NCBI GenBank assembly: GCA_019187225.1
Contig: JABAQQ010000009.1
Coordinates: 52,546-116,545 of the forward strand
Source: Saprospiraceae bacterium
GTDB taxonomy: Bacteria > Bacteroidota > Bacteroidia > Chitinophagales > Saprospiraceae
Length of the DNA: 64,000 nucleotides
Reading direction: 5' to 3'
Shown: positions 1 to 64,000 of the stretch, piece after piece
How the letters are laid out: every line of letters begins with the position of its first letter
How positions within the stretch are numbered: the stretch's first letter is position 1
The notes under the pieces: generated by a model
The model's database searches: none
What the model was told of the DNA's origin: nothing
What the model saw: the letters and a program-made list of their open reading frames with translations, nothing else
Position numbers and translations under genes: made by a program

Positions 1-137
1 AACTGATGACGGCTTTTTACCGCAATATGCTGGAGGGGAACATGTCCGTTCGGCAGGCGCTGCACGCGGCACAGGAGGAGATGCGGCAGAAGCGGTACGA
101 GCCGTATTACTGGGCGGGGTTCGTGCTGGTCGAGTGA
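1..137 (+). CDS. C-terminal end of a TPR-CHAT protease (cut by window edge)
   Basis: Only the last 45 codons are present, in the frame that starts at base 3, ending with TGA at 135-137. The translated tail (FYRNMLEG, then VRQALHAAQEEMRQ, then WAGFVLVE) is almost identical to the ends of the two complete TPR-CHAT proteins downstream, so this is a third member of the same tandem family. In those paralogues this tail closes the CHAT caspase-like domain. The catalytic His and Cys would lie left of the window. Certain as a family member; nothing can be said about its N-terminal part. Confidence 0.9.
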   Translation, partial: LMTAFYRNMLEGNMSVRQALHAAQEEMRQKRYEPYYWAGFVLVE

Positions 138-207
138 CTACGACTGGTTTAACCGCCGTAGCCTTCCTGCCTGAATCGAGATGATGGAAGGTAAAAGCAA
201 AGACGGT

Positions 208-313
208 TAAAAGCGGGGTTCGTGCTGGTCGAGTGACGGCGGTTAAAAAATAAGTTCTCACATTCCTCCCCACCGTGTCATTCTGAGCGCAGCGAAGAAT
301 CCGGCCAAGAGGC
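208..313 (+). repeat. CHAT-cassette downstream flank repeat, copy 1
   Basis: Bases 213-236 repeat exactly the last 24 bases of the CHAT gene that ends at 137 (coding AGFVLVE plus stop), so a piece of the gene end was duplicated behind itself. What follows (GGCGGTTAAAAAATAAG, then GTGTCATTCTGAGCGCAGCG) is matched at about 80 percent by 6540-6641, behind the last CHAT gene. The GTCATTCTGAGCG-CGAAGAATC word resembles a dispersed intergenic repeat seen in many bacteria. The remaining spacer to the next start (382) holds only a leader also found before the second gene (TTACATTACAACTTC, then GAACGATATGAAAAAG). Confidence 0.75.
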
Positions 314-381
314 AATTGACATTCAGACACTTATACAGAATTCCCTTGCGCACTTTACATTACAACTTCCATTCGAACGAT

Positions 382-3300
382 ATGAAAAAGACATTTTTTC
401 CCGCCGGGTTACTTTTCGCTTTCTGCTTTTCGGTTTTTGGACAGGTGGACTCTGCGGCGGTGGTGCGGGAAGTGGACAGCCTCATTCAAGTCTCTCTCTC
501 CCACACAGGTAAGCGAGACTTCGACAAAGCCCTCGAAGTGAATGCCTTTGCTGAAAAACTGGCCTTGGGAAAATTAGGCCGGGAGTCGGCGGCTTATAGT
601 AATACCTGCAATAATCACGGCGTAGTTCTTTATTTAAGAGGAGACAAACCAGAGACAGAAAAATGGTGGCAAGAAACCAAAGACATTCGGGAAAAAGTAT
701 TTGGAACAAAACATCCCATGTATGCCAAAATCCTGCATAACCTGGCGATACTCTATGTAGATATGGGTAGCTTCGAAAAAGCCGAACCGCTCTACCTTGA
801 ATCTAAGGCAATACGGGAAAAGGTATTGGGAAAAGAAAATCTTGACTATGCCTGGAGTCTGAACAATTTAGCAAACCTGTATTGGAAAATAGGCAAATAT
901 GAAAAAGCCGAGCCGCTATATCTTGAATCTAAAGCAATCCGGGAAAAAGTATTGGGAAAAGAACATCCCGACTATGCCGCAAGCCTGAACAACCTTGCGG
1001 TTCTGTATTGGAGCATGGGCAATTATGAAAAATCCGAACCGGTCCATCTTGAATCCATAGGCATCCGGGAAAAAGCATTGGGAAAAGAACATCCTGACTA
1101 TGCCGCAAGCCTGAACAATTTGGCAAGTTTGTATTACGAAATGGGTAATTATGAACAATCCGAACTGCTCCACCTCGAAGCCAAAACCATCTATGAAAAA
1201 GCATTGGGAAAAGAGCATCCCGACTATGCGGCAAGCCTGACCAATCTGGCAATTATATATCAAAATATGGGTAGTTATGAAAAAGTCGAGCCGCTCTTCC
1301 TCGAAACTAAAGCCATCCGCGAAAAAGTACTGGGTAAAGAACATCCCGACTATGCCGCAAGCGTGAGCAACCTTGCGAGTTTGTATTACCAAATGGGCAA
1401 TTATATGAAATTTGAGCCACTCTGCCTCGAATCCAAAGCCATCTGGGAAAAAGCATTGGGTAAGGAGCACCCAGAATATGCTATAAGTATAGATGGCTTG
1501 GCACTTTTGTATAAGGCGATGGGTAATTATGATAAAGCAGAGCCGCTCTTTCTCGAATCCAAAACAATTCGGGAAAAAGCATTAGGTAAGGAACATCCCA
1601 TCTATGCCACAAGCCTGAACAACCTGGCGATTCTGTTTGTGAACATGGGCAAATATGAAAAAGCCGAGCCGCTATATCTTGAAGGTATGACAATCCAGGA
1701 GAAGGTATTGGGAAAAGAACACCCTGACTATGCAGCAAGCCTGAACTACCTGGCGATTTTGAATTGGACTATTGGAGACCTCGATGCAGCCCAATCCTTA
1801 TTACTGAAGTCTGGAGGAATTGAAAAATCGCTGCTCCTCAAAGCAACCCGATACCTTTCCGAACGGGAGCTATCTTCTTATACCCGGAAATTCACCGATG
1901 TCCTGAACCAAAGTTATTCTTTTACGCTATTTCGCCCTGATATATCCAGTACCTCCTACGACAACACCCTATTCTACAAAGGATTTCTCTTAAACGCCGC
2001 CTCACACGCAAGAAATCTGGCACTATCCAACCCGCCAGCAACTGATGACTACATCCGCCTCAAATCCTTCCACCGCCGCCTCGCCTCCGAATATTCCAAG
2101 CCCATCGCCGAACGAAAAAACGTCGCCGAACTCGAAGAAAAAGCCAACACCCTCGAAAAAGAACTCACCCGCAGCGTCGCTGGCTTCGGTGAAGCCCTCC
2201 GCCAGGTCAACTGGCAGGAAGTGCAGGCCGCTCTAAAATCCGGCGAAGCTGCCATCGAATTTATACGTTTTCACTACCGCAATCCCAACCCGACAGACAG
2301 TACGCTCTACGCCGCCCTGCTCCTGAAACCCGGCATGGCAAGCCCCGCCTTCATTGGCCTTTTCGAAGAAAAACAACTCGATGCCTTGCTCGCCCCGCTC
2401 GCCGCACAGGGTAGCAGCGGCCTGAACGAACTCTATGGCGGTCTGACAGGACAATCGCTCTACCGCCTGCTCTGGTCGCCACTGGAACCTCATCTTGCAG
2501 GTGTAAAAACCGTTTATTATTCGCCTGCCGGCCTCCTGCACCGGCTCAACCTGAACGCCATCCCTTCCGGTAAGCTCGACGAAACCATCGGAAAACGCCA
2601 TGCGCTCTCGATGCTCGGCAGTACCCGTTCACTCGCCGGAGGAACGAAGGCGAGGCAACTGATAACTTCTCTCGCCTTCGCCGAGGCTATGGCGGGTAAA
2701 CCTGCTACTGCCACTGTCTTCGGCGGCATCCGATACGATATGGATTCCACCGCTATCAAAGCCGACAACCCGAGCGGCCTTGCCAGTCGCAACCGGGGAC
2801 TTTCCTTCTCCCAAACCGACTCGATGTCGAGGGGCGGCACGTGGGAATACTTGAAACACTCCGACAAAGAAGCCGGCAACATCCAATCGCTGCTACAAAA
2901 GGCTGGTTTTCAGGCAGATGTGCAAAAAGGTTATGCCGCCACTGAAGAAGCATTTAAACAATTGGGCAAAGACAAACCCTCTCCCCGCCTCCTGCACATC
3001 TCCACGCACGGCTTCTTCTTCCCCGACCCACAGGACAATCCGAAATCTGCAATCCCCAATCCGCAATCGGAAGCGCCCGTGTTCAAGATCAGCGACCACC
3101 CCATGATCCGCTCCGGCCTCATACTTGCCGGCGGCAACCACGCCTGGAAAACCGGCCAACCGCTCGGCAACCGCGAGGACGGCATTCTGACGGCCTATGA
3201 GATCAGCCAACTCGACTTGCGCAACACCGATCTGGTAGTGCTTTCTGCCTGCGAGACGGGGCTGGGCCAGATCGAGGGCAACGAGGGCGTGTATGGCCTG

Positions 3301-3513
3301 CAACGCGCATTCAAGATCGCCGGAGCGAAGCACCTCGTCATGTCGCTCTGGCAAGTGCCCGACTACCAGACCCAGGAACTAATGACCGCTTTTTACCGCA
3401 ATATGCTGGAAGGGAAAATGCCCGTCCGGCAGGCGCTGCACGCGGCGCAGGAGGAGATGCGGCAGAAAAGGTATGAGCCGTATTACTGGGCGGGGTTCGT
3501 GCTGGTGGAGTGA
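382..3513 (+). CDS. Exported TPR-CHAT caspase-like protease, copy A
   Basis: A 1043-residue protein. The ATG at 382 is chosen because it opens a clean Sec signal peptide (MKKTFFPAGLLFAFCFSVFG); the frame is open upstream only through a TTG. Residues about 75-490 are nine to ten tandem 42-residue tetratricopeptide units (YEKAEPLYLES, IREKVLGKEHPDYA, SLNNLA), a superhelical protein-binding scaffold. The last third is a CHAT domain, a clan CD cysteine peptidase fold related to caspases and separase. The expected dyad is visible: His876 in HISTHG and Cys957 in LSACETG. CHAT enzymes usually cleave a specific protein partner once triggered; the signal peptide puts this one outside the cytoplasm, so it is unlike CRISPR-linked TPR-CHAT. 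Substrate unknown. Residues encoded near 2670-2700 and 3045-3072 are low-complexity insertions that differ from copy B. Confidence 0.9.
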   Translation: MKKTFFPAGLLFAFCFSVFGQVDSAAVVREVDSLIQVSLSHTGKRDFDKALEVNAFAEKLALGKLGRESAAYSNTCNNHGVVLYLRGDKPETEKWWQETKDIREKVFGTKHPMYAKILHNLAILYVDMGSFEKAEPLYLESKAIREKVLGKENLDYAWSLNNLANLYWKIGKYEKAEPLYLESKAIREKVLGKEHPDYAASLNNLAVLYWSMGNYEKSEPVHLESIGIREKALGKEHPDYAASLNNLASLYYEMGNYEQSELLHLEAKTIYEKALGKEHPDYAASLTNLAIIYQNMGSYEKVEPLFLETKAIREKVLGKEHPDYAASVSNLASLYYQMGNYMKFEPLCLESKAIWEKALGKEHPEYAISIDGLALLYKAMGNYDKAEPLFLESKTIREKALGKEHPIYATSLNNLAILFVNMGKYEKAEPLYLEGMTIQEKVLGKEHPDYAASLNYLAILNWTIGDLDAAQSLLLKSGGIEKSLLLKATRYLSERELSSYTRKFTDVLNQSYSFTLFRPDISSTSYDNTLFYKGFLLNAASHARNLALSNPPATDDYIRLKSFHRRLASEYSKPIAERKNVAELEEKANTLEKELTRSVAGFGEALRQVNWQEVQAALKSGEAAIEFIRFHYRNPNPTDSTLYAALLLKPGMASPAFIGLFEEKQLDALLAPLAAQGSSGLNELYGGLTGQSLYRLLWSPLEPHLAGVKTVYYSPAGLLHRLNLNAIPSGKLDETIGKRHALSMLGSTRSLAGGTKARQLITSLAFAEAMAGKPATATVFGGIRYDMDSTAIKADNPSGLASRNRGLSFSQTDSMSRGGTWEYLKHSDKEAGNIQSLLQKAGFQADVQKGYAATEEAFKQLGKDKPSPRLLHISTHGFFFPDPQDNPKSAIPNPQSEAPVFKISDHPMIRSGLILAGGNHAWKTGQPLGNREDGILTAYEISQLDLRNTDLVVLSACETGLGQIEGNEGVYGLQRAFKIAGAKHLVMSLWQVPDYQTQELMTAFYRNMLEGKMPVRQALHAAQEEMRQKRYEPYYWAGFVLVE

Positions 3514-3556
3514 CTTCGATCGGCTACCATTACATTACAACTTCAATTTGAACGAT

Positions 3557-6529
3557 ATGAAAAAGATACTTTCCCCCTTCTTGTTTCTTTTCGCTTTCTG
3601 CTTTTCGGGTTTTGGGCAAGTCGACTCTTCAGCGGTGGTGCGAGAGGTGGACAGCCTCATAAATCTTTCTACCAAGTTGAGTTGGCAACAAAAATATATA
3701 GAGGCATTGCAAGTTGTCGAAGCGGCAGAAAGCAAGGCAAGGCAATTTTTTGGGGAAGACAATTCGCTCTTCGCTGCTTGTTTGAATGCTCATTATGGAA
3801 TATTTTTAAAGATGGAACGCTTCGCTGATGCCGAGTCGCTTGCGATCAGAGCATGCGCCATCTGGAGAAAAACACTTGGGGATCTTCATCCCGACTATGC
3901 CGGTTCGCTTATGAATTTGGCCACCATATACAGATTCACTGATCGTTACGAAAAAGCGGAAAAGATATTTGAGGAAGCTGTAATAGTTTTTGAAAAAGGT
4001 GGAAACCTCAACCATAAAAATTATGCCGGTTGCCTGAACAACATGGCAGGTTTGTATCGAATGTGGGGTAATTTTGAAAAAGCCGAGCCGTTGTATTTGA
4101 AATCGCTGGCAATACGCGCTGCTTTATTGGGCAAAGAGAGCCCGGATTATGCCGGATCGCTGATCAACTTGTCAAACCTGTACCGTAATCTGGGCGACTA
4201 TAATAAAGCAAAACAGTTGCTGATTGAAGCCAAAGACATTTTTGAGGTAAAATTGAACAACCGCACCCATCAGTATTACACGAACGGCCTTGTCAATTTA
4301 GGTCTGACTTATAAAGATATGGGCGACAGCGAAAAAGCCGAAACGCTTTTTCTGGAGGCCAAATCTATCTGGGACAGCTTAAGGGGAGTAAATAGCCCAA
4401 TCACTTTTGGCGTACTATTAAACCTTTCTGCGGTTTACAGGGATCGAGGAGACTATGAAAAGGCGGAAGAATACCTGAACACTTGCAGAACGATTTGTGA
4501 AAACACGTGGGGAAGGGATTCCTGGGAGTTTTCAAGTGTTTTATCGCACCTCGCGTTTGTTTATGTCCTTAGAAAAAATTACGAAAAAGCGGAACAGTTT
4601 TACCATGAGTCAACGGCCATTATAGAAAAAACGCGAGGGAAAAAACACCCGGAATATGCACATAATCTGTTGGCATTAGCTTATTTTTATGAAAAAGAAT
4701 TCCGGTATTCCGAAGCGGACTCGCTTTCGGCAGAGGCATGCGCCTTGCAACAAGCCCATTTAGTCAAATCCGTCGCCTTCCTTTCCGAACGCGAACTTTC
4801 CACTTATATTAAAACTTTTGAACACCGTAATAATGGGTTACTGAGGGCAGTAACAGTCCGCTTTGTCCGCAATGCCGAGAGCGGTAACTTGCCTGCCGTC
4901 TGCTTCGACCAAATCCTGTTTTACAAAGGATTCCTGCTGAACGCGGCAAGGCGGATCAATGCGCTGCCTGAATCCGACACTATAACGGTCGAAAAGTATA
5001 ACCTTTTGAAATACTATCTTCGAAGCCTCGCCAAAGAGTACTCCAGGCCCATCTTGAAACGTGACACCGCAACAGTCACCGTTCTTGAAGAAAAAGTCAT
5101 TGCCCTCGAAAAAGAACTCGCCCGAAGTATAGTAGGCTTCGGCGAAGCACTTCGCCAAGTCAACTGGCAGGAAGTGCAAGCCACCCTGAAACCTGATGAA
5201 GCCGCCATCGAATTTGTCCGTTTCCAGTTTTATTACCCTAACCCCACCGACAGCACGCTCTACGCCGCCCTGCTCCTGAAACCCGGCATGGCAAGCCCCG
5301 CCTTCATTGGCCTTTTCGAAGAAAAACAACTCAACACATTGCTTGCCTCGCTCTCCGAACAAGGCAGCAGCGGCCTCAACGAACTCTACAGCGGACAGGC
5401 AGGTCAATCGGTCTACCAATTGCTCTGGGCGCCGCTGGAACCGCATCTGGCAGGCGTGAAAACTGTTTATTATTCACCTGCCGGCCTCCTGCACCGGCTC
5501 AACCTGAACGCCATCCCTTCCGGTAAGCTCGACGAAACCATCGGAAAACGCCATGCGCTCTCGATGCTCGGCAGTACCCGTTCACTCGCCGGAGGAACGA
5601 AGGCGAGGCAACTGATAACCGCCACTGCTCCCCCCTTCGCCTTTACCCGCCAAAATCAGGATGGCGGCGGGGAGGCTACGGCTGGTAAAACTGCCACTGT
5701 CTTCGGCGGCATCCGATACGATATGGATTCCACCGCTATCAAAGCCGACAACCCGAGCGGCCTTGCCAGTCGCAACCGGGGACTTTCCTTCTCCCAAACC
5801 GACTCCACGCTTCGAGGCGGCGCCTGGGAATACCTCAAATATTCGGAAAAGGAAGCCGACAACATCCAATCCCTCTTGCAAAAAGCAGGTTTTCAGACAG
5901 ATGTGCAAAAAGGTTATGCCGCCACTGAAGAAGCATTTAAACAATTGGGCAAAGACAAACCCTCTCCCCACATCCTGCACATTTCCACGCACGGCTTTTT
6001 CTTTCCTGACCCACAAGATAATCCGCCTTCGGTCGCCATAGGCTTGCCGCAGGTGACACAATCCGCAATCCACAATCCACAATCGGAAGCGCCCGTGTTC
6101 AAGATCAGCGACCACCCGATGATCCGCTCCGGTCTGATCCTCGCCGGAGGCAACCACGCCTGGAAAACCGGCCAACCGCTCGGCAACCGGGAAGACGGCA
6201 TCCTGACGGCCTACGAGATCAGCCAACTCGACCTGCGCAACACCGACCTCGTGGTCCTCTCCGCCTGCGAAACGGGGCTGGGTCAGATCGAGGGCAACGA
6301 AGGCGTCTATGGCCTGCAACGCGCGTTCAAAATCGCCGGAGCGAAAAACCTCGTCATGTCGCTCTGGCAAGTGCCGGACTACCAGACGCAGGAACTGATG
6401 ACGGCTTTTTACCGCAATATGCTGGAAGGGAAAATGCCCGTGCGGCAGGCGCTGCACGCGGCGCAGGAGGAGATGCGGCAGAAAAGGTATGAGCCGTATT
6501 TCTGGGCAGGGTTCGTGCTGGTGGAGTGA
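3557..6529 (+). CDS. Exported TPR-CHAT caspase-like protease, copy B
   Basis: A 990-residue paralogue of the preceding gene, 43 bases behind it and preceded by the same leader. The ATG at 3557 gives a signal peptide (MKKILSPFLFLFAFCFSGFG). TPR units fill about residues 60-420 but are far more diverged than in copy A and one or two units fewer. The CHAT half is nearly identical: long blocks of DNA (about 5480-5625 and 5690-5803) match copy A almost base for base. The dyad is His812 (HISTHG) and Cys904 (LSACETG). Against copy A it has an extra stretch at about 5630-5690 (TAPPFAFTRQNQDGGG) and another at 6024-6056, both low-complexity. Diverged sensor plus conserved protease suggests different triggers for a shared cleavage activity; that is inference. 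Confidence 0.9.
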   Translation: MKKILSPFLFLFAFCFSGFGQVDSSAVVREVDSLINLSTKLSWQQKYIEALQVVEAAESKARQFFGEDNSLFAACLNAHYGIFLKMERFADAESLAIRACAIWRKTLGDLHPDYAGSLMNLATIYRFTDRYEKAEKIFEEAVIVFEKGGNLNHKNYAGCLNNMAGLYRMWGNFEKAEPLYLKSLAIRAALLGKESPDYAGSLINLSNLYRNLGDYNKAKQLLIEAKDIFEVKLNNRTHQYYTNGLVNLGLTYKDMGDSEKAETLFLEAKSIWDSLRGVNSPITFGVLLNLSAVYRDRGDYEKAEEYLNTCRTICENTWGRDSWEFSSVLSHLAFVYVLRKNYEKAEQFYHESTAIIEKTRGKKHPEYAHNLLALAYFYEKEFRYSEADSLSAEACALQQAHLVKSVAFLSERELSTYIKTFEHRNNGLLRAVTVRFVRNAESGNLPAVCFDQILFYKGFLLNAARRINALPESDTITVEKYNLLKYYLRSLAKEYSRPILKRDTATVTVLEEKVIALEKELARSIVGFGEALRQVNWQEVQATLKPDEAAIEFVRFQFYYPNPTDSTLYAALLLKPGMASPAFIGLFEEKQLNTLLASLSEQGSSGLNELYSGQAGQSVYQLLWAPLEPHLAGVKTVYYSPAGLLHRLNLNAIPSGKLDETIGKRHALSMLGSTRSLAGGTKARQLITATAPPFAFTRQNQDGGGEATAGKTATVFGGIRYDMDSTAIKADNPSGLASRNRGLSFSQTDSTLRGGAWEYLKYSEKEADNIQSLLQKAGFQTDVQKGYAATEEAFKQLGKDKPSPHILHISTHGFFFPDPQDNPPSVAIGLPQVTQSAIHNPQSEAPVFKISDHPMIRSGLILAGGNHAWKTGQPLGNREDGILTAYEISQLDLRNTDLVVLSACETGLGQIEGNEGVYGLQRAFKIAGAKNLVMSLWQVPDYQTQELMTAFYRNMLEGKMPVRQALHAAQEEMRQKRYEPYFWAGFVLVE

Positions 6530-6874
6530 CTTCGAAGAGTAAAAGCGGTGTTTGTCCTGGTCGGGTGAAGGCGGCTAAAAAATAAATTTTCAGATTCTTG
6601 CCCACTGTGTCATTCTGGGCCCAGCGAAGAATCTGGCCAGGAGTGACTGATAATCAACCGCTTGAACAGATTTCTCTTGCGTCGGAATGACAACCCTGGA
6701 AGAAAAAAGTGTAAGTTTATTCTACAGGCATTCCTTATTTCAAAAAGACGCACCCTGCCGTCCACATTTTCCAGCTTGCCTACAACAATCGGGAAAAGTA
6801 TAACCGCTTTTAAAACGGTGTAAGATGTCGCTTCAAAACTTCACCGGATCACTCTTTAAATCACCCCACCCATC
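6530..6874. other. Gene-free stretch behind the CHAT array: flank repeat plus upstream module
   Basis: Bases 6540-6641 are the second copy of the CHAT downstream flank (compare 208-313), including a decayed gene-end duplicate at 6545-6568. The segment TGTCATTCTGGG to GAAGAATCT (6606-6633) is partly complementary to 6669-6693 (AGATTTCTCTTGCGTCGG, then AATGACA), making a long imperfect hairpin that could end CHAT transcription. Bases 6734-6799 are listed separately. A near-palindrome, ACCGCTTTTAAAACGGT, lies at about 6802-6818 before the next gene and could be an operator. No open frame here looks real. Confidence 0.6.
6734..6799 (+). promoter_or_regulatory. Shared upstream module, copy 1 (of 3)
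   Basis: The pattern is TTTCAAAAA, about 10 bases, CCGTCCACATTT, 8-9 bases, then ACAACAATCGGGAAAA. It recurs at 9481-9550 and 11131-11200 and each time precedes a gene by 26-76 bases. Here it lies 76 bases before the beta-helix gene. Function unknown: a promoter or operator region, a leader RNA, or a recombination boundary are all possible. Confidence 0.6.
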
Positions 6875-8629
6875 ATGAATCCAATTCCAAGCACCCAAGC
6901 CAGCCATGCTGCGCCAAAATTGCCCACCAAAATCGAGGACGTTTTTACCTGGCGGCTTCAGATTGCTTTATACCTTTCACTCTTGCTGCCCTGTATGGCC
7001 TTGTTTCATTTTGACGAGAACAACCGTGCGCCTTGTACCAACGTCCGGAATTTCGGCGCCAGGGGTGACGGCCTTACCGACGACACCGATGCCATACACC
7101 GGGCCTTCGCAGCGGCCACTACCTGTGTCTGTTTTCCGCCGGGAGTTTATCTGATCGACCCCGATTCGACGCCCAGCCGCCGCATGGACATCATCCGCAG
7201 CAGCATGACCGTAAAAGGAGTGCGGGGAAAGTCAGCATTGAAAATCAAAGACAACAGTATAGTGGCGCGTTCCACTTCGGATGGCAACCGTTACGAGCAA
7301 CTTCTATTGGGAAACAAGTTTACCGGCATAGCAAATCCTACTACCAATGTCACGGTGCAAGACCTCATCTTCGATTGCAACTACCGGGGCAATGAGTTGG
7401 AAGTCAACAAAAGAGAAAATGGCACCTCCGGAGTATTTTTCAATGTCGTCGAGGTGCTGCGGGTAAAAAACTGTGTGTTTCTGAATGCCCCCAAAGTCGG
7501 CTTGGGGCTCAGCATCTGCAGAAAAAGCGAGATAACGGACAATTATTTCTATGATGTTGGTCAAGGCAAATTCAATGCTGACGCGATACAAACCAATGGG
7601 TGCGTGGACACACAGATATCCGGCAATGTGTTGGAAAACGTGGGCGAAGGCATCTTTTGCCAACATTTTGCCGGCAATCCAGATGATCCCAATTTACAAC
7701 CCGTTCCCAGTGCAGAGGCAATGGTTTACAGGAACAGGATTTCCACCTTAGATTCCGGGCAAATTTCCGCTATCAAAAGCTATGTTCATGCCAGGACGCT
7801 TGCAAAAATCAAAGCAGGCAGCCTGATGCAGTACAACAAGGCCGGAAGAGCCATTGGCTCAAGTATCGGTATCCTTTCCAATAACAGCAAGGTGTATGAC
7901 AACAAGATAGTACAACACCTCGGCATCTCCGTGCAGGCCCTGAAAGGCCATGGCGACCTTTCAACCACCAACGTTGAGGTAAGGGACAACACCCTGATCA
8001 GAAGCGCCACCATAAAGTATTTTGATCCGCAGCAAGGATTTATCCGCAACGTCAACGGCGCGTTGGTCGTGAAAGCGATAGGGCAAACCGTGAGCAATGT
8101 GAGGATGTATAAAAACACGGTTGATTCGCCTTTTCATTCCGGTTTTGATTTAATTGTCGGCGACGGGGGAGACACAAATGGCCCTCCAATAGGCACTTTT
8201 CCGGGAGTTATGAACAACATTACCTTAGAAAGAAACACCATCCGTGCTGCCTGCACGGATTTCCCCGTCAACCGGCAAGGCGCGGCGCTTAATTTTCGCA
8301 ATGCGAATGTGACAAACCCGGACGCCAGAAACAGGTTTCAAAACATCACCATCAGCAGAAATTTTTTGGGTTATGCCCGCAAATTTGGCTTGTGGCTGGA
8401 ACCCTGCATGGTGAATGTGAAAGTCGTCCAAAATACATTATCCGGTGGCCCTGATTCGGCGGGCAAAGTGATCGCCAGGGACGGCAGTTGCCTTCAGGAG
8501 ATCAACCAACCCAACACTTTTACACAGGCTCAACTGGATTGTTTGCTCACGCCTGGCGGCACTTGCGCTGGTTGCACCTCCAATCCAGCCAACTGCCCGT
8601 CTAACAAAAAGTGCGCTCCCTGCAATTAA
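6875..8629 (+). CDS. Right-handed beta-helix protein, pectate-lyase-3-like
   Basis: 584 residues. One hydrophobic segment (about residues 29-47, LQIALYLSLLLPCMALF) suggests an uncleaved anchor or a late signal. It is followed at about residue 57 by the pectate-lyase-superfamily opening NFGARGDGLTDDTDAIHRAF and VCFPPGVYLI, typical of glycan-depolymerising or phage-tail-like beta-helix proteins. The middle is a run of short strands rich in N-N-T and G (for example VTVQDLIFDCNYRGN, ITDNYFYDV, VRMYKNTV), as expected of helix rungs. The last 40 residues are Cys-rich (CLLTPGGTCAGC, then CPSNKKCAPC) and probably disulphide-bonded. No T9SS sorting domain is seen. Substrate cannot be read from sequence; polysaccharide binding or cleavage is the family expectation. 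Confidence 0.8.
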   Translation: MNPIPSTQASHAAPKLPTKIEDVFTWRLQIALYLSLLLPCMALFHFDENNRAPCTNVRNFGARGDGLTDDTDAIHRAFAAATTCVCFPPGVYLIDPDSTPSRRMDIIRSSMTVKGVRGKSALKIKDNSIVARSTSDGNRYEQLLLGNKFTGIANPTTNVTVQDLIFDCNYRGNELEVNKRENGTSGVFFNVVEVLRVKNCVFLNAPKVGLGLSICRKSEITDNYFYDVGQGKFNADAIQTNGCVDTQISGNVLENVGEGIFCQHFAGNPDDPNLQPVPSAEAMVYRNRISTLDSGQISAIKSYVHARTLAKIKAGSLMQYNKAGRAIGSSIGILSNNSKVYDNKIVQHLGISVQALKGHGDLSTTNVEVRDNTLIRSATIKYFDPQQGFIRNVNGALVVKAIGQTVSNVRMYKNTVDSPFHSGFDLIVGDGGDTNGPPIGTFPGVMNNITLERNTIRAACTDFPVNRQGAALNFRNANVTNPDARNRFQNITISRNFLGYARKFGLWLEPCMVNVKVVQNTLSGGPDSAGKVIARDGSCLQEINQPNTFTQAQLDCLLTPGGTCAGCTSNPANCPSNKKCAPCN

Positions 8630-8698
8630 TTCATATCAAAAATACCGAAGCCTTCTAAACCATCTAAACTTTACAAACCCTTCCAAATCAAATTTTAT

Positions 8699-9469
8699 AT
8701 GAACGCTCTATTGCTCAAATCGGAAATCGGCATCTTCAGGCGCATCATTTTTATTGCCGGCGCATTTTTCATCGCTTTTATCTGCTACAAAGCTTTAGAA
8801 GAAACAGGCGGGGGGGGCGTTGTTACCTGGTTGCTGGCGGGCGGCCTCGGGTTGTTCGCCTTGCTCTCTCTGACAGCGCCTATTTGGCTGGCGGAGATTT
8901 TTATCTACGAGGACCGTATCGTCGTCAAAAAAATCGGAGGCCTCTATTACAAAACCATCCTGCGCAGTGACATCACGCGTTTTGATGTAAAAAAGACCCC
9001 GAAAGTCATGTTGCTCCGGTTTTACAACGGCGATGAAAAGGTTTTCACCTTGTCTTCGGAGAATTACGAGAATTTTGAGGAGATGCGGGATTTATTGCTC
9101 AGGAAAATCCTAGTCCCGGGCAGCAACAGGCCTGGGAGTAAAAGGGAACAACCCGGCGAAACACCTTCTGACCTGGACAAGCAAGTATCGCCGTCCGCCA
9201 GAACCGCACACATTCAACTTCCGTTGATTCCCGAACTTCCGCACGACCACATCCTGAACATATATATTCAAGGTGCAAACAGTGCCACTGATATAGATGG
9301 AGGTTATGCAGCAACGCTGGTAGCAGCCTACACCCGCTATCTGGCTGAACGGCCCGATGTAAGAGGTGGCGCGGAATGGTTAAGTAAAGTACAGTCATTG
9401 GTTCTGGGTATTCCCGTTCAACAAGGCATTGCCAACAGTATCTATGTTGACCTGATTGAGATGGAGTGA
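8699..9469 (+). CDS. Unrecognised membrane protein with PH-like segment
   Basis: 256 residues. Two membrane segments lie near the N-terminus (about residues 14-34, IIFIAGAFFIAFICYKAL, and 39-66, WLLAGGLGLFALLSLTAP). Then a region of alternating strands, with IFIYEDRIVVKKIGGLYYKT and LLRFYNGDEKVFTLSSEN, resembles the bacterial PH-like fold often attached to two-helix membrane hairpins. The C-terminal 110 residues (after residue 150) are soluble and not recognised; they contain HILNIYIQGANSATDIDGGY. It follows the beta-helix gene by 69 bases on the same strand and its stop lies 11 bases before the second upstream module. No function is proposed. Confidence 0.6.
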   Translation: MNALLLKSEIGIFRRIIFIAGAFFIAFICYKALEETGGGGVVTWLLAGGLGLFALLSLTAPIWLAEIFIYEDRIVVKKIGGLYYKTILRSDITRFDVKKTPKVMLLRFYNGDEKVFTLSSENYENFEEMRDLLLRKILVPGSNRPGSKREQPGETPSDLDKQVSPSARTAHIQLPLIPELPHDHILNIYIQGANSATDIDGGYAATLVAAYTRYLAERPDVRGGAEWLSKVQSLVLGIPVQQGIANSIYVDLIEME

Positions 9470-9480
9470 ACAACGGCTTT

Positions 9481-9550
9481 ATTTTTTTTCAAAAAATATC
9501 TCACCGCCCGTCCACATTTTTTGGCTTGCCGACAACAATAGGGAAAACAT
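9481..9550 (+). promoter_or_regulatory. Shared upstream module, copy 2 (of 3)
   Basis: Same pattern as at 6734: TTTTTTCAAAAAA, then CCGTCCACATTTTTTGGC, then GACAACAATAGGGAAAACAT. It starts 11 bases after the preceding stop and ends 26 bases before the ATG of the CARDB gene, so it fills nearly the whole intergenic space. Confidence 0.65.
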
Positions 9551-9575
9551 CACATCAAAATTCAATTTCCTTATT

Positions 9576-10295
9576 ATGAAAGCACTTATTTTTTCTATCG
9601 CAATCTGCCTGTCCGGCACCACATTCCTCTCCGCACAAGGCGTTATCACGAAGCCGGAACTTGTCGGGAGAATCCAGCAATCCGGCACCAAACTCGTCAT
9701 TACGGTGGATAACATGGCTACTGTCAATCCGAATAATGGGAGTGGTAAAGCGCACAGTTCGAGCGCGAAACTCAATTTAGGCGGTCAGGAGCAGACCATC
9801 CTGGTGCCGGAACTCAAACCCGAAACCCAATTCAAAAAAGAAATCCCGATTCCCACCTCGCTGCTCAACAAATCATTTGTCGGCACGCTCAAAGTAGATG
9901 CAGGCGGGGTCGTGGTCGAGTCCAACGAAAACAACAACGTATTCACGGACACTTTTAATGAATGCGATTTGAGCCCGGTTTCGACGGCAACCGGGTTGGT
10001 ATTGACACAAAGCAGCAGCAAGGGCGTCTATCAAATCAAGGTCAGGAACAACGGGCAGCGCCGGGCCGTCGCATCGGTTACCCGCGTCGTCGTCGCCAAA
10101 GATAACATTGCCTTGCAGGTATTCAACCTGCCCACGCCCGAAATCGCACCCGGAGCAACGGTTTCTCTTTCTTTCACCTACACGGCAACACTGTGCCATC
10201 ATACCGTTCATGCCACAAGCGATCAAAACGGCGCAGTTGCCGAATCGAATGAGTCCAACAACTCGTCTAAAATTACGATCCCCTGCGAGGATTAA
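9576..10295 (+). CDS. Secreted CARDB-domain protein
   Basis: 239 residues. The ATG at 9576 opens a signal peptide (MKALIFSIAICLSGTTFLSA). Two Ig-like CARDB (cell adhesion related) domains follow: one around residues 30-130, with VVVESNENNNVFTDTF marking its end, and one around 140-235, ending AVAESNESNNSSKITI. The E-S-N-E-x-N-N closing strand is the hallmark of the family. CARDB modules are extracellular binding or stalk domains and have no catalytic activity. There is no sorting domain, so it is either periplasmic or a small released protein. It directly follows upstream module copy 2. Confidence 0.8.
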   Translation: MKALIFSIAICLSGTTFLSAQGVITKPELVGRIQQSGTKLVITVDNMATVNPNNGSGKAHSSSAKLNLGGQEQTILVPELKPETQFKKEIPIPTSLLNKSFVGTLKVDAGGVVVESNENNNVFTDTFNECDLSPVSTATGLVLTQSSSKGVYQIKVRNNGQRRAVASVTRVVVAKDNIALQVFNLPTPEIAPGATVSLSFTYTATLCHHTVHATSDQNGAVAESNESNNSSKITIPCED

Positions 10296-10311
10296 AGCCC
10301 GCAAACTCCAT

Positions 10312-10443
10312 CAGGCAGTCTCATAAGTCGGTGATTTGTTTATATGATGATTTGTTTATTTAAAAATACCCCTGGTTATGAGGGTATAACGAAATAACCA
10401 AATCAGCGATTAAACAAATTAACAGACTTGTGAGACAGTCTCG
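10312..10443. repeat. Stuttering palindrome, GATTTGTTTA word family, copy 1
   Basis: An imperfect 130-base palindrome between two same-strand genes. The outer arms are GGCAGTCTCATAAGTC and GACTTGTGAGACAGTC; the inner arms carry GATTTGTTTA twice on the left and complementary TAAACAAAT and AACCAAATC words on the right; the centre is ATACCC-loop-GGGTAT. A relative of the same design lies at 27076-27193. Confidence 0.65.
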
Positions 10444-10504
10444 AGGAACAGTCCTGATATTATTCATTGAAGCAAACTATTGGTTGCGCTTAAACAATCA
10501 TATC

Positions 10505-11110
10505 ATGCGACATTCACTCGGCCTCGTATTCGTCTTATGCGCCACCATGCTTCGCGCACAGGAAACGTCCGACGACCACCCCGGCGCTTCGCAGGAAAGC
10601 AGGGCGCTCAAAGCCACCGAGTTTGCGATTCCTGGTTCCCCGGCTTTCAACATGCTCAACGCCAACACCCCTTCCCGCGTCGAGCGTTACGCTTCGTTCC
10701 ACAACGTCAAAGTAGATTGGAGCCTCACGAACGGACAGGCGGGATATACCCTCAGTCCGGGATTAGCCATCGAAGTTCAACCGGTCTGGCTGCTCTTTTT
10801 CGACCGCGCGGCAGCAGCCAGATATCGCCGTGCGTCGCCTTTTGTCCGCACCCTCTCTCCCCTGAGCCTGAGCGCCGGCACCAATGGCTCCAACAACCAA
10901 AACTGGTTGGCCTGGGCCGCTAAAATCAACCTCTACCGGGAGTACGACCCGCCCGACGATCCTAAGTTTTTGCGCGAAGTCGAAAAGGCCACCAAAGGCG
11001 CCAAAGACACTTTGCAACTGAAAATGAGGGAGTTCAACCAGACGCGGGATGTAGACACCGGCGCATTCCTGTTGCAGCCGATGATCAATGTCAATTGTTT
11101 GATGCGGTAA
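10505..11110 (+). CDS. Exported protein of unknown function, possibly shortened
   Basis: 201 residues from the ATG at 10505, which starts a signal peptide (MRHSLGLVFVLCATMLRA, then QETSDD). The mature part begins FAIPGSPAFNMLNANTP and VKVDWSLTNG, then ALAIEVQP-like strands and VWLLFFDRA. This resembles the N-terminal part of longer Bacteroidota surface or outer-membrane proteins as I remember them, so the 201-residue length may be a truncation; I cannot confirm that here. No lipobox and no sorting domain are present. It lies between a stuttering palindrome and upstream module copy 3. Confidence 0.6.
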   Translation: MRHSLGLVFVLCATMLRAQETSDDHPGASQESRALKATEFAIPGSPAFNMLNANTPSRVERYASFHNVKVDWSLTNGQAGYTLSPGLAIEVQPVWLLFFDRAAAARYRRASPFVRTLSPLSLSAGTNGSNNQNWLAWAAKINLYREYDPPDDPKFLREVEKATKGAKDTLQLKMREFNQTRDVDTGAFLLQPMINVNCLMR

Positions 11111-11130
11111 GGGCCGGCGATCCGTTTTTG

Positions 11131-11200
11131 TTTTTTTCAAAAAACATTCCCACTCCGTCCACATTTCCGGGGTTTTTGACAATAATCGGGGAAAACATTT
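11131..11200 (+). promoter_or_regulatory. Shared upstream module, copy 3 (of 3)
   Basis: TTTTTTTCAAAAAACATTCC, then CTCCGTCCACATTTCCGGGG, then GACAATAATCGGGGAAAACA. It begins 20 bases after the preceding stop and ends 42 bases before the 1618-residue gene. It is more diverged in the middle than copies 1 and 2 but keeps the spacing. Confidence 0.6.
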
Positions 11201-11242
11201 CTCAAAGGACGAATTATCATATTCGTTGCATTTAAAAAAACT

Positions 11243-14200
11243 ATGAAACCGAATATTAACGATCAAAACAAACTCCAGGAACTGAAACAGGTTCTTGCTG
11301 ACAAAAAAATTTCCAATAAAACCATCAACTCCATCGAAAAGGCTTTAAAGTCTGGCATGGTTTTCAAAAATCCTGGTGACCTGGCCATCGTCAATCTGGG
11401 CGAGCAGGATATTGCGATTATTGCAGAATTGGTTGTTTTTGAACAGACCCTGTTAGTGCCAAAAGATGTGAAAACTTTTGAATTCACCTTCCAACCTGTG
11501 GGCCCAGAAAAGTTTTTCTTTGGTTACCAATTCGTACTTTCTTTCGTAAATAAGAATAACTTTACAATTGAAGAATCATTTCCCATTGAAGGTACGGGGA
11601 GGGTTTATATTGACATTGACCTTGAGGATATTCTTACTAAAAGCAAGATTTCATACCGGGTTAAATCTCCGCATGGAGAATATGTGAAAATCGCTTTGGG
11701 GGCGGGGAATAATATATTGAACCAGGAATTGTTAGAAATCCAGAAAGCGGACTTATCCAACACAATTATCAAAGTAGCAATAGATGCGCCGGCGCTAATT
11801 CTCAATCCATCCATCGAAGGCTCTTACCAAATAAAAGGCAGGTTGCTCTCCAACAAGAACGACTCCAAATCAGACGGTTATCAGATTGTCATTCTTGCCA
11901 GCATTGAAAATTTGCCGGATGGAACACCCGAATTCAACCCTGTCGCCTTTGCTGAAACAGAAACGAATGGCTATTTTATTACGAGTTTTTTGATCTTTAC
12001 GAATCCTGCTGATATTGGCAAGGTTATAGCGGCAAAAGCTCGCATTACGAAAGGTGATGTATACCGGGAAGTTCCCATCAAACTGGTAGAAACAATTGAG
12101 AGCGAAGTCAAAAAATCAATGCTCCCCAGCCGCTTGATTCTGGCCATCACCGAAAACAATGCAACGGAAGAATGCAAGGATTGCGGATGCAACGAATTGA
12201 ATTTTCACGAGAAAAAAGTGCTCGAAGAATATTCCTATTATACGGTGGTCAGAACGACAGAGCCATCTATCATAGCTGACGTGCTCGAAGACGAAGACGA
12301 AATAGACATTGGGGAAATATATGGAACGGAGAGCAGATTAGTGCCATTCGGCGTATTTAAGAACTATCAGAATACTGTCTCGAAACAAATTAATTTTTCT
12401 AATTTCAATATCAATGACGGTTCATTAGTTGTTTTTTCTGCAAACGTCAGAAAACCATCCCTGAATACCGATCTGTTAGAAAAAATTGAAATAGAGCATA
12501 AAGTAAAAAGAAAACTGAAGGAAAAGGAGCGGGTTTTCAAAGGTCGTACCGCGCTTAATCAAATCAATCAGATTGACTGGGATAAGGAAGCAACCATATA
12601 TCAGGCCGCCAGTATTGCTCATGGCCATCTCCTGCAATTTAAACAGGAATGGATCCCTGATGGCTATTCCATCGGCGATCTGCTCTATTCCCTGCCATTG
12701 GCTCCCGGCCAGAAAAAGCAAATTGCCGTGCTGGACTGGGAACGTCGGGAAAGCGCCGCCAATTCACAATCCCTTGATTTTGAAGAAAATCTAAACAATT
12801 CATTGGTCAGGGACAGGGATGTCAATGAAGTAATAAGCGCCACTTTAAATGAAAATATTGTTGCCAATTCGACTGCCAAGACAAGAGGTATAGGAGGCGG
12901 GTTCGGCAGAGCAATTTCGGGTAGTGCCGAAGGTATCTCGTTTGGTTCTGTATTGGGCATTAGCGGTGGCAGCAGTAAATCGTCGTCTTCTGCAGAACAG
13001 TCGAGCAGCAGAGAAAGCACCGCCAACAGTTTTCAATCAATACGGGACAGGACCACCCAAGCGGCAAATGCGGTGCGCTCACAAAGGGCAACTGTCATTC
13101 AGACGGTTAGCCAGGGCGAACGGGTGCAAGCCACTTCGGAGTCTGTTGCCAATTACAACCACTGTCATGCCATTACCATACAGTATTTCGAAGTATTGCG
13201 CCATTTTATAGTGCAAAACCGAATCGCGAGCGTACAGGAATGCTTATTTGTGCCGCTTCAGATAACACCTTTCGACATCGAAAAGGCCTTGCGTTGGCGC
13301 AATTCATTGGAAAAGCACTTGCTCAGACCTGATCTCAGTAAAGGGTTCGAAGCCATTGCCCGTATTCAAAACGAAAAAGAAAGCCCGATTGAGCAATATT
13401 ATGACAGTATCGGATTTCCAAGGGTCAATTACGCCGAGCAAAATATTAAATTTCTAAGTGGCGAATTATACTTAGAGTTTTACTTTTTTAATTCGACCGG
13501 AAAGATTGACGATACAACCATCGCAGATTTCAAAACATTTAATGTAGACTTTATACCATTTAAAGACATACAATTAACGGATAAAGAGTTTGCCGAAATT
13601 GCAGGATCAAATGTGGTAGAATTTATATTGAATTTAATAACAATAGATACAGATAAAGGTACTGATTTAAAATTAGACGTATCTTTAGTCTCAGCATTCC
13701 GGCAAAACGCAAGACTTCGGGTTTCATTGAGGCAAACCAAGAATACCCCAACCAATATTGCAAGAAATCAGATAGACGCCATAAATATCCGGTTGGATGA
13801 ATCAAAGGTCGCATCGCCTCAGGAACTCGCTGATATCAAGCGGTTAAAAGATAAATACATGAAAATAAAGGTCCGCTCCGGATCGCTGCGGTACAGGACT
13901 GACAATTTTTCGGGCACCTTGTTCAGCGGCCGAATTGACAACGATCTTTTTGTGGGCGATGATGCGGTATTTCTCCCGGCATTGCTTACACCGGACGAGC
14001 TTCGCAACCCGAGAGGAGAGGATGTGGATGCCGCCAACAATTTGTTGCACCACTTCAATGAAAACATAGCGTATTATCACAAATGCATCTGGTACGAGAT
14101 GAGCGATATGTATCGTTTTATGCTTTTGGATGGTATTGTAGCACCCGGCAAAGCCAATGGGCGCAGTGTGGCTTCAGTGGTCGAAAACCGCATTATCGGG

Positions 14201-16099
14201 ATTGCCGGCAACAGTTTGATTTTGCCGGTTGCCCCCGGCAATCAACTTGACCCCACTATTGATGAAACCTTCAATCTTTTCGCTCAATATTACAGGGAAG
14301 ACGAAGACCCCATGCGCATTAGCATGCCGACCAAAGGAGTTTTTGCTGAGGCAGTTATAGGCAAATGTAATTCGTGCGAAGTAAAAGACGAAAGCCGTTT
14401 CTGGAGATGGGAAGAAGCACCAATTCCGGACAGCCCCACTACTCCCATACTGCCGCTTAATACGGATTCGCGCCGCGCTGACCCGGGCGATCTGGATCCG
14501 AAAGATTTTCCCAACCCGGTAGTAAATATCCAAAATGCGCCCAACCTGCCTGATCCGACCGGTTTACAAGGTTTGCTGCAACTCCTCGGAAAAGGTGACG
14601 CTTTCCGTGATTTGACCGGGTTGAATCAAAATCAATTGAACGCATTGGCGACTTTCCAGAAATCATTGGATACCGCACAAGCTTTTGGGAAAGAAGCATC
14701 GGAACTTGCAAAAGCAGCAGGAGCAATGAAATTGATCGAAGAAGCACAACAAAAGGGTATCGTATCGAATGAAGAAGCCAAACAGAAATCGGGCAAAGTA
14801 ATTGATTCGGCTATACCGCCGACATCTGAAGATAAGATCGCTCGCGCCAAAGAGCAGATCGGTTTAATAGATGCCCTACAACAACAAAAGGGAATAACTT
14901 CTGAAGATGCACAAATTGCCCGTAAACAAATCATTGATAATCTGATTAAAGGAACCGGTTCCAACGAAACGAGCGTAGGCGAATTGGGCGGTTTGATAGA
15001 AAAATCCAGCACTTTCGGAGTAGATGTTAAAAAAGACGGGGAATCATTTGAGCTTACACAGAGCGCTGTAAGTAACTCTCCTAGAATTGTTGATGTGAAC
15101 ATTACGCCTTCATTACGGGCGTTCGGGCCACCCGACGATCGCACAGGAAAAACCAAATTATCTGTCAAAGCTTCGAATGCGCCTCCAAACGCAAGATTGG
15201 TGTGGAGTATACCTCCATCTGAGGCGGGGAATTATACCATCACTCAAAGAATGAGCGGCAACATTAGCGAAGTTGAAATTACAGGCATTCGACCCGGATT
15301 GACGGCTATAGACATTGAGTTGATTGACGGCAATACTGTTATTCAGAGTGAAAAACACGCATTATCTATACCACAGTTTATTAGAGTGGACGACGACAAT
15401 GTATTATTTGATGATTTTTTGAATGAAATTCTAGCAACTGCTTTTAAAGATGTCATTATCTCTGAAATAAAACAAGTTGCCGCAGTAGTATTAGCAGCAG
15501 TTGCGAACGTTCGGTTGGTACACGTCTCGAATCGTGCACATAAAGTGCCTGATCATATTGATGTCAGATTTATAACAGATGCAGGGATATATAATTCAGA
15601 TCCAAGTGGAAGAAATTTATATGGAGTCGCTAAGGGCCGTACTTCACCAGGGCCAGTTGGAGATACAGAATTTAACGATGTAGCTGAAGTTTATCCAAGC
15701 TCGTTCAAACTAGACGGAGTTGACAGCAACGTTGATGTGAGAAGCGCATTTAATCAAATACTTCAACTTCATAAAGACTCACCTGATGATACGATTAAAC
15801 ATTGGCTGATAAAATTCACCGGAAGGTTAATTGGCGAAACGCTGTGTCACGAAATTTATCATACGTTGTTGCCAGTGCCCTTTAATCACAACCCCTCGGT
15901 ATTCGACATAATGGATGACGGTTCAGTCAGGAGCTTTACATCGCGCACCGGTATAATCGCACTATCAACTCCTCCCGGAGAGTTTGTCAGTCATTTGGAG
16001 GACCTGGGGATACAGTCAATTAATAAATTGAGAGGAACCAATAAAGATAATATTGATAGAACTTTTCCGGTTCCCCCAGCTCCATTATTTACTATCTAA
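11243..16099 (+). CDS. Very large unrecognised protein with C-terminal zincin-like motif
   Basis: 1618 residues with no signal peptide. The N-terminal third looks like beta-sandwich modules (about residues 30-280), followed by a small Cys cluster (ECKDCGCNE). Around residues 430-500 there is a well-defined block (KGRTALNQINQIDWD, IAHGHLLQFKQEWIPDGYS, LLYSLPLAPGQKKQIAVLDW). Then come a Gly/Ser-rich low-complexity stretch (about 545-600) and a block containing RSQRATVIQTVSQGE and NHCHAITIQYFEVLRHF. Residues about 1095-1240 are helical and coiled-coil-like; about 1280-1380 is an Ig-like module. The end holds HEIYH at residues 1536-1540, with a further His at 1549 and an IMDD turn after it, which looks like a zinc metallopeptidase active site with non-standard spacing. 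I do not recognise the family. It may be a delivered effector or a self-processing surface protein; that is inference. Confidence 0.75.
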   Translation: MKPNINDQNKLQELKQVLADKKISNKTINSIEKALKSGMVFKNPGDLAIVNLGEQDIAIIAELVVFEQTLLVPKDVKTFEFTFQPVGPEKFFFGYQFVLSFVNKNNFTIEESFPIEGTGRVYIDIDLEDILTKSKISYRVKSPHGEYVKIALGAGNNILNQELLEIQKADLSNTIIKVAIDAPALILNPSIEGSYQIKGRLLSNKNDSKSDGYQIVILASIENLPDGTPEFNPVAFAETETNGYFITSFLIFTNPADIGKVIAAKARITKGDVYREVPIKLVETIESEVKKSMLPSRLILAITENNATEECKDCGCNELNFHEKKVLEEYSYYTVVRTTEPSIIADVLEDEDEIDIGEIYGTESRLVPFGVFKNYQNTVSKQINFSNFNINDGSLVVFSANVRKPSLNTDLLEKIEIEHKVKRKLKEKERVFKGRTALNQINQIDWDKEATIYQAASIAHGHLLQFKQEWIPDGYSIGDLLYSLPLAPGQKKQIAVLDWERRESAANSQSLDFEENLNNSLVRDRDVNEVISATLNENIVANSTAKTRGIGGGFGRAISGSAEGISFGSVLGISGGSSKSSSSAEQSSSRESTANSFQSIRDRTTQAANAVRSQRATVIQTVSQGERVQATSESVANYNHCHAITIQYFEVLRHFIVQNRIASVQECLFVPLQITPFDIEKALRWRNSLEKHLLRPDLSKGFEAIARIQNEKESPIEQYYDSIGFPRVNYAEQNIKFLSGELYLEFYFFNSTGKIDDTTIADFKTFNVDFIPFKDIQLTDKEFAEIAGSNVVEFILNLITIDTDKGTDLKLDVSLVSAFRQNARLRVSLRQTKNTPTNIARNQIDAINIRLDESKVASPQELADIKRLKDKYMKIKVRSGSLRYRTDNFSGTLFSGRIDNDLFVGDDAVFLPALLTPDELRNPRGEDVDAANNLLHHFNENIAYYHKCIWYEMSDMYRFMLLDGIVAPGKANGRSVASVVENRIIGIAGNSLILPVAPGNQLDPTIDETFNLFAQYYREDEDPMRISMPTKGVFAEAVIGKCNSCEVKDESRFWRWEEAPIPDSPTTPILPLNTDSRRADPGDLDPKDFPNPVVNIQNAPNLPDPTGLQGLLQLLGKGDAFRDLTGLNQNQLNALATFQKSLDTAQAFGKEASELAKAAGAMKLIEEAQQKGIVSNEEAKQKSGKVIDSAIPPTSEDKIARAKEQIGLIDALQQQKGITSEDAQIARKQIIDNLIKGTGSNETSVGELGGLIEKSSTFGVDVKKDGESFELTQSAVSNSPRIVDVNITPSLRAFGPPDDRTGKTKLSVKASNAPPNARLVWSIPPSEAGNYTITQRMSGNISEVEITGIRPGLTAIDIELIDGNTVIQSEKHALSIPQFIRVDDDNVLFDDFLNEILATAFKDVIISEIKQVAAVVLAAVANVRLVHVSNRAHKVPDHIDVRFITDAGIYNSDPSGRNLYGVAKGRTSPGPVGDTEFNDVAEVYPSSFKLDGVDSNVDVRSAFNQILQLHKDSPDDTIKHWLIKFTGRLIGETLCHEIYHTLLPVPFNHNPSVFDIMDDGSVRSFTSRTGIIALSTPPGEFVSHLEDLGIQSINKLRGTNKDNIDRTFPVPPAPLFTI

Positions 16100-16112
16100 A
16101 TAGCAATATTGA

Positions 16113-16177
16113 AAGCACTCGTACATCTTAAAAGCGCAAATCGAAAAGGAGAACGCGCATATAAAGGGCGAGTGCTT
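16113..16177. promoter_or_regulatory. Inverted repeat in the leader of the next gene
   Basis: AAGCACTCG (16113-16121) and CGAGTGCTT (16169-16177) are perfect inverted copies around a 47-base loop that itself contains complementary GCGC words. It sits between the giant gene and the next start at 16195 and could act as a terminator or leader structure. Confidence 0.35.
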
Positions 16178-16194
16178 ATCATAACACCACCACC

Positions 16195-17229
16195 ATGCCC
16201 CCCCAACCCAACACACCCTACCCACCCCTCCGCTCCCAAATCAGCACCGGCCTCATTTTCGCGATCCCGTTTTTGGGTCTGTTTATAGTGGTGGGTTTGT
16301 TTCTTGTATATACGGGTTGGGAAACGCACGACCCTATGCACCGCTTGATGGGTCTGGCTTTTATGGCGCTTCCCGTTTTTCTGTATGTGATGATGGTACA
16401 GGGATACCGCGCTTTCAGTATGGAAGACGGGTGGGTCAATCTGCGCGGTTTGTTTGAAAAAAGGTCGTTTCCGGTGTCCGATATTAAGGGTTACGCCGTG
16501 TTGTACCGGAGAAACAAAAACGCGATGACGGAAACGCTGCATCTCTTGTTGTCAGATGAAAGCGTAATAAGGATCGAGTCTTCTTTCTATCGAAACTATG
16601 CGGAAATCCATTCCGCATTGACGCGGGGAAAATCGCTCGACCCGGTGTTCCAGGCAGAAGTCAAAAAACGGCGGAAATGGAACGAATTGAAATGGATCGG
16701 CTGCGCCTTAGGAATCCTCGCGCTGGTGTGGTGCTATCTCTCGTACGAAAGCCAAAAAACGCCGCTGAGCGCGCAGGAAATGCAATCCGTGACGCTTACT
16801 TTGAGCGAAACACCCTTCGTGGAAACCGAAACCAGCAGATCGGGGCGCAGCTCCTCAAAGCGGACTTTTATTCAACTGCACACCGTAGAGTTGCCCGGCC
16901 TGCCGCTCTTGCTGGAAGGGCCTGCCTTCGACGGCGCGCAGGTAGAGGCACTGACACAAATGCTCGAAGCGGGCGACAGGATACAGGTGTCGGTGTTCAA
17001 ATCAGACCGGAGATACCTGATGCGGGCAATGAAATCGCAGGAAATCACCGGCCCCACCTCCGTTGGCGTGTGCGCCTTAGCGGGGAAAGGATTTGATTTT
17101 TTAACATTGGAAGCCTACGATTTTCATCACCGGATAAAACTCCAAATGATGCTGTTGATACTGTCTGTCAACATCGGGATCGTTTTCCTTATTGCCGGTT
17201 GGAAATACTGGCAGTTTTCGAGAATATGA
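16195..17229 (+). CDS. Unrecognised four-helix membrane protein
   Basis: 344 residues. Membrane segments are visible at about residues 17-40 (LIFAIPFLGLFIVVGLFLVY), 50-70 (LMGLAFMALPVFLYVMMVQG), 163-180 (IGCALGILALVWCYLSY) and 315-338 (MMLLILSVNIGIVFLIAGW). Between the second and third helices is a soluble strand-rich segment (GWVNLRGLFEKRSFPVSDI, then RIESSFYRNYAEIHSAL) like the PH-type domains of DUF304-style proteins. Between the third and fourth is a hydrophilic segment of about 130 residues (VEFKSDRR-type, IQVSVFKSDRRYLMRAMK). The start uses ATG at 16195. It is a distant functional analogue of the 8699 gene in layout only. No role is proposed. Confidence 0.6.
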   Translation: MPPQPNTPYPPLRSQISTGLIFAIPFLGLFIVVGLFLVYTGWETHDPMHRLMGLAFMALPVFLYVMMVQGYRAFSMEDGWVNLRGLFEKRSFPVSDIKGYAVLYRRNKNAMTETLHLLLSDESVIRIESSFYRNYAEIHSALTRGKSLDPVFQAEVKKRRKWNELKWIGCALGILALVWCYLSYESQKTPLSAQEMQSVTLTLSETPFVETETSRSGRSSSKRTFIQLHTVELPGLPLLLEGPAFDGAQVEALTQMLEAGDRIQVSVFKSDRRYLMRAMKSQEITGPTSVGVCALAGKGFDFLTLEAYDFHHRIKLQMMLLILSVNIGIVFLIAGWKYWQFSRI

Positions 17230-17264
17230 CAGAAAATTAAGCACCTTTTAACCATTATTGACTT

Positions 17265-18122
17265 ATGAAAATGCTGATTCTGTTCACAACACTCTTTAGC
17301 AGCTTCTTCGCTTCTGCCCAAACGACGGACGAAACGGCCGTCAAAAACCTCATCGCCCGCGAAACCGATGCTTACAACGCCTCCGATTGGACCGTCTGGT
17401 CGGGCTGTTGGGCGCACGAAAAATACATCTCGTGGAGCGCGAACGTCCGCACCGGTTACGTCCAGGTCATTGGATGGGAAGCATTGGAAGAAATGATGCG
17501 CTCCAATTTCAGCAATGATCCCGAACCATGGAAGGCCACAGTGCGCCGTGAAAACTGGAATGTCCACATCAATGGCAACATGGCATTCGTTACATTCAGC
17601 CAGACGGTCACAGACGATGGCGCCGGCTTCTCTTATACGTCATCTGAAACCCGCACCTGTGAGAAGCAGGAGCAGGAATGGAAAATCATCCAGGCCGGCG
17701 CATTAAGAATAGCTCCGAATCATTATGCGCTGGCTACGCTCATCCGGGGGCTTGCTTATGCCGCGACTAAAGATGAAACCCCGGAAACTTTCGCAAAAAC
17801 TGTATTTTCATGGTCAAAAGACGCGGTGCACATCATGCCCTGGACGCTGCCAGGCTTTTCGGAATGGATACGAGAATGGTCCGCCGGATACAATCTCGAA
17901 TTTAAAATAACAACCTCTTCCGGCGAGCGCCTCCAGACCTCGCGCCTCAATATCGGGAAGTCAAAAGAACTGGCCGGATTCTTCCAGTTTTGGGGTTTTG
18001 AAGGCGCTAATGTAGAGCGGTTCTACCGCGAACTCTGGAGACTGGAACTCGAGGCCGCCGGTTTTATATATGAACCCAAAGACGACGGCGACAAAACAGT
18101 AGAGACCGTCAGAAAAAAATAG
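17265..18122 (+). CDS. Exported NTF2-like (SnoaL/DUF4440-type) protein
   Basis: 285 residues with a signal peptide (MKMLILFTTLFSSFFASAQ). Residues about 22-150 follow the NTF2-like/SnoaL pattern: TAVKNLIARETDAYNASDWT, W-x-H-E-K-Y, a Gly-Trp-Glu turn, then NMAFVTFSQTVTDDG and the closing QEWKIIQAGALRI. These cone-shaped folds bind small ligands or act as simple isomerases; exported members are mostly of unknown role. Residues 155-285 form a second, unrecognised region rich in Trp and aromatic residues (FAKTVFSWSKDAVHIMPW). The gene stands 36 bases behind the membrane-protein gene and 40 before the next, so an operon is possible. Confidence 0.65.
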   Translation: MKMLILFTTLFSSFFASAQTTDETAVKNLIARETDAYNASDWTVWSGCWAHEKYISWSANVRTGYVQVIGWEALEEMMRSNFSNDPEPWKATVRRENWNVHINGNMAFVTFSQTVTDDGAGFSYTSSETRTCEKQEQEWKIIQAGALRIAPNHYALATLIRGLAYAATKDETPETFAKTVFSWSKDAVHIMPWTLPGFSEWIREWSAGYNLEFKITTSSGERLQTSRLNIGKSKELAGFFQFWGFEGANVERFYRELWRLELEAAGFIYEPKDDGDKTVETVRKK

Positions 18123-18162
18123 ACCTGTTTTTTCTCAATTCTATTGATAAATATTCTTCCCT

Positions 18163-19482
18163 ATGAAAAATTCAATCCTGAATCTGTTTTTTTTCACGTC
18201 CCTGGCGACGCTCGACGCTCAAAACTGGACACCTGTGGCCAATGGAATGTTGCCCGTCAACTACGTCGTCTTCAGCATTTCCGCAGTTGGCGACCATGTC
18301 GTGTGGGCCGTCGCTTCGCAGGAATATTACCAGGCGCCCATACCTGCTTCGCATCAGTCGTACGTTCTCCGTACGTCCGACGGGGGGCAGAATTGGACCG
18401 TCGCTGCTGTCGAAGAAGCAGCAGGCACCATCAGTTTTCAAATCGTGGCAGTGGATTCACTCACCGCCTGGATCACCACGCAGGATTATGGCAGCGGCCC
18501 CGGTTGGGCGCTGTATCAGACCTCCGATGGAGGCAATGTCTGGACAAAAAAACTCACCAATGTTGCTGCCGGTGTCGCTCTGAACCGTTTTGCCGACGGT
18601 CAGCACTGGCTGGCGCACAACCGCCAGGGAATAAGCCGTTCTGCTAATGACGGCATGAACTGGACCAATGCTACCATTTCGGGTTATCAGAGCGGAGAAT
18701 ATCAGGGTTTGTATTCGGGAACCAATATGTCCGGAACCGTGGGCGACACGCTTTGGAACGGCACTTCTGCCGGGCGCATCGTGCGATTTACAAACTACGG
18801 CCAGTCGCCTCAGTTCTTCAATACCGGTCTCGGAACCGCTACCAACGTCACTTCTGTCGCTTTCCACGACCATCTTCATGGCCTGGCATATGGCCTCAAC
18901 ATCCTGGGCAACCATCGGATCACGCGCAGTCAGGACGGTGGCGCTACCTGGACGTTGCTCACACAACAACCGGATAATACCGTCGGCTGGAGCATCGCTG
19001 CCGTACCGGGCGCCCCCGGTTTTTATGTGCTGGCCTCCAACTTCAGTCAGGCGCAGGGCAAAGTAGCCACTACCACCAATTTCGGCGATTCCTGGTCGGT
19101 CGAAAACATCGGTCAATCGCTCAACGCGATAACATTTACAAGTCCGACAACAGGATGGATCGGCGCCGGCAAAATCACGGACGATACGCAACCCTCCCTG
19201 TTTAAATACACCGGCGCTCCTCTTGTAAACGCCGTTACCCCCACTGTACTTCCGGTCTTCTCGGTCTCTCCCAACCCGGTACGAGATGTCATCCGTTTTG
19301 ATTTTGAAGGATCAGAAGCCAAAACGGTAGTGGCCACTCTGACCGATAACAACGGGCGAAGTGTTTTTTCCGGTAAGATCGCAGACAAACAATTAAAAGT
19401 AAGTCATTTGCCACCCGGCACTTATTTTTTGAAGATCGAAACGGAGAGAATAGCCGGTGTGGTGAAAGTGGTAAAAAACTAA
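18163..19482 (+). CDS. T9SS-secreted beta-propeller (YCF48/BNR-like) protein
   Basis: 439 residues. A signal peptide (MKNSILNLFFFTSLATLDA) leads into repeated propeller blades with the Asp-box pattern (RTSDGGQNWTVAAVEE, YQTSDGGNVWTKKL, TRSQDGGATWTLLTQ, TTNFGDSWSVE), the arrangement found in YCF48-like and sialidase-like propellers. The last 75 residues are a type A T9SS sorting domain (FSVSPNPVRDVIRFDFEG, then VSHLPPGTYFLKI, ending VVKVVKN), so the protein is probably carried across the outer membrane and released or attached. No catalytic residues of sialidases are apparent. Function is likely binding or structural. Confidence 0.85.
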   Translation: MKNSILNLFFFTSLATLDAQNWTPVANGMLPVNYVVFSISAVGDHVVWAVASQEYYQAPIPASHQSYVLRTSDGGQNWTVAAVEEAAGTISFQIVAVDSLTAWITTQDYGSGPGWALYQTSDGGNVWTKKLTNVAAGVALNRFADGQHWLAHNRQGISRSANDGMNWTNATISGYQSGEYQGLYSGTNMSGTVGDTLWNGTSAGRIVRFTNYGQSPQFFNTGLGTATNVTSVAFHDHLHGLAYGLNILGNHRITRSQDGGATWTLLTQQPDNTVGWSIAAVPGAPGFYVLASNFSQAQGKVATTTNFGDSWSVENIGQSLNAITFTSPTTGWIGAGKITDDTQPSLFKYTGAPLVNAVTPTVLPVFSVSPNPVRDVIRFDFEGSEAKTVVATLTDNNGRSVFSGKIADKQLKVSHLPPGTYFLKIETERIAGVVKVVKN

Positions 19483-19620
19483 ACGAGTGAATGAGGTTGA
19501 TTCCTTTCATAATTGCGCCAATTACCCACTGTTCTGACCACTTCCGTATAATTCGGCTTTTCAAATCCTGTGCGTGCCGTAACATTGCAGGGCAGTCGAC
19601 ATACTGTCTGCAAACGCACC

Positions 19621-20679
19621 ATGTCAAACTGGAACTGGACCCGAATTGGCCTGCACGTCGTGTTCTGGCTCGTTTATTTGCCCATCAACGCCGTGCTTTC
19701 CTGCGTCATCCGCGGCAAAACGCTGGAGGAGGAGTTTTTCGTTTCGCTCATCGGTGAAGCCTATTCGCTTCCCGTCAAGCTGGTGTTCGTTTATTTTATT
19801 TTCTACTACGTCATACCGCTTTATCTCGAACGCAGTAAGATCTGGCAACTTGTGAGTTTGCTGGTTTTATCCTTCGTCGTTGCCACGATTCTATACCGGC
19901 TCGAGATTGCCTGGATCTATTTCCCCATCAACAATCCCGATGTGATGGTGCAGATATTTTCCTTCAAAGGGATGATGCTCACCGTCTTCGACCTCTTCAT
20001 TACGCTGGCAGCTGCAATTACGGTTAAACTGCTGCGCATGCACTATAAAAGTCTCGAATTCGAGCAGGAATTGATCCGGGAAAAACTGCAAAGCGAACTC
20101 AACTTTCTGCGCGCGCAAACCAACCCGCACTTTCTTTTCAACACCCTCAACAACCTCTACGTATTGGCACGCAAAAAATCGGACAAAACCGCCGATGCCA
20201 TCATGATGTTGTCCAAGATCATGCGTTTCGTGCTCTACGAATGCCGGGCGCCGCGCATCGCGGTGGGCGACGAAGCCAAAGTCATCCAGGATTACATCGA
20301 ACTCGAAAAACTGCGCTACAACAAACGCCTGCACGTGGATTACCTGGAATCGCTGGACAACCCTCATACCCCCATCGCGCCGCTCTTGCTCCTTCCCTTT
20401 GTGGAGAACAGTTTTAAACACGGCGCCAGCGGCACGACCGGCGACGTGGAGATCCATATCCAACTTACCCTGCGCGAACACGAACTTTCTTTTTCCGTCA
20501 AAAACACGGTAGACAATGACTTCGAATTGCCAGCCAACGGCAACAACGGCGGCGGTATCGGCCTGAAAAATGTGCAGCGCCAACTCGATCTTCTTTATCC
20601 CGGACAATACACCCTCACAACAGGCCGGGAAAATGGATTTTTTGAAGCTGGTTTGAATATCCGGCTAACTGAAAATTGA
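19621..20679 (+). CDS. LytS-type sensor histidine kinase
   Basis: 352 residues from the ATG at 19621, preferred over an upstream TTG extension because it puts the first membrane helix at the N-terminus. Four membrane segments occupy residues about 8-140 with short loops, so it senses in or near the membrane. A coiled coil leads to the His_kinase block: His170 in NPHFLFNTLNNLYVL is the phospho-acceptor. The HATPase region follows, with LLLLPFVENSFKHG and GGIGLKNVQRQLDLLY. Its usual partner is a LytTR response regulator, but no such gene lies on either side; the next genes are an ECF sigma factor pair. The partner must be elsewhere. Confidence 0.88.
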   Translation: MSNWNWTRIGLHVVFWLVYLPINAVLSCVIRGKTLEEEFFVSLIGEAYSLPVKLVFVYFIFYYVIPLYLERSKIWQLVSLLVLSFVVATILYRLEIAWIYFPINNPDVMVQIFSFKGMMLTVFDLFITLAAAITVKLLRMHYKSLEFEQELIREKLQSELNFLRAQTNPHFLFNTLNNLYVLARKKSDKTADAIMMLSKIMRFVLYECRAPRIAVGDEAKVIQDYIELEKLRYNKRLHVDYLESLDNPHTPIAPLLLLPFVENSFKHGASGTTGDVEIHIQLTLREHELSFSVKNTVDNDFELPANGNNGGGIGLKNVQRQLDLLYPGQYTLTTGRENGFFEAGLNIRLTEN

Positions 20680-20814
20680 GTTAAAGCCTCTTCAGGGTTT
20701 GTTCCCTCCGTCGAAGCGCTATAATTTGCCCCCTTTCCGGCGTTTCTGAAAAAATTTTTTACTGCCGGGCAACCGTTTCACCATCAACACCGCCAATTAA
20801 GCGTTTACAGCCTC

Positions 20815-21360
20815 ATGCAACAGTTGAACGACCAGGAATTGGTAAGTGGCGTGCTGCGCGGCAGTCCGGCGCACCAGTCGGCGCTTTACCGCCAGTACAG
20901 CGTACCGATGTTCCGGGTAGTGCTTCGGTTTGCACGAGACAAGGCAGAAGCCGAGGATATGTTGCAGGACGGTTTTATCCGCGTGTTCCGCGACATGGGT
21001 CAATTTCGCGGGGAAGGAGCGCTGGGCGGATGGATCCGTCGGATCATGGTCAATACCGCCTTGAGCCACCTGCGCAAACAACGCGACTTCATCCGGGACA
21101 CGGCGGATTTCAGTCCATTTGAAAGCCGTTTCAGAACCGAAGAGGATTTCGCAGCGAATCTCGACGCCGAAACGTTGATGAAATACCTCCAGAAGTTACC
21201 GCCCGGATACCGCGCCGTGTTCAACCTGTATGCCATTGATGGTTTCAGCCACGAAGAAATCGCCGAACAATTAGGCATTTCTATAGGAACCAGCAAAAGC
21301 CAGTTGTTCAAAGCGCGGGAATACCTCAAAAAAATGCTGGATAAATCCTTTATTACTTAA
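20815..21360 (+). CDS. ECF-type RNA polymerase sigma-70 factor
   Basis: 181 residues. Region 2 is visible as LYRQYSVPMFRVVLRF, then AEDMLQDGFIRVFRDM, and GGWIRRIMVNTALSHLRK. Region 4 follows as KLPPGYRAVFNLYAIDGFSH, then EIAEQLGISIGTSKSQLFKA. This is the short two-domain layout of extracytoplasmic-function sigma factors that direct polymerase to dedicated promoters when released from an anti-sigma factor. The gene starts at ATG 20815 and is followed 31 bases later by a one-helix membrane protein that fits that role. A purine-rich ribosome site is not obvious, which is usual in this phylum. Confidence 0.92.
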   Translation: MQQLNDQELVSGVLRGSPAHQSALYRQYSVPMFRVVLRFARDKAEAEDMLQDGFIRVFRDMGQFRGEGALGGWIRRIMVNTALSHLRKQRDFIRDTADFSPFESRFRTEEDFAANLDAETLMKYLQKLPPGYRAVFNLYAIDGFSHEEIAEQLGISIGTSKSQLFKAREYLKKMLDKSFIT

Positions 21361-21391
21361 ACACGCCTTCAATACACTGATTCTCAAACCA

Positions 21392-22000
21392 ATGACTGAG
21401 CAAAAAGATTTTGAGTCGCTCGACGAACTCTTCCGGAAAACGTTCGATAATCTGCCGGATACACCCGCAAAATCGGGATGGGATACGCCCACCGAAAGGG
21501 TGTGGCAGCATGTACAAAAAGAAATAAGGCCGCCGCGAACGGGCTGGAGTGCTCAGGCACTAACGCTCATTGCTGCATTTGCCGTTACCCTCGCCGTCGG
21601 ATTATACCTCTACTTCAACCACCCGGCTCAGCCAGAAGTACCTGCGACTGCCCCAGCGGCAACGACTGCCGAAACTGCACAACAAGAGCCGGCAAATGCC
21701 GCAGAACCAGGAGCCGAAATCCCGCAGGGCATATCTGAAGCGCCCCCGGTTTTACCAGAAAGAGCCGGACACAAAAAAACGGCTCCGGCGAAAAAACCGG
21801 TTCCGCGCAATTCAATGGAAATCGAAGCAGCGAAATCGCTGGTAACCGACTCTAACGCCAGCAAAGCGGTTGAACGCGAACGCAATGCGCCCAATACAAC
21901 CCTCCGCCGCAAAGCCGAACTGGCTAAAAGGGCCGAACAAGCATGGAAAACTCCCCTCCCGCCTCTGCCTCAGCGCTGGCCGGGGAAATCCGAAAACTGA
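21392..22000 (+). CDS. Probable anti-sigma factor, single-pass membrane protein
   Basis: 202 residues. A short acidic cytoplasmic N-terminus (EQKDFESLDELFRKTFDN) is followed by W-x-T-P-x-E-x-V-W-x-x-V and one membrane helix at about residues 52-70 (LTLIAAFAVTLAVGLYLYF). The outer part is low-complexity, rich in Ala, Pro, Glu and Lys. This layout, directly behind an ECF sigma gene, is typical of Bacteroidota anti-sigma partners, although the sequence lacks a zinc-binding HxxxCxxC. The assignment rests mostly on position and topology. Confidence 0.6.
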   Translation: MTEQKDFESLDELFRKTFDNLPDTPAKSGWDTPTERVWQHVQKEIRPPRTGWSAQALTLIAAFAVTLAVGLYLYFNHPAQPEVPATAPAATTAETAQQEPANAAEPGAEIPQGISEAPPVLPERAGHKKTAPAKKPVPRNSMEIEAAKSLVTDSNASKAVERERNAPNTTLRRKAELAKRAEQAWKTPLPPLPQRWPGKSEN

Positions 22001-22053
22001 TCTTTCAGTAGGGGGCGAACAAAAACCGACAACATTTTAGCAGTAGTATAACC

Positions 22054-22086
22054 ATGAGTCATCCCGAATTTTCGGCGATGACTCAT
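22054..22086. terminator. Hairpin between convergent genes
   Basis: ATGAGTCATC and GATGACTCAT are perfect inverted copies, with an inner CCGAA/TTCGG pair, giving a stem of about 15 base pairs. The word GACTCAT recurs once more at 22104-22110. It lies between the end of the anti-sigma gene and the end of the NYN gene, so it can stop both transcripts. No long T run follows. Confidence 0.6.
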
Positions 22087-22131
22087 ATCGTTTATAAACC
22101 ACTGACTCATGTTATTTTTACTAAGTAGCCG

Positions 22132-22206
22132 GGCATTGGATTTCAGACATTGGACCTCAGACTAAATGATTGGTTTCCAATGTCTGATAGTCCAACGTCC
22201 AATGTC
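22132..22206. repeat. Stuttering palindrome, CCAATGTC/GGACATTGG word family
   Basis: The left side carries GGCATTGGATTTCAGACATT, then GGACC; the right side TTTCCAATGTCTGATAG and TCCAACGTCCAATGTC. CAGACATTGG pairs perfectly with CCAATGTCTG, and GACATTGGAC with GTCCAATGTC. The right half contains the same AGTCCAACGTCC word as the tandem array at 54401. It lies between convergent genes. Confidence 0.7.
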
Positions 22207-22226
22207 AATCTATTTTGTCCACATAC

Positions 22227-23141
22227 TTATTTGACCAGTTTCACATTCCGCGCGATCGGATCGCCGCGCTCGTTTTTCCCCATGGTGAATTCAACCATGT
22301 CGCCTTCGCGCAGATCATTGAAGTCTGTGTCAACGAGGAAAGAAAAATGGAAGAACAGGTTGTTCGTCTGCGGATAGGAAATGAATCCATATCCGTCTTT
22401 CAGACTAAAAATAGTACTGGTTTTTACCTCGCCTTCTTCCACTTCCACCGGTTCTTCACCGCTGCCATTGGTCGGTACTTTTTTGCGCTCTACGAATAAG
22501 CGGTTGACGGAGAAATGTTCATCGCTGTCCTTGTCAATGAATTTTTCCATGGCAACCGGGTAAGTTACTTCTTCCCAGAGATACTGAGAGGTGACCGTGC
22601 TGCGGCGGCGACCTTCTTCGTCAAAATATTCGTAATCCCATGCCATCAACATCACGCGAACGCCAAGGGTGTGTAGTTTGCGGACAAGTGGTACAAAGTC
22701 GCTGTCGGAAGCAATGAGTACCACGACGTCAAATTTCTTGTGCAGCGCCAGCTCAAAGGCTTCCAACGCCATCCAGACATCAATGCCGCGCTCCTGGCGG
22801 TAACCCATAAAAGTGGTACGGACAGGCAAATAGTGCGTCGTCACGCCTTCCATCATCAGGATATCGTCGAACAGGCGATCGTAAAACAGGCGATTCCCTT
22901 CCGCACTCGCTTCCTGCGCAGAAAGCCTGCCCCTGAAATAGTGGGCATCCACGATCTGACAATGGTGAAAGTCTTTTCCTTCCTCTTCCGCGATGCGATG
23001 TCGAACGAACTCGTGCAGACCGGCAATGCTGAGACGGTTGCGGCGTTCGTGGTGATAGGCGTAGTAATTGGAAACGTGGAGGAAATAATTACCGTCGTAA
23101 AAGACCCCAATCCGGGTCAAAGTATGCTGATTATCAGACAT
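22227..23141 (-). CDS. NYN-domain (LabA-like) protein with C-terminal cold-shock domain
   Basis: 304 residues. The N-terminal NYN nuclease-like domain (residues about 10-185) shows the acidic residues of the PIN-like fold: FYDGNYFLH near the start and VLIASDSDFVPLVRKL around residue 137. NYN domains cleave or bind RNA. Residues 245-304 form a cold-shock/S1-like barrel (GYGFISYPQTNNLFFHFS, then LREGDMVEFTMG), which binds single-stranded nucleic acid. The pairing points to RNA turnover or RNA quality control. It is a common Bacteroidota architecture, but its targets are unknown. The upstream 248 bases hold no other gene. Confidence 0.85.
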   Translation of the reverse strand: MSDNQHTLTRIGVFYDGNYFLHVSNYYAYHHERRNRLSIAGLHEFVRHRIAEEEGKDFHHCQIVDAHYFRGRLSAQEASAEGNRLFYDRLFDDILMMEGVTTHYLPVRTTFMGYRQERGIDVWMALEAFELALHKKFDVVVLIASDSDFVPLVRKLHTLGVRVMLMAWDYEYFDEEGRRRSTVTSQYLWEEVTYPVAMEKFIDKDSDEHFSVNRLFVERKKVPTNGSGEEPVEVEEGEVKTSTIFSLKDGYGFISYPQTNNLFFHFSFLVDTDFNDLREGDMVEFTMGKNERGDPIARNVKLVK

Positions 23142-23389
23142 TTAATTAAAAATTATTGATACTGAGTTTAAAACCGGCGTATCACTTTGGCAATGGGTGA
23201 AATAAATTGAAAAATGCAGGTTACAGGTTTTCTTTTCCTCGAAGCCGTAAGATGTCCGTTATAATTAGGGTGTGCAAAGGACAGGTTTTTCAATCAGAAA
23301 AACCATGCCGTTTTAATAAAAAATGTTGAAATGGATAAATGCTTTCAAAAGGCTATCAAACGTCTTTTAAGCGCCAGGAACCAATAATC
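23142..23389. other. Promoter spacer between NYN and thioesterase genes
   Basis: An A/T-rich spacer upstream of the minus-strand NYN gene and downstream of the thioesterase gene. I see no open frame, palindrome or repeat word here that stands out; it presumably contains the NYN promoter. Confidence 0.4.
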
Positions 23390-23929
23390 TCAGGGTTCCA
23401 GTTCGGCAAAAAATTTACGCAGTTCGGTTGCATCCTTCGGTTTGATCCGCCCGCCGAGGATGAGCCGGAGTTCCCTGCGCCGGGCAGCACCTTCGTAAAG
23501 TTGTTGTTCCTCATGGGCGAGGGGTAATACCGGCGGCACCTGCACGGGATTTTTCTTTTTGTCGTCCATGGCCACGAAGGTAAAATAGGCGTGGTTGCAA
23601 CGCCTGGGATGCTGGCCTTTGATGTCGTTGGCAAATACCTCCACATAAATTTCCACCGAAGTATTGAAAGCCCGCGTAACCGAGGCTTCCAGCGTGATCA
23701 CATCGCCAAGATGGATGGGATTTTGAAAAGAGATATAATCCACTGCGACGGTCACCACATGGGCTTCGCAGTGTTTTCCGGCGCATATCGCGCTCGCTAT
23801 GTCCATCCACCGCATCAGGTAGCCGCCCATCAGATTGCCCATCGGATTGGTGTCGTTGGGCATGATGAGTTCGGTCATGACGGTTTTGCTGTCAGCAACT
23901 TTTTTGGGGGTGAGATTCCGTTTAGACAT
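23390..23929 (-). CDS. Acyl-CoA thioesterase, hotdog fold (YciA/BFIT-like)
   Basis: 179 residues. The hotdog domain spans residues about 14-135: MPNDTNPMGNLMGGYLMRWM carries the conserved N and G before the central helix, followed by DIASAICAGKHCEAHVVTVA and DYISFQNPIHLGDVITLEA, the strand that carries family contacts. Such enzymes hydrolyse medium- or long-chain acyl-CoA to free acid and CoA in the cytoplasm. The C-terminal 40 residues are a basic tail. The start lies 10 bases after the DUF6580 stop on the same strand, with a GGTCATTA-word repeat between them acting as its leader; the two are likely co-transcribed. Confidence 0.88.
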   Translation of the reverse strand: MSKRNLTPKKVADSKTVMTELIMPNDTNPMGNLMGGYLMRWMDIASAICAGKHCEAHVVTVAVDYISFQNPIHLGDVITLEASVTRAFNTSVEIYVEVFANDIKGQHPRRCNHAYFTFVAMDDKKKNPVQVPPVLPLAHEEQQLYEGAARRRELRLILGGRIKPKDATELRKFFAELEP

Positions 23930-23930
23930 T

Positions 23931-23980
23931 TTGATGACCCTAATGACTTTTAATGACCCTTAATGACCCTCTTAATGACC
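23931..23980. repeat. GGGTCATTA word array supplying the DUF6580 stop codon
   Basis: Read on the minus strand it is four GGTCATTA words with small spacers, then AAAGTCATTAG. It encodes the last residues of DUF6580 (SLRVIKSH, then stop) and the leader of the thioesterase gene. A run of more than twenty bases is identical to part of the palindrome at 45171-45239. Confidence 0.75.
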
Positions 23981-24482
23981 ATTCGTATATCCCGAACATG
24001 ACTGCCGAGAAGAACAGATCACCCATCACCGTATTTCTCAAAAACGGTAAACCGGCGGTGTAGCAAGCCATCAGTCCTGCGGAAGTTTTGGGATACATGG
24101 CGCTTTCCACCCAAACGCTGAAGTTCGTGACAAGGAAGAAAATCGCCGAAGCGACCAGACTTGCAACAAGCACACGACCGGGCGACACTTTAATGCGCAG
24201 CAGCAGCCAGCCGGCCAACATGACCAGACCGAATGCAGCGTAAATCCACCAGGAAGTGACCAGGGTAAATTCAGGATAATACTGCCGGTAAACCAAATTG
24301 TTCAAAACAAGATCACTGACAAACAGCGCGATGAATGGAACAGCAAGGGTCAATACCTGGCGACTGAAGTAGGCAGCTCCAAAAAGCGCCATCGCGCCGA
24401 TAGGGGTAAAATTATCAGGATGAGGCAATAGGCGCGTGAGTGCCGCGAGAAAAACAAGTGCTATGGAGAGACGTAATTTCAT
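23940..24482 (-). CDS. DUF6580 family membrane protein
   Basis: 180 residues with five to six hydrophobic segments. The family opening LTRLLPHPDNFTPIGAMALF is clear; after it come AAYFSRQVLTLAVPFIALFV, SDLVLNNLVYRQYYPEF and a C-terminal block with MACYTAGLPFLRNTVMGDLF. Members resemble small substrate-capture subunits of ECF-type transporters, but the substrate is unknown. The last residues (RGSLRVIKSH) are encoded by the GGTCATTA word array and are therefore probably not part of the ancestral protein. It is the upstream partner of the thioesterase gene. Confidence 0.85.
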   Translation of the reverse strand: MKLRLSIALVFLAALTRLLPHPDNFTPIGAMALFGAAYFSRQVLTLAVPFIALFVSDLVLNNLVYRQYYPEFTLVTSWWIYAAFGLVMLAGWLLLRIKVSPGRVLVASLVASAIFFLVTNFSVWVESAMYPKTSAGLMACYTAGLPFLRNTVMGDLFFSAVMFGIYEWSLRGSLRVIKSH

Positions 24483-24652
24483 GTTGACTTAATTTTTGTT
24501 CGTTAGCGGGGCAAAGATAGGACGAACACTCCTTGCCAAGCGCCGTTTTTCGGAAAAACACTTTCCCAAAATGCTTTTGACGTATCATTGCGGCCATATT
24601 TATCGAGTCCGCACACACAAATCCCTTAAACAGCTTAATTTTTTTTGGAAAA

Positions 24653-26509
24653 ATGCAAAAACTGCTCCTTTCACTGCCGTTGCTCCTATGCTCGTTTTTT
24701 TCTTTTGCCCAACCCGAACGCTGGCAGCAACGGGCCGACTATGAAATGAACATTGATGTGGATGCCGGGAAAAACCAATATCGTGGCACGCAACGTATCA
24801 CTTATACCAACAACAGCCCCGATACGCTCGGCAAGGTATTTTACCACCTCTATTTCAATGCCTTCCAACCCGGCAGCATGATGGACGTCCGTTCGCGCAC
24901 CATTGCCGACGCCGATCCCCGGGTGGCCGACCGCATCTCTAAACTCAAACCGGAAGAATACGGATGGATCAGGGTCAACTCGCTGAAGCACAATGGGAAG
25001 GCGGTAAAATTTGAAACGAATGAAACCATCCTCGAAGTAACATTGAACGAGCCGGTGTTGCCGGGCAGCACTGCGGCCTTCGAAATGGAATGGGACGCCC
25101 AGGTGCCGGTACAGATCCGCCGCTCCGGACGCGACAGCCGCGAAGGCGTACGGTTTTCCATGACCCAGTGGTATCCAAAACTTTGCGAGTACGATTACCA
25201 GGGCTGGCATTCCAACCCTTACATCGCCCGGGAGTTCTACGGCGTATGGGGCGATTTCGACGTTAAGATATCCATTGATAAAAATTACCTCGTTGCAGCC
25301 GGCGGGTATCTGCAAAACCCGCAGGAAGTGGGATATGGCTATGAAGCGCCGGGACAAACCGTCAACCGCCCGGCGGGCGACAAACTGACCTGGCACTTCA
25401 AAACGCCCAATGTGCACGACTTCGCCTGGGCCGCCGACCCTGACTATAAGCATACCAAAATCAATGCAGCCGACGGCACCGTGATGCACTTTGTTTGGCA
25501 AAAAGATCAGAAATACGAAGATGCCTGGCAAAAACTGCCCGCCATCATGGATCGCGCCCGTACGATCATGAACAAGCATTTCGGAAAATATCCGCATCGC
25601 GAATACTACTTCATTCAGGGCGGCGACGGAGGCATGGAATACCCGCTGGCAACGCTCGTCACCGGCAACCGGGGACTGAGTTCACTGGTAGGCGTATCCG
25701 TGCATGAGCAAATGCATTCCTGGTATCAGATGGTGCTCGGCACCAATGAAAGCCTCTACGCCTGGATGGACGAAGGGTTTACGTCGTATGCCTCTACCAT
25801 CGTGGAAAATGAACTTGCCCGCGAAGGGTTGCTGCCGGATCAAAACGCAGAAGAGTATCCGTTTCTCGGCACTTACGGCGCTTATGCTCAACTCGCAACC
25901 AGCGGCCAGGAGGAGCCCCTCACTACCCACGCCGACCACTTCAATACCAACTACGCGTACGGACTGGCCGCCTATGTGAAAGGGGCTGTTTTTCTCCATC
26001 AAATGGAATATATCATTGGAAAACAGGCCTTTGAAAAAGGTCTGCTGCGCTATTACGACACCTGGAAATTCAAACATCCAAATGCCAACGACTGTATCAG
26101 GGTGTTTGAAAAACAAAGCGGGCTCGAACTCGACTGGTACAGGGAAGGCTGGGTAAATACCATCAATACCATTGACTATGCCATTGATACGGTGATCGCA
26201 GAGGGTCGCAGGAATACCCGGGTTCTGATAGGTCGCAAAGGCCGCATGGCGATGCCGCTCGACATCCTGGTGACGTACGACAATGGGGACAAAGAATTGT
26301 TTTACGCGCCGCTCGAGAGCATGCGCGGCGAAAAACCGGCAGAAAACGCCATGAAACGCACCGTACTGCCCGACCACCGTTGGGTAGACCCGTCCTTTGA
26401 GTTCGTCATTCCCGAAGGTGTGAAGCATATCGCCAGAGTCGAACTTGACCCATCACGGCGAATGGCCGACGTTGAACCGGAAAACAATGTGTGGGAGAAA
26501 AAAGAATAA
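24653..26509 (+). CDS. M1 family aminopeptidase, exported
   Basis: 618 residues with a signal peptide (MQKLLLSLPLLLCSFFSFAQ). The catalytic set of gluzincins is complete: exopeptidase motif GGMEYP before the metal site, zinc ligands in HEQMH (His351, His355) with catalytic Glu352, and Glu374 in WMDEGF at the expected 18-residue spacing. The N-terminal beta domain (YRGTQRITYTNNSPDTLG) and a C-terminal small domain (MPLDILVTYDNGDKELFY) complete the short periplasmic version of the family, which lacks the helical C-terminal repeat. It removes N-terminal amino acids from peptides, presumably in the periplasm for nutrition. Confidence 0.93.
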   Translation: MQKLLLSLPLLLCSFFSFAQPERWQQRADYEMNIDVDAGKNQYRGTQRITYTNNSPDTLGKVFYHLYFNAFQPGSMMDVRSRTIADADPRVADRISKLKPEEYGWIRVNSLKHNGKAVKFETNETILEVTLNEPVLPGSTAAFEMEWDAQVPVQIRRSGRDSREGVRFSMTQWYPKLCEYDYQGWHSNPYIAREFYGVWGDFDVKISIDKNYLVAAGGYLQNPQEVGYGYEAPGQTVNRPAGDKLTWHFKTPNVHDFAWAADPDYKHTKINAADGTVMHFVWQKDQKYEDAWQKLPAIMDRARTIMNKHFGKYPHREYYFIQGGDGGMEYPLATLVTGNRGLSSLVGVSVHEQMHSWYQMVLGTNESLYAWMDEGFTSYASTIVENELAREGLLPDQNAEEYPFLGTYGAYAQLATSGQEEPLTTHADHFNTNYAYGLAAYVKGAVFLHQMEYIIGKQAFEKGLLRYYDTWKFKHPNANDCIRVFEKQSGLELDWYREGWVNTINTIDYAIDTVIAEGRRNTRVLIGRKGRMAMPLDILVTYDNGDKELFYAPLESMRGEKPAENAMKRTVLPDHRWVDPSFEFVIPEGVKHIARVELDPSRRMADVEPENNVWEKKE

Positions 26510-26579
26510 GTATGCGGACAAAATATATTGACACTGTATATTGAACATTTAACCTTGACAACCAATTATTTAGTCAAAA

Positions 26580-26612
26580 ACCCAATGCCTAAAATCCAGT
26601 GTCCGCGTACTG
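26580..26612 (-). repeat. Diverged copy of the CATTGGATTTCAGACATTGG word element
   Basis: On the minus strand the sequence reads ACTGGATTTTAGGCATTGGG, then TTTTTGAC. It aligns over 28 bases with 22134-22161; every difference is a transition (C/T or A/G). It lies between the M1 peptidase gene and the next small gene. Confidence 0.5.
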
Positions 26613-26695
26613 AAGATTGAGTTTTTACATTTTTTTAACGTCTTATTTTTTCCGGGAATGCAACCATCAATGCATCTTTGCGTTTCAAACACACG

Positions 26696-27025
26696 ATGTC
26701 TATGTTGTTGCGTACACTTCGCGTTCTGACGTTCGTCGCAGGCTCTTGCCTTGTGATCAATGACGTGGCACGTCTGGTGTTCCCGTGCGTACAACAAGCC
26801 CTTATCGCCCAGGTCTGTGGTGATAAGGGACAGGACGACAACAATAACATCAGTGCTTTTTCTTTTTTTGAGGAGGAGGTAAAACATTCCGGCAAAGAGC
26901 GTTTCTACCCATTGCCGCTACCGGAAAACGAATTGGAGGTCGCAGTCGCGCATCTGATCGAGGACGACGACATCAGGCACCTCGCTTATATACCTATTTT
27001 TTCTCCCCCTCCCAACCGGGCCTGA
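26696..27025 (+). CDS. Small exported protein of unknown function
   Basis: 109 residues. ATG at 26696 (or 26702) is preferred; an upstream TTG overlaps a CATCTTTG box at 26673-26680 that looks like the -7 promoter element. A hydrophobic N-terminus (LLRTLRVLTFVAGSCLVI) could be a signal or anchor. The rest is acidic (QVCGDKGQDDNNN, FFEEEVKHSGKERF) and ends LAYIPIFSPPPNRA. It lies 345 bases upstream of the SulP transporter on the same strand. Not recognised; the promoter box supports that it is expressed. Confidence 0.5.
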   Translation: MSMLLRTLRVLTFVAGSCLVINDVARLVFPCVQQALIAQVCGDKGQDDNNNISAFSFFEEEVKHSGKERFYPLPLPENELEVAVAHLIEDDDIRHLAYIPIFSPPPNRA

Positions 27026-27369
27026 TCCGGGTCTGGTTTTCTTCCTGTTTTCTACTTACACATATCCTGAATCGAGTGTGCCTCATCGGCATGTTCTTTT
27101 GTTGAAATGAGGATTTGTTTTGCATCCCCGCTCAGGGTGAGGGGCAAACGATCAACAAATCACCATACAATCACCCGCTTGTGAGGCAGGCGCCTGGGCT
27201 GTGCGGCTCCCGCATATACCTGACAGGATTGCTGTAACGATTTCAGGAAGATTTCTCTCCCCTACCGGCGGAATACGTCCGCGCTCTCTTTCGCTTTCAC
27301 TTTTTATTCACCGGTTCTGTCGGCACATCGCTGCATGGATCCGCATAATATTCAACAAATCAAAATCTT
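27026..27369. other. Gene-free stretch before the SulP gene
   Basis: Bases 27076-27193 hold a stuttering palindrome, listed separately. The remaining part up to 27369 is the leader of the SulP gene and contains no clear open frame. No TAnnTTTG box is obvious close to the start. Confidence 0.4.
27076..27193. repeat. Stuttering palindrome, GATTTGTTT word family, copy 2
   Basis: The outer arms are GTGTGCCTCATCGGC and GCTTGTGAGGCAGGCGCC. The inner arms are GGATTTGTTTTGC and CAACAAATCACC. The centre has CCCC-loop-GGGG (TGCATCCCC, GAGGGGCA). The CTTGTGAGGCAG arm is a close match to CTTGTGAGACAG in the element at 10312-10443, as is the GATTTGTTT word. Confidence 0.6.
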
Positions 27370-29025
27370 ATGCAAAAAACAAACTACCTGGCCAATCTGA
27401 AATACGATTTGCCTGCAGGTGTGGTGGTATTCCTCATCGCCGTACCGCTTTGTCTTGGAATTGCGCTGGCATCTGGCGCCCCGCTTTTTTCCGGTATGAT
27501 CGCCGGTATCGTTGGCGGTATAATCATCGGTTTTTTAAGCAATTCTCACACGAGCGTGAGTGGTCCGGCTGCCGGCCTTACAGCAGTGGTACTCGTAGCG
27601 ATCCAGCAACTCGGCGCCTTCGAAGCTTTTCTGCTGGCAGTGGTGCTGGCCGGTGTTATGCAAATCGCTTTGGGAATTGCACATGCTGGTACGATCGCCA
27701 ACTTTTTCCCTTCCAGCGTCATTAAAGGGATGTTAACCGGTATCGGTATTATCATTATTTTGAAACAGATCCCGCATGCGCTCGGCTACGATAAAACGAC
27801 TGAAGGCGATGAATCTTTTTTTCAGGCAAGCGGGGGTAATACTTTTTCCTCGCTTTGGGAAAGCATAACCCAGTTTATCCACCCCGGGGCAACACTGGCC
27901 TCCCTGCTGGCGATCGGAATTTTATTGTTGTGGGAAAGACCAACGATCAAGAAACGGATAGGGATGATCCCAGGCGCCCTCGTGGCAGTGATCGCAAGCG
28001 TGTTGCTCAATGAATTGTTCAAACTGGCGGGCGACCCATGGGCAATCCGCACCGAACATCTTGTGAACATTCCGGTATCGGCAGATTTCGGCGCATTTTT
28101 AGGACAGTTCACTTTCCCCGATTTCAGCCAATGGAACAACCCGCAGGTATACACCGTGGCACTCACCATATGCGCCGTCGCTTCGGTCGAAACCCTGCTT
28201 TGCATCGAAGCGGTAGATAATGTGGACCCGCATAAACGCACCACCAATCCGAACAAAGAACTCAGGGCACAGGGAGTGGGCAATATGATTTCGGGGCTGC
28301 TCGGCGGGTTGCCGATCACTTCGGTCATCGTACGCGGTTCGGCCAATGTAAATGCCGGCGCACGCACCAAAATGGCCACTATTTCGCACGGCTTACTTAT
28401 CCTCGTGTGCGTAGCGATGATCCCCGCCATACTCAATCTCATCCCCCTCGCTGCGCTTGCCGCCGTACTGATCCTTACCGGTTACAAACTCGCAAAAGTC
28501 AGCATTTTTAAAGAAATGTGGGCCAATGGCAAGTACCAATGGTGGCCGTTCATTATTACGGTAGCAGCAGTGGTATTTACCGACCTGCTTACCGGCGTCG
28601 GCATAGGGTTGGCTGCAAGCGTTTTCGCCATATTGCGCGGCAACATGAAAAACTCGTATAGGTTCCACAAAGAAGAATACCACGAAGGCGATGTGATCCG
28701 CATCAACTTGTCCCAGGAAGTCTCTTTCCTCAACAAAGCGAGCATCAAACTCACACTCGAACATATACCGGAAAATTCAAAAGTCCTGATTGACGCCACC
28801 GACACAGCCTATATTGATTTCGATGTTTTGGAGATCATCCGCGAATTCCGCGACGTGAAATCCAAAGACAAGAATATTGAAGTGACGCTCAGGGGTTTCC
28901 AGGAAAAATACAAGGTCGGGGATTCGGATTTTGTACATTGCGAAACGGAACAGGAATTTGCCGACGAACGGCCATTCGTCAGGGAGCGCGCCGCGACAGA
29001 GAAAATGGATCCTGTGCTGAATTAA
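27370..29025 (+). CDS. SulP family anion transporter with STAS domain
   Basis: 551 residues. It starts NLKYDLPAGVVVFLIAVPLC, the standard SulP entry, followed by ten or more membrane helices; SVSGPAAGLTAVVL carries the substrate-site loop and SVETLLCIEAVDNVDPHKR another conserved block. Residues about 430-530 form a cytoplasmic STAS domain (ISLSQEVSFLNKASIKLTL-type, SKVLIDATDTAYIDFDVLEI) that regulates transport. SulP carriers move sulfate, bicarbonate or chloride, often with sodium or protons; many Bacteroidota members are placed with carbonic anhydrases, but none lies here, so the substrate is open. Confidence 0.92.
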   Translation: MQKTNYLANLKYDLPAGVVVFLIAVPLCLGIALASGAPLFSGMIAGIVGGIIIGFLSNSHTSVSGPAAGLTAVVLVAIQQLGAFEAFLLAVVLAGVMQIALGIAHAGTIANFFPSSVIKGMLTGIGIIIILKQIPHALGYDKTTEGDESFFQASGGNTFSSLWESITQFIHPGATLASLLAIGILLLWERPTIKKRIGMIPGALVAVIASVLLNELFKLAGDPWAIRTEHLVNIPVSADFGAFLGQFTFPDFSQWNNPQVYTVALTICAVASVETLLCIEAVDNVDPHKRTTNPNKELRAQGVGNMISGLLGGLPITSVIVRGSANVNAGARTKMATISHGLLILVCVAMIPAILNLIPLAALAAVLILTGYKLAKVSIFKEMWANGKYQWWPFIITVAAVVFTDLLTGVGIGLAASVFAILRGNMKNSYRFHKEEYHEGDVIRINLSQEVSFLNKASIKLTLEHIPENSKVLIDATDTAYIDFDVLEIIREFRDVKSKDKNIEVTLRGFQEKYKVGDSDFVHCETEQEFADERPFVRERAATEKMDPVLN

Positions 29026-29176
29026 ACCAATAAATTTTTCTTCTGAACGGCAGCGTTCCTTCAGCCTGTTGCGTTTCGGGAATGTTCTTGTTTGCAAAAA
29101 ACGGTTTGCCGTTTTGTTTCATAACACCCGGTAAAGAATTAAGCAGGTTTTTTAGTTGGTTTTGTTTGTTGCAAAG

Positions 29177-29199
29177 GGCACGCTGCGAGCGTGCCTTTT
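29177..29199 (+). terminator. Rho-independent-type terminator behind the SulP gene
   Basis: GGCACGCT, loop GCG, AGCGTGCC, then TTTT: a perfect 8-base-pair GC-rich stem with a short T tract, located between the SulP stop and the start of the M28 peptidase gene. Confidence 0.7.
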
Positions 29200-29237
29200 G
29201 TACTTTTAGCCCGAAATTTTTATCACCTGTTTTTTTC

Positions 29238-30821
29238 ATGCGAAACAATCTCCTCTTTTTCATTGGCCTCTTGTGCGGATCCGCTGTTTTAGCCCAGACG
29301 ACCAACCAACCGCCCGACATTTCCAATTTTACCACAACAGTGGATTGGCCGAACAACACCCTTACCCTGACATACGACGCAACCGATGCCGAAAACGACC
29401 TGCTGGAAGTTTCGGTTGCCTTTTCTCCCGACAATGGTCACACCTATTTGCCACCCTCGCAGGTGACCGTTTCGGGCGATACGGGATTTCCGGTAACGCC
29501 CGGCACAGGACGAACCATCACCTGCGACATCAGCGCTCTGGCGGGGATATCTGCCGCATTCACCGTACGCCTTGTCGCCGACGACAAACAACCTTTTGAC
29601 ATCCAGCAACTTGTCGGCGAAGTGGACAGCATCCGCCTGCGCGAAGATCTCGAATTCGTGGAAGGCATCCGGCACCGGGTTACCGGTCCGGCGCACCTCG
29701 ATGCGGTGCGCGATTCCATTGCCGGGCATTTTTCCGCGCTGGGGCTTTCACTGAACCAACAATTCTTTTCTTACGGTAACGCAACCGGGGAAAATATCAT
29801 CGGCACGTTTCCCGGCACCTCTGACGCTGAGAAGGTCGTCTTGGTGGATGCCCACTACGACACGGTGAACAACGCCCCCGGCGCTGACGACAATGGCAGC
29901 GGCGTGGTCGGATTCATGGAAATCTCCCGCCTGCTGAGCCGCTATCCGGCCAAAAAGACCATCCGTTATATCGGCTTCGACATGGAAGAAGACGGTTTGC
30001 GCGGAAGTATTGACTACGTTTCCAACGATCTTCCTGCTGCCGAACAAATTGAAGGCGTGTTCAATTTTGAAATGATCGGCTATTACTCCGAACAGCCCAA
30101 CAGCCAGGAAATCCCTACCGGGTTCGATATTTTTTTCCCGGACGCAACCACCCAGATCATAAACAATCAAAAAAAAGGCGATTTTATCACCAATGTAGCC
30201 AATTCCAATTGCGCGTCGCTGGCGTTGTTGTTCAGCACATCCGCTGCGCAATACGTTCCCGATCTGAAAGTCATCACACTCGTCGCGCCGGGCAACGGCT
30301 CCCTGTTTGCGGATCTACTCCGCAGCGATCACGCGCCATTCTGGTTTGCCAACAAACCCGCGCTGATGCTCACCGATGGCGCCGACTTCCGCAACGATTG
30401 CTACCACACACCTCAGGATATGGCGGAAGGAAAACTCAATTTCACTTTTATGTCCAACGTGGTGAAAGCCACGCTCGCATCCGTAGCGCAACTCGCTGAA
30501 ATTCAGCATGCCGACTGGGCTGTGACGACTTTCGACGGCATCCTCGATTCAAAGGAACCGAACGGGTGCCGCTTCGACGTCCGGCATAGTTCCCACCAAA
30601 ACGGCGTTTTGGCTTTTACTTTCGGCGACTGCCCTTTCAAAGACGTACACATCGAGGTGCTGGATGAAAAAGGCAGGTTGATACAAAATGCATGGCTGAC
30701 GATCCTTGAAACCGAACAACAATATGACCTACCGCTGCCCCAACTGCCGGCAGGCATGTATTTTGCTCAGCTCAGTTGGCCGGGCGGCATGCATACTGAA
30801 AAATTTGTAGTCAGCCGGTAA
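29238..30821 (+). CDS. Secreted M28 family peptidase with C-terminal sorting-like domain
   Basis: 527 residues from the ATG at 29238 (MRNNLLFFIGLLCGSAVLAQ is the signal peptide; the frame is open further upstream but lacks leader features). Residues 22-120 form a beta-sandwich module (ATDAENDLLEVSVAFSPD). The M28 zinc aminopeptidase domain covers about 130-430: VLVDAHYDTV (about residue 203) and GADDNGSG supply the first ligand and the bridging Asp, and GFDMEEDG (about 249) the catalytic Glu pair; YHTPQDM holds the last His. The final 70 residues (VHIEVLDEKGRLIQNAWL, then AGMYFAQLSW) look like a T9SS sorting domain. It releases N-terminal residues from extracellular peptides. Confidence 0.9.
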   Translation: MRNNLLFFIGLLCGSAVLAQTTNQPPDISNFTTTVDWPNNTLTLTYDATDAENDLLEVSVAFSPDNGHTYLPPSQVTVSGDTGFPVTPGTGRTITCDISALAGISAAFTVRLVADDKQPFDIQQLVGEVDSIRLREDLEFVEGIRHRVTGPAHLDAVRDSIAGHFSALGLSLNQQFFSYGNATGENIIGTFPGTSDAEKVVLVDAHYDTVNNAPGADDNGSGVVGFMEISRLLSRYPAKKTIRYIGFDMEEDGLRGSIDYVSNDLPAAEQIEGVFNFEMIGYYSEQPNSQEIPTGFDIFFPDATTQIINNQKKGDFITNVANSNCASLALLFSTSAAQYVPDLKVITLVAPGNGSLFADLLRSDHAPFWFANKPALMLTDGADFRNDCYHTPQDMAEGKLNFTFMSNVVKATLASVAQLAEIQHADWAVTTFDGILDSKEPNGCRFDVRHSSHQNGVLAFTFGDCPFKDVHIEVLDEKGRLIQNAWLTILETEQQYDLPLPQLPAGMYFAQLSWPGGMHTEKFVVSR

Positions 30822-30853
30822 ACCCTCATCCCTTAATCCCCGATTCCTCATTT

Positions 30854-30861
30854 TATCTTTG
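30854..30861 (+). promoter_or_regulatory. -7 promoter box TATCTTTG
   Basis: A match to the Bacteroidota consensus TAnnTTTG, 6 bases before the ATG at 30868. A -33 TTTG is not evident at the usual distance. The transcript would be nearly leaderless. Confidence 0.55.
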
Positions 30862-30867
30862 CGCCCT

Positions 30868-32958
30868 ATGCGGGTATTTACCGATTTATCTCAATTGCCG
30901 TTGTTCCGCAATGCAGTAATCACCATCGGATCCTTCGACGGCGTGCATACCGGCCACCGGCAGATTCTGGAACAAGTGAAAACGCTCGCCCGCTCCAGCG
31001 ACGGTGAAAGTGTGGTCATTACTTTCGATCCGCACCCGCGCACCATACTGCAGCCAGGCGACGCCTCCTTCAAACTCCTGACAACGACACAGGAGAAAAT
31101 TGATCTGTTGCAACGCTACGGAATTGACAATGTGGTGGTTGTGCCTTTTTCGTCAGAATTCTCCCGGCAGTCGGCCCGGCACTACGTGGAAGATTTTTTG
31201 ATCCAAAAATTCCATCCGAACTATATCGTCATCGGTTACGACCACCGTTTCGGGACAGGCCGGGAAGGCAATATTGATTTTCTGAAAAAATACGAAGCGA
31301 CGGCTGGCTTTCAGGTAGTGGAAATCCCTGCGCAGCAAGAAGATGAAATCGCCGTCAGCTCTTCCAAGATCCGCCGGGCATTGGATGCAGCGGATGTGAC
31401 CCTGGCCAACCGCCTCCTGGGGCATCCGTACTTTTTCTCCGGCAAAGTGGCGGAAGGTCGAAAAATCGGCCGCCGCATCGGGTTCCCAACGGCCAACATC
31501 CTGATCACTGATCCGTACAAACTGGTGTTGCCGCAGGGAATTTATGCGGCAAAAGTCCACTTCGCAGCCAATGCATTGCCTTCTCCGGCTGAAAACGGAA
31601 AAGGAACGGGATTGCCCGCCATGCTTTACATCGGTAACCGCCCGACATTGGAAGCCGCCGGAGAGCAAACGATCGAAGTACACATCCCCGGTTTTTCCGG
31701 CGACCTCTATGGTCAGTATCTGACCGTGGAAGTGCTCGACTTTATCCGGCCCGATAAAAAACTGGAAGACCTGGAGGCCTTAAAAAAGCAGATCGAACAG
31801 GACAAAGCAGAAATCCAAAAACGGCTGGGGGCAGAGGGCACAGGTTGGATAGAAGAAGGTGCATATCCGGAAAAACCATTCGGTTCCGCTCCCCAACCTG
31901 CCGTTTCCGTTGCCGTGGTGATCCTCAACTACAATACCCGGCGCCACCTCGAACAATTCCTGCCTTCCGTTGTGGCCAACAGCCCCGGCGCGCGCATCAT
32001 CGTTGCCGACAACGGGTCGCCGGACGACTCCGTTGATTTTTTGAGAAAAAATTACCCGCAGGTGGAGATCATTGACCTTCAGCGGAATTACGGTTTTGCG
32101 GAAGGATACAACCAGGCCTTGAAAAAAGTCCAGGCTGAAATCTATGTCATTCTCAATTCCGATGTGGAGGTAACGCCCGGTTGGATGGAACCGATCCTGG
32201 AAGTCCTGCAAAGGGACCCAACAATGGCCATTGCCCAACCCAAGATACTGGCCTGGAACGACAAGCCGGGTAATGCCCCCCCACCACAGTCTGCCGTCAA
32301 CCGTTTTGAATATGCCGGGGCCGCCGGCGGCTGGATTGATGCCCTCGGTTATCCGTTCTGCCGGGGGCGTATTTTCAGCAAGCGCGAAGATGACCGGGGC
32401 CAATACGACGACCCGCAGGAATGTTTCTGGGCAGCCGGCGCCGCGTTTTTTATCCGCGCTGAACTTTACCATGCGTTCGGCGGCTTCGACGGCGACTATT
32501 TTGCGCACAATGAAGAAATTGACCTGTGCTGGCGCCTCAAACGGGCGGGTTATTCGGTTTGGTGCATCCCGCAGTCAGTGGTATTCCACCTGGGTGGCGG
32601 AACGCTGGAGTACGAAAATCCGCGAAAAGTATTTCTCAACTTTCGCAACAGCCTCTTTTCATTGCTCAAAAATCAACCTGTCCGGAAACTGCTTTGGCTT
32701 ATGCCGGCCCGTTTGATTCTCGACGGCCTGGCGGGCGCGCGATTTGCCGCGAAAGGCCAGTTCCGCGCGATTTGGGCGATCATCAGGGCGCATTTTTCAT
32801 TTTACAGCAATTTCCGAAAAACGCTTCGCAAACGCTATGCTGTCGCGGAGATCATTGACCGACAAAAATTCCGCCCCGAAAACCGCTCCGGTATTTACCG
32901 CGGAAGTATCATCGTAGCACATTACCTGCGGCGGGTAAAAGAATTCGCAAAACTGTAA
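30868..32958 (+). CDS. ribF: Riboflavin kinase/FAD synthetase fused to a GT2 glycosyltransferase
   Basis: 696 residues in one uninterrupted frame. Residues 1 to about 322 are a complete RibF: nucleotidyl-transfer motif GSFDGVHTGHRQIL near residue 16, then VITFDPHPRTIL, SSSKIRRAL, and the flavokinase motif GRRIGFPTANILI, ending with the usual helix ALKKQIEQDKAEIQKRLG. That half makes FMN and FAD from riboflavin. After a 22-residue linker, residues about 345-640 are a family 2 glycosyltransferase (VAVVILNYNT, IVADNGSPDDSVDFL, YVILNSDVEVTPGW, FGGFDGDYFAHNEEIDLCWR), of the rhamnosyltransferase-like type. Normally these are separate genes. No ATG starts the second part; a GTG at about 31917 could give internal initiation. 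RibF is certain; the fusion may be genuine or a lost stop. Confidence 0.85.
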   Translation: MRVFTDLSQLPLFRNAVITIGSFDGVHTGHRQILEQVKTLARSSDGESVVITFDPHPRTILQPGDASFKLLTTTQEKIDLLQRYGIDNVVVVPFSSEFSRQSARHYVEDFLIQKFHPNYIVIGYDHRFGTGREGNIDFLKKYEATAGFQVVEIPAQQEDEIAVSSSKIRRALDAADVTLANRLLGHPYFFSGKVAEGRKIGRRIGFPTANILITDPYKLVLPQGIYAAKVHFAANALPSPAENGKGTGLPAMLYIGNRPTLEAAGEQTIEVHIPGFSGDLYGQYLTVEVLDFIRPDKKLEDLEALKKQIEQDKAEIQKRLGAEGTGWIEEGAYPEKPFGSAPQPAVSVAVVILNYNTRRHLEQFLPSVVANSPGARIIVADNGSPDDSVDFLRKNYPQVEIIDLQRNYGFAEGYNQALKKVQAEIYVILNSDVEVTPGWMEPILEVLQRDPTMAIAQPKILAWNDKPGNAPPPQSAVNRFEYAGAAGGWIDALGYPFCRGRIFSKREDDRGQYDDPQECFWAAGAAFFIRAELYHAFGGFDGDYFAHNEEIDLCWRLKRAGYSVWCIPQSVVFHLGGGTLEYENPRKVFLNFRNSLFSLLKNQPVRKLLWLMPARLILDGLAGARFAAKGQFRAIWAIIRAHFSFYSNFRKTLRKRYAVAEIIDRQKFRPENRSGIYRGSIIVAHYLRRVKEFAKL

Positions 32959-33009
32959 CCCGGAACGCTGTTCCGGGAAAAAACATACCGGGACGCTGTT
33001 CCGGGTTAC
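32955..33009. repeat. Compact double palindrome supplying the RibF-GT2 stop
   Basis: GTAACCCGGAAC (32955-32966) is perfectly complementary to GTTCCGGGTTAC (32998-33009). Inside, CCCGGAAC-GCT-GTTCCGGG is a second perfect hairpin, and CCGGGACGCTGTTCCGGG a near copy. The TAA of the preceding gene lies in the left arm, and the RluA ATG follows 3 bases after the right arm. Confidence 0.75.
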
Positions 33010-33012
33010 GAT

Positions 33013-33732
33013 ATGAAACCAAACATCCTCTACGAAGACGGACATCTGCTCGTCGCGGACAAACCCGCCGGTTTGCTTTCCATTCCCGACCGGTTCGGCA
33101 ACAAAGACAGCTTGTTGGCCGCACTCGAGCGCAAATACGGGAAAGTTTTCATCGTGCATCGCCTCGACCGGGAGACGAGCGGCGTAATCTGCTTTGCCCG
33201 CAACGAATCCGCGCACCGCCACCTCTCGATCCAGTTTGAGCGCCATACGGCCGATAAATTTTACCTCGCTTTGCTCGACGGCGTCTTGCACCACGACGAA
33301 GGAGAGATTGACAAACCCATCGGCGAACATCCGACCATTTCAGGGAAAATGGCCATTGTCCATTCCGGCAAACCCTCGCTTACCTTCTACCGCGTCCTCG
33401 AGCGTTTCAAACGCTTCACGCTGGCCGAAGCGCTCATCAAAACCGGACGTACCCACCAGATCCGGGTGCATTTCCAAAGCATCGGATATCCGCTGGCAGT
33501 GGACGCGCTTTATGGTCGCCGCGCAGCGTTTTTTTTATCCGAAATAAAAGGAAAAGCCTATAAATCAGGTAAATATACGGAAGAAGAACGCCCCTTGATG
33601 GATCGCACTTCGCTCCACTCGTCGCGCTTGCGCCTCGATCACCCGGTCACCAACGAACGCATGGAGTTCAAAGCCGAATTACCCAAAGATTTCGCGGCGG
33701 TATTGAATCAATTGCGGAAATGGGGAGGGTAA
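33013..33732 (+). CDS. RluA family RNA pseudouridine synthase
   Basis: 239 residues. The catalytic motif HRLDRETSGVICFARN places Asp52 as the nucleophile; upstream are ILYEDGHLLVADKPAGLLS and downstream the substrate block TGRTHQIRVHFQSIGYPLAV and DALYG. The protein lacks an N-terminal S4 domain, as do the short RluA-like enzymes that modify one site in rRNA or tRNA. It converts uridine to pseudouridine in folded RNA. The target cannot be assigned. It lies 54 bases behind the RibF-GT2 gene and ends at a convergent junction. Confidence 0.9.
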   Translation: MKPNILYEDGHLLVADKPAGLLSIPDRFGNKDSLLAALERKYGKVFIVHRLDRETSGVICFARNESAHRHLSIQFERHTADKFYLALLDGVLHHDEGEIDKPIGEHPTISGKMAIVHSGKPSLTFYRVLERFKRFTLAEALIKTGRTHQIRVHFQSIGYPLAVDALYGRRAAFFLSEIKGKAYKSGKYTEEERPLMDRTSLHSSRLRLDHPVTNERMEFKAELPKDFAAVLNQLRKWGG

Positions 33733-33756
33733 CGATTTGCGATTTACGATTTGCGA
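33733..33756. repeat. GATTTGCG / GATTTACG word repeat at a convergent junction
   Basis: Three consecutive words GATTTGC, GATTTAC, GATTTGC joined by G fill most of the 31 bases between the stop of the pseudouridine synthase and the stop of the SH3 gene on the other strand. A complementary arm is lacking, so this is a half element. Confidence 0.5.
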
Positions 33757-33763
33757 AATGTTG

Positions 33764-34819
33764 TCAGTCATAAGATCCGCTGCGCAGGTTCACCCTGATC
33801 CCGTTCGCTTCAGGGTCTTCGAACATGGTCAGCCTGGCTTGCAGCGCGGTTCGGTCGCGGTCGTCAAGGATAGAAAGACCGGATGGAATGATCTCGTGCA
33901 ATTCACTCAGAATCAGTTCTTTTGGTTGCCAGTAATTGATATTTTTTCCCACGATATCTTCCAATACCGATTCTTTCATAGCGACGAGTTCGGGCTTGAA
34001 AAGTTCGCCGGTGGACAGCGCTGATTCGATTTGCCGGAGCATTTTGAGGTGGATGCCAGTGCCGAGTTGGCTGGCAGCTTCATATTCTGAAAGCTGGAAT
34101 TTCCAGGCGGGAAAGAACGATTCGATGCTGTCTGCCGGAAAGACCATGAAACAGGTATTAAAATATGCATCGTCCTGATCGTAAGATGATCTCCTGGATT
34201 TTTCCCGCCAAATTCTGAAATCGGCAAATAGATACGGTTGTGTGCCTTCCGCTACGAATTGAAAAATATACCCCGGTAATACACCTTGCAACCAGGCAAA
34301 ATCAGGTTGAAAGCCGGCGTCGGCAGGTTCGACCCGATGAGCGAGCAAGTGGACGATGGTATCGCGCAACGCAACCGACTCCCGGTAAGCGGCCGCCAAT
34401 CCTTCGCCGCTTTTGATATGGTCGCCACGGAGCCCGGTTTCAACCAAACGGTTGCGGCGAGCGGTCACAGATGTTCCGAAGTAACATTGCATCCTTTTTT
34501 GAAAAAGCCACAGGGTATCGCTTTGAACCGGGCGGAGCGCGCCGGCAAATACCCATCCAACCTCATCATCGGCTGTTTTCACTTTTATCCAGGGCGCCTG
34601 ATGATTTCTGTCGTTGTAAAAAACGGAGGATTCGAAGTGACTCACCTCTCTCAGATCAGTTACTTTCTCATCCATTGTGAGTACCCGGAGCACATTGCTT
34701 TTTTTACCGGGTGCATCGCGCAGCGAAATTTGCATAAAATCCACAACCAACTGATTTTCAGACTTTCCATTTATGCAACAAGTTAAAATAGGAACAAGTA
34801 AAAAGAGCAAATACCGCAT
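33764..34819 (-). CDS. Probable lipoprotein with bacterial SH3 domain
   Basis: 351 residues from the ATG at 34819, chosen because it opens the signal (MRYLLFLLVPILTCCING, a possible but non-canonical lipobox ending in Cys). Residues about 25-95 are an SH3b-like barrel (MQISLRDAPGKKSNVLRVLT, WIKVKTADDEVGWVFAGAL) like those that bind cell-wall peptides. The following 250 residues are not recognised; they contain LVETGLRGDHIKSGEGLAAAY. The end converges with the pseudouridine synthase. An envelope role is likely; function is otherwise open. Confidence 0.65.
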   Translation of the reverse strand: MRYLLFLLVPILTCCINGKSENQLVVDFMQISLRDAPGKKSNVLRVLTMDEKVTDLREVSHFESSVFYNDRNHQAPWIKVKTADDEVGWVFAGALRPVQSDTLWLFQKRMQCYFGTSVTARRNRLVETGLRGDHIKSGEGLAAAYRESVALRDTIVHLLAHRVEPADAGFQPDFAWLQGVLPGYIFQFVAEGTQPYLFADFRIWREKSRRSSYDQDDAYFNTCFMVFPADSIESFFPAWKFQLSEYEAASQLGTGIHLKMLRQIESALSTGELFKPELVAMKESVLEDIVGKNINYWQPKELILSELHEIIPSGLSILDDRDRTALQARLTMFEDPEANGIRVNLRSGSYD

Positions 34820-34872
34820 TTGAACTAAGTTTACGCACAAAACTAAACAACGACCGAAAACTGCCTGTCCGC

Positions 34873-37800
34873 ATGAAAGTCCGCCGATTTTTCCTCATCG
34901 CTTTTTTGCTTTTCCCATTGCTACCCGCTTCGTTTGCTCAAATTCTGGACGATTTCTCCGACGGAGATTTTACCCAAAATCCCGTTTGGCAGGGCGACGG
35001 AGCGGATTTTATCGTGAATGCCAGTGGCGAACTCCAATTGAACGCTCCTGCGCCGGGTATGTCCCAACTAAGGGTTCAAGGCAATATCCCCGACAGCGCG
35101 ATCTGGGAACTGCGTTTCCGGCTGGATTTTGCTCCATCCAACCAAAACCTGCTTCGGATCTATGTGTTGGCCGACCAATCCGATTTATCTGCGGCAAACG
35201 GTTATTTTATTGAGATCGGTGAAACGGGCAGCCTCGACGCCATCCGGTTTTATCGCCAGGATGCCGGCGTAAAAACCCTGCTGGCAACCGGGACTCCCGG
35301 CCTGGTAGCCGTGAATCCGGATATCCGTTTGCATGTAAAACGCACAGTTGCAGGCGCCTGGGAATTGGCTGCTGCCGCAGGAGGAGGAACGCTGCAAAAC
35401 CAGTTCGCCGTTGCGGAGGCGACATACACCGGAGGCGCTGATCGTTTTTTCGGCTTTCAATGCGTATATACGACGTCCAACATTGCCAAATTTTTCTTCG
35501 ACGATCTTTCCGTACTGCCCGACGCGCCGGATACCCAGGCGCCTGTCCTGCTGTCGGCGAGTGCCGATGACGCGATGACTGTGAACGCCGTATTTGACGA
35601 AATGCTCGACTCGCTTTCGGCTGTTCAGCCGGCGCATTACAGCATCAGCAATGGCGTGGGGCAACCGCAGTCGGTACAACTGCACCCGGACAAAAAAACC
35701 GTGCGCCTTCTACTCCAGAACGCTTTGGCAACAGGCAATTACACGCTCCAGACATCGGGATTGAAGGATGGCTCCGGAAATGAAAGCCAGATTCAAACTA
35801 CTGATTTTCAATTCGTAAAAATTGAAGTTGCATCAGAATTCGATATTCTGATCAATGAGATCATGGCCGACCCGGCGCCTTCAGCAGGATTGCCCGAAGT
35901 GGAATGGCTGGAATTGTACAACCGCTCCGCCAAAACCATCGAGCTCTCCACCCTGCGTATCCGCGACGCGGCAGGATTGCCGGTGGCCCTACCTGTTTTC
36001 CTGTTGCCTCCTGGCGGTTACGCCGTATTGACGGCTATTTCCAACGCATCCACCCTGCAGGCCGCCGTTAGCGGTACTGTGCTCGGTGCGCCCATCGGTG
36101 CAACTGCACTCAACAACGACGGCGATGTACTTACTTTGAGCAATGCGTCAGGGGAAGTGATTGACGTGGTTGACTATTCGGTGGATTGGCACACCGACGC
36201 GAACAAAGCGGAGGGCGGTTGGTCCCTCGAACGCATCAATCCCACACTTCCATGTTTAGGCGGCTCCAACTGGAAGTCCTGCCCTACCCTTCCGGGCGGC
36301 ACCCCAGGCGCTCAAAACGCCTCTTTTCAGGATATGCCCGACAACGAACCTCCGCGATTGCTGGAATCTTTCCCGGAATCGGCCACTTCGTTGTTGCTTA
36401 CTTTTTCCGAAGGAATGGATAAAATTGCTGCGGAAATTTCGGCTGAGTACAATCTTTTGCCTCACCGGACAATTCTTTCGGCAGAACAACTATCCGGCGA
36501 CCGTTCGCGCGTCCGGCTGCTGCTTGGCGACCCCTTGCAAGCATCCGTTTTGTATGCGCTGAGCGTAGGGGCTTCGGTAACAGATTGCAGTGGGAATGCC
36601 GTTTTGGCAACCGACACAGCCTACTTTGCACTGACGGAAGCACCCACGGCATACGATATTGTCATCAACGAGATCATGGCCGCCCCATCGCCTTCCGCTG
36701 GATTGCCGGAGGTGGAATGGCTGGAGTTGTTCAACCGTTCCTCCAGGGCAATTGACCTTGCCGACCTGCGCATTCAAAACAAAACAGGCGCACCGGTGCC
36801 GCTGCCTTCCCTGCTCATGCTGCCCGGAATGTATGTGGCATTGACCGCGGCAGCAAATGCCCCAGATCTGCAGGCCGTAACCCAGGGAAAAGTAGTGGGT
36901 GTTTTACCCGCCCTCAGCAATGAAAGCGACATATTGACCCTTAGCGATGCGAACGGCAATGTAATAGATCGGGTGGCGTATGAAAAAGAATGGCATACGG
37001 ACGCTGGCAAGGCCAACGGAGGCTGGTCGCTGGAACGCATCAATCCCGGATTGCCTTGTCTCGGCCGCGAAAACTGGCAATCCTGTCCCGCTTTGCCCGG
37101 TGGTACCCCCGCTGCTAGAAATGCTTCTTTTCAAAATTATCCGGACAACAACCCTCCCCGCTTGTATTGGGCTTACCCGGAATCAGCTTATTCTGTGCTG
37201 CTGACTTTCTCGGAAGATATGGATCGGGCAACTGCTCAAAATCCCGCCGCCTATTCTTTTCACCCCCCGCTCGATATCGCGTCGGCGGAACCATTGCCCG
37301 GATTCTCCCTTGTCCGGTTGTTGCTCGACGAGCCCCTGCAGGCGTCTGTGCTTTATTCCATTACTGCCGGCCCTTCTGCAACGGATTGTGCCGGGAATGC
37401 GGTCTTTAGTGCCGATACCGTTTTTGCCGGTTTACCGGAAATACCGGAGCCGCAGGACCTTGTCTTCAACGAGATCATGTTCAACCCCGCCACCGGCAAC
37501 GGCCCCTATATCGAGTTTTACAACCACAGTCAGAAGGTCTTCGACTGGTCCGAATTTTTCATTTCGCAGTTCGACGGCGGTACCGCTGAAGAAAAAATTA
37601 CCCAGAAACGCCTTTCACTACCCGGACAGCTCGATGTTTTTACCGAATATCCCCACAACATCAGGAATTCATTTGCCCATATCCGGCCGCTTCATGTATT
37701 AAAAAACGACTTGCCAACCTTACCCAATGATGCGGGAAAGATCAGGTTGTATTGGGTCAGAAACAGCGATACGGTAGAACTGGACGTATTCCATTATTCG

Positions 37801-38298
37801 GAAGATTTTCACAACGCGTTGTTTATCGACAGTGAGCGGAAAGGTGTGGCACTCGAACGCATTGATCCCGGAAACCTGACGAATGTCGCATCCAACTGGA
37901 CTTCCGCTTCACCCGTGGTGACAGGGGCGCCGGGAACGCCCACATTGCCGAATTCGCAATACTTTTCTGCACCGCCCGGCAGCGGCCTGATCCATCTTCC
38001 CCTGGAACGCCTGTCACCCGACGACGACGGCATCGAGGATTTTTTACCCATCCAATATACACTTCCCCAACCGGGTTTTTTCGCCACCCTTACCATTTTC
38101 GATTCGGAGGGCATACCGGTAAAACGCCTTGTCCGCACAGAACTCATCGGTGTGGAAGGAACACTACGCTGGGACGGCGATCTGGACAACGGCTCCCGGG
38201 CCAAACCGGGCATTTACATCTTGTTCCTGGAATTGTTCGCCCCCGACGGAACGACGGAGCGGGTGAAAAAAGCAGTGGCAGTGGTGAAAAGGTTCTGA
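34873..38298 (+). CDS. Large secreted protein with three lamin-tail (LTD) domains
   Basis: 1141 residues. A signal peptide (MKVRRFFLIAFLLFPLLPAS) leads to a concanavalin-like beta sandwich (about 25-215, IWELRFRLDFAPSNQNLLRI). Ig-like SbsA/Big_5-type modules with the motif ATSLLLTFSEGMDK alternate with lamin-tail domains starting at about residues 323 (ILINEIMADPAPSAGLPEVE), 595 (IVINEIMAAPSPSAGLPEVE) and 861 (LVFNEIMFNPATGNGPYIEF). The first two LTD-plus-Ig units are clear duplicates of each other. The last 95 residues look like a FlgD/CHU_C-type domain (LTIFDSEGIPVKRLVRTE, then KPGIYILFLEL), used for T9SS export in this phylum. The protein is an extracellular adhesin or structural component by analogy. 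Confidence 0.85.
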   Translation: MKVRRFFLIAFLLFPLLPASFAQILDDFSDGDFTQNPVWQGDGADFIVNASGELQLNAPAPGMSQLRVQGNIPDSAIWELRFRLDFAPSNQNLLRIYVLADQSDLSAANGYFIEIGETGSLDAIRFYRQDAGVKTLLATGTPGLVAVNPDIRLHVKRTVAGAWELAAAAGGGTLQNQFAVAEATYTGGADRFFGFQCVYTTSNIAKFFFDDLSVLPDAPDTQAPVLLSASADDAMTVNAVFDEMLDSLSAVQPAHYSISNGVGQPQSVQLHPDKKTVRLLLQNALATGNYTLQTSGLKDGSGNESQIQTTDFQFVKIEVASEFDILINEIMADPAPSAGLPEVEWLELYNRSAKTIELSTLRIRDAAGLPVALPVFLLPPGGYAVLTAISNASTLQAAVSGTVLGAPIGATALNNDGDVLTLSNASGEVIDVVDYSVDWHTDANKAEGGWSLERINPTLPCLGGSNWKSCPTLPGGTPGAQNASFQDMPDNEPPRLLESFPESATSLLLTFSEGMDKIAAEISAEYNLLPHRTILSAEQLSGDRSRVRLLLGDPLQASVLYALSVGASVTDCSGNAVLATDTAYFALTEAPTAYDIVINEIMAAPSPSAGLPEVEWLELFNRSSRAIDLADLRIQNKTGAPVPLPSLLMLPGMYVALTAAANAPDLQAVTQGKVVGVLPALSNESDILTLSDANGNVIDRVAYEKEWHTDAGKANGGWSLERINPGLPCLGRENWQSCPALPGGTPAARNASFQNYPDNNPPRLYWAYPESAYSVLLTFSEDMDRATAQNPAAYSFHPPLDIASAEPLPGFSLVRLLLDEPLQASVLYSITAGPSATDCAGNAVFSADTVFAGLPEIPEPQDLVFNEIMFNPATGNGPYIEFYNHSQKVFDWSEFFISQFDGGTAEEKITQKRLSLPGQLDVFTEYPHNIRNSFAHIRPLHVLKNDLPTLPNDAGKIRLYWVRNSDTVELDVFHYSEDFHNALFIDSERKGVALERIDPGNLTNVASNWTSASPVVTGAPGTPTLPNSQYFSAPPGSGLIHLPLERLSPDDDGIEDFLPIQYTLPQPGFFATLTIFDSEGIPVKRLVRTELIGVEGTLRWDGDLDNGSRAKPGIYILFLELFAPDGTTERVKKAVAVVKRF

Positions 38299-38400
38299 CT
38301 CACGCTTCGTTCAGGTATCGCCGGGCTAAAATTAAAACTGGTAATTGTTTTTTAAGCATTACCAAAAGCAAGATATTCGCCGGTAATTGACGATTTTCCA

Positions 38401-38423
38401 CGCTGAAAAACAGCGCGTTTTTC
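38401..38423 (+). terminator. Hairpin behind the LTD gene
   Basis: CGCTG, loop AAAAA, CAGCG, then CGTTTTT. A short stem with a T-rich tail about 100 bases after the stop of the LTD gene and 28 before the next start. Confidence 0.5.
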
Positions 38424-38450
38424 TGAACGATTTCGACACACTGATCCGGC

Positions 38451-40088
38451 ATGAGACAAAAACCATTGCACCTGCATTTCACCTCATCGCGGTTGTACGG
38501 CGGTGTCGTCACGTCATCGGATAATGCAAGGTTGACCTTCTCTTTTTTGCTTTTCGCAATCCTTTTCTCCGCCTGCACCAAAAAGGTAATGGTATTCTAT
38601 CCGGTTACATTCCAAAGCCGGTATTTCTACGAAGTAGACCTGAACGCAATCAAAGAAGACCGCGTGGCGGTAAAACTGGCCGTGCATGATTTTCAGGGCG
38701 GCGAAGCAGTCTTCAACTTCCCCCGTATTGTGCCGGGCATCTACGGCGCTATGGATTTCGGTCGCAACATCGTCCAATTCAAAGCCTTGGCGAACAACGA
38801 TACTTTACCGGTGGAGCGCCTTACTGTGAACAGTTGGAAAATCCGCGACGCTCACCGCCTCACCGAGATCCGCTACGAAGTCAACGACGGTTGGGAAGAG
38901 TTCGGCAGCGGAACAACGCAGGGCTTTTATAAATCCGCAGAAAGTTCATTCACCGAGGGCAAAGTATTCGTTATCAACAACAACTGTTTGTTCGGCTATT
39001 TTTCGGGCGGAGAAAAATGGCCGGTCCACATTGCCGTTGAAAAGCCGGCGGGTCTCTACGCAGCCACTTCGCTGCGCAGCCAGTCCAAGCGTCCGGACAA
39101 AGACGACTTTTACGCCGATAATTACCGCGAGTTGGTGGATAACCCGGTGTTGTATGCCCGCCCCGATACCGCAAAATTGCAAATAGGCAATACTGCCGTG
39201 TTGGTGGCTTGTTATGCGAATTCCGGTCAACGAATAGCCCCCGGTATTGCCCGCAACATCCGGCCCCTGCTGGAAAACCAGCGCCAATATCTCGGCGGTG
39301 CCCTGCCGGTAGACCACTATACCTTTTTATTTTACCATACTGCGCACGACCGCCCCAACGATTACACCGGCGACGGCCTGGAACACTCCACATCAACCCT
39401 TTGCCTGTTGAACTCCCAATTGGACTCTGCGATGCTCAACAATTTCGTTTATGGCATCGCCAGCCATGAATTTTTTCACATCCTCACGCCGCTGAACATT
39501 CATTCGGAAGAAATTCAGAATTATGATTTTCTGGCGCCGAAAATGTCACGGCATATCTGGCTCTACGAAGGCCTGACGGAATATGCCACGATCCACATGC
39601 CCATAAAACAGGAACTTCAATCGCTGGAAGAATTCCTCTCCGTTCTGCGGCAAAAAGCAGTTCAAATGAACCGGTTCGACAATAAAATACCCCTTACCGA
39701 GCTGAGCCAGAAGGCGATGGAGCGTCAGGAACAATATTACAATTTTTACCTGAAAGGAGCCCTTGTCAGCATGTGTCTCGATATCCGCCTGCGCGAACTT
39801 TCGGCGGGAAAATACGGCACGCAGGAAATGATGCGCGATCTTGCGAAGCGCTACGGAAAAGACAAGCCGTTCAGGGACGATGAATTGTTCGATGTGATCA
39901 CAACTATGACTTTTCCCGAAATGCGCGCATTTTTTAGCGATTATATAGAAGGCGCCGTTCCTTTGCCGCTGGAATCATATTTGGCAAAAGCAGGTATCGA
40001 ATTTGATGAAAAACGCCTGCGCATTCAACCCATGCCCCATCCAACACCAGAACAATTGCAACTGAGGAAATGGTGGATCAATCAATAA
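38451..40088 (+). CDS. M61-like metallopeptidase lipoprotein
   Basis: 545 residues. The N-terminal signal ends in a lipobox (LLFAILFSAC), so the protein is a lipoprotein; ATG at 38451 puts 27 residues before the hydrophobic core, and a TTG at 38532 would give a more usual signal. The N-terminal beta domain (AVKLAVHDFQGGEAVFNFPR, VPGIYGAMDF) is typical of M61 (glycyl aminopeptidase) proteins. The zinc site is HEFFH (His339, Glu340, His343), followed by the Glu ligand in WLYEGLTEY. No PDZ domain is present. Members cleave peptides with small N-terminal residues; the exact preference cannot be read. Confidence 0.85.
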   Translation: MRQKPLHLHFTSSRLYGGVVTSSDNARLTFSFLLFAILFSACTKKVMVFYPVTFQSRYFYEVDLNAIKEDRVAVKLAVHDFQGGEAVFNFPRIVPGIYGAMDFGRNIVQFKALANNDTLPVERLTVNSWKIRDAHRLTEIRYEVNDGWEEFGSGTTQGFYKSAESSFTEGKVFVINNNCLFGYFSGGEKWPVHIAVEKPAGLYAATSLRSQSKRPDKDDFYADNYRELVDNPVLYARPDTAKLQIGNTAVLVACYANSGQRIAPGIARNIRPLLENQRQYLGGALPVDHYTFLFYHTAHDRPNDYTGDGLEHSTSTLCLLNSQLDSAMLNNFVYGIASHEFFHILTPLNIHSEEIQNYDFLAPKMSRHIWLYEGLTEYATIHMPIKQELQSLEEFLSVLRQKAVQMNRFDNKIPLTELSQKAMERQEQYYNFYLKGALVSMCLDIRLRELSAGKYGTQEMMRDLAKRYGKDKPFRDDELFDVITTMTFPEMRAFFSDYIEGAVPLPLESYLAKAGIEFDEKRLRIQPMPHPTPEQLQLRKWWINQ

Positions 40089-40123
40089 CAACGAACAAAC
40101 AAAATCTTCTCAACCATAATCGC

Positions 40124-40570
40124 ATGAAATACCAACCGGCTACTTTCGCCAGTTATTTGCTCTTTATGTTGCCATTCCTTGCAGCAGGGCAGAACCCATC
40201 CGATACCTCCCCCGGCCCTCAAAGCCGCCTGTTGCGTTTTGCAGAAACCGGCGCCACCGATGCCGACCGCGCGACACTCCACGTATTCATCCGCGACCAG
40301 GAAACGGACGAACCTGTGCTCGGCGCAACCGTCCTCCTCCAGCGTCAGAATCCCGACCAGGTGCATGGCAAAATCTCTCAATGGGATGGCCGCTGCAAAT
40401 TCAAAGTAGCGCCGGGCACGTATATTTTGAGGGTGCAACTGACCGGAATGATCACCTTTGAAAAGCAAAACATAGAACTCTCCGGAGGACGTGAGTTCAG
40501 CCTCGATCTCGATCTCGCGCGATTGGGGCAGCCCGTACCGAGCGCAAAACAGCAGGCAGGAAAGAATTAA
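40124..40570 (+). CDS. Exported protein with carboxypeptidase-regulatory-like domain
   Basis: 148 residues from the ATG at 40124, which opens a signal peptide (MKYQPATFASYLLFMLPFLA). Residues about 55-135 form a CarbopepD_reg-like beta-sandwich (LHVFIRDQETDEPVLGATVL, then GKISQWDGRCKFKVAPGTYI). Such domains are structural plugs or adhesion modules on surface proteins; here it is alone and has no barrel. It follows the M61-like gene by 35 bases. Its last four bases overlap the stop of the convergent E2 gene. Confidence 0.75.
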   Translation: MKYQPATFASYLLFMLPFLAAGQNPSDTSPGPQSRLLRFAETGATDADRATLHVFIRDQETDEPVLGATVLLQRQNPDQVHGKISQWDGRCKFKVAPGTYILRVQLTGMITFEKQNIELSGGREFSLDLDLARLGQPVPSAKQQAGKN

Positions 40571-41856
40571 AGCCAGCCCAGAAACGGTTCTTCCAATATT
40601 TTCTTCAACTCTACGAGGAATCGCGCCGCATCCGCACCATTGATGACGCGGTGATCCCAGCCGATGGTCATGGGCATCATCAGGCGCGGTTCGAAGGCCG
40701 AGCCGTTCCAGTGCGCTTCCATGGAAGCCGCTGTTATGCTCAAAATTGCGACCTGGGGCCAGTTGACGATCGAAAGCATATTGGTGCCGCCGATGCCGCC
40801 GATGTTGGAAATGGAGAAAGTGCCGCCATCCAGGTCGTCGAGTTTGTTTTTGCCTTCCCGGGTACGGGTGCTGATCTCGGTCAGGTCAATCGCGATCTCT
40901 GTCAGCGACTTTTGGTCGCAGTTGCGGATGACAGGCACCAGGAGGCCGCGCGGCGTATCCACCGCGATGCCGATGTTGATGAATTTTTTGAAGATCACTT
41001 CATTGGTCGCATCGTCGAAACTGGCATTGAACTGCGGCATTTTGCGCAATACGGAGCACACGGCCTTGGTCACGATGGCTGTCGTGGTGAGATTGCCGCC
41101 CGCCGCTTTCACGGTATCCTTGTATTGCTGGCGCAATTGTTCGAGGCGGGTGATGTCGGCTTTCTCCGATATCCAGGCGTGCGGGATGGTATTGAAGGCG
41201 TAATGCATGTTCTCAGCCGTCAACAGCCCGATGCGGCTGAGCGGCTGGCGTTCGATGACGCCGAATTTTTCGAAATTGGGCAAGGGTTTGCGCGCCAAAC
41301 CGCCGCCCGTTCCTACGGCGCTTCCGCCGCCCATATCAATCTTCCGCTTGACAAAATCCACCACGTCCTTGTAGGAAATACGACTCGCACCTTCGGCCGG
41401 TCGCACGTCGGAAAGGTTGATCCCCAATTCTTTGGCGCGTTTGCGGGCAAGCGGCGATATGCGGAAATTGGCAGCTTTACCCGCCGAAGTCCCGGCAGAA
41501 GCGGGTGCAGAGGGAGTAGCGGGAGCGGGTGCAGGCGGCGGTGCAGGCACAGCGGCTTCCGCCTGCGCCTGCGGGGCGGGAACGGCAGGTGCAGGCGGTG
41601 CAGGAGCAGCAGGTACGGCGCCTTCGGTTTGTAATTTAAGTATGAGCGTCCCTTCAGTTACATCGTCGCCCTTTTTTACGAGGATTTCCTCGACGGTGCC
41701 ATCGGCATCCACGGGCATTTCGGCATCCACCTTGTCGGTGCCGACAATGAGGACGATCTGTTCTTTCGTTACTTTGTCGCCCGGTTTCACCAGGATGTCG
41801 AGCACCTTGCCCGTCACACCGTCGCCGAGAGAAGGAAGTTTGAATTCGTAGGCCAT
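40567..41856 (-). CDS. Dihydrolipoyl acyltransferase (E2) of a 2-oxo acid dehydrogenase complex
   Basis: 429 residues. The order is standard: lipoyl domain (residues 1-78, with the lipoylated Lys42 in GTDKVDAEMP), Ala/Pro-rich swinging linker (82-128), peripheral E1/E3-binding domain (about 132-170, ISPLARKRAKELGINLSDVR), and the catalytic acetyltransferase domain. The active-site motif is DHRVINGADAARFL, with Asn where most E2 proteins carry Asp; I believe some characterised E2 enzymes also have Asn here. It transfers acyl groups from lipoamide to CoA. Whether it serves pyruvate, 2-oxoglutarate or branched-chain acids is not decided by sequence. E1 and E3 genes are not adjacent. Confidence 0.92.
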   Translation of the reverse strand: MAYEFKLPSLGDGVTGKVLDILVKPGDKVTKEQIVLIVGTDKVDAEMPVDADGTVEEILVKKGDDVTEGTLILKLQTEGAVPAAPAPPAPAVPAPQAQAEAAVPAPPPAPAPATPSAPASAGTSAGKAANFRISPLARKRAKELGINLSDVRPAEGASRISYKDVVDFVKRKIDMGGGSAVGTGGGLARKPLPNFEKFGVIERQPLSRIGLLTAENMHYAFNTIPHAWISEKADITRLEQLRQQYKDTVKAAGGNLTTTAIVTKAVCSVLRKMPQFNASFDDATNEVIFKKFINIGIAVDTPRGLLVPVIRNCDQKSLTEIAIDLTEISTRTREGKNKLDDLDGGTFSISNIGGIGGTNMLSIVNWPQVAILSITAASMEAHWNGSAFEPRLMMPMTIGWDHRVINGADAARFLVELKKILEEPFLGWL

Positions 41857-42029
41857 TTTTCTCTATTCAGTTGGAGGGCAAAGATGAAGCAAGTTTGCGG
41901 GAAAAAGGAAATCCGGGCTTCAAAATAATAGAAGGACGCCCGGAAGACATGTTTCGCCTTCCATTTTGTTTTTTGCTCAGAGAATTCCTCCTAATTTTAC
42001 CCACCCGATTTTGCGAAACTGAAAAAACA

Positions 42030-42455
42030 ATGAATTTCTTCCTCCACTTCCTGGCGACGCTATTGATTTTCCTCTCCTTAGACGTCATCTGGCTCAAATT
42101 TCTCCTCGACGGATTGGTGGACTATCCGGCGGTTTACCGCTACGGCAACCGGCCCAACTGGGCCATGGCCGAGATTTATTACATCCTGATGTCCGTCTGG
42201 CTGGCTTTCGGCGCTGCCTATAAAAGCATGGTTTACAACGATGCTGCACCCGCCTTTCTGGACGGCTGGAAGGTAGGTTTCCGATTTTCCGTGATCTACG
42301 CTTCTGTCAACATGGTGTTTTTTCAACCCTGGCCGCTCGAACTCATCGTGCTGGACATCGCCTGGGTTACGTTCTCGACAGCCATGGCGGCGGTGGCGAG
42401 TTATGCGATCGGGGTGTGGCTGACAAGCGGCGGTTCGCAAGTGAGGAAGGTGTAG
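42030..42455 (+). CDS. DUF2177 family membrane protein
   Basis: 141 residues from the ATG at 42030. Four membrane segments are visible (LHFLATLLIFLSLDVIWLKF; IYYILMSVWLAFGAAYK; GFRFSVIYASVNMVFF; VLDIAWVTFSTAMAAVASYA). The family markers are LDVIWL near the start and the PLELIVLDIAW block near the end. The molecular role of DUF2177 proteins is unknown. A decayed second copy lies directly downstream (42486-42697), so the family was tandemly duplicated here. Confidence 0.75.
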   Translation: MNFFLHFLATLLIFLSLDVIWLKFLLDGLVDYPAVYRYGNRPNWAMAEIYYILMSVWLAFGAAYKSMVYNDAAPAFLDGWKVGFRFSVIYASVNMVFFQPWPLELIVLDIAWVTFSTAMAAVASYAIGVWLTSGGSQVRKV

Positions 42456-42485
42456 CTAATTTAGTATTGGAGTGTATTTACGGAT

Positions 42486-42697
42486 ATGAAAACCTTCTCC
42501 ATTTTTTGTTTACTCTCCTGACTTATGCGGCACTTGATCTGCTGTGGCTGAATCTTTTTGCCAAAAATTTCATCCGGAAACAAGTGGGACAGTACCTTGC
42601 CGCCCAACCGGACCTGAAAGCCGGCGCTGTGTTTTATCTGATTTTCACTGCCGGGTTGATTTGGTTTCCTGTTCACTATATTGACCACCTCTTAAAT
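42486..42697 (+). pseudogene. Frameshifted and truncated DUF2177 copy
   Basis: An ATG at 42486 begins MKTFSIFCLLS then stops. One base later in frame, the sequence codes a good DUF2177 N-terminus (NLLHFLFTLLTYAALDLLWL, then GQYLAAQPDLKAGAVFYLIF, then AGLIWF). One extra A in the AAAA run after the ATG would restore MKNLLHFLF. Homology then ends after about 65 codons and runs into the next gene's start. It is a remnant of the gene at 42030. The open frame continues into the reductase, so a naive annotation would fuse the two. Confidence 0.7.
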
Positions 42698-43705
42698 ATG
42701 CAACGCTTTACCCTCCGCGCCGGCAGCCTCGCCAACATGCAGCTCCGCCCCTTTACCCTGCCCGATCCCGCTCCCGGCGAAGTGCGCGTAGCCGTACGCG
42801 CCGTCGGGCTGAATTTTGCCGACATCTATGCCATTTGGGGACTCTACAGTGCTACGCCGAAAGGTGAATTCACGCCGGGACTTGAATATTCTGGCGTCGT
42901 GGAATCGGTCGGCTCCGGCGTTTCTCATCTTCACCCCGGCGAACGGGTGATGGGCGTCACGCGTTTCGGAGGCTACACCTCACACCTGAACATTGATGCC
43001 CGTTACGTGGTACCCCTGCCTGAAGACTGGGATTTTAAAACCGGGGCCTCTTTTTTGGTTCAAACGCTCACGGCCTATTACGGCCTGAAAACGCTCGGCG
43101 CCCTGGAACGCGGCTACAACGTATTGATCCACAGCGTAGCAGGGGGAGTAGGTTTGCAGGCGCTGAAAATTGCGAAAGCGTATGAATGTTTTGTCGTCGG
43201 CACAGTCGGCAGCGATGCGAAGGTGGATTTTGCCCGGAAAGAGGGCTGCGACCGGGTTATCGTGCGCGGCGAAGGGTTTGAAAACGACCTGAAAAACGCC
43301 CTCGACGGGCGCCCCCTGCACATTGTAATTGACACGGTCGGCGGACGCTATTTTACCATCCCCTTCAAAATGCTCGCGCCGATGGGCCGGCTCATCGTCG
43401 TCGGCTCGTCGCGCTACACCAGTGTGGGCAACAAACCCAATATTTTCCGCCTGCTGTACTATTTTCTCACCCGCCCCAAAATTGATCCCCAGCAATTGCC
43501 CGAGATCAACAAAGGCGTACTGGGTTTCAACCTGATCTACCTCTACGAACGCGCCGAGCTGATGCACCAGTTGCTGCAGGAGATCGCAGCGCTACATCTG
43601 GCGCCGCCGCACGTGGGACACGTTTTGCCCTTTGAAAAAATGCACGAGGCGATCAGGTTGTTCCAGAGCGGGAAAACAATGGGGAAGGTGGTGCTGGAAT
43701 TGTGA
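42698..43705 (+). CDS. MDR family NAD(P)H-dependent oxidoreductase (VAT-1-like)
   Basis: 335 residues. ATG at 42698 opens MQRFTLRAGSLANMQLRP, the usual start of the medium-chain dehydrogenase/reductase fold; the open frame upstream belongs to the DUF2177 remnant. The GroES-like domain has VGLNFADIYAIWGLY and PGLEYSGVVESVGSGV; the nucleotide-binding site is VLIHSVAGGVGLQALKIAK. There are no zinc ligands, so it belongs to the quinone oxidoreductase/VAT-1-like branch. It reduces a carbonyl or enone with NADPH; the substrate is unknown. Confidence 0.88.
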   Translation: MQRFTLRAGSLANMQLRPFTLPDPAPGEVRVAVRAVGLNFADIYAIWGLYSATPKGEFTPGLEYSGVVESVGSGVSHLHPGERVMGVTRFGGYTSHLNIDARYVVPLPEDWDFKTGASFLVQTLTAYYGLKTLGALERGYNVLIHSVAGGVGLQALKIAKAYECFVVGTVGSDAKVDFARKEGCDRVIVRGEGFENDLKNALDGRPLHIVIDTVGGRYFTIPFKMLAPMGRLIVVGSSRYTSVGNKPNIFRLLYYFLTRPKIDPQQLPEINKGVLGFNLIYLYERAELMHQLLQEIAALHLAPPHVGHVLPFEKMHEAIRLFQSGKTMGKVVLEL

Positions 43706-43736
43706 AAAAAATTAGGCGAAGGAAAATTCTGATTTC

Positions 43737-43744
43737 CATCTTTG
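43737..43744 (+). promoter_or_regulatory. -7-like box CATCTTTG
   Basis: It matches the TAnnTTTG consensus except for the first base, 4 bases before the ATG at 43749. The same box appears before the gene at 26696. Confidence 0.45.
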
Positions 43745-43748
43745 CAAC

Positions 43749-43976
43749 ATGAAAAATACGAATGCACCGGAACCCGACTCCAAGTCAAGCCAGGTCATTT
43801 CACTCCTGCGTCAGATCGAACGCCTCAATTTCATGATCGCCGAACACAGCCGGTCCAATGCCGACGATGCTTTGATCGTGGAACAATACGAAGTGTTGCG
43901 CACCGATTTTCTCGCCGAGTTGAGCGCCGTGTTGTCCGATTACGGGATTGAAGCCCACTTAAAAATCTCCGCTTAA
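43749..43976 (+). CDS. Small conserved-looking helical protein, function unknown
   Basis: 75 residues, acidic and mostly helical (SQVISLLRQIERLNFMIAEH, LIVEQYEVLRTDFLAELSAV). The periodicity suggests a short coiled coil. It has its own promoter-like box immediately upstream and is followed 7 bases later by a membrane-protein gene, so the two may be translated together. I do not recognise a family. Confidence 0.6.
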   Translation: MKNTNAPEPDSKSSQVISLLRQIERLNFMIAEHSRSNADDALIVEQYEVLRTDFLAELSAVLSDYGIEAHLKISA

Positions 43977-43983
43977 AGCAGCC

Positions 43984-44388
43984 ATGAATCCAACTGTTCG
44001 CGCTTTTTTAGCCGTTTTCGCAGGAGTCGCCACGGGTATTATCCTGATCATCGCAGGCAGGGCTCTTTCGCCCTATCAGCCTGCAGTAGGGAATGACCTG
44101 AGCAACCTGCCGGCCTATACCGAGTGGCTCAGGAGTTTGCCCGACCAGGCATTCGGCATCCTGCTGGCGATTTACCTGATCGCTTGTTTGGCCGGTGGAT
44201 TTGTGACCGTATGGATGGCGCCGCCGTTGTCCTTCCCTCCATCGTTTGCCACGGGTTTTATTTTGTTGCTGTACAACGTCGCGACGGTGCTGGCATTTCC
44301 CAATCCGGCGTGGATGTCGGTTGCTTCCTGTGCAGGGTGTATTGCGTTTGCGTTGTTGGGGGGGTGGTTGGCGCGACGGGTGAAATAA
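43984..44388 (+). CDS. Four-helix membrane protein, function unknown
   Basis: 134 residues with four membrane segments: FLAVFAGVATGIILIIAG, GILLAIYLIACLAGGFVT, FATGFILLLYNVATVLAF and SVASCAGCIAFALLGGWLA. Loops are short and the C-terminus is basic (RRVK), consistent with the inside. It follows the small helical gene with a 7-base gap. Nothing in the sequence indicates a function. Confidence 0.65.
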   Translation: MNPTVRAFLAVFAGVATGIILIIAGRALSPYQPAVGNDLSNLPAYTEWLRSLPDQAFGILLAIYLIACLAGGFVTVWMAPPLSFPPSFATGFILLLYNVATVLAFPNPAWMSVASCAGCIAFALLGGWLARRVK

Positions 44389-44425
44389 CTCCTGACCGGA
44401 CAGATGTTTACAACGAAACAAAAAA

Positions 44426-45190
44426 ATGCCTCTCCTCCTTACCCGGCATCCTTTTCCCGACACGACGTTCGGCCTGTGGCAAATCGCCGAGGAGGAGGTT
44501 TTTTTCCGCGATGAGTTGCCCCTCTCGGTAGAAGAGGAAGCCGAAATGGCGCGTCTGAAAAACGACCTGCGCCGCCATGAATGGCTCGCCGGACGCTGGC
44601 TCCTGCACAAACTCACCGGCGCCCCTCAGCGCCTGCCGCTCGCCAAAGACGCCTTTTCCAAACCTTTTTTCCCTGAAAACCAACACCTTGCCTGTTCGCT
44701 CAGCCATTCGCATGGCATCGTCGGAGCATTGATTTCGGATTGGGGATTGCGGATTGCGGATTACCCGCGCGTTCAATCCGAAATCCGCAATCCCCAATCC
44801 GAAATCAGGAATTCCGAAATCGGCTGCGACGTCCAGGTACTGGTAGATAAAATGCCCCGGCTGGCCTCGAAATTCCTGAACGTGGAAGAAGAAAAATTCG
44901 TGGCGCAGCACCCTGCCGCCGCCACCCAATTCGACCTGTTCCACGTTTTCTGGACAGCCAAAGAAAGCCTGTACAAAGCGTATGGATTAAGGGAGCTCGA
45001 TTTCAGGGCACACATGCGCCTCGAACCCTTCGAATGGAAGGACAACCGCGGCGCGGCAAGGGGTTGGGTGGAGAAAAACGACTTCCGGCAGGCTTACCGG
45101 CTGCAATTTGAAAAAATCACCTTGCCTGACGAGGGCGAACTGGTATGGACAGTCTGTATGCCGGAGGAGCGGGTCATTAAGGGTCATTAA
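44426..45190 (+). CDS. 4'-phosphopantetheinyl transferase (Sfp type) with in-frame palindromic insertion
   Basis: 254 residues. It attaches phosphopantetheine from CoA to a carrier protein. LKNDLRRHEWLAGRWLL and SLSHSHGIVGA come first, then the metal-binding Asp in IGCDVQ, and FWTAKESLYKAYG, the WxxKEs motif of the family, with Glu and Lys in place. Between SHSHGIVGA and IGCDVQ is an extra run of about 30 residues (residues about 103-132), encoded by the stuttering palindrome 44731-44806 plus flank; family members normally have only a short loop here. The last residues (RVIKGH) and the stop are encoded by the repeat at 45171. Activity is plausible since the insertion is in a surface loop. Confidence 0.88.
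   Translation: MPLLLTRHPFPDTTFGLWQIAEEEVFFRDELPLSVEEEAEMARLKNDLRRHEWLAGRWLLHKLTGAPQRLPLAKDAFSKPFFPENQHLACSLSHSHGIVGALISDWGLRIADYPRVQSEIRNPQSEIRNSEIGCDVQVLVDKMPRLASKFLNVEEEKFVAQHPAAATQFDLFHVFWTAKESLYKAYGLRELDFRAHMRLEPFEWKDNRGAARGWVEKNDFRQAYRLQFEKITLPDEGELVWTVCMPEERVIKGH
44731..44806. repeat. Perfect 25-base stuttering palindrome inside the phosphopantetheinyl transferase gene
   Basis: Left arm 44731-44755 begins GATTTCGGATTGGGG and ends TTGCGGATT; right arm 44782-44806 is its exact reverse complement, separated by 26 bases. Each arm is made of GGATT words. The word AATCCGCAATCC also appears inside both CHAT genes (about 3045-3072 and 6057-6085). The reading frame stays open through it. Confidence 0.9.
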
Positions 45191-45239
45191 AGTCATTTCT
45201 AATACCCCCAATGCACTCTCTAATGACCCCTAATGACCC
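45171..45239. repeat. GGGTCATTA palindrome that supplies the stops of two convergent genes
   Basis: The left arm is GGGTCATTA-A-GGGTCATTA (45171-45189); the right arm TAATGACCCC-TAATGACCC (45221-45239) is complementary at 18 of 19 positions. The left arm encodes RVIKGH and stop for the phosphopantetheinyl transferase; the right arm, on the other strand, encodes RVIRGH and stop for the DinB-like gene. The same words occur at 23931-23980. Confidence 0.85.
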
Positions 45240-45723
45240 TCGCCTTGATCGTCGAAGGCGACACCCCCAGGTCTTTATCTGCCTGAACGTGGGGAAAATG
45301 GCAAAGCAAGCCGATCTTGATAATGGCTAAGTGATGGATGGCATGGTCATAGACAAACATCAGTTCGCGGCCTACGGTACTGGAATAGGAAGGGCGTTCC
45401 AGTCCGCCGAATTCCGCCCGAACATCCACAACATGCGAAATATCCAACAAAGGCAGGGCTTCGGCAAAAGATTGGAATGCCGAAGCAGTAAGACCGGGAT
45501 TGTCTTCATACAACAGATTGCGTTCGCGTCCGGCATAATCTACTGTGCCGTTATGAACGCCCTTTTCGAGGCATTGAAAAAATTCGAGGATGTGACGGAA
45601 ATGCTGCCCCAGCGTACTTCCTTCAAATTCAGGCAATTGACAGCGGTATTCGTGGGGCTCCAGTTGGTCGAGGACGTGGTTGATTTGATGGACGACAGCC
45701 AAAATGGCGTTGTTAACTTGCAT
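45220..45723 (-). CDS. DinB-like metal-binding protein
   Basis: 167 residues from the ATG at 45723. The four-helix DinB/YfiT pattern shows candidate metal-ligand His residues in LGQHFRHILEFFQCL (about residue 43) and in YDHAIHHLAIIKIGL near the end. Members are small-molecule thiol transferases or are of unknown role in metal-dependent chemistry; few are characterised. The C-terminus (TIKARVIRGH) is encoded by the palindrome at 45171-45239, so the last residues are not part of the family fold. Longer upstream frames have no start features. Confidence 0.65.
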   Translation of the reverse strand: MQVNNAILAVVHQINHVLDQLEPHEYRCQLPEFEGSTLGQHFRHILEFFQCLEKGVHNGTVDYAGRERNLLYEDNPGLTASAFQSFAEALPLLDISHVVDVRAEFGGLERPSYSSTVGRELMFVYDHAIHHLAIIKIGLLCHFPHVQADKDLGVSPSTIKARVIRGH

Positions 45724-45837
45724 TGGTGCGTTGCGCGAAATAGGTGTTGCAAATTGTTTTCTTTCAAAAGAGCGGTTGCTGCGGGTGTAAAAATAGATAC
45801 GATTATTTGGTTTTCCCGGATTCCTCTGATTTTTGCT

Positions 45838-45857
45838 GCCTCTCACGCCTCTCACAC
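45838..45857 (+). repeat. CTCACGCCT word repeat at the methyltransferase start
   Basis: GCCTCTCACGCCTCTCACAC ends directly at the ATG at 45858. The same CTCACGCC/CTCTCAC words form part of the spacer at 55931-55965. No complementary arm is seen here. Confidence 0.45.
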
Positions 45858-47312
45858 ATGCTACCGCCTCCCTTTGAACGTCAGATGCAGGAACTCCTTG
45901 GCCGGGAGGAATACGCAGCCTTTCTTGTTGCCTTGCAGGAAACTCCGCCAGTCAGCATCCGGTTGAATCCTTTCAAGACGGTAGACGGTGGACGGTGGAC
46001 GGTACACGGTGGAGGGGAGATTGCAGATGAAAAAATATCCGATGAATCTTCTGTCATCCACCCTCCGCCGTCCACCGTCCACCGTCTACCGTCCACCGTC
46101 CCCTGGCATCCTCTCGGTTTTTACCTGCCGGAGCGCCCCGTCTTTACCCTCGACCCGGCCTTCCACGCCGGAGCATATTACGTGCAGGAGGCCTCTTCGA
46201 TGTTTCTTTACGAAGCATTGCGGCAATCGGTTGATTTTTCCCGACCGTTGAACGCGCTGGATCTGTGCGCTGCGCCGGGAGGGAAAAGCACACTGGTAGC
46301 GGACATGCTTCAACCTGATAGTTTGCTTGTAGCCAACGAAGTCATCCGTTCACGCGTGGGTATCCTGAGAGAAAATCTGGAAAAATGGGGCGTTCCCAAT
46401 ATCGCCGTCACCAGTACCGAAGCGGAGGAACTCGCAGCGCTGGAAGATTTTTTCGACGTTGTCGTCACCGATGCGCCGTGCAGCGGGGAGGGATTGTTTC
46501 GCAAAGACCCCGGCGCGATGCGCGAATGGTCGCCCGCCAACGTGGAGTTGTGCAGCGGACGGCAGCGGCGCATTCTGGCCACGGCTGTAAAATCGCTGGC
46601 GCCGGGAGGGGTACTGGCGTACAGCACCTGTACTTTCAACCGCGCGGAAAATGAAGAGAATGTTGCCTGGCTGACGCAAAATTTTAATCTCGAACCTGTT
46701 CGACTCCATATCCCTTCCGAATGGGGCATCATGGAAACGGATGGTGGCTACCGTTTTTTTCCACACAAGGTGCGGGGCGAAGGTTTTTTTCTCGCCGTCT
46801 TCCGGAAAAAAGAAGGCGACAGAAAAAAAATCGCATCGGCATCCGCATTTAAAAGTATAAAACCAATCGCCAAAAATCTCGCACCCGAAGCCGCCCGCTG
46901 GCTGCGCCCCGATCTGGAAGTTCGTTTCTTTCAAACGCCCACCGGCGAAGTGCTCGCTTTGCCCGCAACACTCGAAACGGATTATCTGATCCTGGATAAA
47001 TATTTGAAAGCCAAATGGTTCGGAACGATGGCCGGAACTTTCAAAGGCAGCGATTTTATTCCTTCGCACGCCCTGGCGTTGAGCCGCCTGATCTCTCCTA
47101 CCCTGCCGGCACTCGACCTGGAGCGCGATCAGGCGCTTCGATTTTTGAAAAAAGAAACGTTCGACGTGCCGCCGGACGCGCCCCGCGGCTGGACGCTGGC
47201 CCGGTACGCCGGTTTGAACCTCGGCTGGATAAAAATCCTGCCGGGTCGAATGAACAACTATTTCCCCGCAGAACGGCGGATACGCATGGACATTAAAAGC
47301 GAAGAGATATAA
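45858..47312 (+). CDS. RsmF/NOP2-type rRNA cytosine-C5 methyltransferase with in-frame insertion
   Basis: 484 residues from the ATG at 45858 (an internal ATG 8 codons on is also possible). It has the family order: N-terminal domain (FERQMQELLGREEYAAFLVA, SIRLNPFKT), the SAM-binding block LDLCAAPGGKSTLVADML, the catalytic DAPCSGEGLFRKDP with the first Cys, and STCTFNRAENEENVAWL with the second. Residues from about 370 on resemble the RsmF C-terminal PUA-like part. Between NPFKT and VPWHPLGFYLPERP, normally a short loop, residues about 41-79 are encoded by a stuttering palindrome (45977-46093). It methylates cytosine in rRNA using two Cys residues, both kept here. Confidence 0.9.
   Translation: MLPPPFERQMQELLGREEYAAFLVALQETPPVSIRLNPFKTVDGGRWTVHGGGEIADEKISDESSVIHPPPSTVHRLPSTVPWHPLGFYLPERPVFTLDPAFHAGAYYVQEASSMFLYEALRQSVDFSRPLNALDLCAAPGGKSTLVADMLQPDSLLVANEVIRSRVGILRENLEKWGVPNIAVTSTEAEELAALEDFFDVVVTDAPCSGEGLFRKDPGAMREWSPANVELCSGRQRRILATAVKSLAPGGVLAYSTCTFNRAENEENVAWLTQNFNLEPVRLHIPSEWGIMETDGGYRFFPHKVRGEGFFLAVFRKKEGDRKKIASASAFKSIKPIAKNLAPEAARWLRPDLEVRFFQTPTGEVLALPATLETDYLILDKYLKAKWFGTMAGTFKGSDFIPSHALALSRLISPTLPALDLERDQALRFLKKETFDVPPDAPRGWTLARYAGLNLGWIKILPGRMNNYFPAERRIRMDIKSEEI
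45977..46093. repeat. Perfect 26-base stuttering palindrome inside the rRNA methyltransferase gene
   Basis: The left arm 45977-46002 consists of GACGGTAGACGGTGGACGG-type words; the right arm 46068-46093 is its exact reverse complement. The spacer of 65 bases has further partial pairing (GTGGAGGG with CCACCCTCC). Words are 7 bases long (ACGGTGG). The frame is open throughout. Confidence 0.9.
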
Positions 47313-47317
47313 GGCCT

Positions 47318-49507
47318 TTACAGCCGTACAATTTCCCCTGACTCCGTAAAATTTCCTGCTTTTAATCGCCATAAATACATGCCCGCTCCCGGGAATGCTT
47401 CAGTGGGCAATTCCAGCAAATGGCTGCCCTTTTCAAAATATTGTTCCGCCTGGAATACTATTTTTCCGGAAAGATCGGCTATTTCCACAATCACCGTTTC
47501 CGATCCGGGCAAACGAAAAGGAATGACAACGCCCGCATGAGTCGGATTGGGTTGAGGCGGGAAAAGGGCCGGAGAAATATTCGGATCGAAGTGATTGAAA
47601 AACCGCAATTGTATGTTGCTTGCGGAGTTGCTCTTTTCATAAACCTCCGATTTTAGCCGCTCTGTGGAAAGCGATAAGGCATCGCTCAAGCGTGCGGCCT
47701 TCAGAACCCGAACCCTCAAATTAAAAAGGGGGTCGCCGGGCAGCACGGTGTGCGGAAGAGCGTCGAACCAGCATAGATTGAATTTTCCGGGTTGAGGTTG
47801 CGCCCACGAATGTTCGTCCAACGCCGGCAATATACCTGTAACAACTCGCTCAATTGCAATCAATTCCGGGTCAAATTGCAGCGCCAGCTGAAGGCCGTAC
47901 CACTCACCGGTTTCTGTGGCTCGAACGGGAATTTCGTAAACTTTCCCCCGTTGTAATTCCATATCCGGAAGCAATAGCGATACTTGTTCTTCACGCGACT
48001 CCATGGCTGGATGTGAAAAAGAGACCGGATTGGCCGTCCCATTCACATCGCCGGTCTTCAAAGCGAGAAAAGGTATCTCGGCGGGATAATTCCAGAGCGG
48101 CAGGGTCGTAAAGGAATATTCGGACGGACAATACGATTCGAAGGGATTGGCCGAAAAATCGCAATCCGCCGTGTAAAATTGCCAGGAAGTGTTGGCCGGC
48201 AATTGATCGTAGATGCCGAGGATGAGTTTGCGCAGTTCCACGATATCGAAAGTTGTGACCGAGCCGCTGTTATTGGCGTCCGCAGCCAGCCATTTCCAGG
48301 GTGCGTCGAAAATCTGAACGCCGAGGATGTGTTTGGAGATCAACAACAGATCGAAGGTGCTGACGCCGTTGAGCGGGTTGGTATCGCATTCGGCGACCAG
48401 CGAAAAAGAACCGGCCGGAGGCAATGCATCCAACAAACCGCAACCATCCCCCTGAAGCGGCAAGGGATGTTCGATGAGTTTTTGGGACGTATCCACCCAG
48501 AGCATTTTATAAGTAACGGGTTTTACGATGTCGCCTGGTCCCCAAAAAGTACTGGCGCACAACACTGGCGGCTTGTTACACGTACCGCTGTCGTCCGTTA
48601 CGACCACAGTAGTCGCACAGGAAGTGGTATTGCCCGAACGATCCCTGACCCATAATTCAACCACTTGGGTATCGAGCATTTCACAATCATAAGTCAGGGT
48701 TGTGACCGGGTTATCAGCGGAATCGAGCGGAAAACCGGTGCCATCGTCCGAATGGCGCATGGAAAATTCCAGCAGGGGAAAAGGAGTGGCATTGTCCTCT
48801 GCCTCCACAAAAATATCGTTTAAATAAAGTATTGCCATTCCGTTGGTATCCAGCGAGACGTTCCATTCCGGCGCGCACTCCAGGGTGGGCGGCTGGCAGT
48901 CTTTGAGCCGGAAACTGTGTTCGCAATACTTTACCACTCCATCCTGTTCGATCCGCCAGATGAGGTGGTGACGGCCTTCCGGCAAACGCGGAGATACATT
49001 GATGCTGCCGCTTTGCCAGCACAGGCGGGCAACCAGGGTATCCCAGGAGGGAGAAATCTCCAAAGCGAAACGGAATTTCAGGGAGTCCTGTACCAAACGT
49101 TTGTCGAATTCGAGCGGTTCGCCGCCGGCATAACCCGGGTTGAATGCGTTGCCGGCATAAACGATCCCGGCCGGCGGGAATTGAAGGCTCGACACGGCGG
49201 TCTCGCGCAAATTGTCGTTGTCAAGGTCGAGCAGGAGGGTGTAGGACACATCCACGTTGCCACCGCCCACGCATGGCAGTATCTTCAGACTGAATTCCAC
49301 AGTACCCTCATACAAATCAGATGACGTGTTCGCCTGACTCCAGGTGTAGGGCGCATCCGCCCACAGCAAAGGATCGTTTGGAGAAAGATCACATATCACA
49401 GGGCTACCCTGCGGACAGTTATACAAAAAAGGGCACTGTGCGTGGAGCACCCACACCGGCATCGCTACTGCAAAAGCTGGGAACAAAAACAGTTGAAGTT
49501 TTCTCAT
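47318..49507 (-). CDS. T9SS-secreted protein with dockerin-like module
   Basis: 729 residues with a signal peptide (MRKLQLFLFPAFAVAMPVWV). Residues 27-210 hold Cys-containing beta modules (NCPQGSPVICDLSPNDPLLW); 210-330 is HYR-like (QPPTLECAPEWNVSLDTNG). At about 376-490 there is a dockerin-like pair of Ca-binding turns (NPLNGVSTFDLLLISKHILG, ADANNSGSVTTFDIVELRKL, GDVNGTANP). After a cohesin-like beta domain (about 510-620, YGLQLALQFDPELIAIERVV), the last 80 residues are a T9SS sorting domain (FPPQPNPTHAGVVIPFRLPG, GMYLWRLKAG). The 2308-residue protein at 56175 has the same C-terminal module order. Probably a surface scaffold or adhesin. Confidence 0.85.
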   Translation of the reverse strand: MRKLQLFLFPAFAVAMPVWVLHAQCPFLYNCPQGSPVICDLSPNDPLLWADAPYTWSQANTSSDLYEGTVEFSLKILPCVGGGNVDVSYTLLLDLDNDNLRETAVSSLQFPPAGIVYAGNAFNPGYAGGEPLEFDKRLVQDSLKFRFALEISPSWDTLVARLCWQSGSINVSPRLPEGRHHLIWRIEQDGVVKYCEHSFRLKDCQPPTLECAPEWNVSLDTNGMAILYLNDIFVEAEDNATPFPLLEFSMRHSDDGTGFPLDSADNPVTTLTYDCEMLDTQVVELWVRDRSGNTTSCATTVVVTDDSGTCNKPPVLCASTFWGPGDIVKPVTYKMLWVDTSQKLIEHPLPLQGDGCGLLDALPPAGSFSLVAECDTNPLNGVSTFDLLLISKHILGVQIFDAPWKWLAADANNSGSVTTFDIVELRKLILGIYDQLPANTSWQFYTADCDFSANPFESYCPSEYSFTTLPLWNYPAEIPFLALKTGDVNGTANPVSFSHPAMESREEQVSLLLPDMELQRGKVYEIPVRATETGEWYGLQLALQFDPELIAIERVVTGILPALDEHSWAQPQPGKFNLCWFDALPHTVLPGDPLFNLRVRVLKAARLSDALSLSTERLKSEVYEKSNSASNIQLRFFNHFDPNISPALFPPQPNPTHAGVVIPFRLPGSETVIVEIADLSGKIVFQAEQYFEKGSHLLELPTEAFPGAGMYLWRLKAGNFTESGEIVRL

Positions 49508-49719
49508 GTGCAGGCATGTTTGAAAAACGCATGATTTACATCCTTCATCACGAAGGGTTTAGAGCGTCAGTTACCCCTTCTCCTTCTTGTCTCAGGAGCA
49601 ATTGTTTGCCATTATTGGCACGAAAAATAGGTTTTTTTAAAAAAATACGAACAAAAAAGTTTTTATTTTATTTATGAAAGTATAACTATTATTTCTTTCA
49701 CCATTAAATACTCATCATT
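49508..49719. other. AT-rich divergent promoter spacer
   Basis: The region separates the minus-strand T9SS gene from the plus-strand prohibitin-like gene, so it should carry promoters for both. The part from 49640 on is very A/T-rich; I do not see a clear TAnnTTTG box or any repeat word. Confidence 0.4.
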
Positions 49720-50598
49720 ATGAAGACGCATATCATTCCGGCATTCGCAGCGACGATTTCCGGCATTCTGCTTTTTACCAACTGTGCAGTAGTGCGCCAG
49801 GGTGAGGCGGGGGTCAAACGCACTTTCGGCAAGTACAACGACAAAGCTTATACGAGCGGTCTGAAGGTTTTCAACCCATTTACTTCTACCATCGTCAAAG
49901 TCTCAACTCAAACAGAAAACATTGAAGTTCAGGTAGATATTCCGTCCCGCGAAGGCTTGACCATCCGTTCGGAAGTCTCTATCCTGTACAATATCCGACT
50001 GAAAGACGCTCCCGATCTGCTGCGGAACATCGGTTTGGAATACGAGCAAACCGTCATCCTCCCGGTTTTTCGTTCGGCCGTCGCCGATGTCACCTCAAAG
50101 TATTATGCCAAAGACATGCACTCCGGCAGCAGGCCCGAAATCGAGCTGGCGATCAGGGATTTGATGATGAAAACCCTGGAGAACAAAGGTATTGTGGTAG
50201 AGTCTGTACTGTTGAAAAGCATTCAATTGCCGAGAAGTCTGGCGAAAGCCATTGAAGACAAACTGGAGGCAGAACAGCAGGCTCAGCGCATGGAATTTGT
50301 GTTGCAGGCGGAACAGCGGGAAGCGGAGCGAAAGCGTATTCAGGCAACAGGCGTCCGCGATGCCAACCAAATCATTGCGGCCGGACTTACCCCTGAAGTA
50401 TTGCAATACAAATCCATCGAAGCATGGCTGACGCTTTCACAATCGAATAACTCGAAAGTGATCATCAGCAACGGGTCTATCCCTATGGTGATGAATGCGA
50501 ACGAAATCATGGGCGCCGGTGAGAATTCGGCCACGGGTGCTGTTCAAAGGAACAACGGAGCGTCCGGCCTTACTTTAGGCGAACAGGAAAACCAATAA
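49720..50598 (+). CDS. Prohibitin-like (SPFH domain) membrane protein, possible lipoprotein
   Basis: 292 residues. The N-terminal hydrophobic segment ends in a Cys (SGILLFTNC, residue 22) that could be lipidated. The SPFH/Band 7 domain follows: RQGEAGVKRTFGKYNDKAY, then GLKVFNPFTSTIVKVSTQTE and EGLTIRSEVSILYNIRLKD, and RSAVADVTSKYYAKDM, the pattern of the prohibitin branch. A helical, charged region (DKLEAEQQAQRMEFVLQAEQ) forms the ring-building coiled coil. Such proteins form large membrane rings that organise lipids and protease access. No FtsH-type partner gene is next to it. A strong bidirectional terminator follows. Confidence 0.88.
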   Translation: MKTHIIPAFAATISGILLFTNCAVVRQGEAGVKRTFGKYNDKAYTSGLKVFNPFTSTIVKVSTQTENIEVQVDIPSREGLTIRSEVSILYNIRLKDAPDLLRNIGLEYEQTVILPVFRSAVADVTSKYYAKDMHSGSRPEIELAIRDLMMKTLENKGIVVESVLLKSIQLPRSLAKAIEDKLEAEQQAQRMEFVLQAEQREAERKRIQATGVRDANQIIAAGLTPEVLQYKSIEAWLTLSQSNNSKVIISNGSIPMVMNANEIMGAGENSATGAVQRNNGASGLTLGEQENQ

Positions 50599-50645
50599 AG
50601 GATAGGGGAAAAGAGGCGTCTCTCGCGCCAGGTAAGTAGAAAACG

Positions 50646-50683
50646 GCGACGCCCGGCAGGTCATACGGCCTGCCGGGCGTCGC
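50646..50683. terminator. Strong bidirectional terminator
   Basis: GCGACGCCCGGCAGG (50646-50660), 8-base loop, CCTGCCGGGCGTCGC (50669-50683): a perfect 15-base-pair GC-rich stem between the convergent prohibitin-like and sucD genes. Confidence 0.85.
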
Positions 50684-50706
50684 GTAAAATTACAGGATGT
50701 TTGGCG

Positions 50707-51582
50707 TTATTTTCCCATGACACGTTTCATGGTCGCTCCGATTTGAGCCGGGGATTCCACGACGGTTATGCCGTTTTCGGCCAGGATGCGCATTTTTGCC
50801 GCAGCAGTGTCATCCGTGCCGCCGACGATGGCGCCGGCGTGTCCCATTTTGCGGCCTTTGGGCGCCGTTTGTCCTGCAATAAAACCCACCACCGGTTTTT
50901 TATTGCCGTTGGCGCGTACCCACCTGGCGGCCTCGGCCTCCAACCCGCCCCCGATCTCGCCTATCATGACAATCCCCTCTGTCTCAGGGTCATCCATAAA
51001 CAATTCTATGGCCTCGCGGGTGGTCGTTCCAATGATCGGGTCGCCACCGATGCCGATGGCGGTAGTAATACCCAACCCCGCTTTGGCGATCTGGTCGGCG
51101 GCTTCATAGGTCAAAGTTCCCGATTTGGACACCAAACCGATGGGGCCGCGTTTGAAAACGAAACCCGGCATAATGCCCACCTTGGCTTCGTCGGGCGTGA
51201 TCACGCCGGGGCAGTTCGGTCCGATCAACCGCACGCCTTTGTCCGATATGTACGCTTTGGCGCGCACCATGTCCTGAACCGGGATGCCTTCAGTGATGGC
51301 TACGATAACTTTGATGCCCGATGCAGCCGCTTCGATGATGGCGTCGGCTGCAAATGCGGGTGGTACAAAAATGATGGAGGTATCGGCGCCGGCTTTTTTA
51401 ACGGCGTCTTCGACCGTATTGAATACCGGGCGCCCCAGGTGCATTTGACCGCCTTTGCCGGGTGTTACCCCTCCTACGACATTGGTCCCGTAAGCGATCA
51501 TTTGTTCGGCGTGAAAGGTACCTTCTTTTCCAGTGAAGCCCTGAACGATGATGCGGGAGTTCTTATTGACTAAAACAGACAT
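50707..51582 (-). CDS. sucD: Succinyl-CoA synthetase alpha subunit
   Basis: 291 residues, the standard length. It shows the CoA-binding Rossmann domain ([34 protein letters not shown]), the strand with [20 protein letters not shown], and [20 protein letters not shown]. The phospho-His is in [11 protein letters not shown] at about residue 246. With the beta subunit it converts succinyl-CoA to succinate while making ATP or GTP in the TCA cycle. SucC is not adjacent, which is common in this phylum. The gene lies 101 bases behind the DivIC-like gene, with a strong hairpin between. Confidence 0.95.
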
Positions 51583-51640
51583 TTCAGATGGAATGCGTTG
51601 TGATATGGAATCAGATGATTTGGCTTATTGCAACTTTTTA

Positions 51641-51675
51641 AAGTGACGGGGTGACATTGAGTCACCCCGTCGCTT
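51641..51675. terminator. Hairpin between the DivIC-like gene and sucD
   Basis: AAGTGACGGGGTGAC, loop ATTGA, GTCACCCCGTCGCTT: 15 base pairs with one G-T pair. It lies directly after the stop of the DivIC-like gene and before the sucD start (both minus strand), so it may end the first transcript or attenuate read-through. Confidence 0.7.
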
Positions 51676-51683
51676 AAATCCGC

Positions 51684-51998
51684 TTATTTCGGTTCCTGGA
51701 TGATATACACGTCCTCGTCCCGCCGTTTCATGTAATAATGTTCGCGGGCAAATTTTTCTTTGGTCAATTCAAAATCCTCCGCTTCTTCGCTGGCCTCTTT
51801 TATCTTTTCCTGGTAAAAGGCTTTATCCGCTTCCAGCCGCTGTTGGGCGCGGTACAGGCGGAATTGCGTCCACACACTGTGCCGGTCGAGGAAGATCATG
51901 ATGAAAAAAAAGATGACAAGGGTCAGGTAGTATCGGTTTTGCAGGGGTGCCGGCAGTTGTTGCCACAATGTCTGCCAGGGATTGGTTGGTAATGCCAT
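51684..51998 (-). CDS. Septum formation initiator (FtsB/DivIC-like) protein
   Basis: 104 residues from the ATG at 51998 (another ATG two codons upstream is equally good). It is a bitopic membrane protein: a short N-terminus, one helix (NRYYLTLVIFFFIMIFLD), then a coiled coil (FRLYRAQQRLEADKAFYQEK) and the closing segment KFAREHYYMKRRDEDVYII, whose Y-x-M-K-R-x-x-E pattern is typical of the family. FtsB/DivIC proteins are essential members of the cell-division complex, bridging FtsL and FtsQ. It is upstream of sucD and downstream of adk on the same strand. Confidence 0.85.
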   Translation of the reverse strand: MALPTNPWQTLWQQLPAPLQNRYYLTLVIFFFIMIFLDRHSVWTQFRLYRAQQRLEADKAFYQEKIKEASEEAEDFELTKEKFAREHYYMKRRDEDVYIIQEPK

Positions 51999-52077
51999 AT
52001 ACATTCATTTGGGTGAACGATGCGGTTTTGGAATGCCCAAAAGTAGCAGGTTTTGTGCAATTTACACCCAAAACTTT

Positions 52078-52668
52078 TTAAACTTTCGCTATGGAAGCCA
52101 TGCGATCTACCGCAGCCGACAATCGTTCGAAGATTTCATCAATACCGCCGATGCCGTCAATACTCTGGCTGATACCTTTGGTCGCATAAAAATCGTACAC
52201 AGGCGAAGTTTCGTTTTTATAAACGGCGATGCGGTTGCGAATGATGGTCTCATCGGAATCATCGGCGCGACCGGAAGTTTCGCCGCGCAATTTGATGCGC
52301 TCTATAATCTCCTCGTCGTCTACCTGAAGGGCGACCAGGGCCGTGACCGAAGTTCCTTTTTCCTCGAGCAAGGCATCGAGGGCTTCGGCCTGAGCGATCG
52401 TACGTGGAAAACCATCGAAAATGAAACCATGTGCATCGGGGTGCGCCTCCACTTTGTTGCGCAACATACCGATGGTCACCGAATCCGGAACGAGTTCACC
52501 CTTGGCGATAAAAGCTTTCGCCTCGCGTCCGAGTGGAGTATCGTTGCCCATTTCATAGCGGAACAAATCGCCGGTACTGATGTGTACCAGCTTGTATTTG
52601 GCGATGAGTTTTTGTGCTTGCGTGCCTTTTCCGGAGCCCGGTGGGCCGAAGAGTATCAGATTAATCAT
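52078..52668 (-). CDS. adk: Adenylate kinase
   Basis: 196 residues from the ATG at 52668 (MINLILFGPPGSGKGTQAQK), which puts the P-loop GPPGSGKG at residues 8-15; the frame runs 10 codons further but lacks support. AMP-binding LVHISTGDLFR, the DGFPRTIAQAEAL motif and the R-x-x-x-T-x-R-x-D-D lid residues (LRGETSGRADDSDETI) are all present. The lid is the short type with no Cys zinc site. It catalyses ATP + AMP to 2 ADP and is a housekeeping gene. The gap to the DivIC-like gene is 73 bases. Confidence 0.95.
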   Translation of the reverse strand: MINLILFGPPGSGKGTQAQKLIAKYKLVHISTGDLFRYEMGNDTPLGREAKAFIAKGELVPDSVTIGMLRNKVEAHPDAHGFIFDGFPRTIAQAEALDALLEEKGTSVTALVALQVDDEEIIERIKLRGETSGRADDSDETIIRNRIAVYKNETSPVYDFYATKGISQSIDGIGGIDEIFERLSAAVDRMASIAKV

Positions 52669-52753
52669 AGTGTGTTCGAGATGCTTAGCGAGGCGCAAAA
52701 ATAAAAAGTGCCCGTTTCTTTCGCTATACTTTTTGAAAGTGAAGTTGAAAGGG

Positions 52754-53704
52754 TTAAAAATCTTTGAAGCGGTAGCGCTCGCCGTATTCCCGTATCCAGG
52801 TCAGCAAACGTTCCACATCGTCGGCATGGAACAATTCCGTGCCGGGATTCATGGTGGCAGCCGTGCCGCAGGCTACACCGATCTGCGCCATTTCCCGAAA
52901 GGATTTTCCTTCGCTCAACGCCCACACCATGCCCGCTACCATGCTGTCGCCCGCACCGACGGTACTGCGTTTTTCCGCTGTCGGTGCCGGGATGTGCTCA
53001 AACCCGTCGCGTGTTACCAGCAATGCGCCCTGCGGGCCGAGCGAGACGACCACCACTTCGCATTTACCCTGGCGGATGACTTCGAGTGCCGCATCGTCTA
53101 CCTGGTTCATTTCTAATTTTTTCACCCCGACCAATGCGCTGAGCTCACCCAAATTCGGCTTCAGCAGATACAAGCCCTCGTCAGCCGCCGCCGCCAGCGC
53201 CGCACCGGAAGTGTCCAGAATGAAACGGGCGTTGATCTTCTTGGCGAAGGCAGCCACTTTTTCGTAATAGGTTTCCGGCAAGCCGGGAGGCAGGCTGCCG
53301 CTGGCTACCAGGTAGTCGGGATGCAATTGAGCGACAATGCTCAGAAGCGCTTCCGCCTGTTGTTCAGTGAGTTCGGGCCCCGGCATCGTGAAGCGGTATT
53401 GGAGGTTGGTAGCAGTCTCCGTAACGGAAAAATTTTCACGGGTTTCACCCTGGACTGTATGAGCACGGATATCCACGTCCGCTTCCTGCAGAATGGATTG
53501 CAGCCTCAATCCGGTCGCCCCACCCGAAGGAAACACAGCGGTACTCCGGCCACCGAGTTTACGGATGCCTTTGGAAACGTTGATGCCGCCGCCGCCCGCA
53601 TCGAGTTGAAGCGGGGTGCAGCGCATCTTCTGTTCGGGGATAAGGCGTTCGACACTGCTGCTTTTGTCGAGGGCGGGATTCAATGTGAGCGTGACTATTT
53701 TCAC
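52754..53704 (-). CDS. PfkB family hexose kinase (1-phosphofructokinase-like)
   Basis: 316 residues. It starts with GTG at 53704 (MKIVTLTLNPALDKSSSVER), the classic opening of the 1-phosphofructokinase/tagatose-6-phosphate kinase branch. Further marks are DAGGGGINVSKGIRKLGG (PfkB signature 1), FILDTSGAALAAAADEGLYL, and the anion-hole motif GAGDSMVAGMVWALS with the catalytic Asp near residue 250. It phosphorylates a sugar phosphate at the expense of ATP; the true substrate is not set by sequence. It is divergently arranged with the glycosylase gene, 56 bases away. Confidence 0.88.
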   Translation of the reverse strand: MKIVTLTLNPALDKSSSVERLIPEQKMRCTPLQLDAGGGGINVSKGIRKLGGRSTAVFPSGGATGLRLQSILQEADVDIRAHTVQGETRENFSVTETATNLQYRFTMPGPELTEQQAEALLSIVAQLHPDYLVASGSLPPGLPETYYEKVAAFAKKINARFILDTSGAALAAAADEGLYLLKPNLGELSALVGVKKLEMNQVDDAALEVIRQGKCEVVVVSLGPQGALLVTRDGFEHIPAPTAEKRSTVGAGDSMVAGMVWALSEGKSFREMAQIGVACGTAATMNPGTELFHADDVERLLTWIREYGERYRFKDF

Positions 53705-53760
53705 GATTCAATCTTTTTTTTGCAAAACCTTAAAAAGACGCGTTTGTTTTGCGGCTCGCA

Positions 53761-54393
53761 ATGATACTGAAACTCGACGAATCCAATATCAAAGAGGCTT
53801 CGCAATGGCTGGCCGGACAAGATGAAGCCTTGGCTTTCGTGCTGGAGAAGTACGGTTACCCGCCGCTGTGGTCGCGCGAACCGGGTTTTTCTACGCTCGT
53901 TCATATCATCCTCGAACAACAGGTATCGCTGGCATCGGCCAATGCTGCCTTTCAGCGATTGCAAGCGTATTTGGGCATCATCGCGCCCAGCGCTTTTCTT
54001 TCGCTCGACGATACGACACTGCACAACATCGGCTTTAGCCGCCAAAAAACAGCATACACCCGCGCGCTCGCCGAAGCCGTTGTATCTCAATCATTTGATT
54101 TTGAAAAACTTGCCCTGCTGACCGACGACGAGGTGCGTCGCGAAATGAAACGGCTCAAAGGTATCGGCGATTGGACGGCAGACATTTATCTTTCCGAATG
54201 TTTGCTCAGACCCGACATTCTTCCGAAGGGCGACATTGCCATGCAGGAGGCATTCCGGGTGTTGAAAAATCTGCCGCGCCGTCCCTTACACGCTGATTTT
54301 GAGTCCTCCACGCAACACTGGCGTCCCTGGCGCAGCGTAGGCACTAGAATGTTGTGGCATTTTTACCTTTGCGAACGGAAAAAGGTTGTTTGA
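53761..54393 (+). CDS. DNA-3-methyladenine glycosylase-like HhH-GPD protein
   Basis: 210 residues from the ATG at 53761. It carries the HhH-GPD fold: PGFSTLVHIILEQQVSLASA at the start of the helical core, the hairpin LKGIGDWTADIYL (about residue 140), and a following Asp in LPKGDIAMQEAF that fits the catalytic position. No Cys cluster for an iron-sulphur site is present, so it is closer to AlkA than to EndoIII. It excises alkylated or otherwise damaged purines and is a base-excision-repair enzyme. The 15-base tandem array begins 8 bases after its stop. Confidence 0.85.
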   Translation: MILKLDESNIKEASQWLAGQDEALAFVLEKYGYPPLWSREPGFSTLVHIILEQQVSLASANAAFQRLQAYLGIIAPSAFLSLDDTTLHNIGFSRQKTAYTRALAEAVVSQSFDFEKLALLTDDEVRREMKRLKGIGDWTADIYLSECLLRPDILPKGDIAMQEAFRVLKNLPRRPLHADFESSTQHWRPWRSVGTRMLWHFYLCERKKVV

Positions 54394-54400
54394 TCTCGAC

Positions 54401-54562
54401 AGTCCAACGTCCAATAGTCCAACGTCCAATAGTCCAACGTCCAATAGTCCAACGTCCAATAGTCCAACATCCAATAGTCCAACGTCCAATAGTCCAACAT
54501 CCAATAGTCCAACGTCCAATAGTCCAACATCCAATAGTCCAACGTCCAATAGTCCAACGTCC
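54401..54562. repeat. 15-base tandem array, AGTCCAACGTCCAAT
   Basis: Ten complete 15-base units plus 12 bases of an eleventh, perfectly in register. The only variation is CGT or CAT at one position; units 4-10 alternate strictly (CGT, CAT), giving a 30-base higher-order unit. The array ends 8 bases before the SDR start and is the whole leader of that gene. The same AGTCCAACGTCC word occurs in the palindrome at 22132-22206. Confidence 0.95.
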
Positions 54563-54570
54563 GGTTATTT

Positions 54571-55374
54571 ATGTCCGATTATTTCAAAAACAAACGCGTA
54601 TGGATCACGGGCGCTTCATCCGGCATCGGCGAAGCGTTGGCGCAGGCTTTTGCCGAACACGGCGCGCACCTGATCCTCTCGGCACGCAACGAACAGGAAC
54701 TCAACCGCGTAGCGGCCGGATGCGTCGCCGCGGGAGCAGCTTCCGTTATAGTGCAACCGCTTGACCTGGCGCAACACGACGCGATTCCGGGAATTGTCGA
54801 AAAAATATTGCAGCAAGTGGGGAAAGTGGATATTCTGCTCAACAACGGAGGTATTTCGCAGCGCTCGCTGGTCAAAGACACGTCGCTGGAAGTGGATAAA
54901 AAACTGATGAACGTCAACTTCTTCGGGACTGTGGCCCTGACAAAGGCGCTTTTGCCCAATATGCTGACGCATCAATTGGGTCACATCGTGACGATCACGA
55001 GCCTGACAGGAAAGTTCGGCACTCCTATGCGATCCGCCTATGCCGCTTCCAAACATGCTTTGCACGGCTTCTTCGACAGCCTTCGCGCCGAACTCGGCAA
55101 CACTCCCATCAAAGTGACTTTGATCAGCCCGGGCTTCGTCCGCACCAACGTCAGCGTCAATGCGCTGACCGGCGACGGCTCCAGGCAAAACAAAATGGAC
55201 GACGCCACCGATCACGGTATGTCACCGGAGCGGCTGGCACAAAAAATACTGCGCGCCATTGAAAGCGGGAAAGAAGAGGCTTATTTCGGCGGCAAAGAAG
55301 TGTTGGGGGTGTACCTGAAACGTTTTTTCCCAGGCTATTTTTCGCGCCTCATCAAGCGGACAAAAGTCACCTGA
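54571..55374 (+). CDS. Short-chain dehydrogenase/reductase
   Basis: 267 residues. Classic SDR: NAD(P)-binding GASSGIGEALAQAFAEHG at residues about 15-32, NNGGIS in place of the usual NNAG, catalytic Ser in TITSLTGKFG, and the YAASK pair (Tyr and Lys around residue 155). The C-terminal part (YFGGKEVLGVYLKRFFPGYF) resembles DHRS7-like membrane-associated members. Substrate unknown. It starts 8 bases after the tandem array, which therefore must be transcribed or contain the promoter. A TACCTTTG box at 54364-54371, inside the glycosylase gene, could be its promoter. Confidence 0.9.
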   Translation: MSDYFKNKRVWITGASSGIGEALAQAFAEHGAHLILSARNEQELNRVAAGCVAAGAASVIVQPLDLAQHDAIPGIVEKILQQVGKVDILLNNGGISQRSLVKDTSLEVDKKLMNVNFFGTVALTKALLPNMLTHQLGHIVTITSLTGKFGTPMRSAYAASKHALHGFFDSLRAELGNTPIKVTLISPGFVRTNVSVNALTGDGSRQNKMDDATDHGMSPERLAQKILRAIESGKEEAYFGGKEVLGVYLKRFFPGYFSRLIKRTKVT

Positions 55375-55379
55375 GGCCG

Positions 55380-55793
55380 TCATGTCACCCTTGTCGTTGC
55401 CAGCAATTTTTTGATGCTGTATCGCCCACTGCCCTTGCCTGCCAGCATCAGCAAGCCGCCGATGATGGCTATGTTCTTCATAAACAGGATGCTTTGTTCA
55501 CGCAAAATTTCTTTCGGGCAATTCCAAAAGTCGTGAACAATAAACGTCACCGGCACCCAATACATCAGCAAAAGCGCGGCGCCAAGGGTGGAACGATAGC
55601 CGAATAGTACCATCAATCCGCCCGTTATCAGCAAAAAAATAGCGCAATAAAGCAAAAAATCCTGGTTCCATGTCACGCCGTGCACGGTCATGGCCTGTTT
55701 CGTTTTTTCAAAATACAAGGTAGAATCAACTGCCTCAAAAATAAATATCGTGGCGAGAAAAATCCTTCCAATCAGATCGGTAACGTCGCGCAT
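55380..55793 (-). CDS. DoxX family membrane protein
   Basis: 137 residues from the ATG at 55793 (a GTG 7 codons upstream is possible). Four membrane segments: LIGRIFLATIFIFEAVDST, FLLYCAIFLLITGGLMVLFG, LGAALLLMYWVPVTFIVHDF and ILFMKNIAIIGGLLMLAGKG. The spacing and the terminal N-I-A-I-I-G-G-L block match DoxX/DoxD-like proteins, which act in quinone-linked redox or sulfur chemistry; most have no known role. Its stop lies 5 bases from the convergent SDR stop. Confidence 0.8.
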   Translation of the reverse strand: MRDVTDLIGRIFLATIFIFEAVDSTLYFEKTKQAMTVHGVTWNQDFLLYCAIFLLITGGLMVLFGYRSTLGAALLLMYWVPVTFIVHDFWNCPKEILREQSILFMKNIAIIGGLLMLAGKGSGRYSIKKLLATTRVT

Positions 55794-55904
55794 AATTGCC
55801 TGCCGGGATTTCACCGGCCAGTTAGGTTATACAATTTGACTACAAACAGCGGGCGAAGGTAAGGTATTTTTAACCCGTCTTCGCCATTAAGTAAGTTCGG
55901 ATGG

Positions 55905-55990
55905 GGAAAACCCGCCTTCGCCGGGGCTTGCGCTCACGCCCCTCACCCCTCTCACACTACCCGCCTTCGCCGGGGCTACGGCGGGTAAAA
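55905..55990. repeat. Direct repeat ACCCGCCTTCGCCGGGGCT with CTCAC words
   Basis: ACCCGCCTTCGCCGGGGCT occurs twice, the copies separated by CTCACGCC/CTCACC/CTCTCAC words. The second copy runs on into ACGGCGGGTAAAA, closing a hairpin with CCCGCC. The phrase CCTTCGCCG-GGCTA-GGCGGGTAAA also appears, with two base changes, inside CHAT copy A at about 2673-2701. Confidence 0.6.
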
Positions 55991-56133
55991 AAAAAGCCCC
56001 CCTCCAACTTTAGGAGAGAGGCCATCCCAAAAACCGATTTTAAAGTATGTGGCTTGTAAAATCGGTGTTCAGCGATTCGTCTGCAGCCGGCTCGTGGACT
56101 GCTTATTTATCTTATCCGAAGCAAAAGAGAAGA

Positions 56134-56165
56134 AGAAGTGGCACTATTCAAAAAGTGCCACTTCT
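56134..56165 (-). terminator. Terminator of the giant T9SS gene
   Basis: AGAAGTGGCACT, 8-base loop, AGTGCCACTTCT: a perfect 12-base-pair stem starting 10 bases after the stop of the minus-strand giant gene. Confidence 0.8.
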
Positions 56166-56174
56166 CTGCTATTC

Positions 56175-59100
56175 TTACTTCGTCTGGATCATCTTCTTCG
56201 TCGCCGCGTCGGTAGCGGTTTCGAGTTTGTAGTACATCAAACCAGTGGTGTTCAGCAGCGAGCGGTCAACCGAAATGGCGTTGTAGCCTTTCGCAAACTG
56301 ACCTTTCTGCGTGAACAACATCCGGCCGCTTTCGTCGAACACCGTCAGCGTCGCTTCTGCTGCCTCGGGCAGGTGGAAGCCGATCACCGTCTTGTTCACA
56401 AACGGGTTGGGCTGGTTCTGGTACAACTCGAAGCCAACGCCCGAGATCACCTGCGTCGCGCCGTTGAAGCGGAAAGCAACATCCATGCGGTTGTTCGACA
56501 GGCTGTAGGCTTCAGCACGCGTGATGCGGCTCGATGCGCCCAGCATTTCGCTTACGCGACCTGCTTTCACTGCGCGGAACGTCACGGCGAATTCATTGCC
56601 TTCGCCGTCCACCGAAGTGGTCACAGCGTCAGCGAACACGCCGAAGTTGTCCATGCTCATGCCTGCGCCAGGCGTCACGTTCACCACTTCCAGACCCGAC
56701 AGGTTCATCGTGAACTGGTAGCCCTGTACGCGCTCTGCACCTTTGAACGTCAGCGTGAAGGTCTCGCCGGCTTTCACCTCGCGGTCTTCCACGTCGAACA
56801 ACAGGGTGCTTGCCGTGCGGTCGTCGCTCGTCAACAGCGAGTTGGCGATGGCCGTGCCGTTCACGTCGCCCACTTTCACTGCCACAAAGTCGTCGGCCAT
56901 CTGGTCAACCGTCGCGCCCGCCACCGATTTCGTCTCGGGGAACTGCGTCTGGAACGGATTGGCCGGGTTCGGGAACGCAAAGTCCTGATCCACAAAACGC
57001 CACGAAGTGTTGTTCGGCAACTCGTTGTATATGCCCAGGATCAACTTGCGGATCTCTACGATGTCGAACGTCGTGATCGAGTTGGACTTGTTGGCGTCCG
57101 CAGCGATCATTTTGTACGGGCTGCCCAGCGGCTCCAGGCCCAGGATGTGCTTGGAGATCAACACCAGGTCGTACGTAGATACCCCGTTGAGCGGGTTGTC
57201 GTCTTTCGTCGGTGTCACCGTGTAGTTGGCGTTCACGTCCACAGCGTTGGTGAACAGGTAAGCGCCCTGGTCGTCCGTCATGTCGAACAGGCTGGTCACA
57301 CCGGACTGCAGGTTCACGTTGGCATCTTCCAGACCGTCGTTGTTCTCGGTCTTCAAAGCGCCCGCTACGTCAATCTTGCTGCCTTGCGTGCACACGCCGT
57401 CCGGATCCTGTACGTCAATGAACGTCTGGCAGAACGAAGCGTTGCCGGCCAGATCCATCGCCCACAGTTCAACGGGTTGTTCGCCCAGTTCCGAGCAGTC
57501 GAACGTCACCGACGTGATCGGGTTGCCCAATGCGTCAACCGGGAAGCCGGTGCCCTGGCCAGCCTTGCGGATGGCGTATTTCAGCAGGTTCGCAGGCGTG
57601 CAGTTGTCTTCGCCGTATTGCAGGAAGTCCACTGCCCACAGCGTGATCATACCACCAGGCATGATGTTCACCGACAGGCCGTTGAGGCACACCACGGTCG
57701 GAGCTTTGCAGTCTTTCACAACAAACGTGTACTCGCAGTACGTCTCGTTGCCGCAGCCGTCCGTGATCGTCCACTTGATCTTGTGCGTGCCGTAGGGCAG
57801 TTGCGGAGCGATGCCCGGAGTGCCCAGCACGTTGGACGGAGTCGGCAGTTGCGCGAACGTCTTCCACTGTACCGATGCCGTGCGCGAGGTGCCCGACACC
57901 GACTGGTGGTTCGCCCAGCGGTAGATGTCGTTGGGAAGCACCGGACGTCCGTCGAAGATGCGTACCTCGCCGCCCGAGTAGTTCGGGTTGCCAAGGTTGT
58001 TGTAGTTCACTGTGCCGGGTGCCGGCGGGTTGTTGCTGTTGATCACCGTTTCCATCACACCGTCGCCGTCCAGGTCTAAGAACAGCAGGTACGTGATGTT
58101 GATGTTCGCGCCGGAGCAAGCGTCCGTAGCCGTGATCGTCAGCGGGGCGTCGCCTTCGCACAGGTCGTGCGATACGCCGTCCCACCAGTACATCTGGTTC
58201 CACAGCAGCGGGTCGTTCGTCGAGTAGTCGCAGTACTCAACCGGAGAGGCCGGGCAGTTGTCCACCGTCGGATCCTGAAGGTCTACGATCTTGATGATCT
58301 GCTTGTAACGGAAGCAGTTGTTGTTCGCGATAGACGGGATCGCCGGCGTCGCATTCGGGTTGCCTTCCCAGTACTGCGCAAAGTTGTGCGAGGGCTGGCC
58401 CGGCGCCAAAGGCGTGTTCGTCGGGTTCCACGGTGCAGGTGTGCCCATCGGAGATACGATCGGGCCTACCAGGTTCTGCGGCGCGTTCAGCGTCGCGTTC
58501 GGGTTCGGGTTCGGAACATCCACGCAAGGCTTGTTCGGGTCGTACGTGCACCAGTTGATGATCGTCCACGTCCGCTCGATCTTGTAGCAGGCGTCGGGTA
58601 CCACCGTGAAAATCTGGTCTTCGTACGATACACCCAGGAGTTCGCAATCCTGGTCGCCGTTGAACACCGGCTCGCCGTAGTTGCCCGTGCCGTCGCAAGA
58701 CGTCACCACCACGTCGTTCGGGAACTTGATCCAGTAGTCCTGTTCGTACGTCACGATGATACGCTGCGTGCACTGGCTCGATTGGCCGTGGCAGTCGTAC
58801 ACGCGGAACGTGCGGTTGATCGTGCCCTTGTTGCACACCGTGTCGAACTGGGTGTAGCTCACTAAGTGCTGCAAGCCGCACTGGCCCTGGTAGTTGTATG
58901 CAGTATCCAAGCAGCAGTTGTCGTACACCGCCGGTTTGCCATAAGCCCACAGGCTCGGGTCAAACGCTTCGCACGATACCGTCACGTTGCCCGGTGATAC
59001 GCACACCGGCTTGATCTTGTCCTGTACTTCCACTTCGATCATGCAGGAGTTGTGGATCGGCGTGCCGTCGGGGCCGATGGCAAAGTTGCCAAACGCATCC

Positions 59101-62100
59101 AACTGGTACACGCGCAGGATCACCATTTGTGTGGTGCCCACCTCGCAGCAGTAGAATTTGATCGAATCCTGTTCCGCAACAGCGCGCTCAAACTCGCTGG
59201 GGAAATCCGGGAACTGGTCGTCGCACGGCAAAAAGCCGTTCACAGAGTTCAAACCGTTGATGCAGTCGGAGTACGGCGCCATGCGCTGTACCGTGAATTT
59301 CACGTTGTTGCAGTTGTCGTACGAGCCCTGGTCGAACGTAGAGGCTTTCACCCACGTCACACCCGCGCCTTCGCAGTCGCCCAATGCAGGCGGAACGTCG
59401 AGGAAACCGGCCGGGCCGTAGCAGTCGTACGGGTCGTCCACACCGATGGACACCACCGTGTATTCCGTGCAGGCTGCCACCGGCGGAACGTAGTCGCGTA
59501 CCGTCAGGCGGAAGGTGCAGGTGCTGGTGTTGCCGCAGTCGTCTTCAGCCTGGTAAATAACCGTGTGCGTGCCGACAGGCAGGCACGGCGTGTTGCCAAA
59601 TGCAGCCAAAGTGTCGGGATTCCACAGGTTGTTGCCCGGGAACGAAGTCAGCGAGCCGCTGATCGGGAACATGCCGATCGTGTCCAGCGTGGACGGATCA
59701 ATGCCGATGATCATGCCGCCGATGTTGTTGATGCGCGAGCAGTTGTCGGATACGATCACGTCGGGCAGGTTCACAATGGCGCAGCAGGAGAACGGATCGG
59801 TGCTCACCGTCAGGTTGGCCGGGCAAGCGATCGAAGGTCCTTCTTCGTCCAGTACTTTGATGACCTGGTTCACTTCAACGGCCTCGCCGGTGCACCAGTC
59901 AATGATTTTCCACTCGCGGAAAATTTTATATGTGCCGTCGCAAACATCTACCGCAGCATCGGTGTAAGTCCAGCCGATGGTGCAGCCGTCGGGCTGACCG
60001 AACACTTCGGGGTTGCCCTGGAGACCCAGGCCGTCAATATAGTCAGGGGTCGGGTATTGGCCGCCGCAGGCAAGTGCGTCTTCGATGACGTTGTCGTAAC
60101 TCGGCGGGAAAACCACATCGCCCAAAGTTGGAGCGAATACGTCAATGACCTGGATGCAGGTAGCGGTGTTGCCGCTGGCGTCAACAGCCGTCCATTTGCG
60201 GTTGATCTTTTTCGTCAGGCCCGTAGAGCAATCCTGCGGAACTTCGGTATCAATGTAGGACATGGTCACGTTGGAGCAATTCTCCATCACCGGAGAGCCT
60301 GCGCCTGCGTTCACCACCCAGTTGACAGGGCCGCCGGTAACGTCGGCAGCAAGCAAACCGTTGGGCAGCGGAACACATGCTTTAACGGTAGCGCTGTAAG
60401 TGAACGCGATTTGCGGCTTCGGATTTTCGTTCGCGAACGCGACACCGCCGAACAAGCCGTTCACCCATCTGCCCGGGTTGTTGACGATACGAAGCGTGCC
60501 GTCGTCCGTTGGGGTAGTGAGCAACTGAGCCACGACGCGCACCGTTGTACCGCTGCCGTTGTTGGCTACGATATAGAAACCGGCCGTCTGGCCGCCGGGA
60601 ACATCGAACGTGGTCGTGAACGGAATGTCGTAGAGCAGAACGGTCGGGAAGCCGGCGGTGATGTTGACATCCACGCTGCCTACCTGCGTCCAGCCGGCAT
60701 TGCTCGATTCGAAGCCCTGGAAGGTGCCCAGGCGCATGTATGCCTTCAGGTTGTAAGTGCCTGCGCCGGCGCCGGCCAGAGAGGCCTGAACTTTAGCGCC
60801 TTTGATGGTCAGCGGAGAACCGGACAGGTTTTGCAGATTGTTCATGTAGCCCGTCCAGTAGTTGGTGAAGGATACATTTTGCTCCAAAACTTTGGAGCCG
60901 CCAACGATCTCGGGGCATGCATCTATCGGAGAAGCTATCGGGTCAATGTTGCAGGGAAGGGTTGCCGGCGGGCAGTCGAGCACCGGAGCCAGTTTGTCTT
61001 CCACTTTCAGGTTGCCCCAGCAAGTGTTCTCGTTGGCGTCGAGCACACCGTCGCCATCAATGTCGTCGAATACGCGCACTGCGTAGGTTTTACCCACGTC
61101 TTGCGGGCCCAGAACGCCGGGTACCCACGGACCGTTGCCGTAAGGAGGCGTTTTGTCCAATTGAACGACGTAGAAGTCGTAGCAGCCGTACGGGCCGCCT
61201 TCGAGGATCTGGTCGGCATTGAGTTCTTCCGTGCAGTCTTCGTCGAGCGACACGTACACGAAGTCGTTGCAGATCAGCGAAGTGATCGCGTTGGGATATT
61301 CCTGCACCGTTACCGTGAAGCAGCAGGTAGCGGTGTTGCCGGCCACGTCGGTAGCCGTGAAGCAGTTGGTCGTCGTGCCGATCGGGAATTCGCTGCCGGA
61401 GGGCAGGCCCGCGTAGAGAACGCCTTCACCCGGAATGTTTACCAAACCGTACAATACGGCGGCCATGTCGTTGTTGGGGAAGCCGATCTGGGCAAATGTT
61501 TGCGGGTTATCGGGCGGGATGCCGCAAGGCGTAGCGCCGAGCCACGTTTTCACGCCGCCGCCGCCGCCCTGGTTACCCACCGAGTACGGAGCGCTGGCTT
61601 GTACTTCCAGCAGCACCGTAGAGCCGGCCGGAATGTTCACGCTGATCGGAATGTTGATGTTGCCACCACCAAGGCCGGGGCCGAGCGTCACTGCAGCCGA
61701 GGTGGCCAGCAAAGTGCGGTTGGCCAGCGCCACGTTGTAAGGCTGCGCCGGGTTGTTCAACGTATAGAGGCGAACAATGAAGTTCGAGTTAACCGTGTAA
61801 GCGCTGTTGACGCCGATGCGGGCATAAGTCGCCTGGAAACCGCTGGCAAATGCTCCAGACGGCAAGTCCAGCACCTGGAAGTAGTGGTTCGGGCCTGCGC
61901 TGCAGGAAAGCGAAGAGTTCACCAGCAGCGGAGCGGCCGTATCCAAAGCCCATGCAGCCTGGTTGACCGTGAGCGGGCAGTTGTCGGTGAAAGGCACCGA
62001 GTAGCTGTAGTAGGTAGAACATTCGCCCGGGCCGAGGTTGAGCGTGATGTTCGCCGGGCAGCTGATGACGGGCTTTTCATTGTCCACCACATTGACTATC

Positions 62101-63101
62101 TGCGAAGCGCTGCCGGCAGTAGCGCCGTTGGCGATGATATAAGTCTGCCAGACGATCACGTTAGCGCCTTTGGGAAGGGTGGGGATCGTGATGCTTGCAG
62201 CCGGCAAGGTGACGTTGGTGAAAGCGCCGCCGTTCACGCTGTAGCGAAGACCGGTGGTAGTACCGTTAGCGCAACCTGCCGGGTTGAAATTGGGAAGAGG
62301 GACCGTCACATTAGAAATGGAACACAGACCGGCACTTGTATTGAAAGGACCTGCTGCAACCGGAATGGGGTTGCAAGCCTGCGGCAATACCCATTCGATG
62401 CACTGATTGTCAGTCAAAGAAGCAGTATTGAAGCTGTACAGCGTAAAGGGACGCGGTGCAGGCAAGGGGCCTTCGATACCCACCGTAGCGCTCAAACCAT
62501 TGTTGAATGCATTCTGAGTGCCGCCAAAAATCACGTCCAGGTATTTGTATTGGATTTTGAGGGTGTTCTCAAATATCTTTACCTGGAAAGTGATCGTCTG
62601 GTTGGCAACGTCGGCAAAGTGGCCGGCGTTGAACCATTCGATGGTGAAGATACGGTTGGGCGCCGTGCCGTCCACACGCGTATAAACACCTGCGTTGGCG
62701 GTCGTAGCCGGGTTGATGTCGAGGTCATCCCAGAACGGATAAAAACAGGCGCCGGCGGTAGCCGTGGGAAGGTTGGTGTTGCCCAGACCGCGGTTGGTGC
62801 CCGGCAACAACACCACGAAACCGTTGGTGCCGATATTCACCGTCGTGTAAGTGGTGGAGTACACCTGGAAGCCGAAGGGCAACGCGACGTTGGCGAAAAT
62901 AACGTCGTCGCCGGAGCCCAGTAAGGTGGTACCGGCCTGGCCCTGTATCTGAACATAGGGGTCAGCACAGGGTACAGATACATAGTTCAACTGGGCCTGA
63001 GCTGCCTGAAACGCAAAAAACGGCAGGGCAAGCGCCAGCAGCCATCTGTTTGAGAACAGCGAAACCCCCGAAGAAATGTTTTGCGTAAGTTTCTTAATCA
63101 T
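56175..63101 (-). CDS. Giant T9SS-secreted HYR-repeat protein
   Basis: 2308 residues. The signal peptide lies within the first 36 residues (WLLALALPFFAFQAAQA). Residues about 40-240 form a nidogen-like sandwich (VNIGTNGFVVLLPGT, CFYPFWDDLDI). Then come HYR-type modules with Cys pairs, at about 341 (DNEKPVISCPANITL), 1084 (DEEGPSIACPANLTV), 1362 (DKIKPVCVSPGNVTV), 1610 and 1797 (DCKAPTVVC), separated by other beta modules. Near 1970-2085 is a dockerin-like Ca-binding pair (NPLNGVSTYDLVLISKHILG, then ADANKSNSITTFDIVEIRKL). The last 85 residues (LYQNQPNPFVNKTVIGFHLP) are a type A sorting domain. It is probably a very long surface adhesin or matrix protein. Its codon choice leaves long open frames on the opposite strand. 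Confidence 0.9.
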   Translation of the reverse strand: MIKKLTQNISSGVSLFSNRWLLALALPFFAFQAAQAQLNYVSVPCADPYVQIQGQAGTTLLGSGDDVIFANVALPFGFQVYSTTYTTVNIGTNGFVVLLPGTNRGLGNTNLPTATAGACFYPFWDDLDINPATTANAGVYTRVDGTAPNRIFTIEWFNAGHFADVANQTITFQVKIFENTLKIQYKYLDVIFGGTQNAFNNGLSATVGIEGPLPAPRPFTLYSFNTASLTDNQCIEWVLPQACNPIPVAAGPFNTSAGLCSISNVTVPLPNFNPAGCANGTTTGLRYSVNGGAFTNVTLPAASITIPTLPKGANVIVWQTYIIANGATAGSASQIVNVVDNEKPVISCPANITLNLGPGECSTYYSYSVPFTDNCPLTVNQAAWALDTAAPLLVNSSLSCSAGPNHYFQVLDLPSGAFASGFQATYARIGVNSAYTVNSNFIVRLYTLNNPAQPYNVALANRTLLATSAAVTLGPGLGGGNINIPISVNIPAGSTVLLEVQASAPYSVGNQGGGGGVKTWLGATPCGIPPDNPQTFAQIGFPNNDMAAVLYGLVNIPGEGVLYAGLPSGSEFPIGTTTNCFTATDVAGNTATCCFTVTVQEYPNAITSLICNDFVYVSLDEDCTEELNADQILEGGPYGCYDFYVVQLDKTPPYGNGPWVPGVLGPQDVGKTYAVRVFDDIDGDGVLDANENTCWGNLKVEDKLAPVLDCPPATLPCNIDPIASPIDACPEIVGGSKVLEQNVSFTNYWTGYMNNLQNLSGSPLTIKGAKVQASLAGAGAGTYNLKAYMRLGTFQGFESSNAGWTQVGSVDVNITAGFPTVLLYDIPFTTTFDVPGGQTAGFYIVANNGSGTTVRVVAQLLTTPTDDGTLRIVNNPGRWVNGLFGGVAFANENPKPQIAFTYSATVKACVPLPNGLLAADVTGGPVNWVVNAGAGSPVMENCSNVTMSYIDTEVPQDCSTGLTKKINRKWTAVDASGNTATCIQVIDVFAPTLGDVVFPPSYDNVIEDALACGGQYPTPDYIDGLGLQGNPEVFGQPDGCTIGWTYTDAAVDVCDGTYKIFREWKIIDWCTGEAVEVNQVIKVLDEEGPSIACPANLTVSTDPFSCCAIVNLPDVIVSDNCSRINNIGGMIIGIDPSTLDTIGMFPISGSLTSFPGNNLWNPDTLAAFGNTPCLPVGTHTVIYQAEDDCGNTSTCTFRLTVRDYVPPVAACTEYTVVSIGVDDPYDCYGPAGFLDVPPALGDCEGAGVTWVKASTFDQGSYDNCNNVKFTVQRMAPYSDCINGLNSVNGFLPCDDQFPDFPSEFERAVAEQDSIKFYCCEVGTTQMVILRVYQLDAFGNFAIGPDGTPIHNSCMIEVEVQDKIKPVCVSPGNVTVSCEAFDPSLWAYGKPAVYDNCCLDTAYNYQGQCGLQHLVSYTQFDTVCNKGTINRTFRVYDCHGQSSQCTQRIIVTYEQDYWIKFPNDVVVTSCDGTGNYGEPVFNGDQDCELLGVSYEDQIFTVVPDACYKIERTWTIINWCTYDPNKPCVDVPNPNPNATLNAPQNLVGPIVSPMGTPAPWNPTNTPLAPGQPSHNFAQYWEGNPNATPAIPSIANNNCFRYKQIIKIVDLQDPTVDNCPASPVEYCDYSTNDPLLWNQMYWWDGVSHDLCEGDAPLTITATDACSGANINITYLLFLDLDGDGVMETVINSNNPPAPGTVNYNNLGNPNYSGGEVRIFDGRPVLPNDIYRWANHQSVSGTSRTASVQWKTFAQLPTPSNVLGTPGIAPQLPYGTHKIKWTITDGCGNETYCEYTFVVKDCKAPTVVCLNGLSVNIMPGGMITLWAVDFLQYGEDNCTPANLLKYAIRKAGQGTGFPVDALGNPITSVTFDCSELGEQPVELWAMDLAGNASFCQTFIDVQDPDGVCTQGSKIDVAGALKTENNDGLEDANVNLQSGVTSLFDMTDDQGAYLFTNAVDVNANYTVTPTKDDNPLNGVSTYDLVLISKHILGLEPLGSPYKMIAADANKSNSITTFDIVEIRKLILGIYNELPNNTSWRFVDQDFAFPNPANPFQTQFPETKSVAGATVDQMADDFVAVKVGDVNGTAIANSLLTSDDRTASTLLFDVEDREVKAGETFTLTFKGAERVQGYQFTMNLSGLEVVNVTPGAGMSMDNFGVFADAVTTSVDGEGNEFAVTFRAVKAGRVSEMLGASSRITRAEAYSLSNNRMDVAFRFNGATQVISGVGFELYQNQPNPFVNKTVIGFHLPEAAEATLTVFDESGRMLFTQKGQFAKGYNAISVDRSLLNTTGLMYYKLETATDAATKKMIQTK

Positions 63102-63156
63102 GAGACATTGATTTAATTTTTTGATAAAAAATGGTCGGTCGGAGTGTTGATTAAAG

Positions 63157-63570
63157 TTATTGTTGCAGCAATTGAGTCAATTCATTGCGGTAACTTTGCC
63201 AAACCGCCACAGGAATATTGTTGGGCGATTCCACAGGGGCATCGCAGGTGCCGCCGGCCACGAACATGCAGTAGCCCCGGTTGATGGCAACGGGTACCAT
63301 GTCGCCTTCCTGGAGCAAGAACTGTACAACACTGTAATACTTGCGCTTGTAGTCGAGGGATTCGTTGTAGGAGAATTGCAGCTGGTTCTCCATAACCGTA
63401 ATTTCCTGCTGGATGGTCGAGATAGCCACATCAACTAACACCCAGTTTTGATCCTGCGGATTGGTCGAACTGATCTGGGCACTGGCCGCCTCCGTCCACA
63501 ATAGGGAAGAGAACAGCAACACTGCCACGCATGCAATCGAGTTGCGAAACAGAGAATTGAACTTTTTCAT
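63157..63570 (-). CDS. Small exported protein paired with the giant gene
   Basis: 137 residues with a signal peptide (LFRNSIACVAVLLFSSLLW, then TEAASA). The mature part is about 100 residues, helical in the middle (STIQQEITVMENQLQFSYNE, then LDYKRKYYSVVQFLLQEG), with two Cys (YCMFVAGGTC) near the end that may form a disulphide. It lies 55 bases upstream of the giant gene on the same strand, so it is likely its operon partner. Not recognised. Confidence 0.6.
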   Translation of the reverse strand: MKKFNSLFRNSIACVAVLLFSSLLWTEAASAQISSTNPQDQNWVLVDVAISTIQQEITVMENQLQFSYNESLDYKRKYYSVVQFLLQEGDMVPVAINRGYCMFVAGGTCDAPVESPNNIPVAVWQSYRNELTQLLQQ

Positions 63571-63937
63571 GAGAAATAATTATTGAGTTTTAAACTTGTT
63601 GAAAAGCCAAATACTTCGAAGTATCCAAAAATGAACGCCCCTAAAGGCGACAACATTCGGAAATAAAATGAGTCGCCCTGAGCGCAAATGCTTCAAAGCA
63701 GTTTCCTTCAGGCCATGCCTGCCGGAAAATCGGATGTGGGAAATAATAAAGGAGAGCGAGGAAGAAATGCCGGAAAACTGGCGGGAACTTCAACCGGGCT
63801 GAAAAAACAGCACACGAGCTGCTCTCATGAGACTCTATTACGGGATTAAAGGAAAGGTCAGGATTAAAAACAGTAGACTTGTTTTGACCTAAATCTCTGA
63901 TAATCAATAATCGTATTTTTGCCTCAAAAAGACTTGT
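63571..63937. other. Gene-free stretch before the edge transposase
   Basis: The spacer is divergent: upstream of the small exported gene and upstream of the partial gene at the edge. A -7 box TATTTTTG lies at 63914-63921, 16 bases before the ATG. I found no clear transposon end repeat here. A 111-codon frame on the minus strand (63641-63976) has no supporting features. Confidence 0.4.
63914..63921 (+). promoter_or_regulatory. -7 promoter box TATTTTTG
   Basis: A match to TAnnTTTG, 16 bases before the ATG at 63938. A TTTG at 63883-63886 lies 27 bases upstream, longer than the usual spacing, so only the -7 box is supported. Confidence 0.4.
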
Positions 63938-64000
63938 ATGGGATTCGGTTATACTGGTATTCGCAATGAACGGCAATGGAAAGCCACCACCGGCATGAGC
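63938..64000 (+). CDS. Probable transposase, N-terminal 21 codons only
   Basis: The frame opens with MGFGYTGIRNERQWKATTGM and runs off the window. The E-R-Q-W-K-A-x-T-G pattern resembles the start of IS4/IS5-type DDE transposases with a helix-turn-helix entry. With so few residues this is a suggestion; a promoter-like box precedes it. Confidence 0.4.
   Translation, partial: MGFGYTGIRNERQWKATTGMS

What the first reader, a model, noticed from the sequence alone, without database searches (positions are those of the whole stretch)
44731..44806. Perfect 25-base palindrome made of GGATT words, in frame inside a phosphopantetheinyl transferase
Both arms are exact reverse complements and are themselves built from direct repeats. 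The element adds about 30 residues between SHSHGIVGA and IGCDVQ, where the family normally has a short loop. The frame is kept and all active-site residues remain, so the host protein seems to tolerate it. Perfect arms mean recent arrival or ongoing correction. It is one of several elements of the same design with different words in this window, which suggests a general process rather than one mobile family.
Basis: partly seen in the sequence, partly recalled or inferred. Interest (0 to 1): 0.8.

Follow-up and report, generated by a model that had tools for sequence, protein, structure and literature searches.

The report
Palindrome of seven-letter DNA words
A near-perfect DNA hairpin built from repeated seven-base words sits in frame inside an enzyme gene; it is one of many such hairpins and runs in this and some other bacteria, and at the same gene junctions related species can carry hairpins of the same design spelled with different words, which points to a general copying process rather than to one mobile sequence.

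Summary
The palindrome is real: 26-base exact arms (33-base arms, 32 of 33 paired, 12-base loop) at 44730-44807, built of the heptamer GATTNNG, DNA fold z -9.9. It lies in frame between the two Pfam domains of the phosphopantetheinyl transferase. Of 22 same-genus orthologues 19 have a shorter loop; the two closest carry another heptamer run (CAACAAC type) in that loop. The genome holds 157 overlapping GGATTGCGGATTGC matches against 0 reversed. In the sample, runs lie in frame in conserved enzymes (RibE, GpmI, TsaB, PheT and others) or near gene ends, G-rich strand leaving the gene. In Fibrella rubiginis the arms of 28 pairs copy each other's word order (0 of 20000 permutations) though the order differs from site to site. 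At three gene junctions, sister species mostly carry such hairpins, often in different words. Best reading: small hairpins inserted where selection allows, 7-base slippage, and arm-to-arm copying by template switching. Dispersed heptamers, some inverted, are known from Xanthomonas; word-matched arms and word replacement at a site were not seen in the papers searched.

The parts
44730..44762 (+). left arm, GATTNNG words (outer 26 nt exact)
44763..44774 (.). 12-base loop, not shared with the other G000 pairs seen
   Evidence: by eye
44775..44807 (-). right arm, inverted copy of the left arm, 32 of 33
44808..44824 (-). degenerate continuation of the right run (AATTCCGAAATC)
   Evidence: sequence; run 44775-44821
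44426..45190 (+). host gene, 4'-phosphopantetheinyl transferase superfamily, frame open through the insert
45171..45239 (.). second paired element (10-base GGGTCATTAA words) at the convergent junction with the next gene; G007 and G009 lack about 60 nt here
45977..46100 (.). third paired element (GACGGTG/TCCACCG heptamers), in frame in a methyltransferase-like gene (name recalled from sequence); absent in G007 and G009
3036..3072 (-). unpaired GATT-type run in frame in a gene that looks CHAT-like (recalled)
6057..6084 (-). unpaired GATT-type run in the same loop of a paralogous gene

Best explanation
It is a heptamer-word hairpin: two inverted runs of GATTNNG around a short loop, lodged in a tolerant interdomain loop of the enzyme. 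It is one of a dispersed class of elements with one design and many spellings. Most likely: (1) short hairpin or run DNA arrives in small gaps between genes and in surface loops, and selection removes the rest; (2) runs gain and lose units in 7-base steps by slippage, which shuffles the words; (3) when the nascent strand folds back during replication, one arm is copied from the other (template switching at quasi-palindromes), so the arms change in step while each site drifts to its own word order. Shown: structure, abundance, in-frame presence in conserved enzymes, empty sites in relatives, word-matched arms in Fibrella, different words at the same junction in sister species. Inferred: the arrival step, slippage, template switching, and selection as the filter. 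No dedicated enzyme was identified.
For: 157 overlapping matches of the 14-mer against 0 reversed. Empty or different orthologous sites in G007/G009. Of 15 Fibrella inverted repeats with both flanks found in the G455 sample, 5 sites there are 0-22 nt between the aligned flanks. Arm word order in G429: 28 of 28 pairs head-to-head, score 128.1 against 24.3 permuted, 0 of 20000; 19 of 28 share a three-word string against 2.6% of foreign arms; 28 distinct word strings in 29 heptamer elements; arms fully identical in 15 of 30. G000: 12 of 12 head-to-head, 80 of 20000. Shared oddities in both arms, e.g. GATATCG in G456 and GGGGATACATG in L201. Inverted pair in the atpD-atpC gap in 5 of 5 Fibrella species, upstream of ybeY in 5 of 5, upstream of recR in 4 of 5 (G454 none, G453 weak), with differing words. 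Hairpin presence persists at orthologous gaps: 5 of 10 against 3 of 46, Fisher p 0.003. In-frame runs in RibE, GpmI, TsaB and PheT.
Against: Own genome: most sites are unpaired runs, and a first scoring of arm match gave only p 0.047. In 11 pairs from other phyla (found through a peptide of one arm) arms do not match beyond chance (15976 of 20000). Template switching was not observed, only inferred. The polarity of runs (G-rich strand leaving the gene, median 3 nt from its end) is not predicted by it, nor is the sharing of GATTNNG words across phyla. In Fibrella an inner stem GCTGACGC or GCTTACGC, in 18 of 30 arms, suggests common descent of part of the element. G454 pairs are short and imperfect.
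Confidence: 0.5

Rival explanations
1. One mobile palindromic family (MITE, REP or Rickettsia-type palindromic element) moved by a transposase; different spellings are diverged subfamilies, and the same gaps are hit repeatedly because few gaps are tolerated.
For: Inner stem GCTGACGC or GCTTACGC in 18 of 30 Fibrella arms; sites of 0-22 nt in a sister species; Y1 transposases in G000 and G429.
Against: The RAYT loci examined (2 of 3 in G000, 2 of 3 in G429, about 3.3 kb each) hold no GATT runs but other inverted repeats; G007 and G009 have Y1 genes and no such 14-mer, G446 has runs and no Y1 match. 28 of 29 word strings distinct. Target duplications: none seen by eye in the flanks, not counted.
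Confidence: 0.25
2. Plain slippage microsatellites: independent heptamer runs arise on each side of a short stretch, and pairs look palindromic only because runs point away from genes.
For: Strong polarity for GATT (26 of 33 against 2 of 32 within 15 nt) and for other heptamers (18 of 41 against 3 of 42); unpaired majority in G000; no arm match in the 11 pairs from other phyla.
Against: Word order matched between arms in G429 (0 of 20000) and in G000 (80 of 20000); L027 arms identical over 32 nt with four words.
Confidence: 0.15
3. A telomerase-like or other reverse transcriptase writes the words from an RNA template (as DRT10 writes tandem repeats).
For: Constant word length with changing spelling; the same strand leaving the gene; DRT10 (UG17) makes templated tandem repeats with varied units (PMC12632851, passages); UG17 is the best named DRT model for one of the three G000 reverse transcriptases (8e-36) and below others for a second (1.5e-27).
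Against: Both of those enzymes lie beside an Avd gene over its curated cut-off, so they are diversity-generating retroelements; the third is retron-like. No template was sought.
Confidence: 0.05
4. A functional element kept for its hairpin (transcript end or stability control between genes).
For: Position next to gene ends, hairpin kept while sequence changes.
Against: In-frame copies inside enzymes, and empty orthologous gaps; no function found for similar repeats by their describers (PMC4692102, Discussion read).
Confidence: 0.05

Closest known systems
GGGAATC / GGGGA(C/T)T heptamer repeats of Xanthomonas and Nostoc (PMC4692102; passages and Discussion)
   Same: Tandem heptamers dispersed over the genome; inverted pairs (70 and 75 in two Xanthomonas genomes); G-rich strand upstream on the non-coding and downstream on the coding strand, close to the gene. 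GATTGGG is the same cyclic word as GGGGATT.
   Different: Here mosaic words, many word families in one genome, in-frame copies in conserved enzymes, arms matched in word order (clear in Fibrella), different words at the same site in sister species; the main words lack three Gs in a row.
Rickettsia palindromic elements (recalled; PMC3733652 passages equate RPE-4 and RPE-6 with CGTC repeats)
   Same: Palindromes in frame in protein genes
   Different: No common element sequence among the G000 pairs; runs of 7-base words
GTAG/CGTC REPs and RAYTs (PMC3733652, passages)
   Same: Small hairpins, several families per genome; the Fibrella inner stem often contains GACGC
   Different: Arms here are heptamer runs with site-specific order; RAYT loci seen carry other repeats
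Template-switch hairpin correction (PMC8794818, PMC8604942: abstract openings in a listing; PMC6649704: abstract and passages)
   Same: Inverted arms kept in step, also inside coding genes
   Different: Here arms are tandem words, and spelling differs wholesale between species at a site
TAACTGA direct repeats (PMC4679880, abstract and Bacteroidetes section)
   Same: Heptamers near gene starts, scattered across phyla including Bacteroidetes
   Different: Direct, with one inverted case reported in the main genome

Membership tests
Xanthomonas/Nostoc-type dispersed heptamer repeats | tandem 7-base units dispersed through the genome | tested here: met
Xanthomonas/Nostoc-type dispersed heptamer repeats | strand and position bias relative to genes | tested here: met
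Xanthomonas/Nostoc-type dispersed heptamer repeats | G-quadruplex capacity (four tracts of three or more G) | tested here: not met
   the window arm has one such tract (read from sequence); runs of GATTGGG elsewhere could meet it
Rickettsia palindromic elements | one conserved element sequence in many genes | tested here: not met
   word orders differ among 12 pairs in G000; loops compared by eye
Rickettsia palindromic elements | palindrome in frame in a gene | tested here: met
REP/RAYT | repeats flank the Y1 transposase gene | tested here: not met
   2 of 3 loci each in G000 and G429
MITE | target-site duplication | tested here: inconclusive
   none seen by eye; no count made
DRT10 product | DRT10 enzyme with ncRNA template | tested here: not met
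   three RTs in G000: two with Avd (diversity-generating retroelements), one retron-like; no ncRNA search
Template-switch corrected inverted repeat | arms share changes at a site | tested here: met
   G429 0 of 20000, G000 80 of 20000; shared oddities
Template-switch corrected inverted repeat | correction events seen between strains | not testable with these tools
   one genome per species

The most novel reading that the evidence does not exclude
A dedicated process writes and rewrites heptamer-word hairpins at fixed sites: the place and the hairpin are inherited, the spelling is replaced in both arms at once, so that close species hold different words at the same junction. Words act as interchangeable letters of a self-copying hairpin, a form of heredity of structure without sequence.
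Probability: 0.2. Interest if true: 0.9.

Novelty: new variant of a known kind. Interest (0 to 1): 0.73.

Why it matters
It gives a natural, countable record of arm-to-arm copying: each site carries its own word string, so copying, slippage and replacement can be told apart by reading genomes. It also shows conserved enzymes carrying inserts encoded by these words, and gives a test case for whether a DNA structure can be inherited while its sequence is replaced.

Tried and rejected
Telomerase-like reverse transcriptase: of three RTs in G000 two sit beside Avd genes (diversity-generating retroelements) and one is retron-like. REP transposase: the RAYT loci seen carry other repeats. Loss of the hairpin nuclease SbcCD: SbcD matches are below cut-off alike in G000, G007, G009, G013 and G022, over cut-off in G429 and G455, only weak in G453; no pattern. 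Six-frame stop-free words as a rule: of the ten commonest word types in G429 arms, 216 of 221 words are stop-free, but several other word families (GATTTAC, GTCTAAA, AGTGATG) are not, and half of all 7-mers are. Species-wide dialect of words: G429 also holds GATTTAC, AATGTAC and GTCTAAA hairpins, so dropped. Alignment D gave no usable empty site. In print: the words and their peptides were searched as letters (one unrelated fish paper); repeat and palindrome searches were made; no paper on word-matched heptamer arms was seen in those listings, and the library lacks most subscription journals.

Full report
OBSERVATION. The element is present as described, slightly longer. Exact arms are 26 nt (44730-44755, 44782-44807); allowing one mismatch they are 33 nt with a 12-nt loop. 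Both arms are runs of the heptamer GATTNNG. In the window two inverted pairs with arms of 16 nt or more were found and none in one shuffle; the DNA fold has z -9.9, the RNA fold z -9.2.

HOST GENE. The 254-residue open frame matches 4PPT_N at 47-104 and ACPS at 132-243; the insert fills the space between the domains. In one search, 22 of 24 same-genus relatives gave an orthologue. In the alignment, 19 of these 22 have a shorter loop (up to about 15 residues against 30), one (L041) has a scaffold gap of N there, and two (G007, G009, the closest) carry a run of CAACAAC/CAGCAAC heptamers in the same loop; in G007 the run is interrupted by another inverted-looking sequence.

GENOME. GGATTGCGGATTGC gives 157 matches (overlapping ones counted) in the 7.18-Mb genome, the reversed control 0; of the 59 other genomes, 4 have any. 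In 400 kb of contig C1, period 7 is the commonest of periods 4-24 for long exact runs (30 runs; one shuffle 0); the window has none at that threshold. Other heptamers and other periods also form inverted pairs, among 45 pairs in C1 of which many are not periodic. The GATT sample below was chosen by the 14-mer plus C1 and the window, so its counts are not genome-wide rates.

WHERE RUNS LIE. Gene calls are from my own codon-usage script. Of 55 unpaired GATT runs, 22 lie in genes, all 22 with the C-rich strand coding (peptide RNPQSAI type). Of the 33 outside, the 5' end of the G-rich strand is within 15 nt of a gene end in 26 (median 3 nt; 18 stops, 8 starts); of 32 with a gene on the other side, 2 (median 154 nt) (Fisher p 1e-9). 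Heptamers outside the GATT family show the same bias (18 of 41 against 3 of 42), with in-gene runs 7 C-coding and 3 G-coding; other periods are few: period 8, 4 of 16 against 0 of 17; period 10, 2 of 13 against 0 of 13; period 14, 10 of 17 against 2 of 18. Counting arms of pairs too, in-gene GATT-like runs are 23 C-coding and 5 G-coding. Of 12 paired elements, 4 were called inside genes and 6 of the other 8 touch genes within 18 nt on both sides. Of 10 hosts of in-gene runs sent to NCBIfam, 6 pass a curated cut-off: riboflavin synthase, phosphoglycerate mutase, TsaB, PheT, dephospho-CoA kinase and HemE; the delta-prime-like protein matched holB below its cut-off (its Pfam domain passes), the other three matched more loosely. 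In the kinase and HemE the run lies within the first 20 residues, so a wrong start call could place it outside the protein.

EMPTY SITES NEAR THE WINDOW ELEMENT. At the convergent end of the same gene (45171-45239) a palindrome of 10-base words is absent in G007 and G009, and the two flanking proteins here end in nearly the same residues (RVIKGH, RVIRGH) because both arms are translated. The TCCACCG pair (45977-46100) is absent in both relatives, the 15-base run (54401-54562) in G007, the only one compared.

ARMS. The pairs found are head to head (GATT runs facing): 12 of 12 in G000, 28 of 28 in G429, 11 of 11 in loci of other phyla (the last set was found through a peptide of one arm). Arms were defined by word spacing, not by complementarity. 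Word-order match against permuted partners: G429 128.1 against 24.3, 0 of 20000; G000 22.5 against 7.8, 80 of 20000; other phyla 4.6 against 5.2, 15976 of 20000. An earlier scoring for G000 gave p 0.047. In G429, 30 inverted pairs were listed, 29 of heptamer words and one of other words (L201, second); the 29 show 28 word strings. Arms are fully identical in 15 of 30, up to 76 nt, and an inner stem GCTGACGC or GCTTACGC is in 18 of 30 arms. All 30 were called between genes, 19 within 20 nt of both. These came from the roughly 100 listed of 121 matches.

SAME SITE, OTHER WORDS. Between atpD and atpC five of five Fibrella species have an inverted pair at the same place: GATTNNG words in G429 and G456, GATTTAC in G455, AATGTAC in G453, and a short imperfect AGTTAAG type in G454. 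Upstream of ybeY five of five have one, each spelled differently (G456 not clearly heptameric, G454 short and imperfect). Upstream of recR four of five (G453 weak, 13-nt arm; none detected in G454); G429 and G455 differ in words although RecR is 99% identical. The gene names atpD, atpC, ybeY and recR are recalled from the protein sequences. In a comparison of 400-kb samples, 15 G429 inverted repeats had both flanks in the G455 sample; in 5 of these 15 the G455 gap was 0-22 nt between aligned flanks. Gaps with an inverted repeat in G429 hold one in G455 in 5 of 10 cases, gaps without in 3 of 46; only 10 of 58 and 46 of 170 gaps could be compared (p 0.003). These include terminator-like hairpins.

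SPREAD. In 395 genomes of the phylum (own included) 27 have four GATTNNG words in a row; high counts of overlapping matches are scattered (G000 340, G429 121, G194 97, G313 25, G348 25). Control counts are not zero in several genomes, so low counts mean little. The peptide search hit 16 loci, among them Gemmatimonadetes, Chloroflexi, Planctomycetota, a Desulfurivibrio and an alphaproteobacterium.

MECHANISM. Arms that match in a site-specific order need copying from arm to arm or a joint origin. Template switching at inverted repeats is the established process that does this (PMC8794818 and PMC8604942 seen as abstract openings in a listing; PMC6649704 abstract and passages). Empty gaps show that hairpins arrive or are lost. 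Whether the word change at a fixed site is replacement in place or a second arrival is open. The polarity of unpaired runs is unexplained; it was reported for other heptamers in Xanthomonas and Nostoc (PMC4692102 passages and Discussion).

VERDICT. A real, well supported member of a dispersed class, with features not found in the papers seen: new variant of a known kind.

Noticed in passing
window 3036-3072 and 6057-6084; G000:C1:119821: Paralogous proteins that look CHAT-like (recalled) carry different word runs in the same loop (before EAPVFKISDHP or EPAFKVSDHP).
   Followed up: partly
window 54401-54562: Run of a 15-base unit (AGTCCAACGTCCAAT), 10.8 copies, between two genes; absent in G007.
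   Followed up: partly
window 45171-45239: Convergent genes end in nearly the same residues (RVIKGH and RVIRGH) because both arms of a palindrome are translated.
   Followed up: yes
G007 orthologue L032: A GC-rich inverted-looking sequence interrupts the CAACAAC run in the transferase loop, as if one small element landed in another.
   Followed up: no
L201 3410-3556 and several loci: Other near-perfect inverted repeats with longer words (ACAGGATTT, CGCAGATTT) in Fibrella and in the Saprospiraceae samples.
   Followed up: no
L160 and L170 (G000:C7 and C21): Two reverse transcriptase genes each beside an Avd gene: two diversity-generating retroelements in this genome.
   Followed up: partly
G194, G313, G348, G446: Distant genomes of the same phylum with many GATTNNG runs; not examined further.
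   Followed up: no
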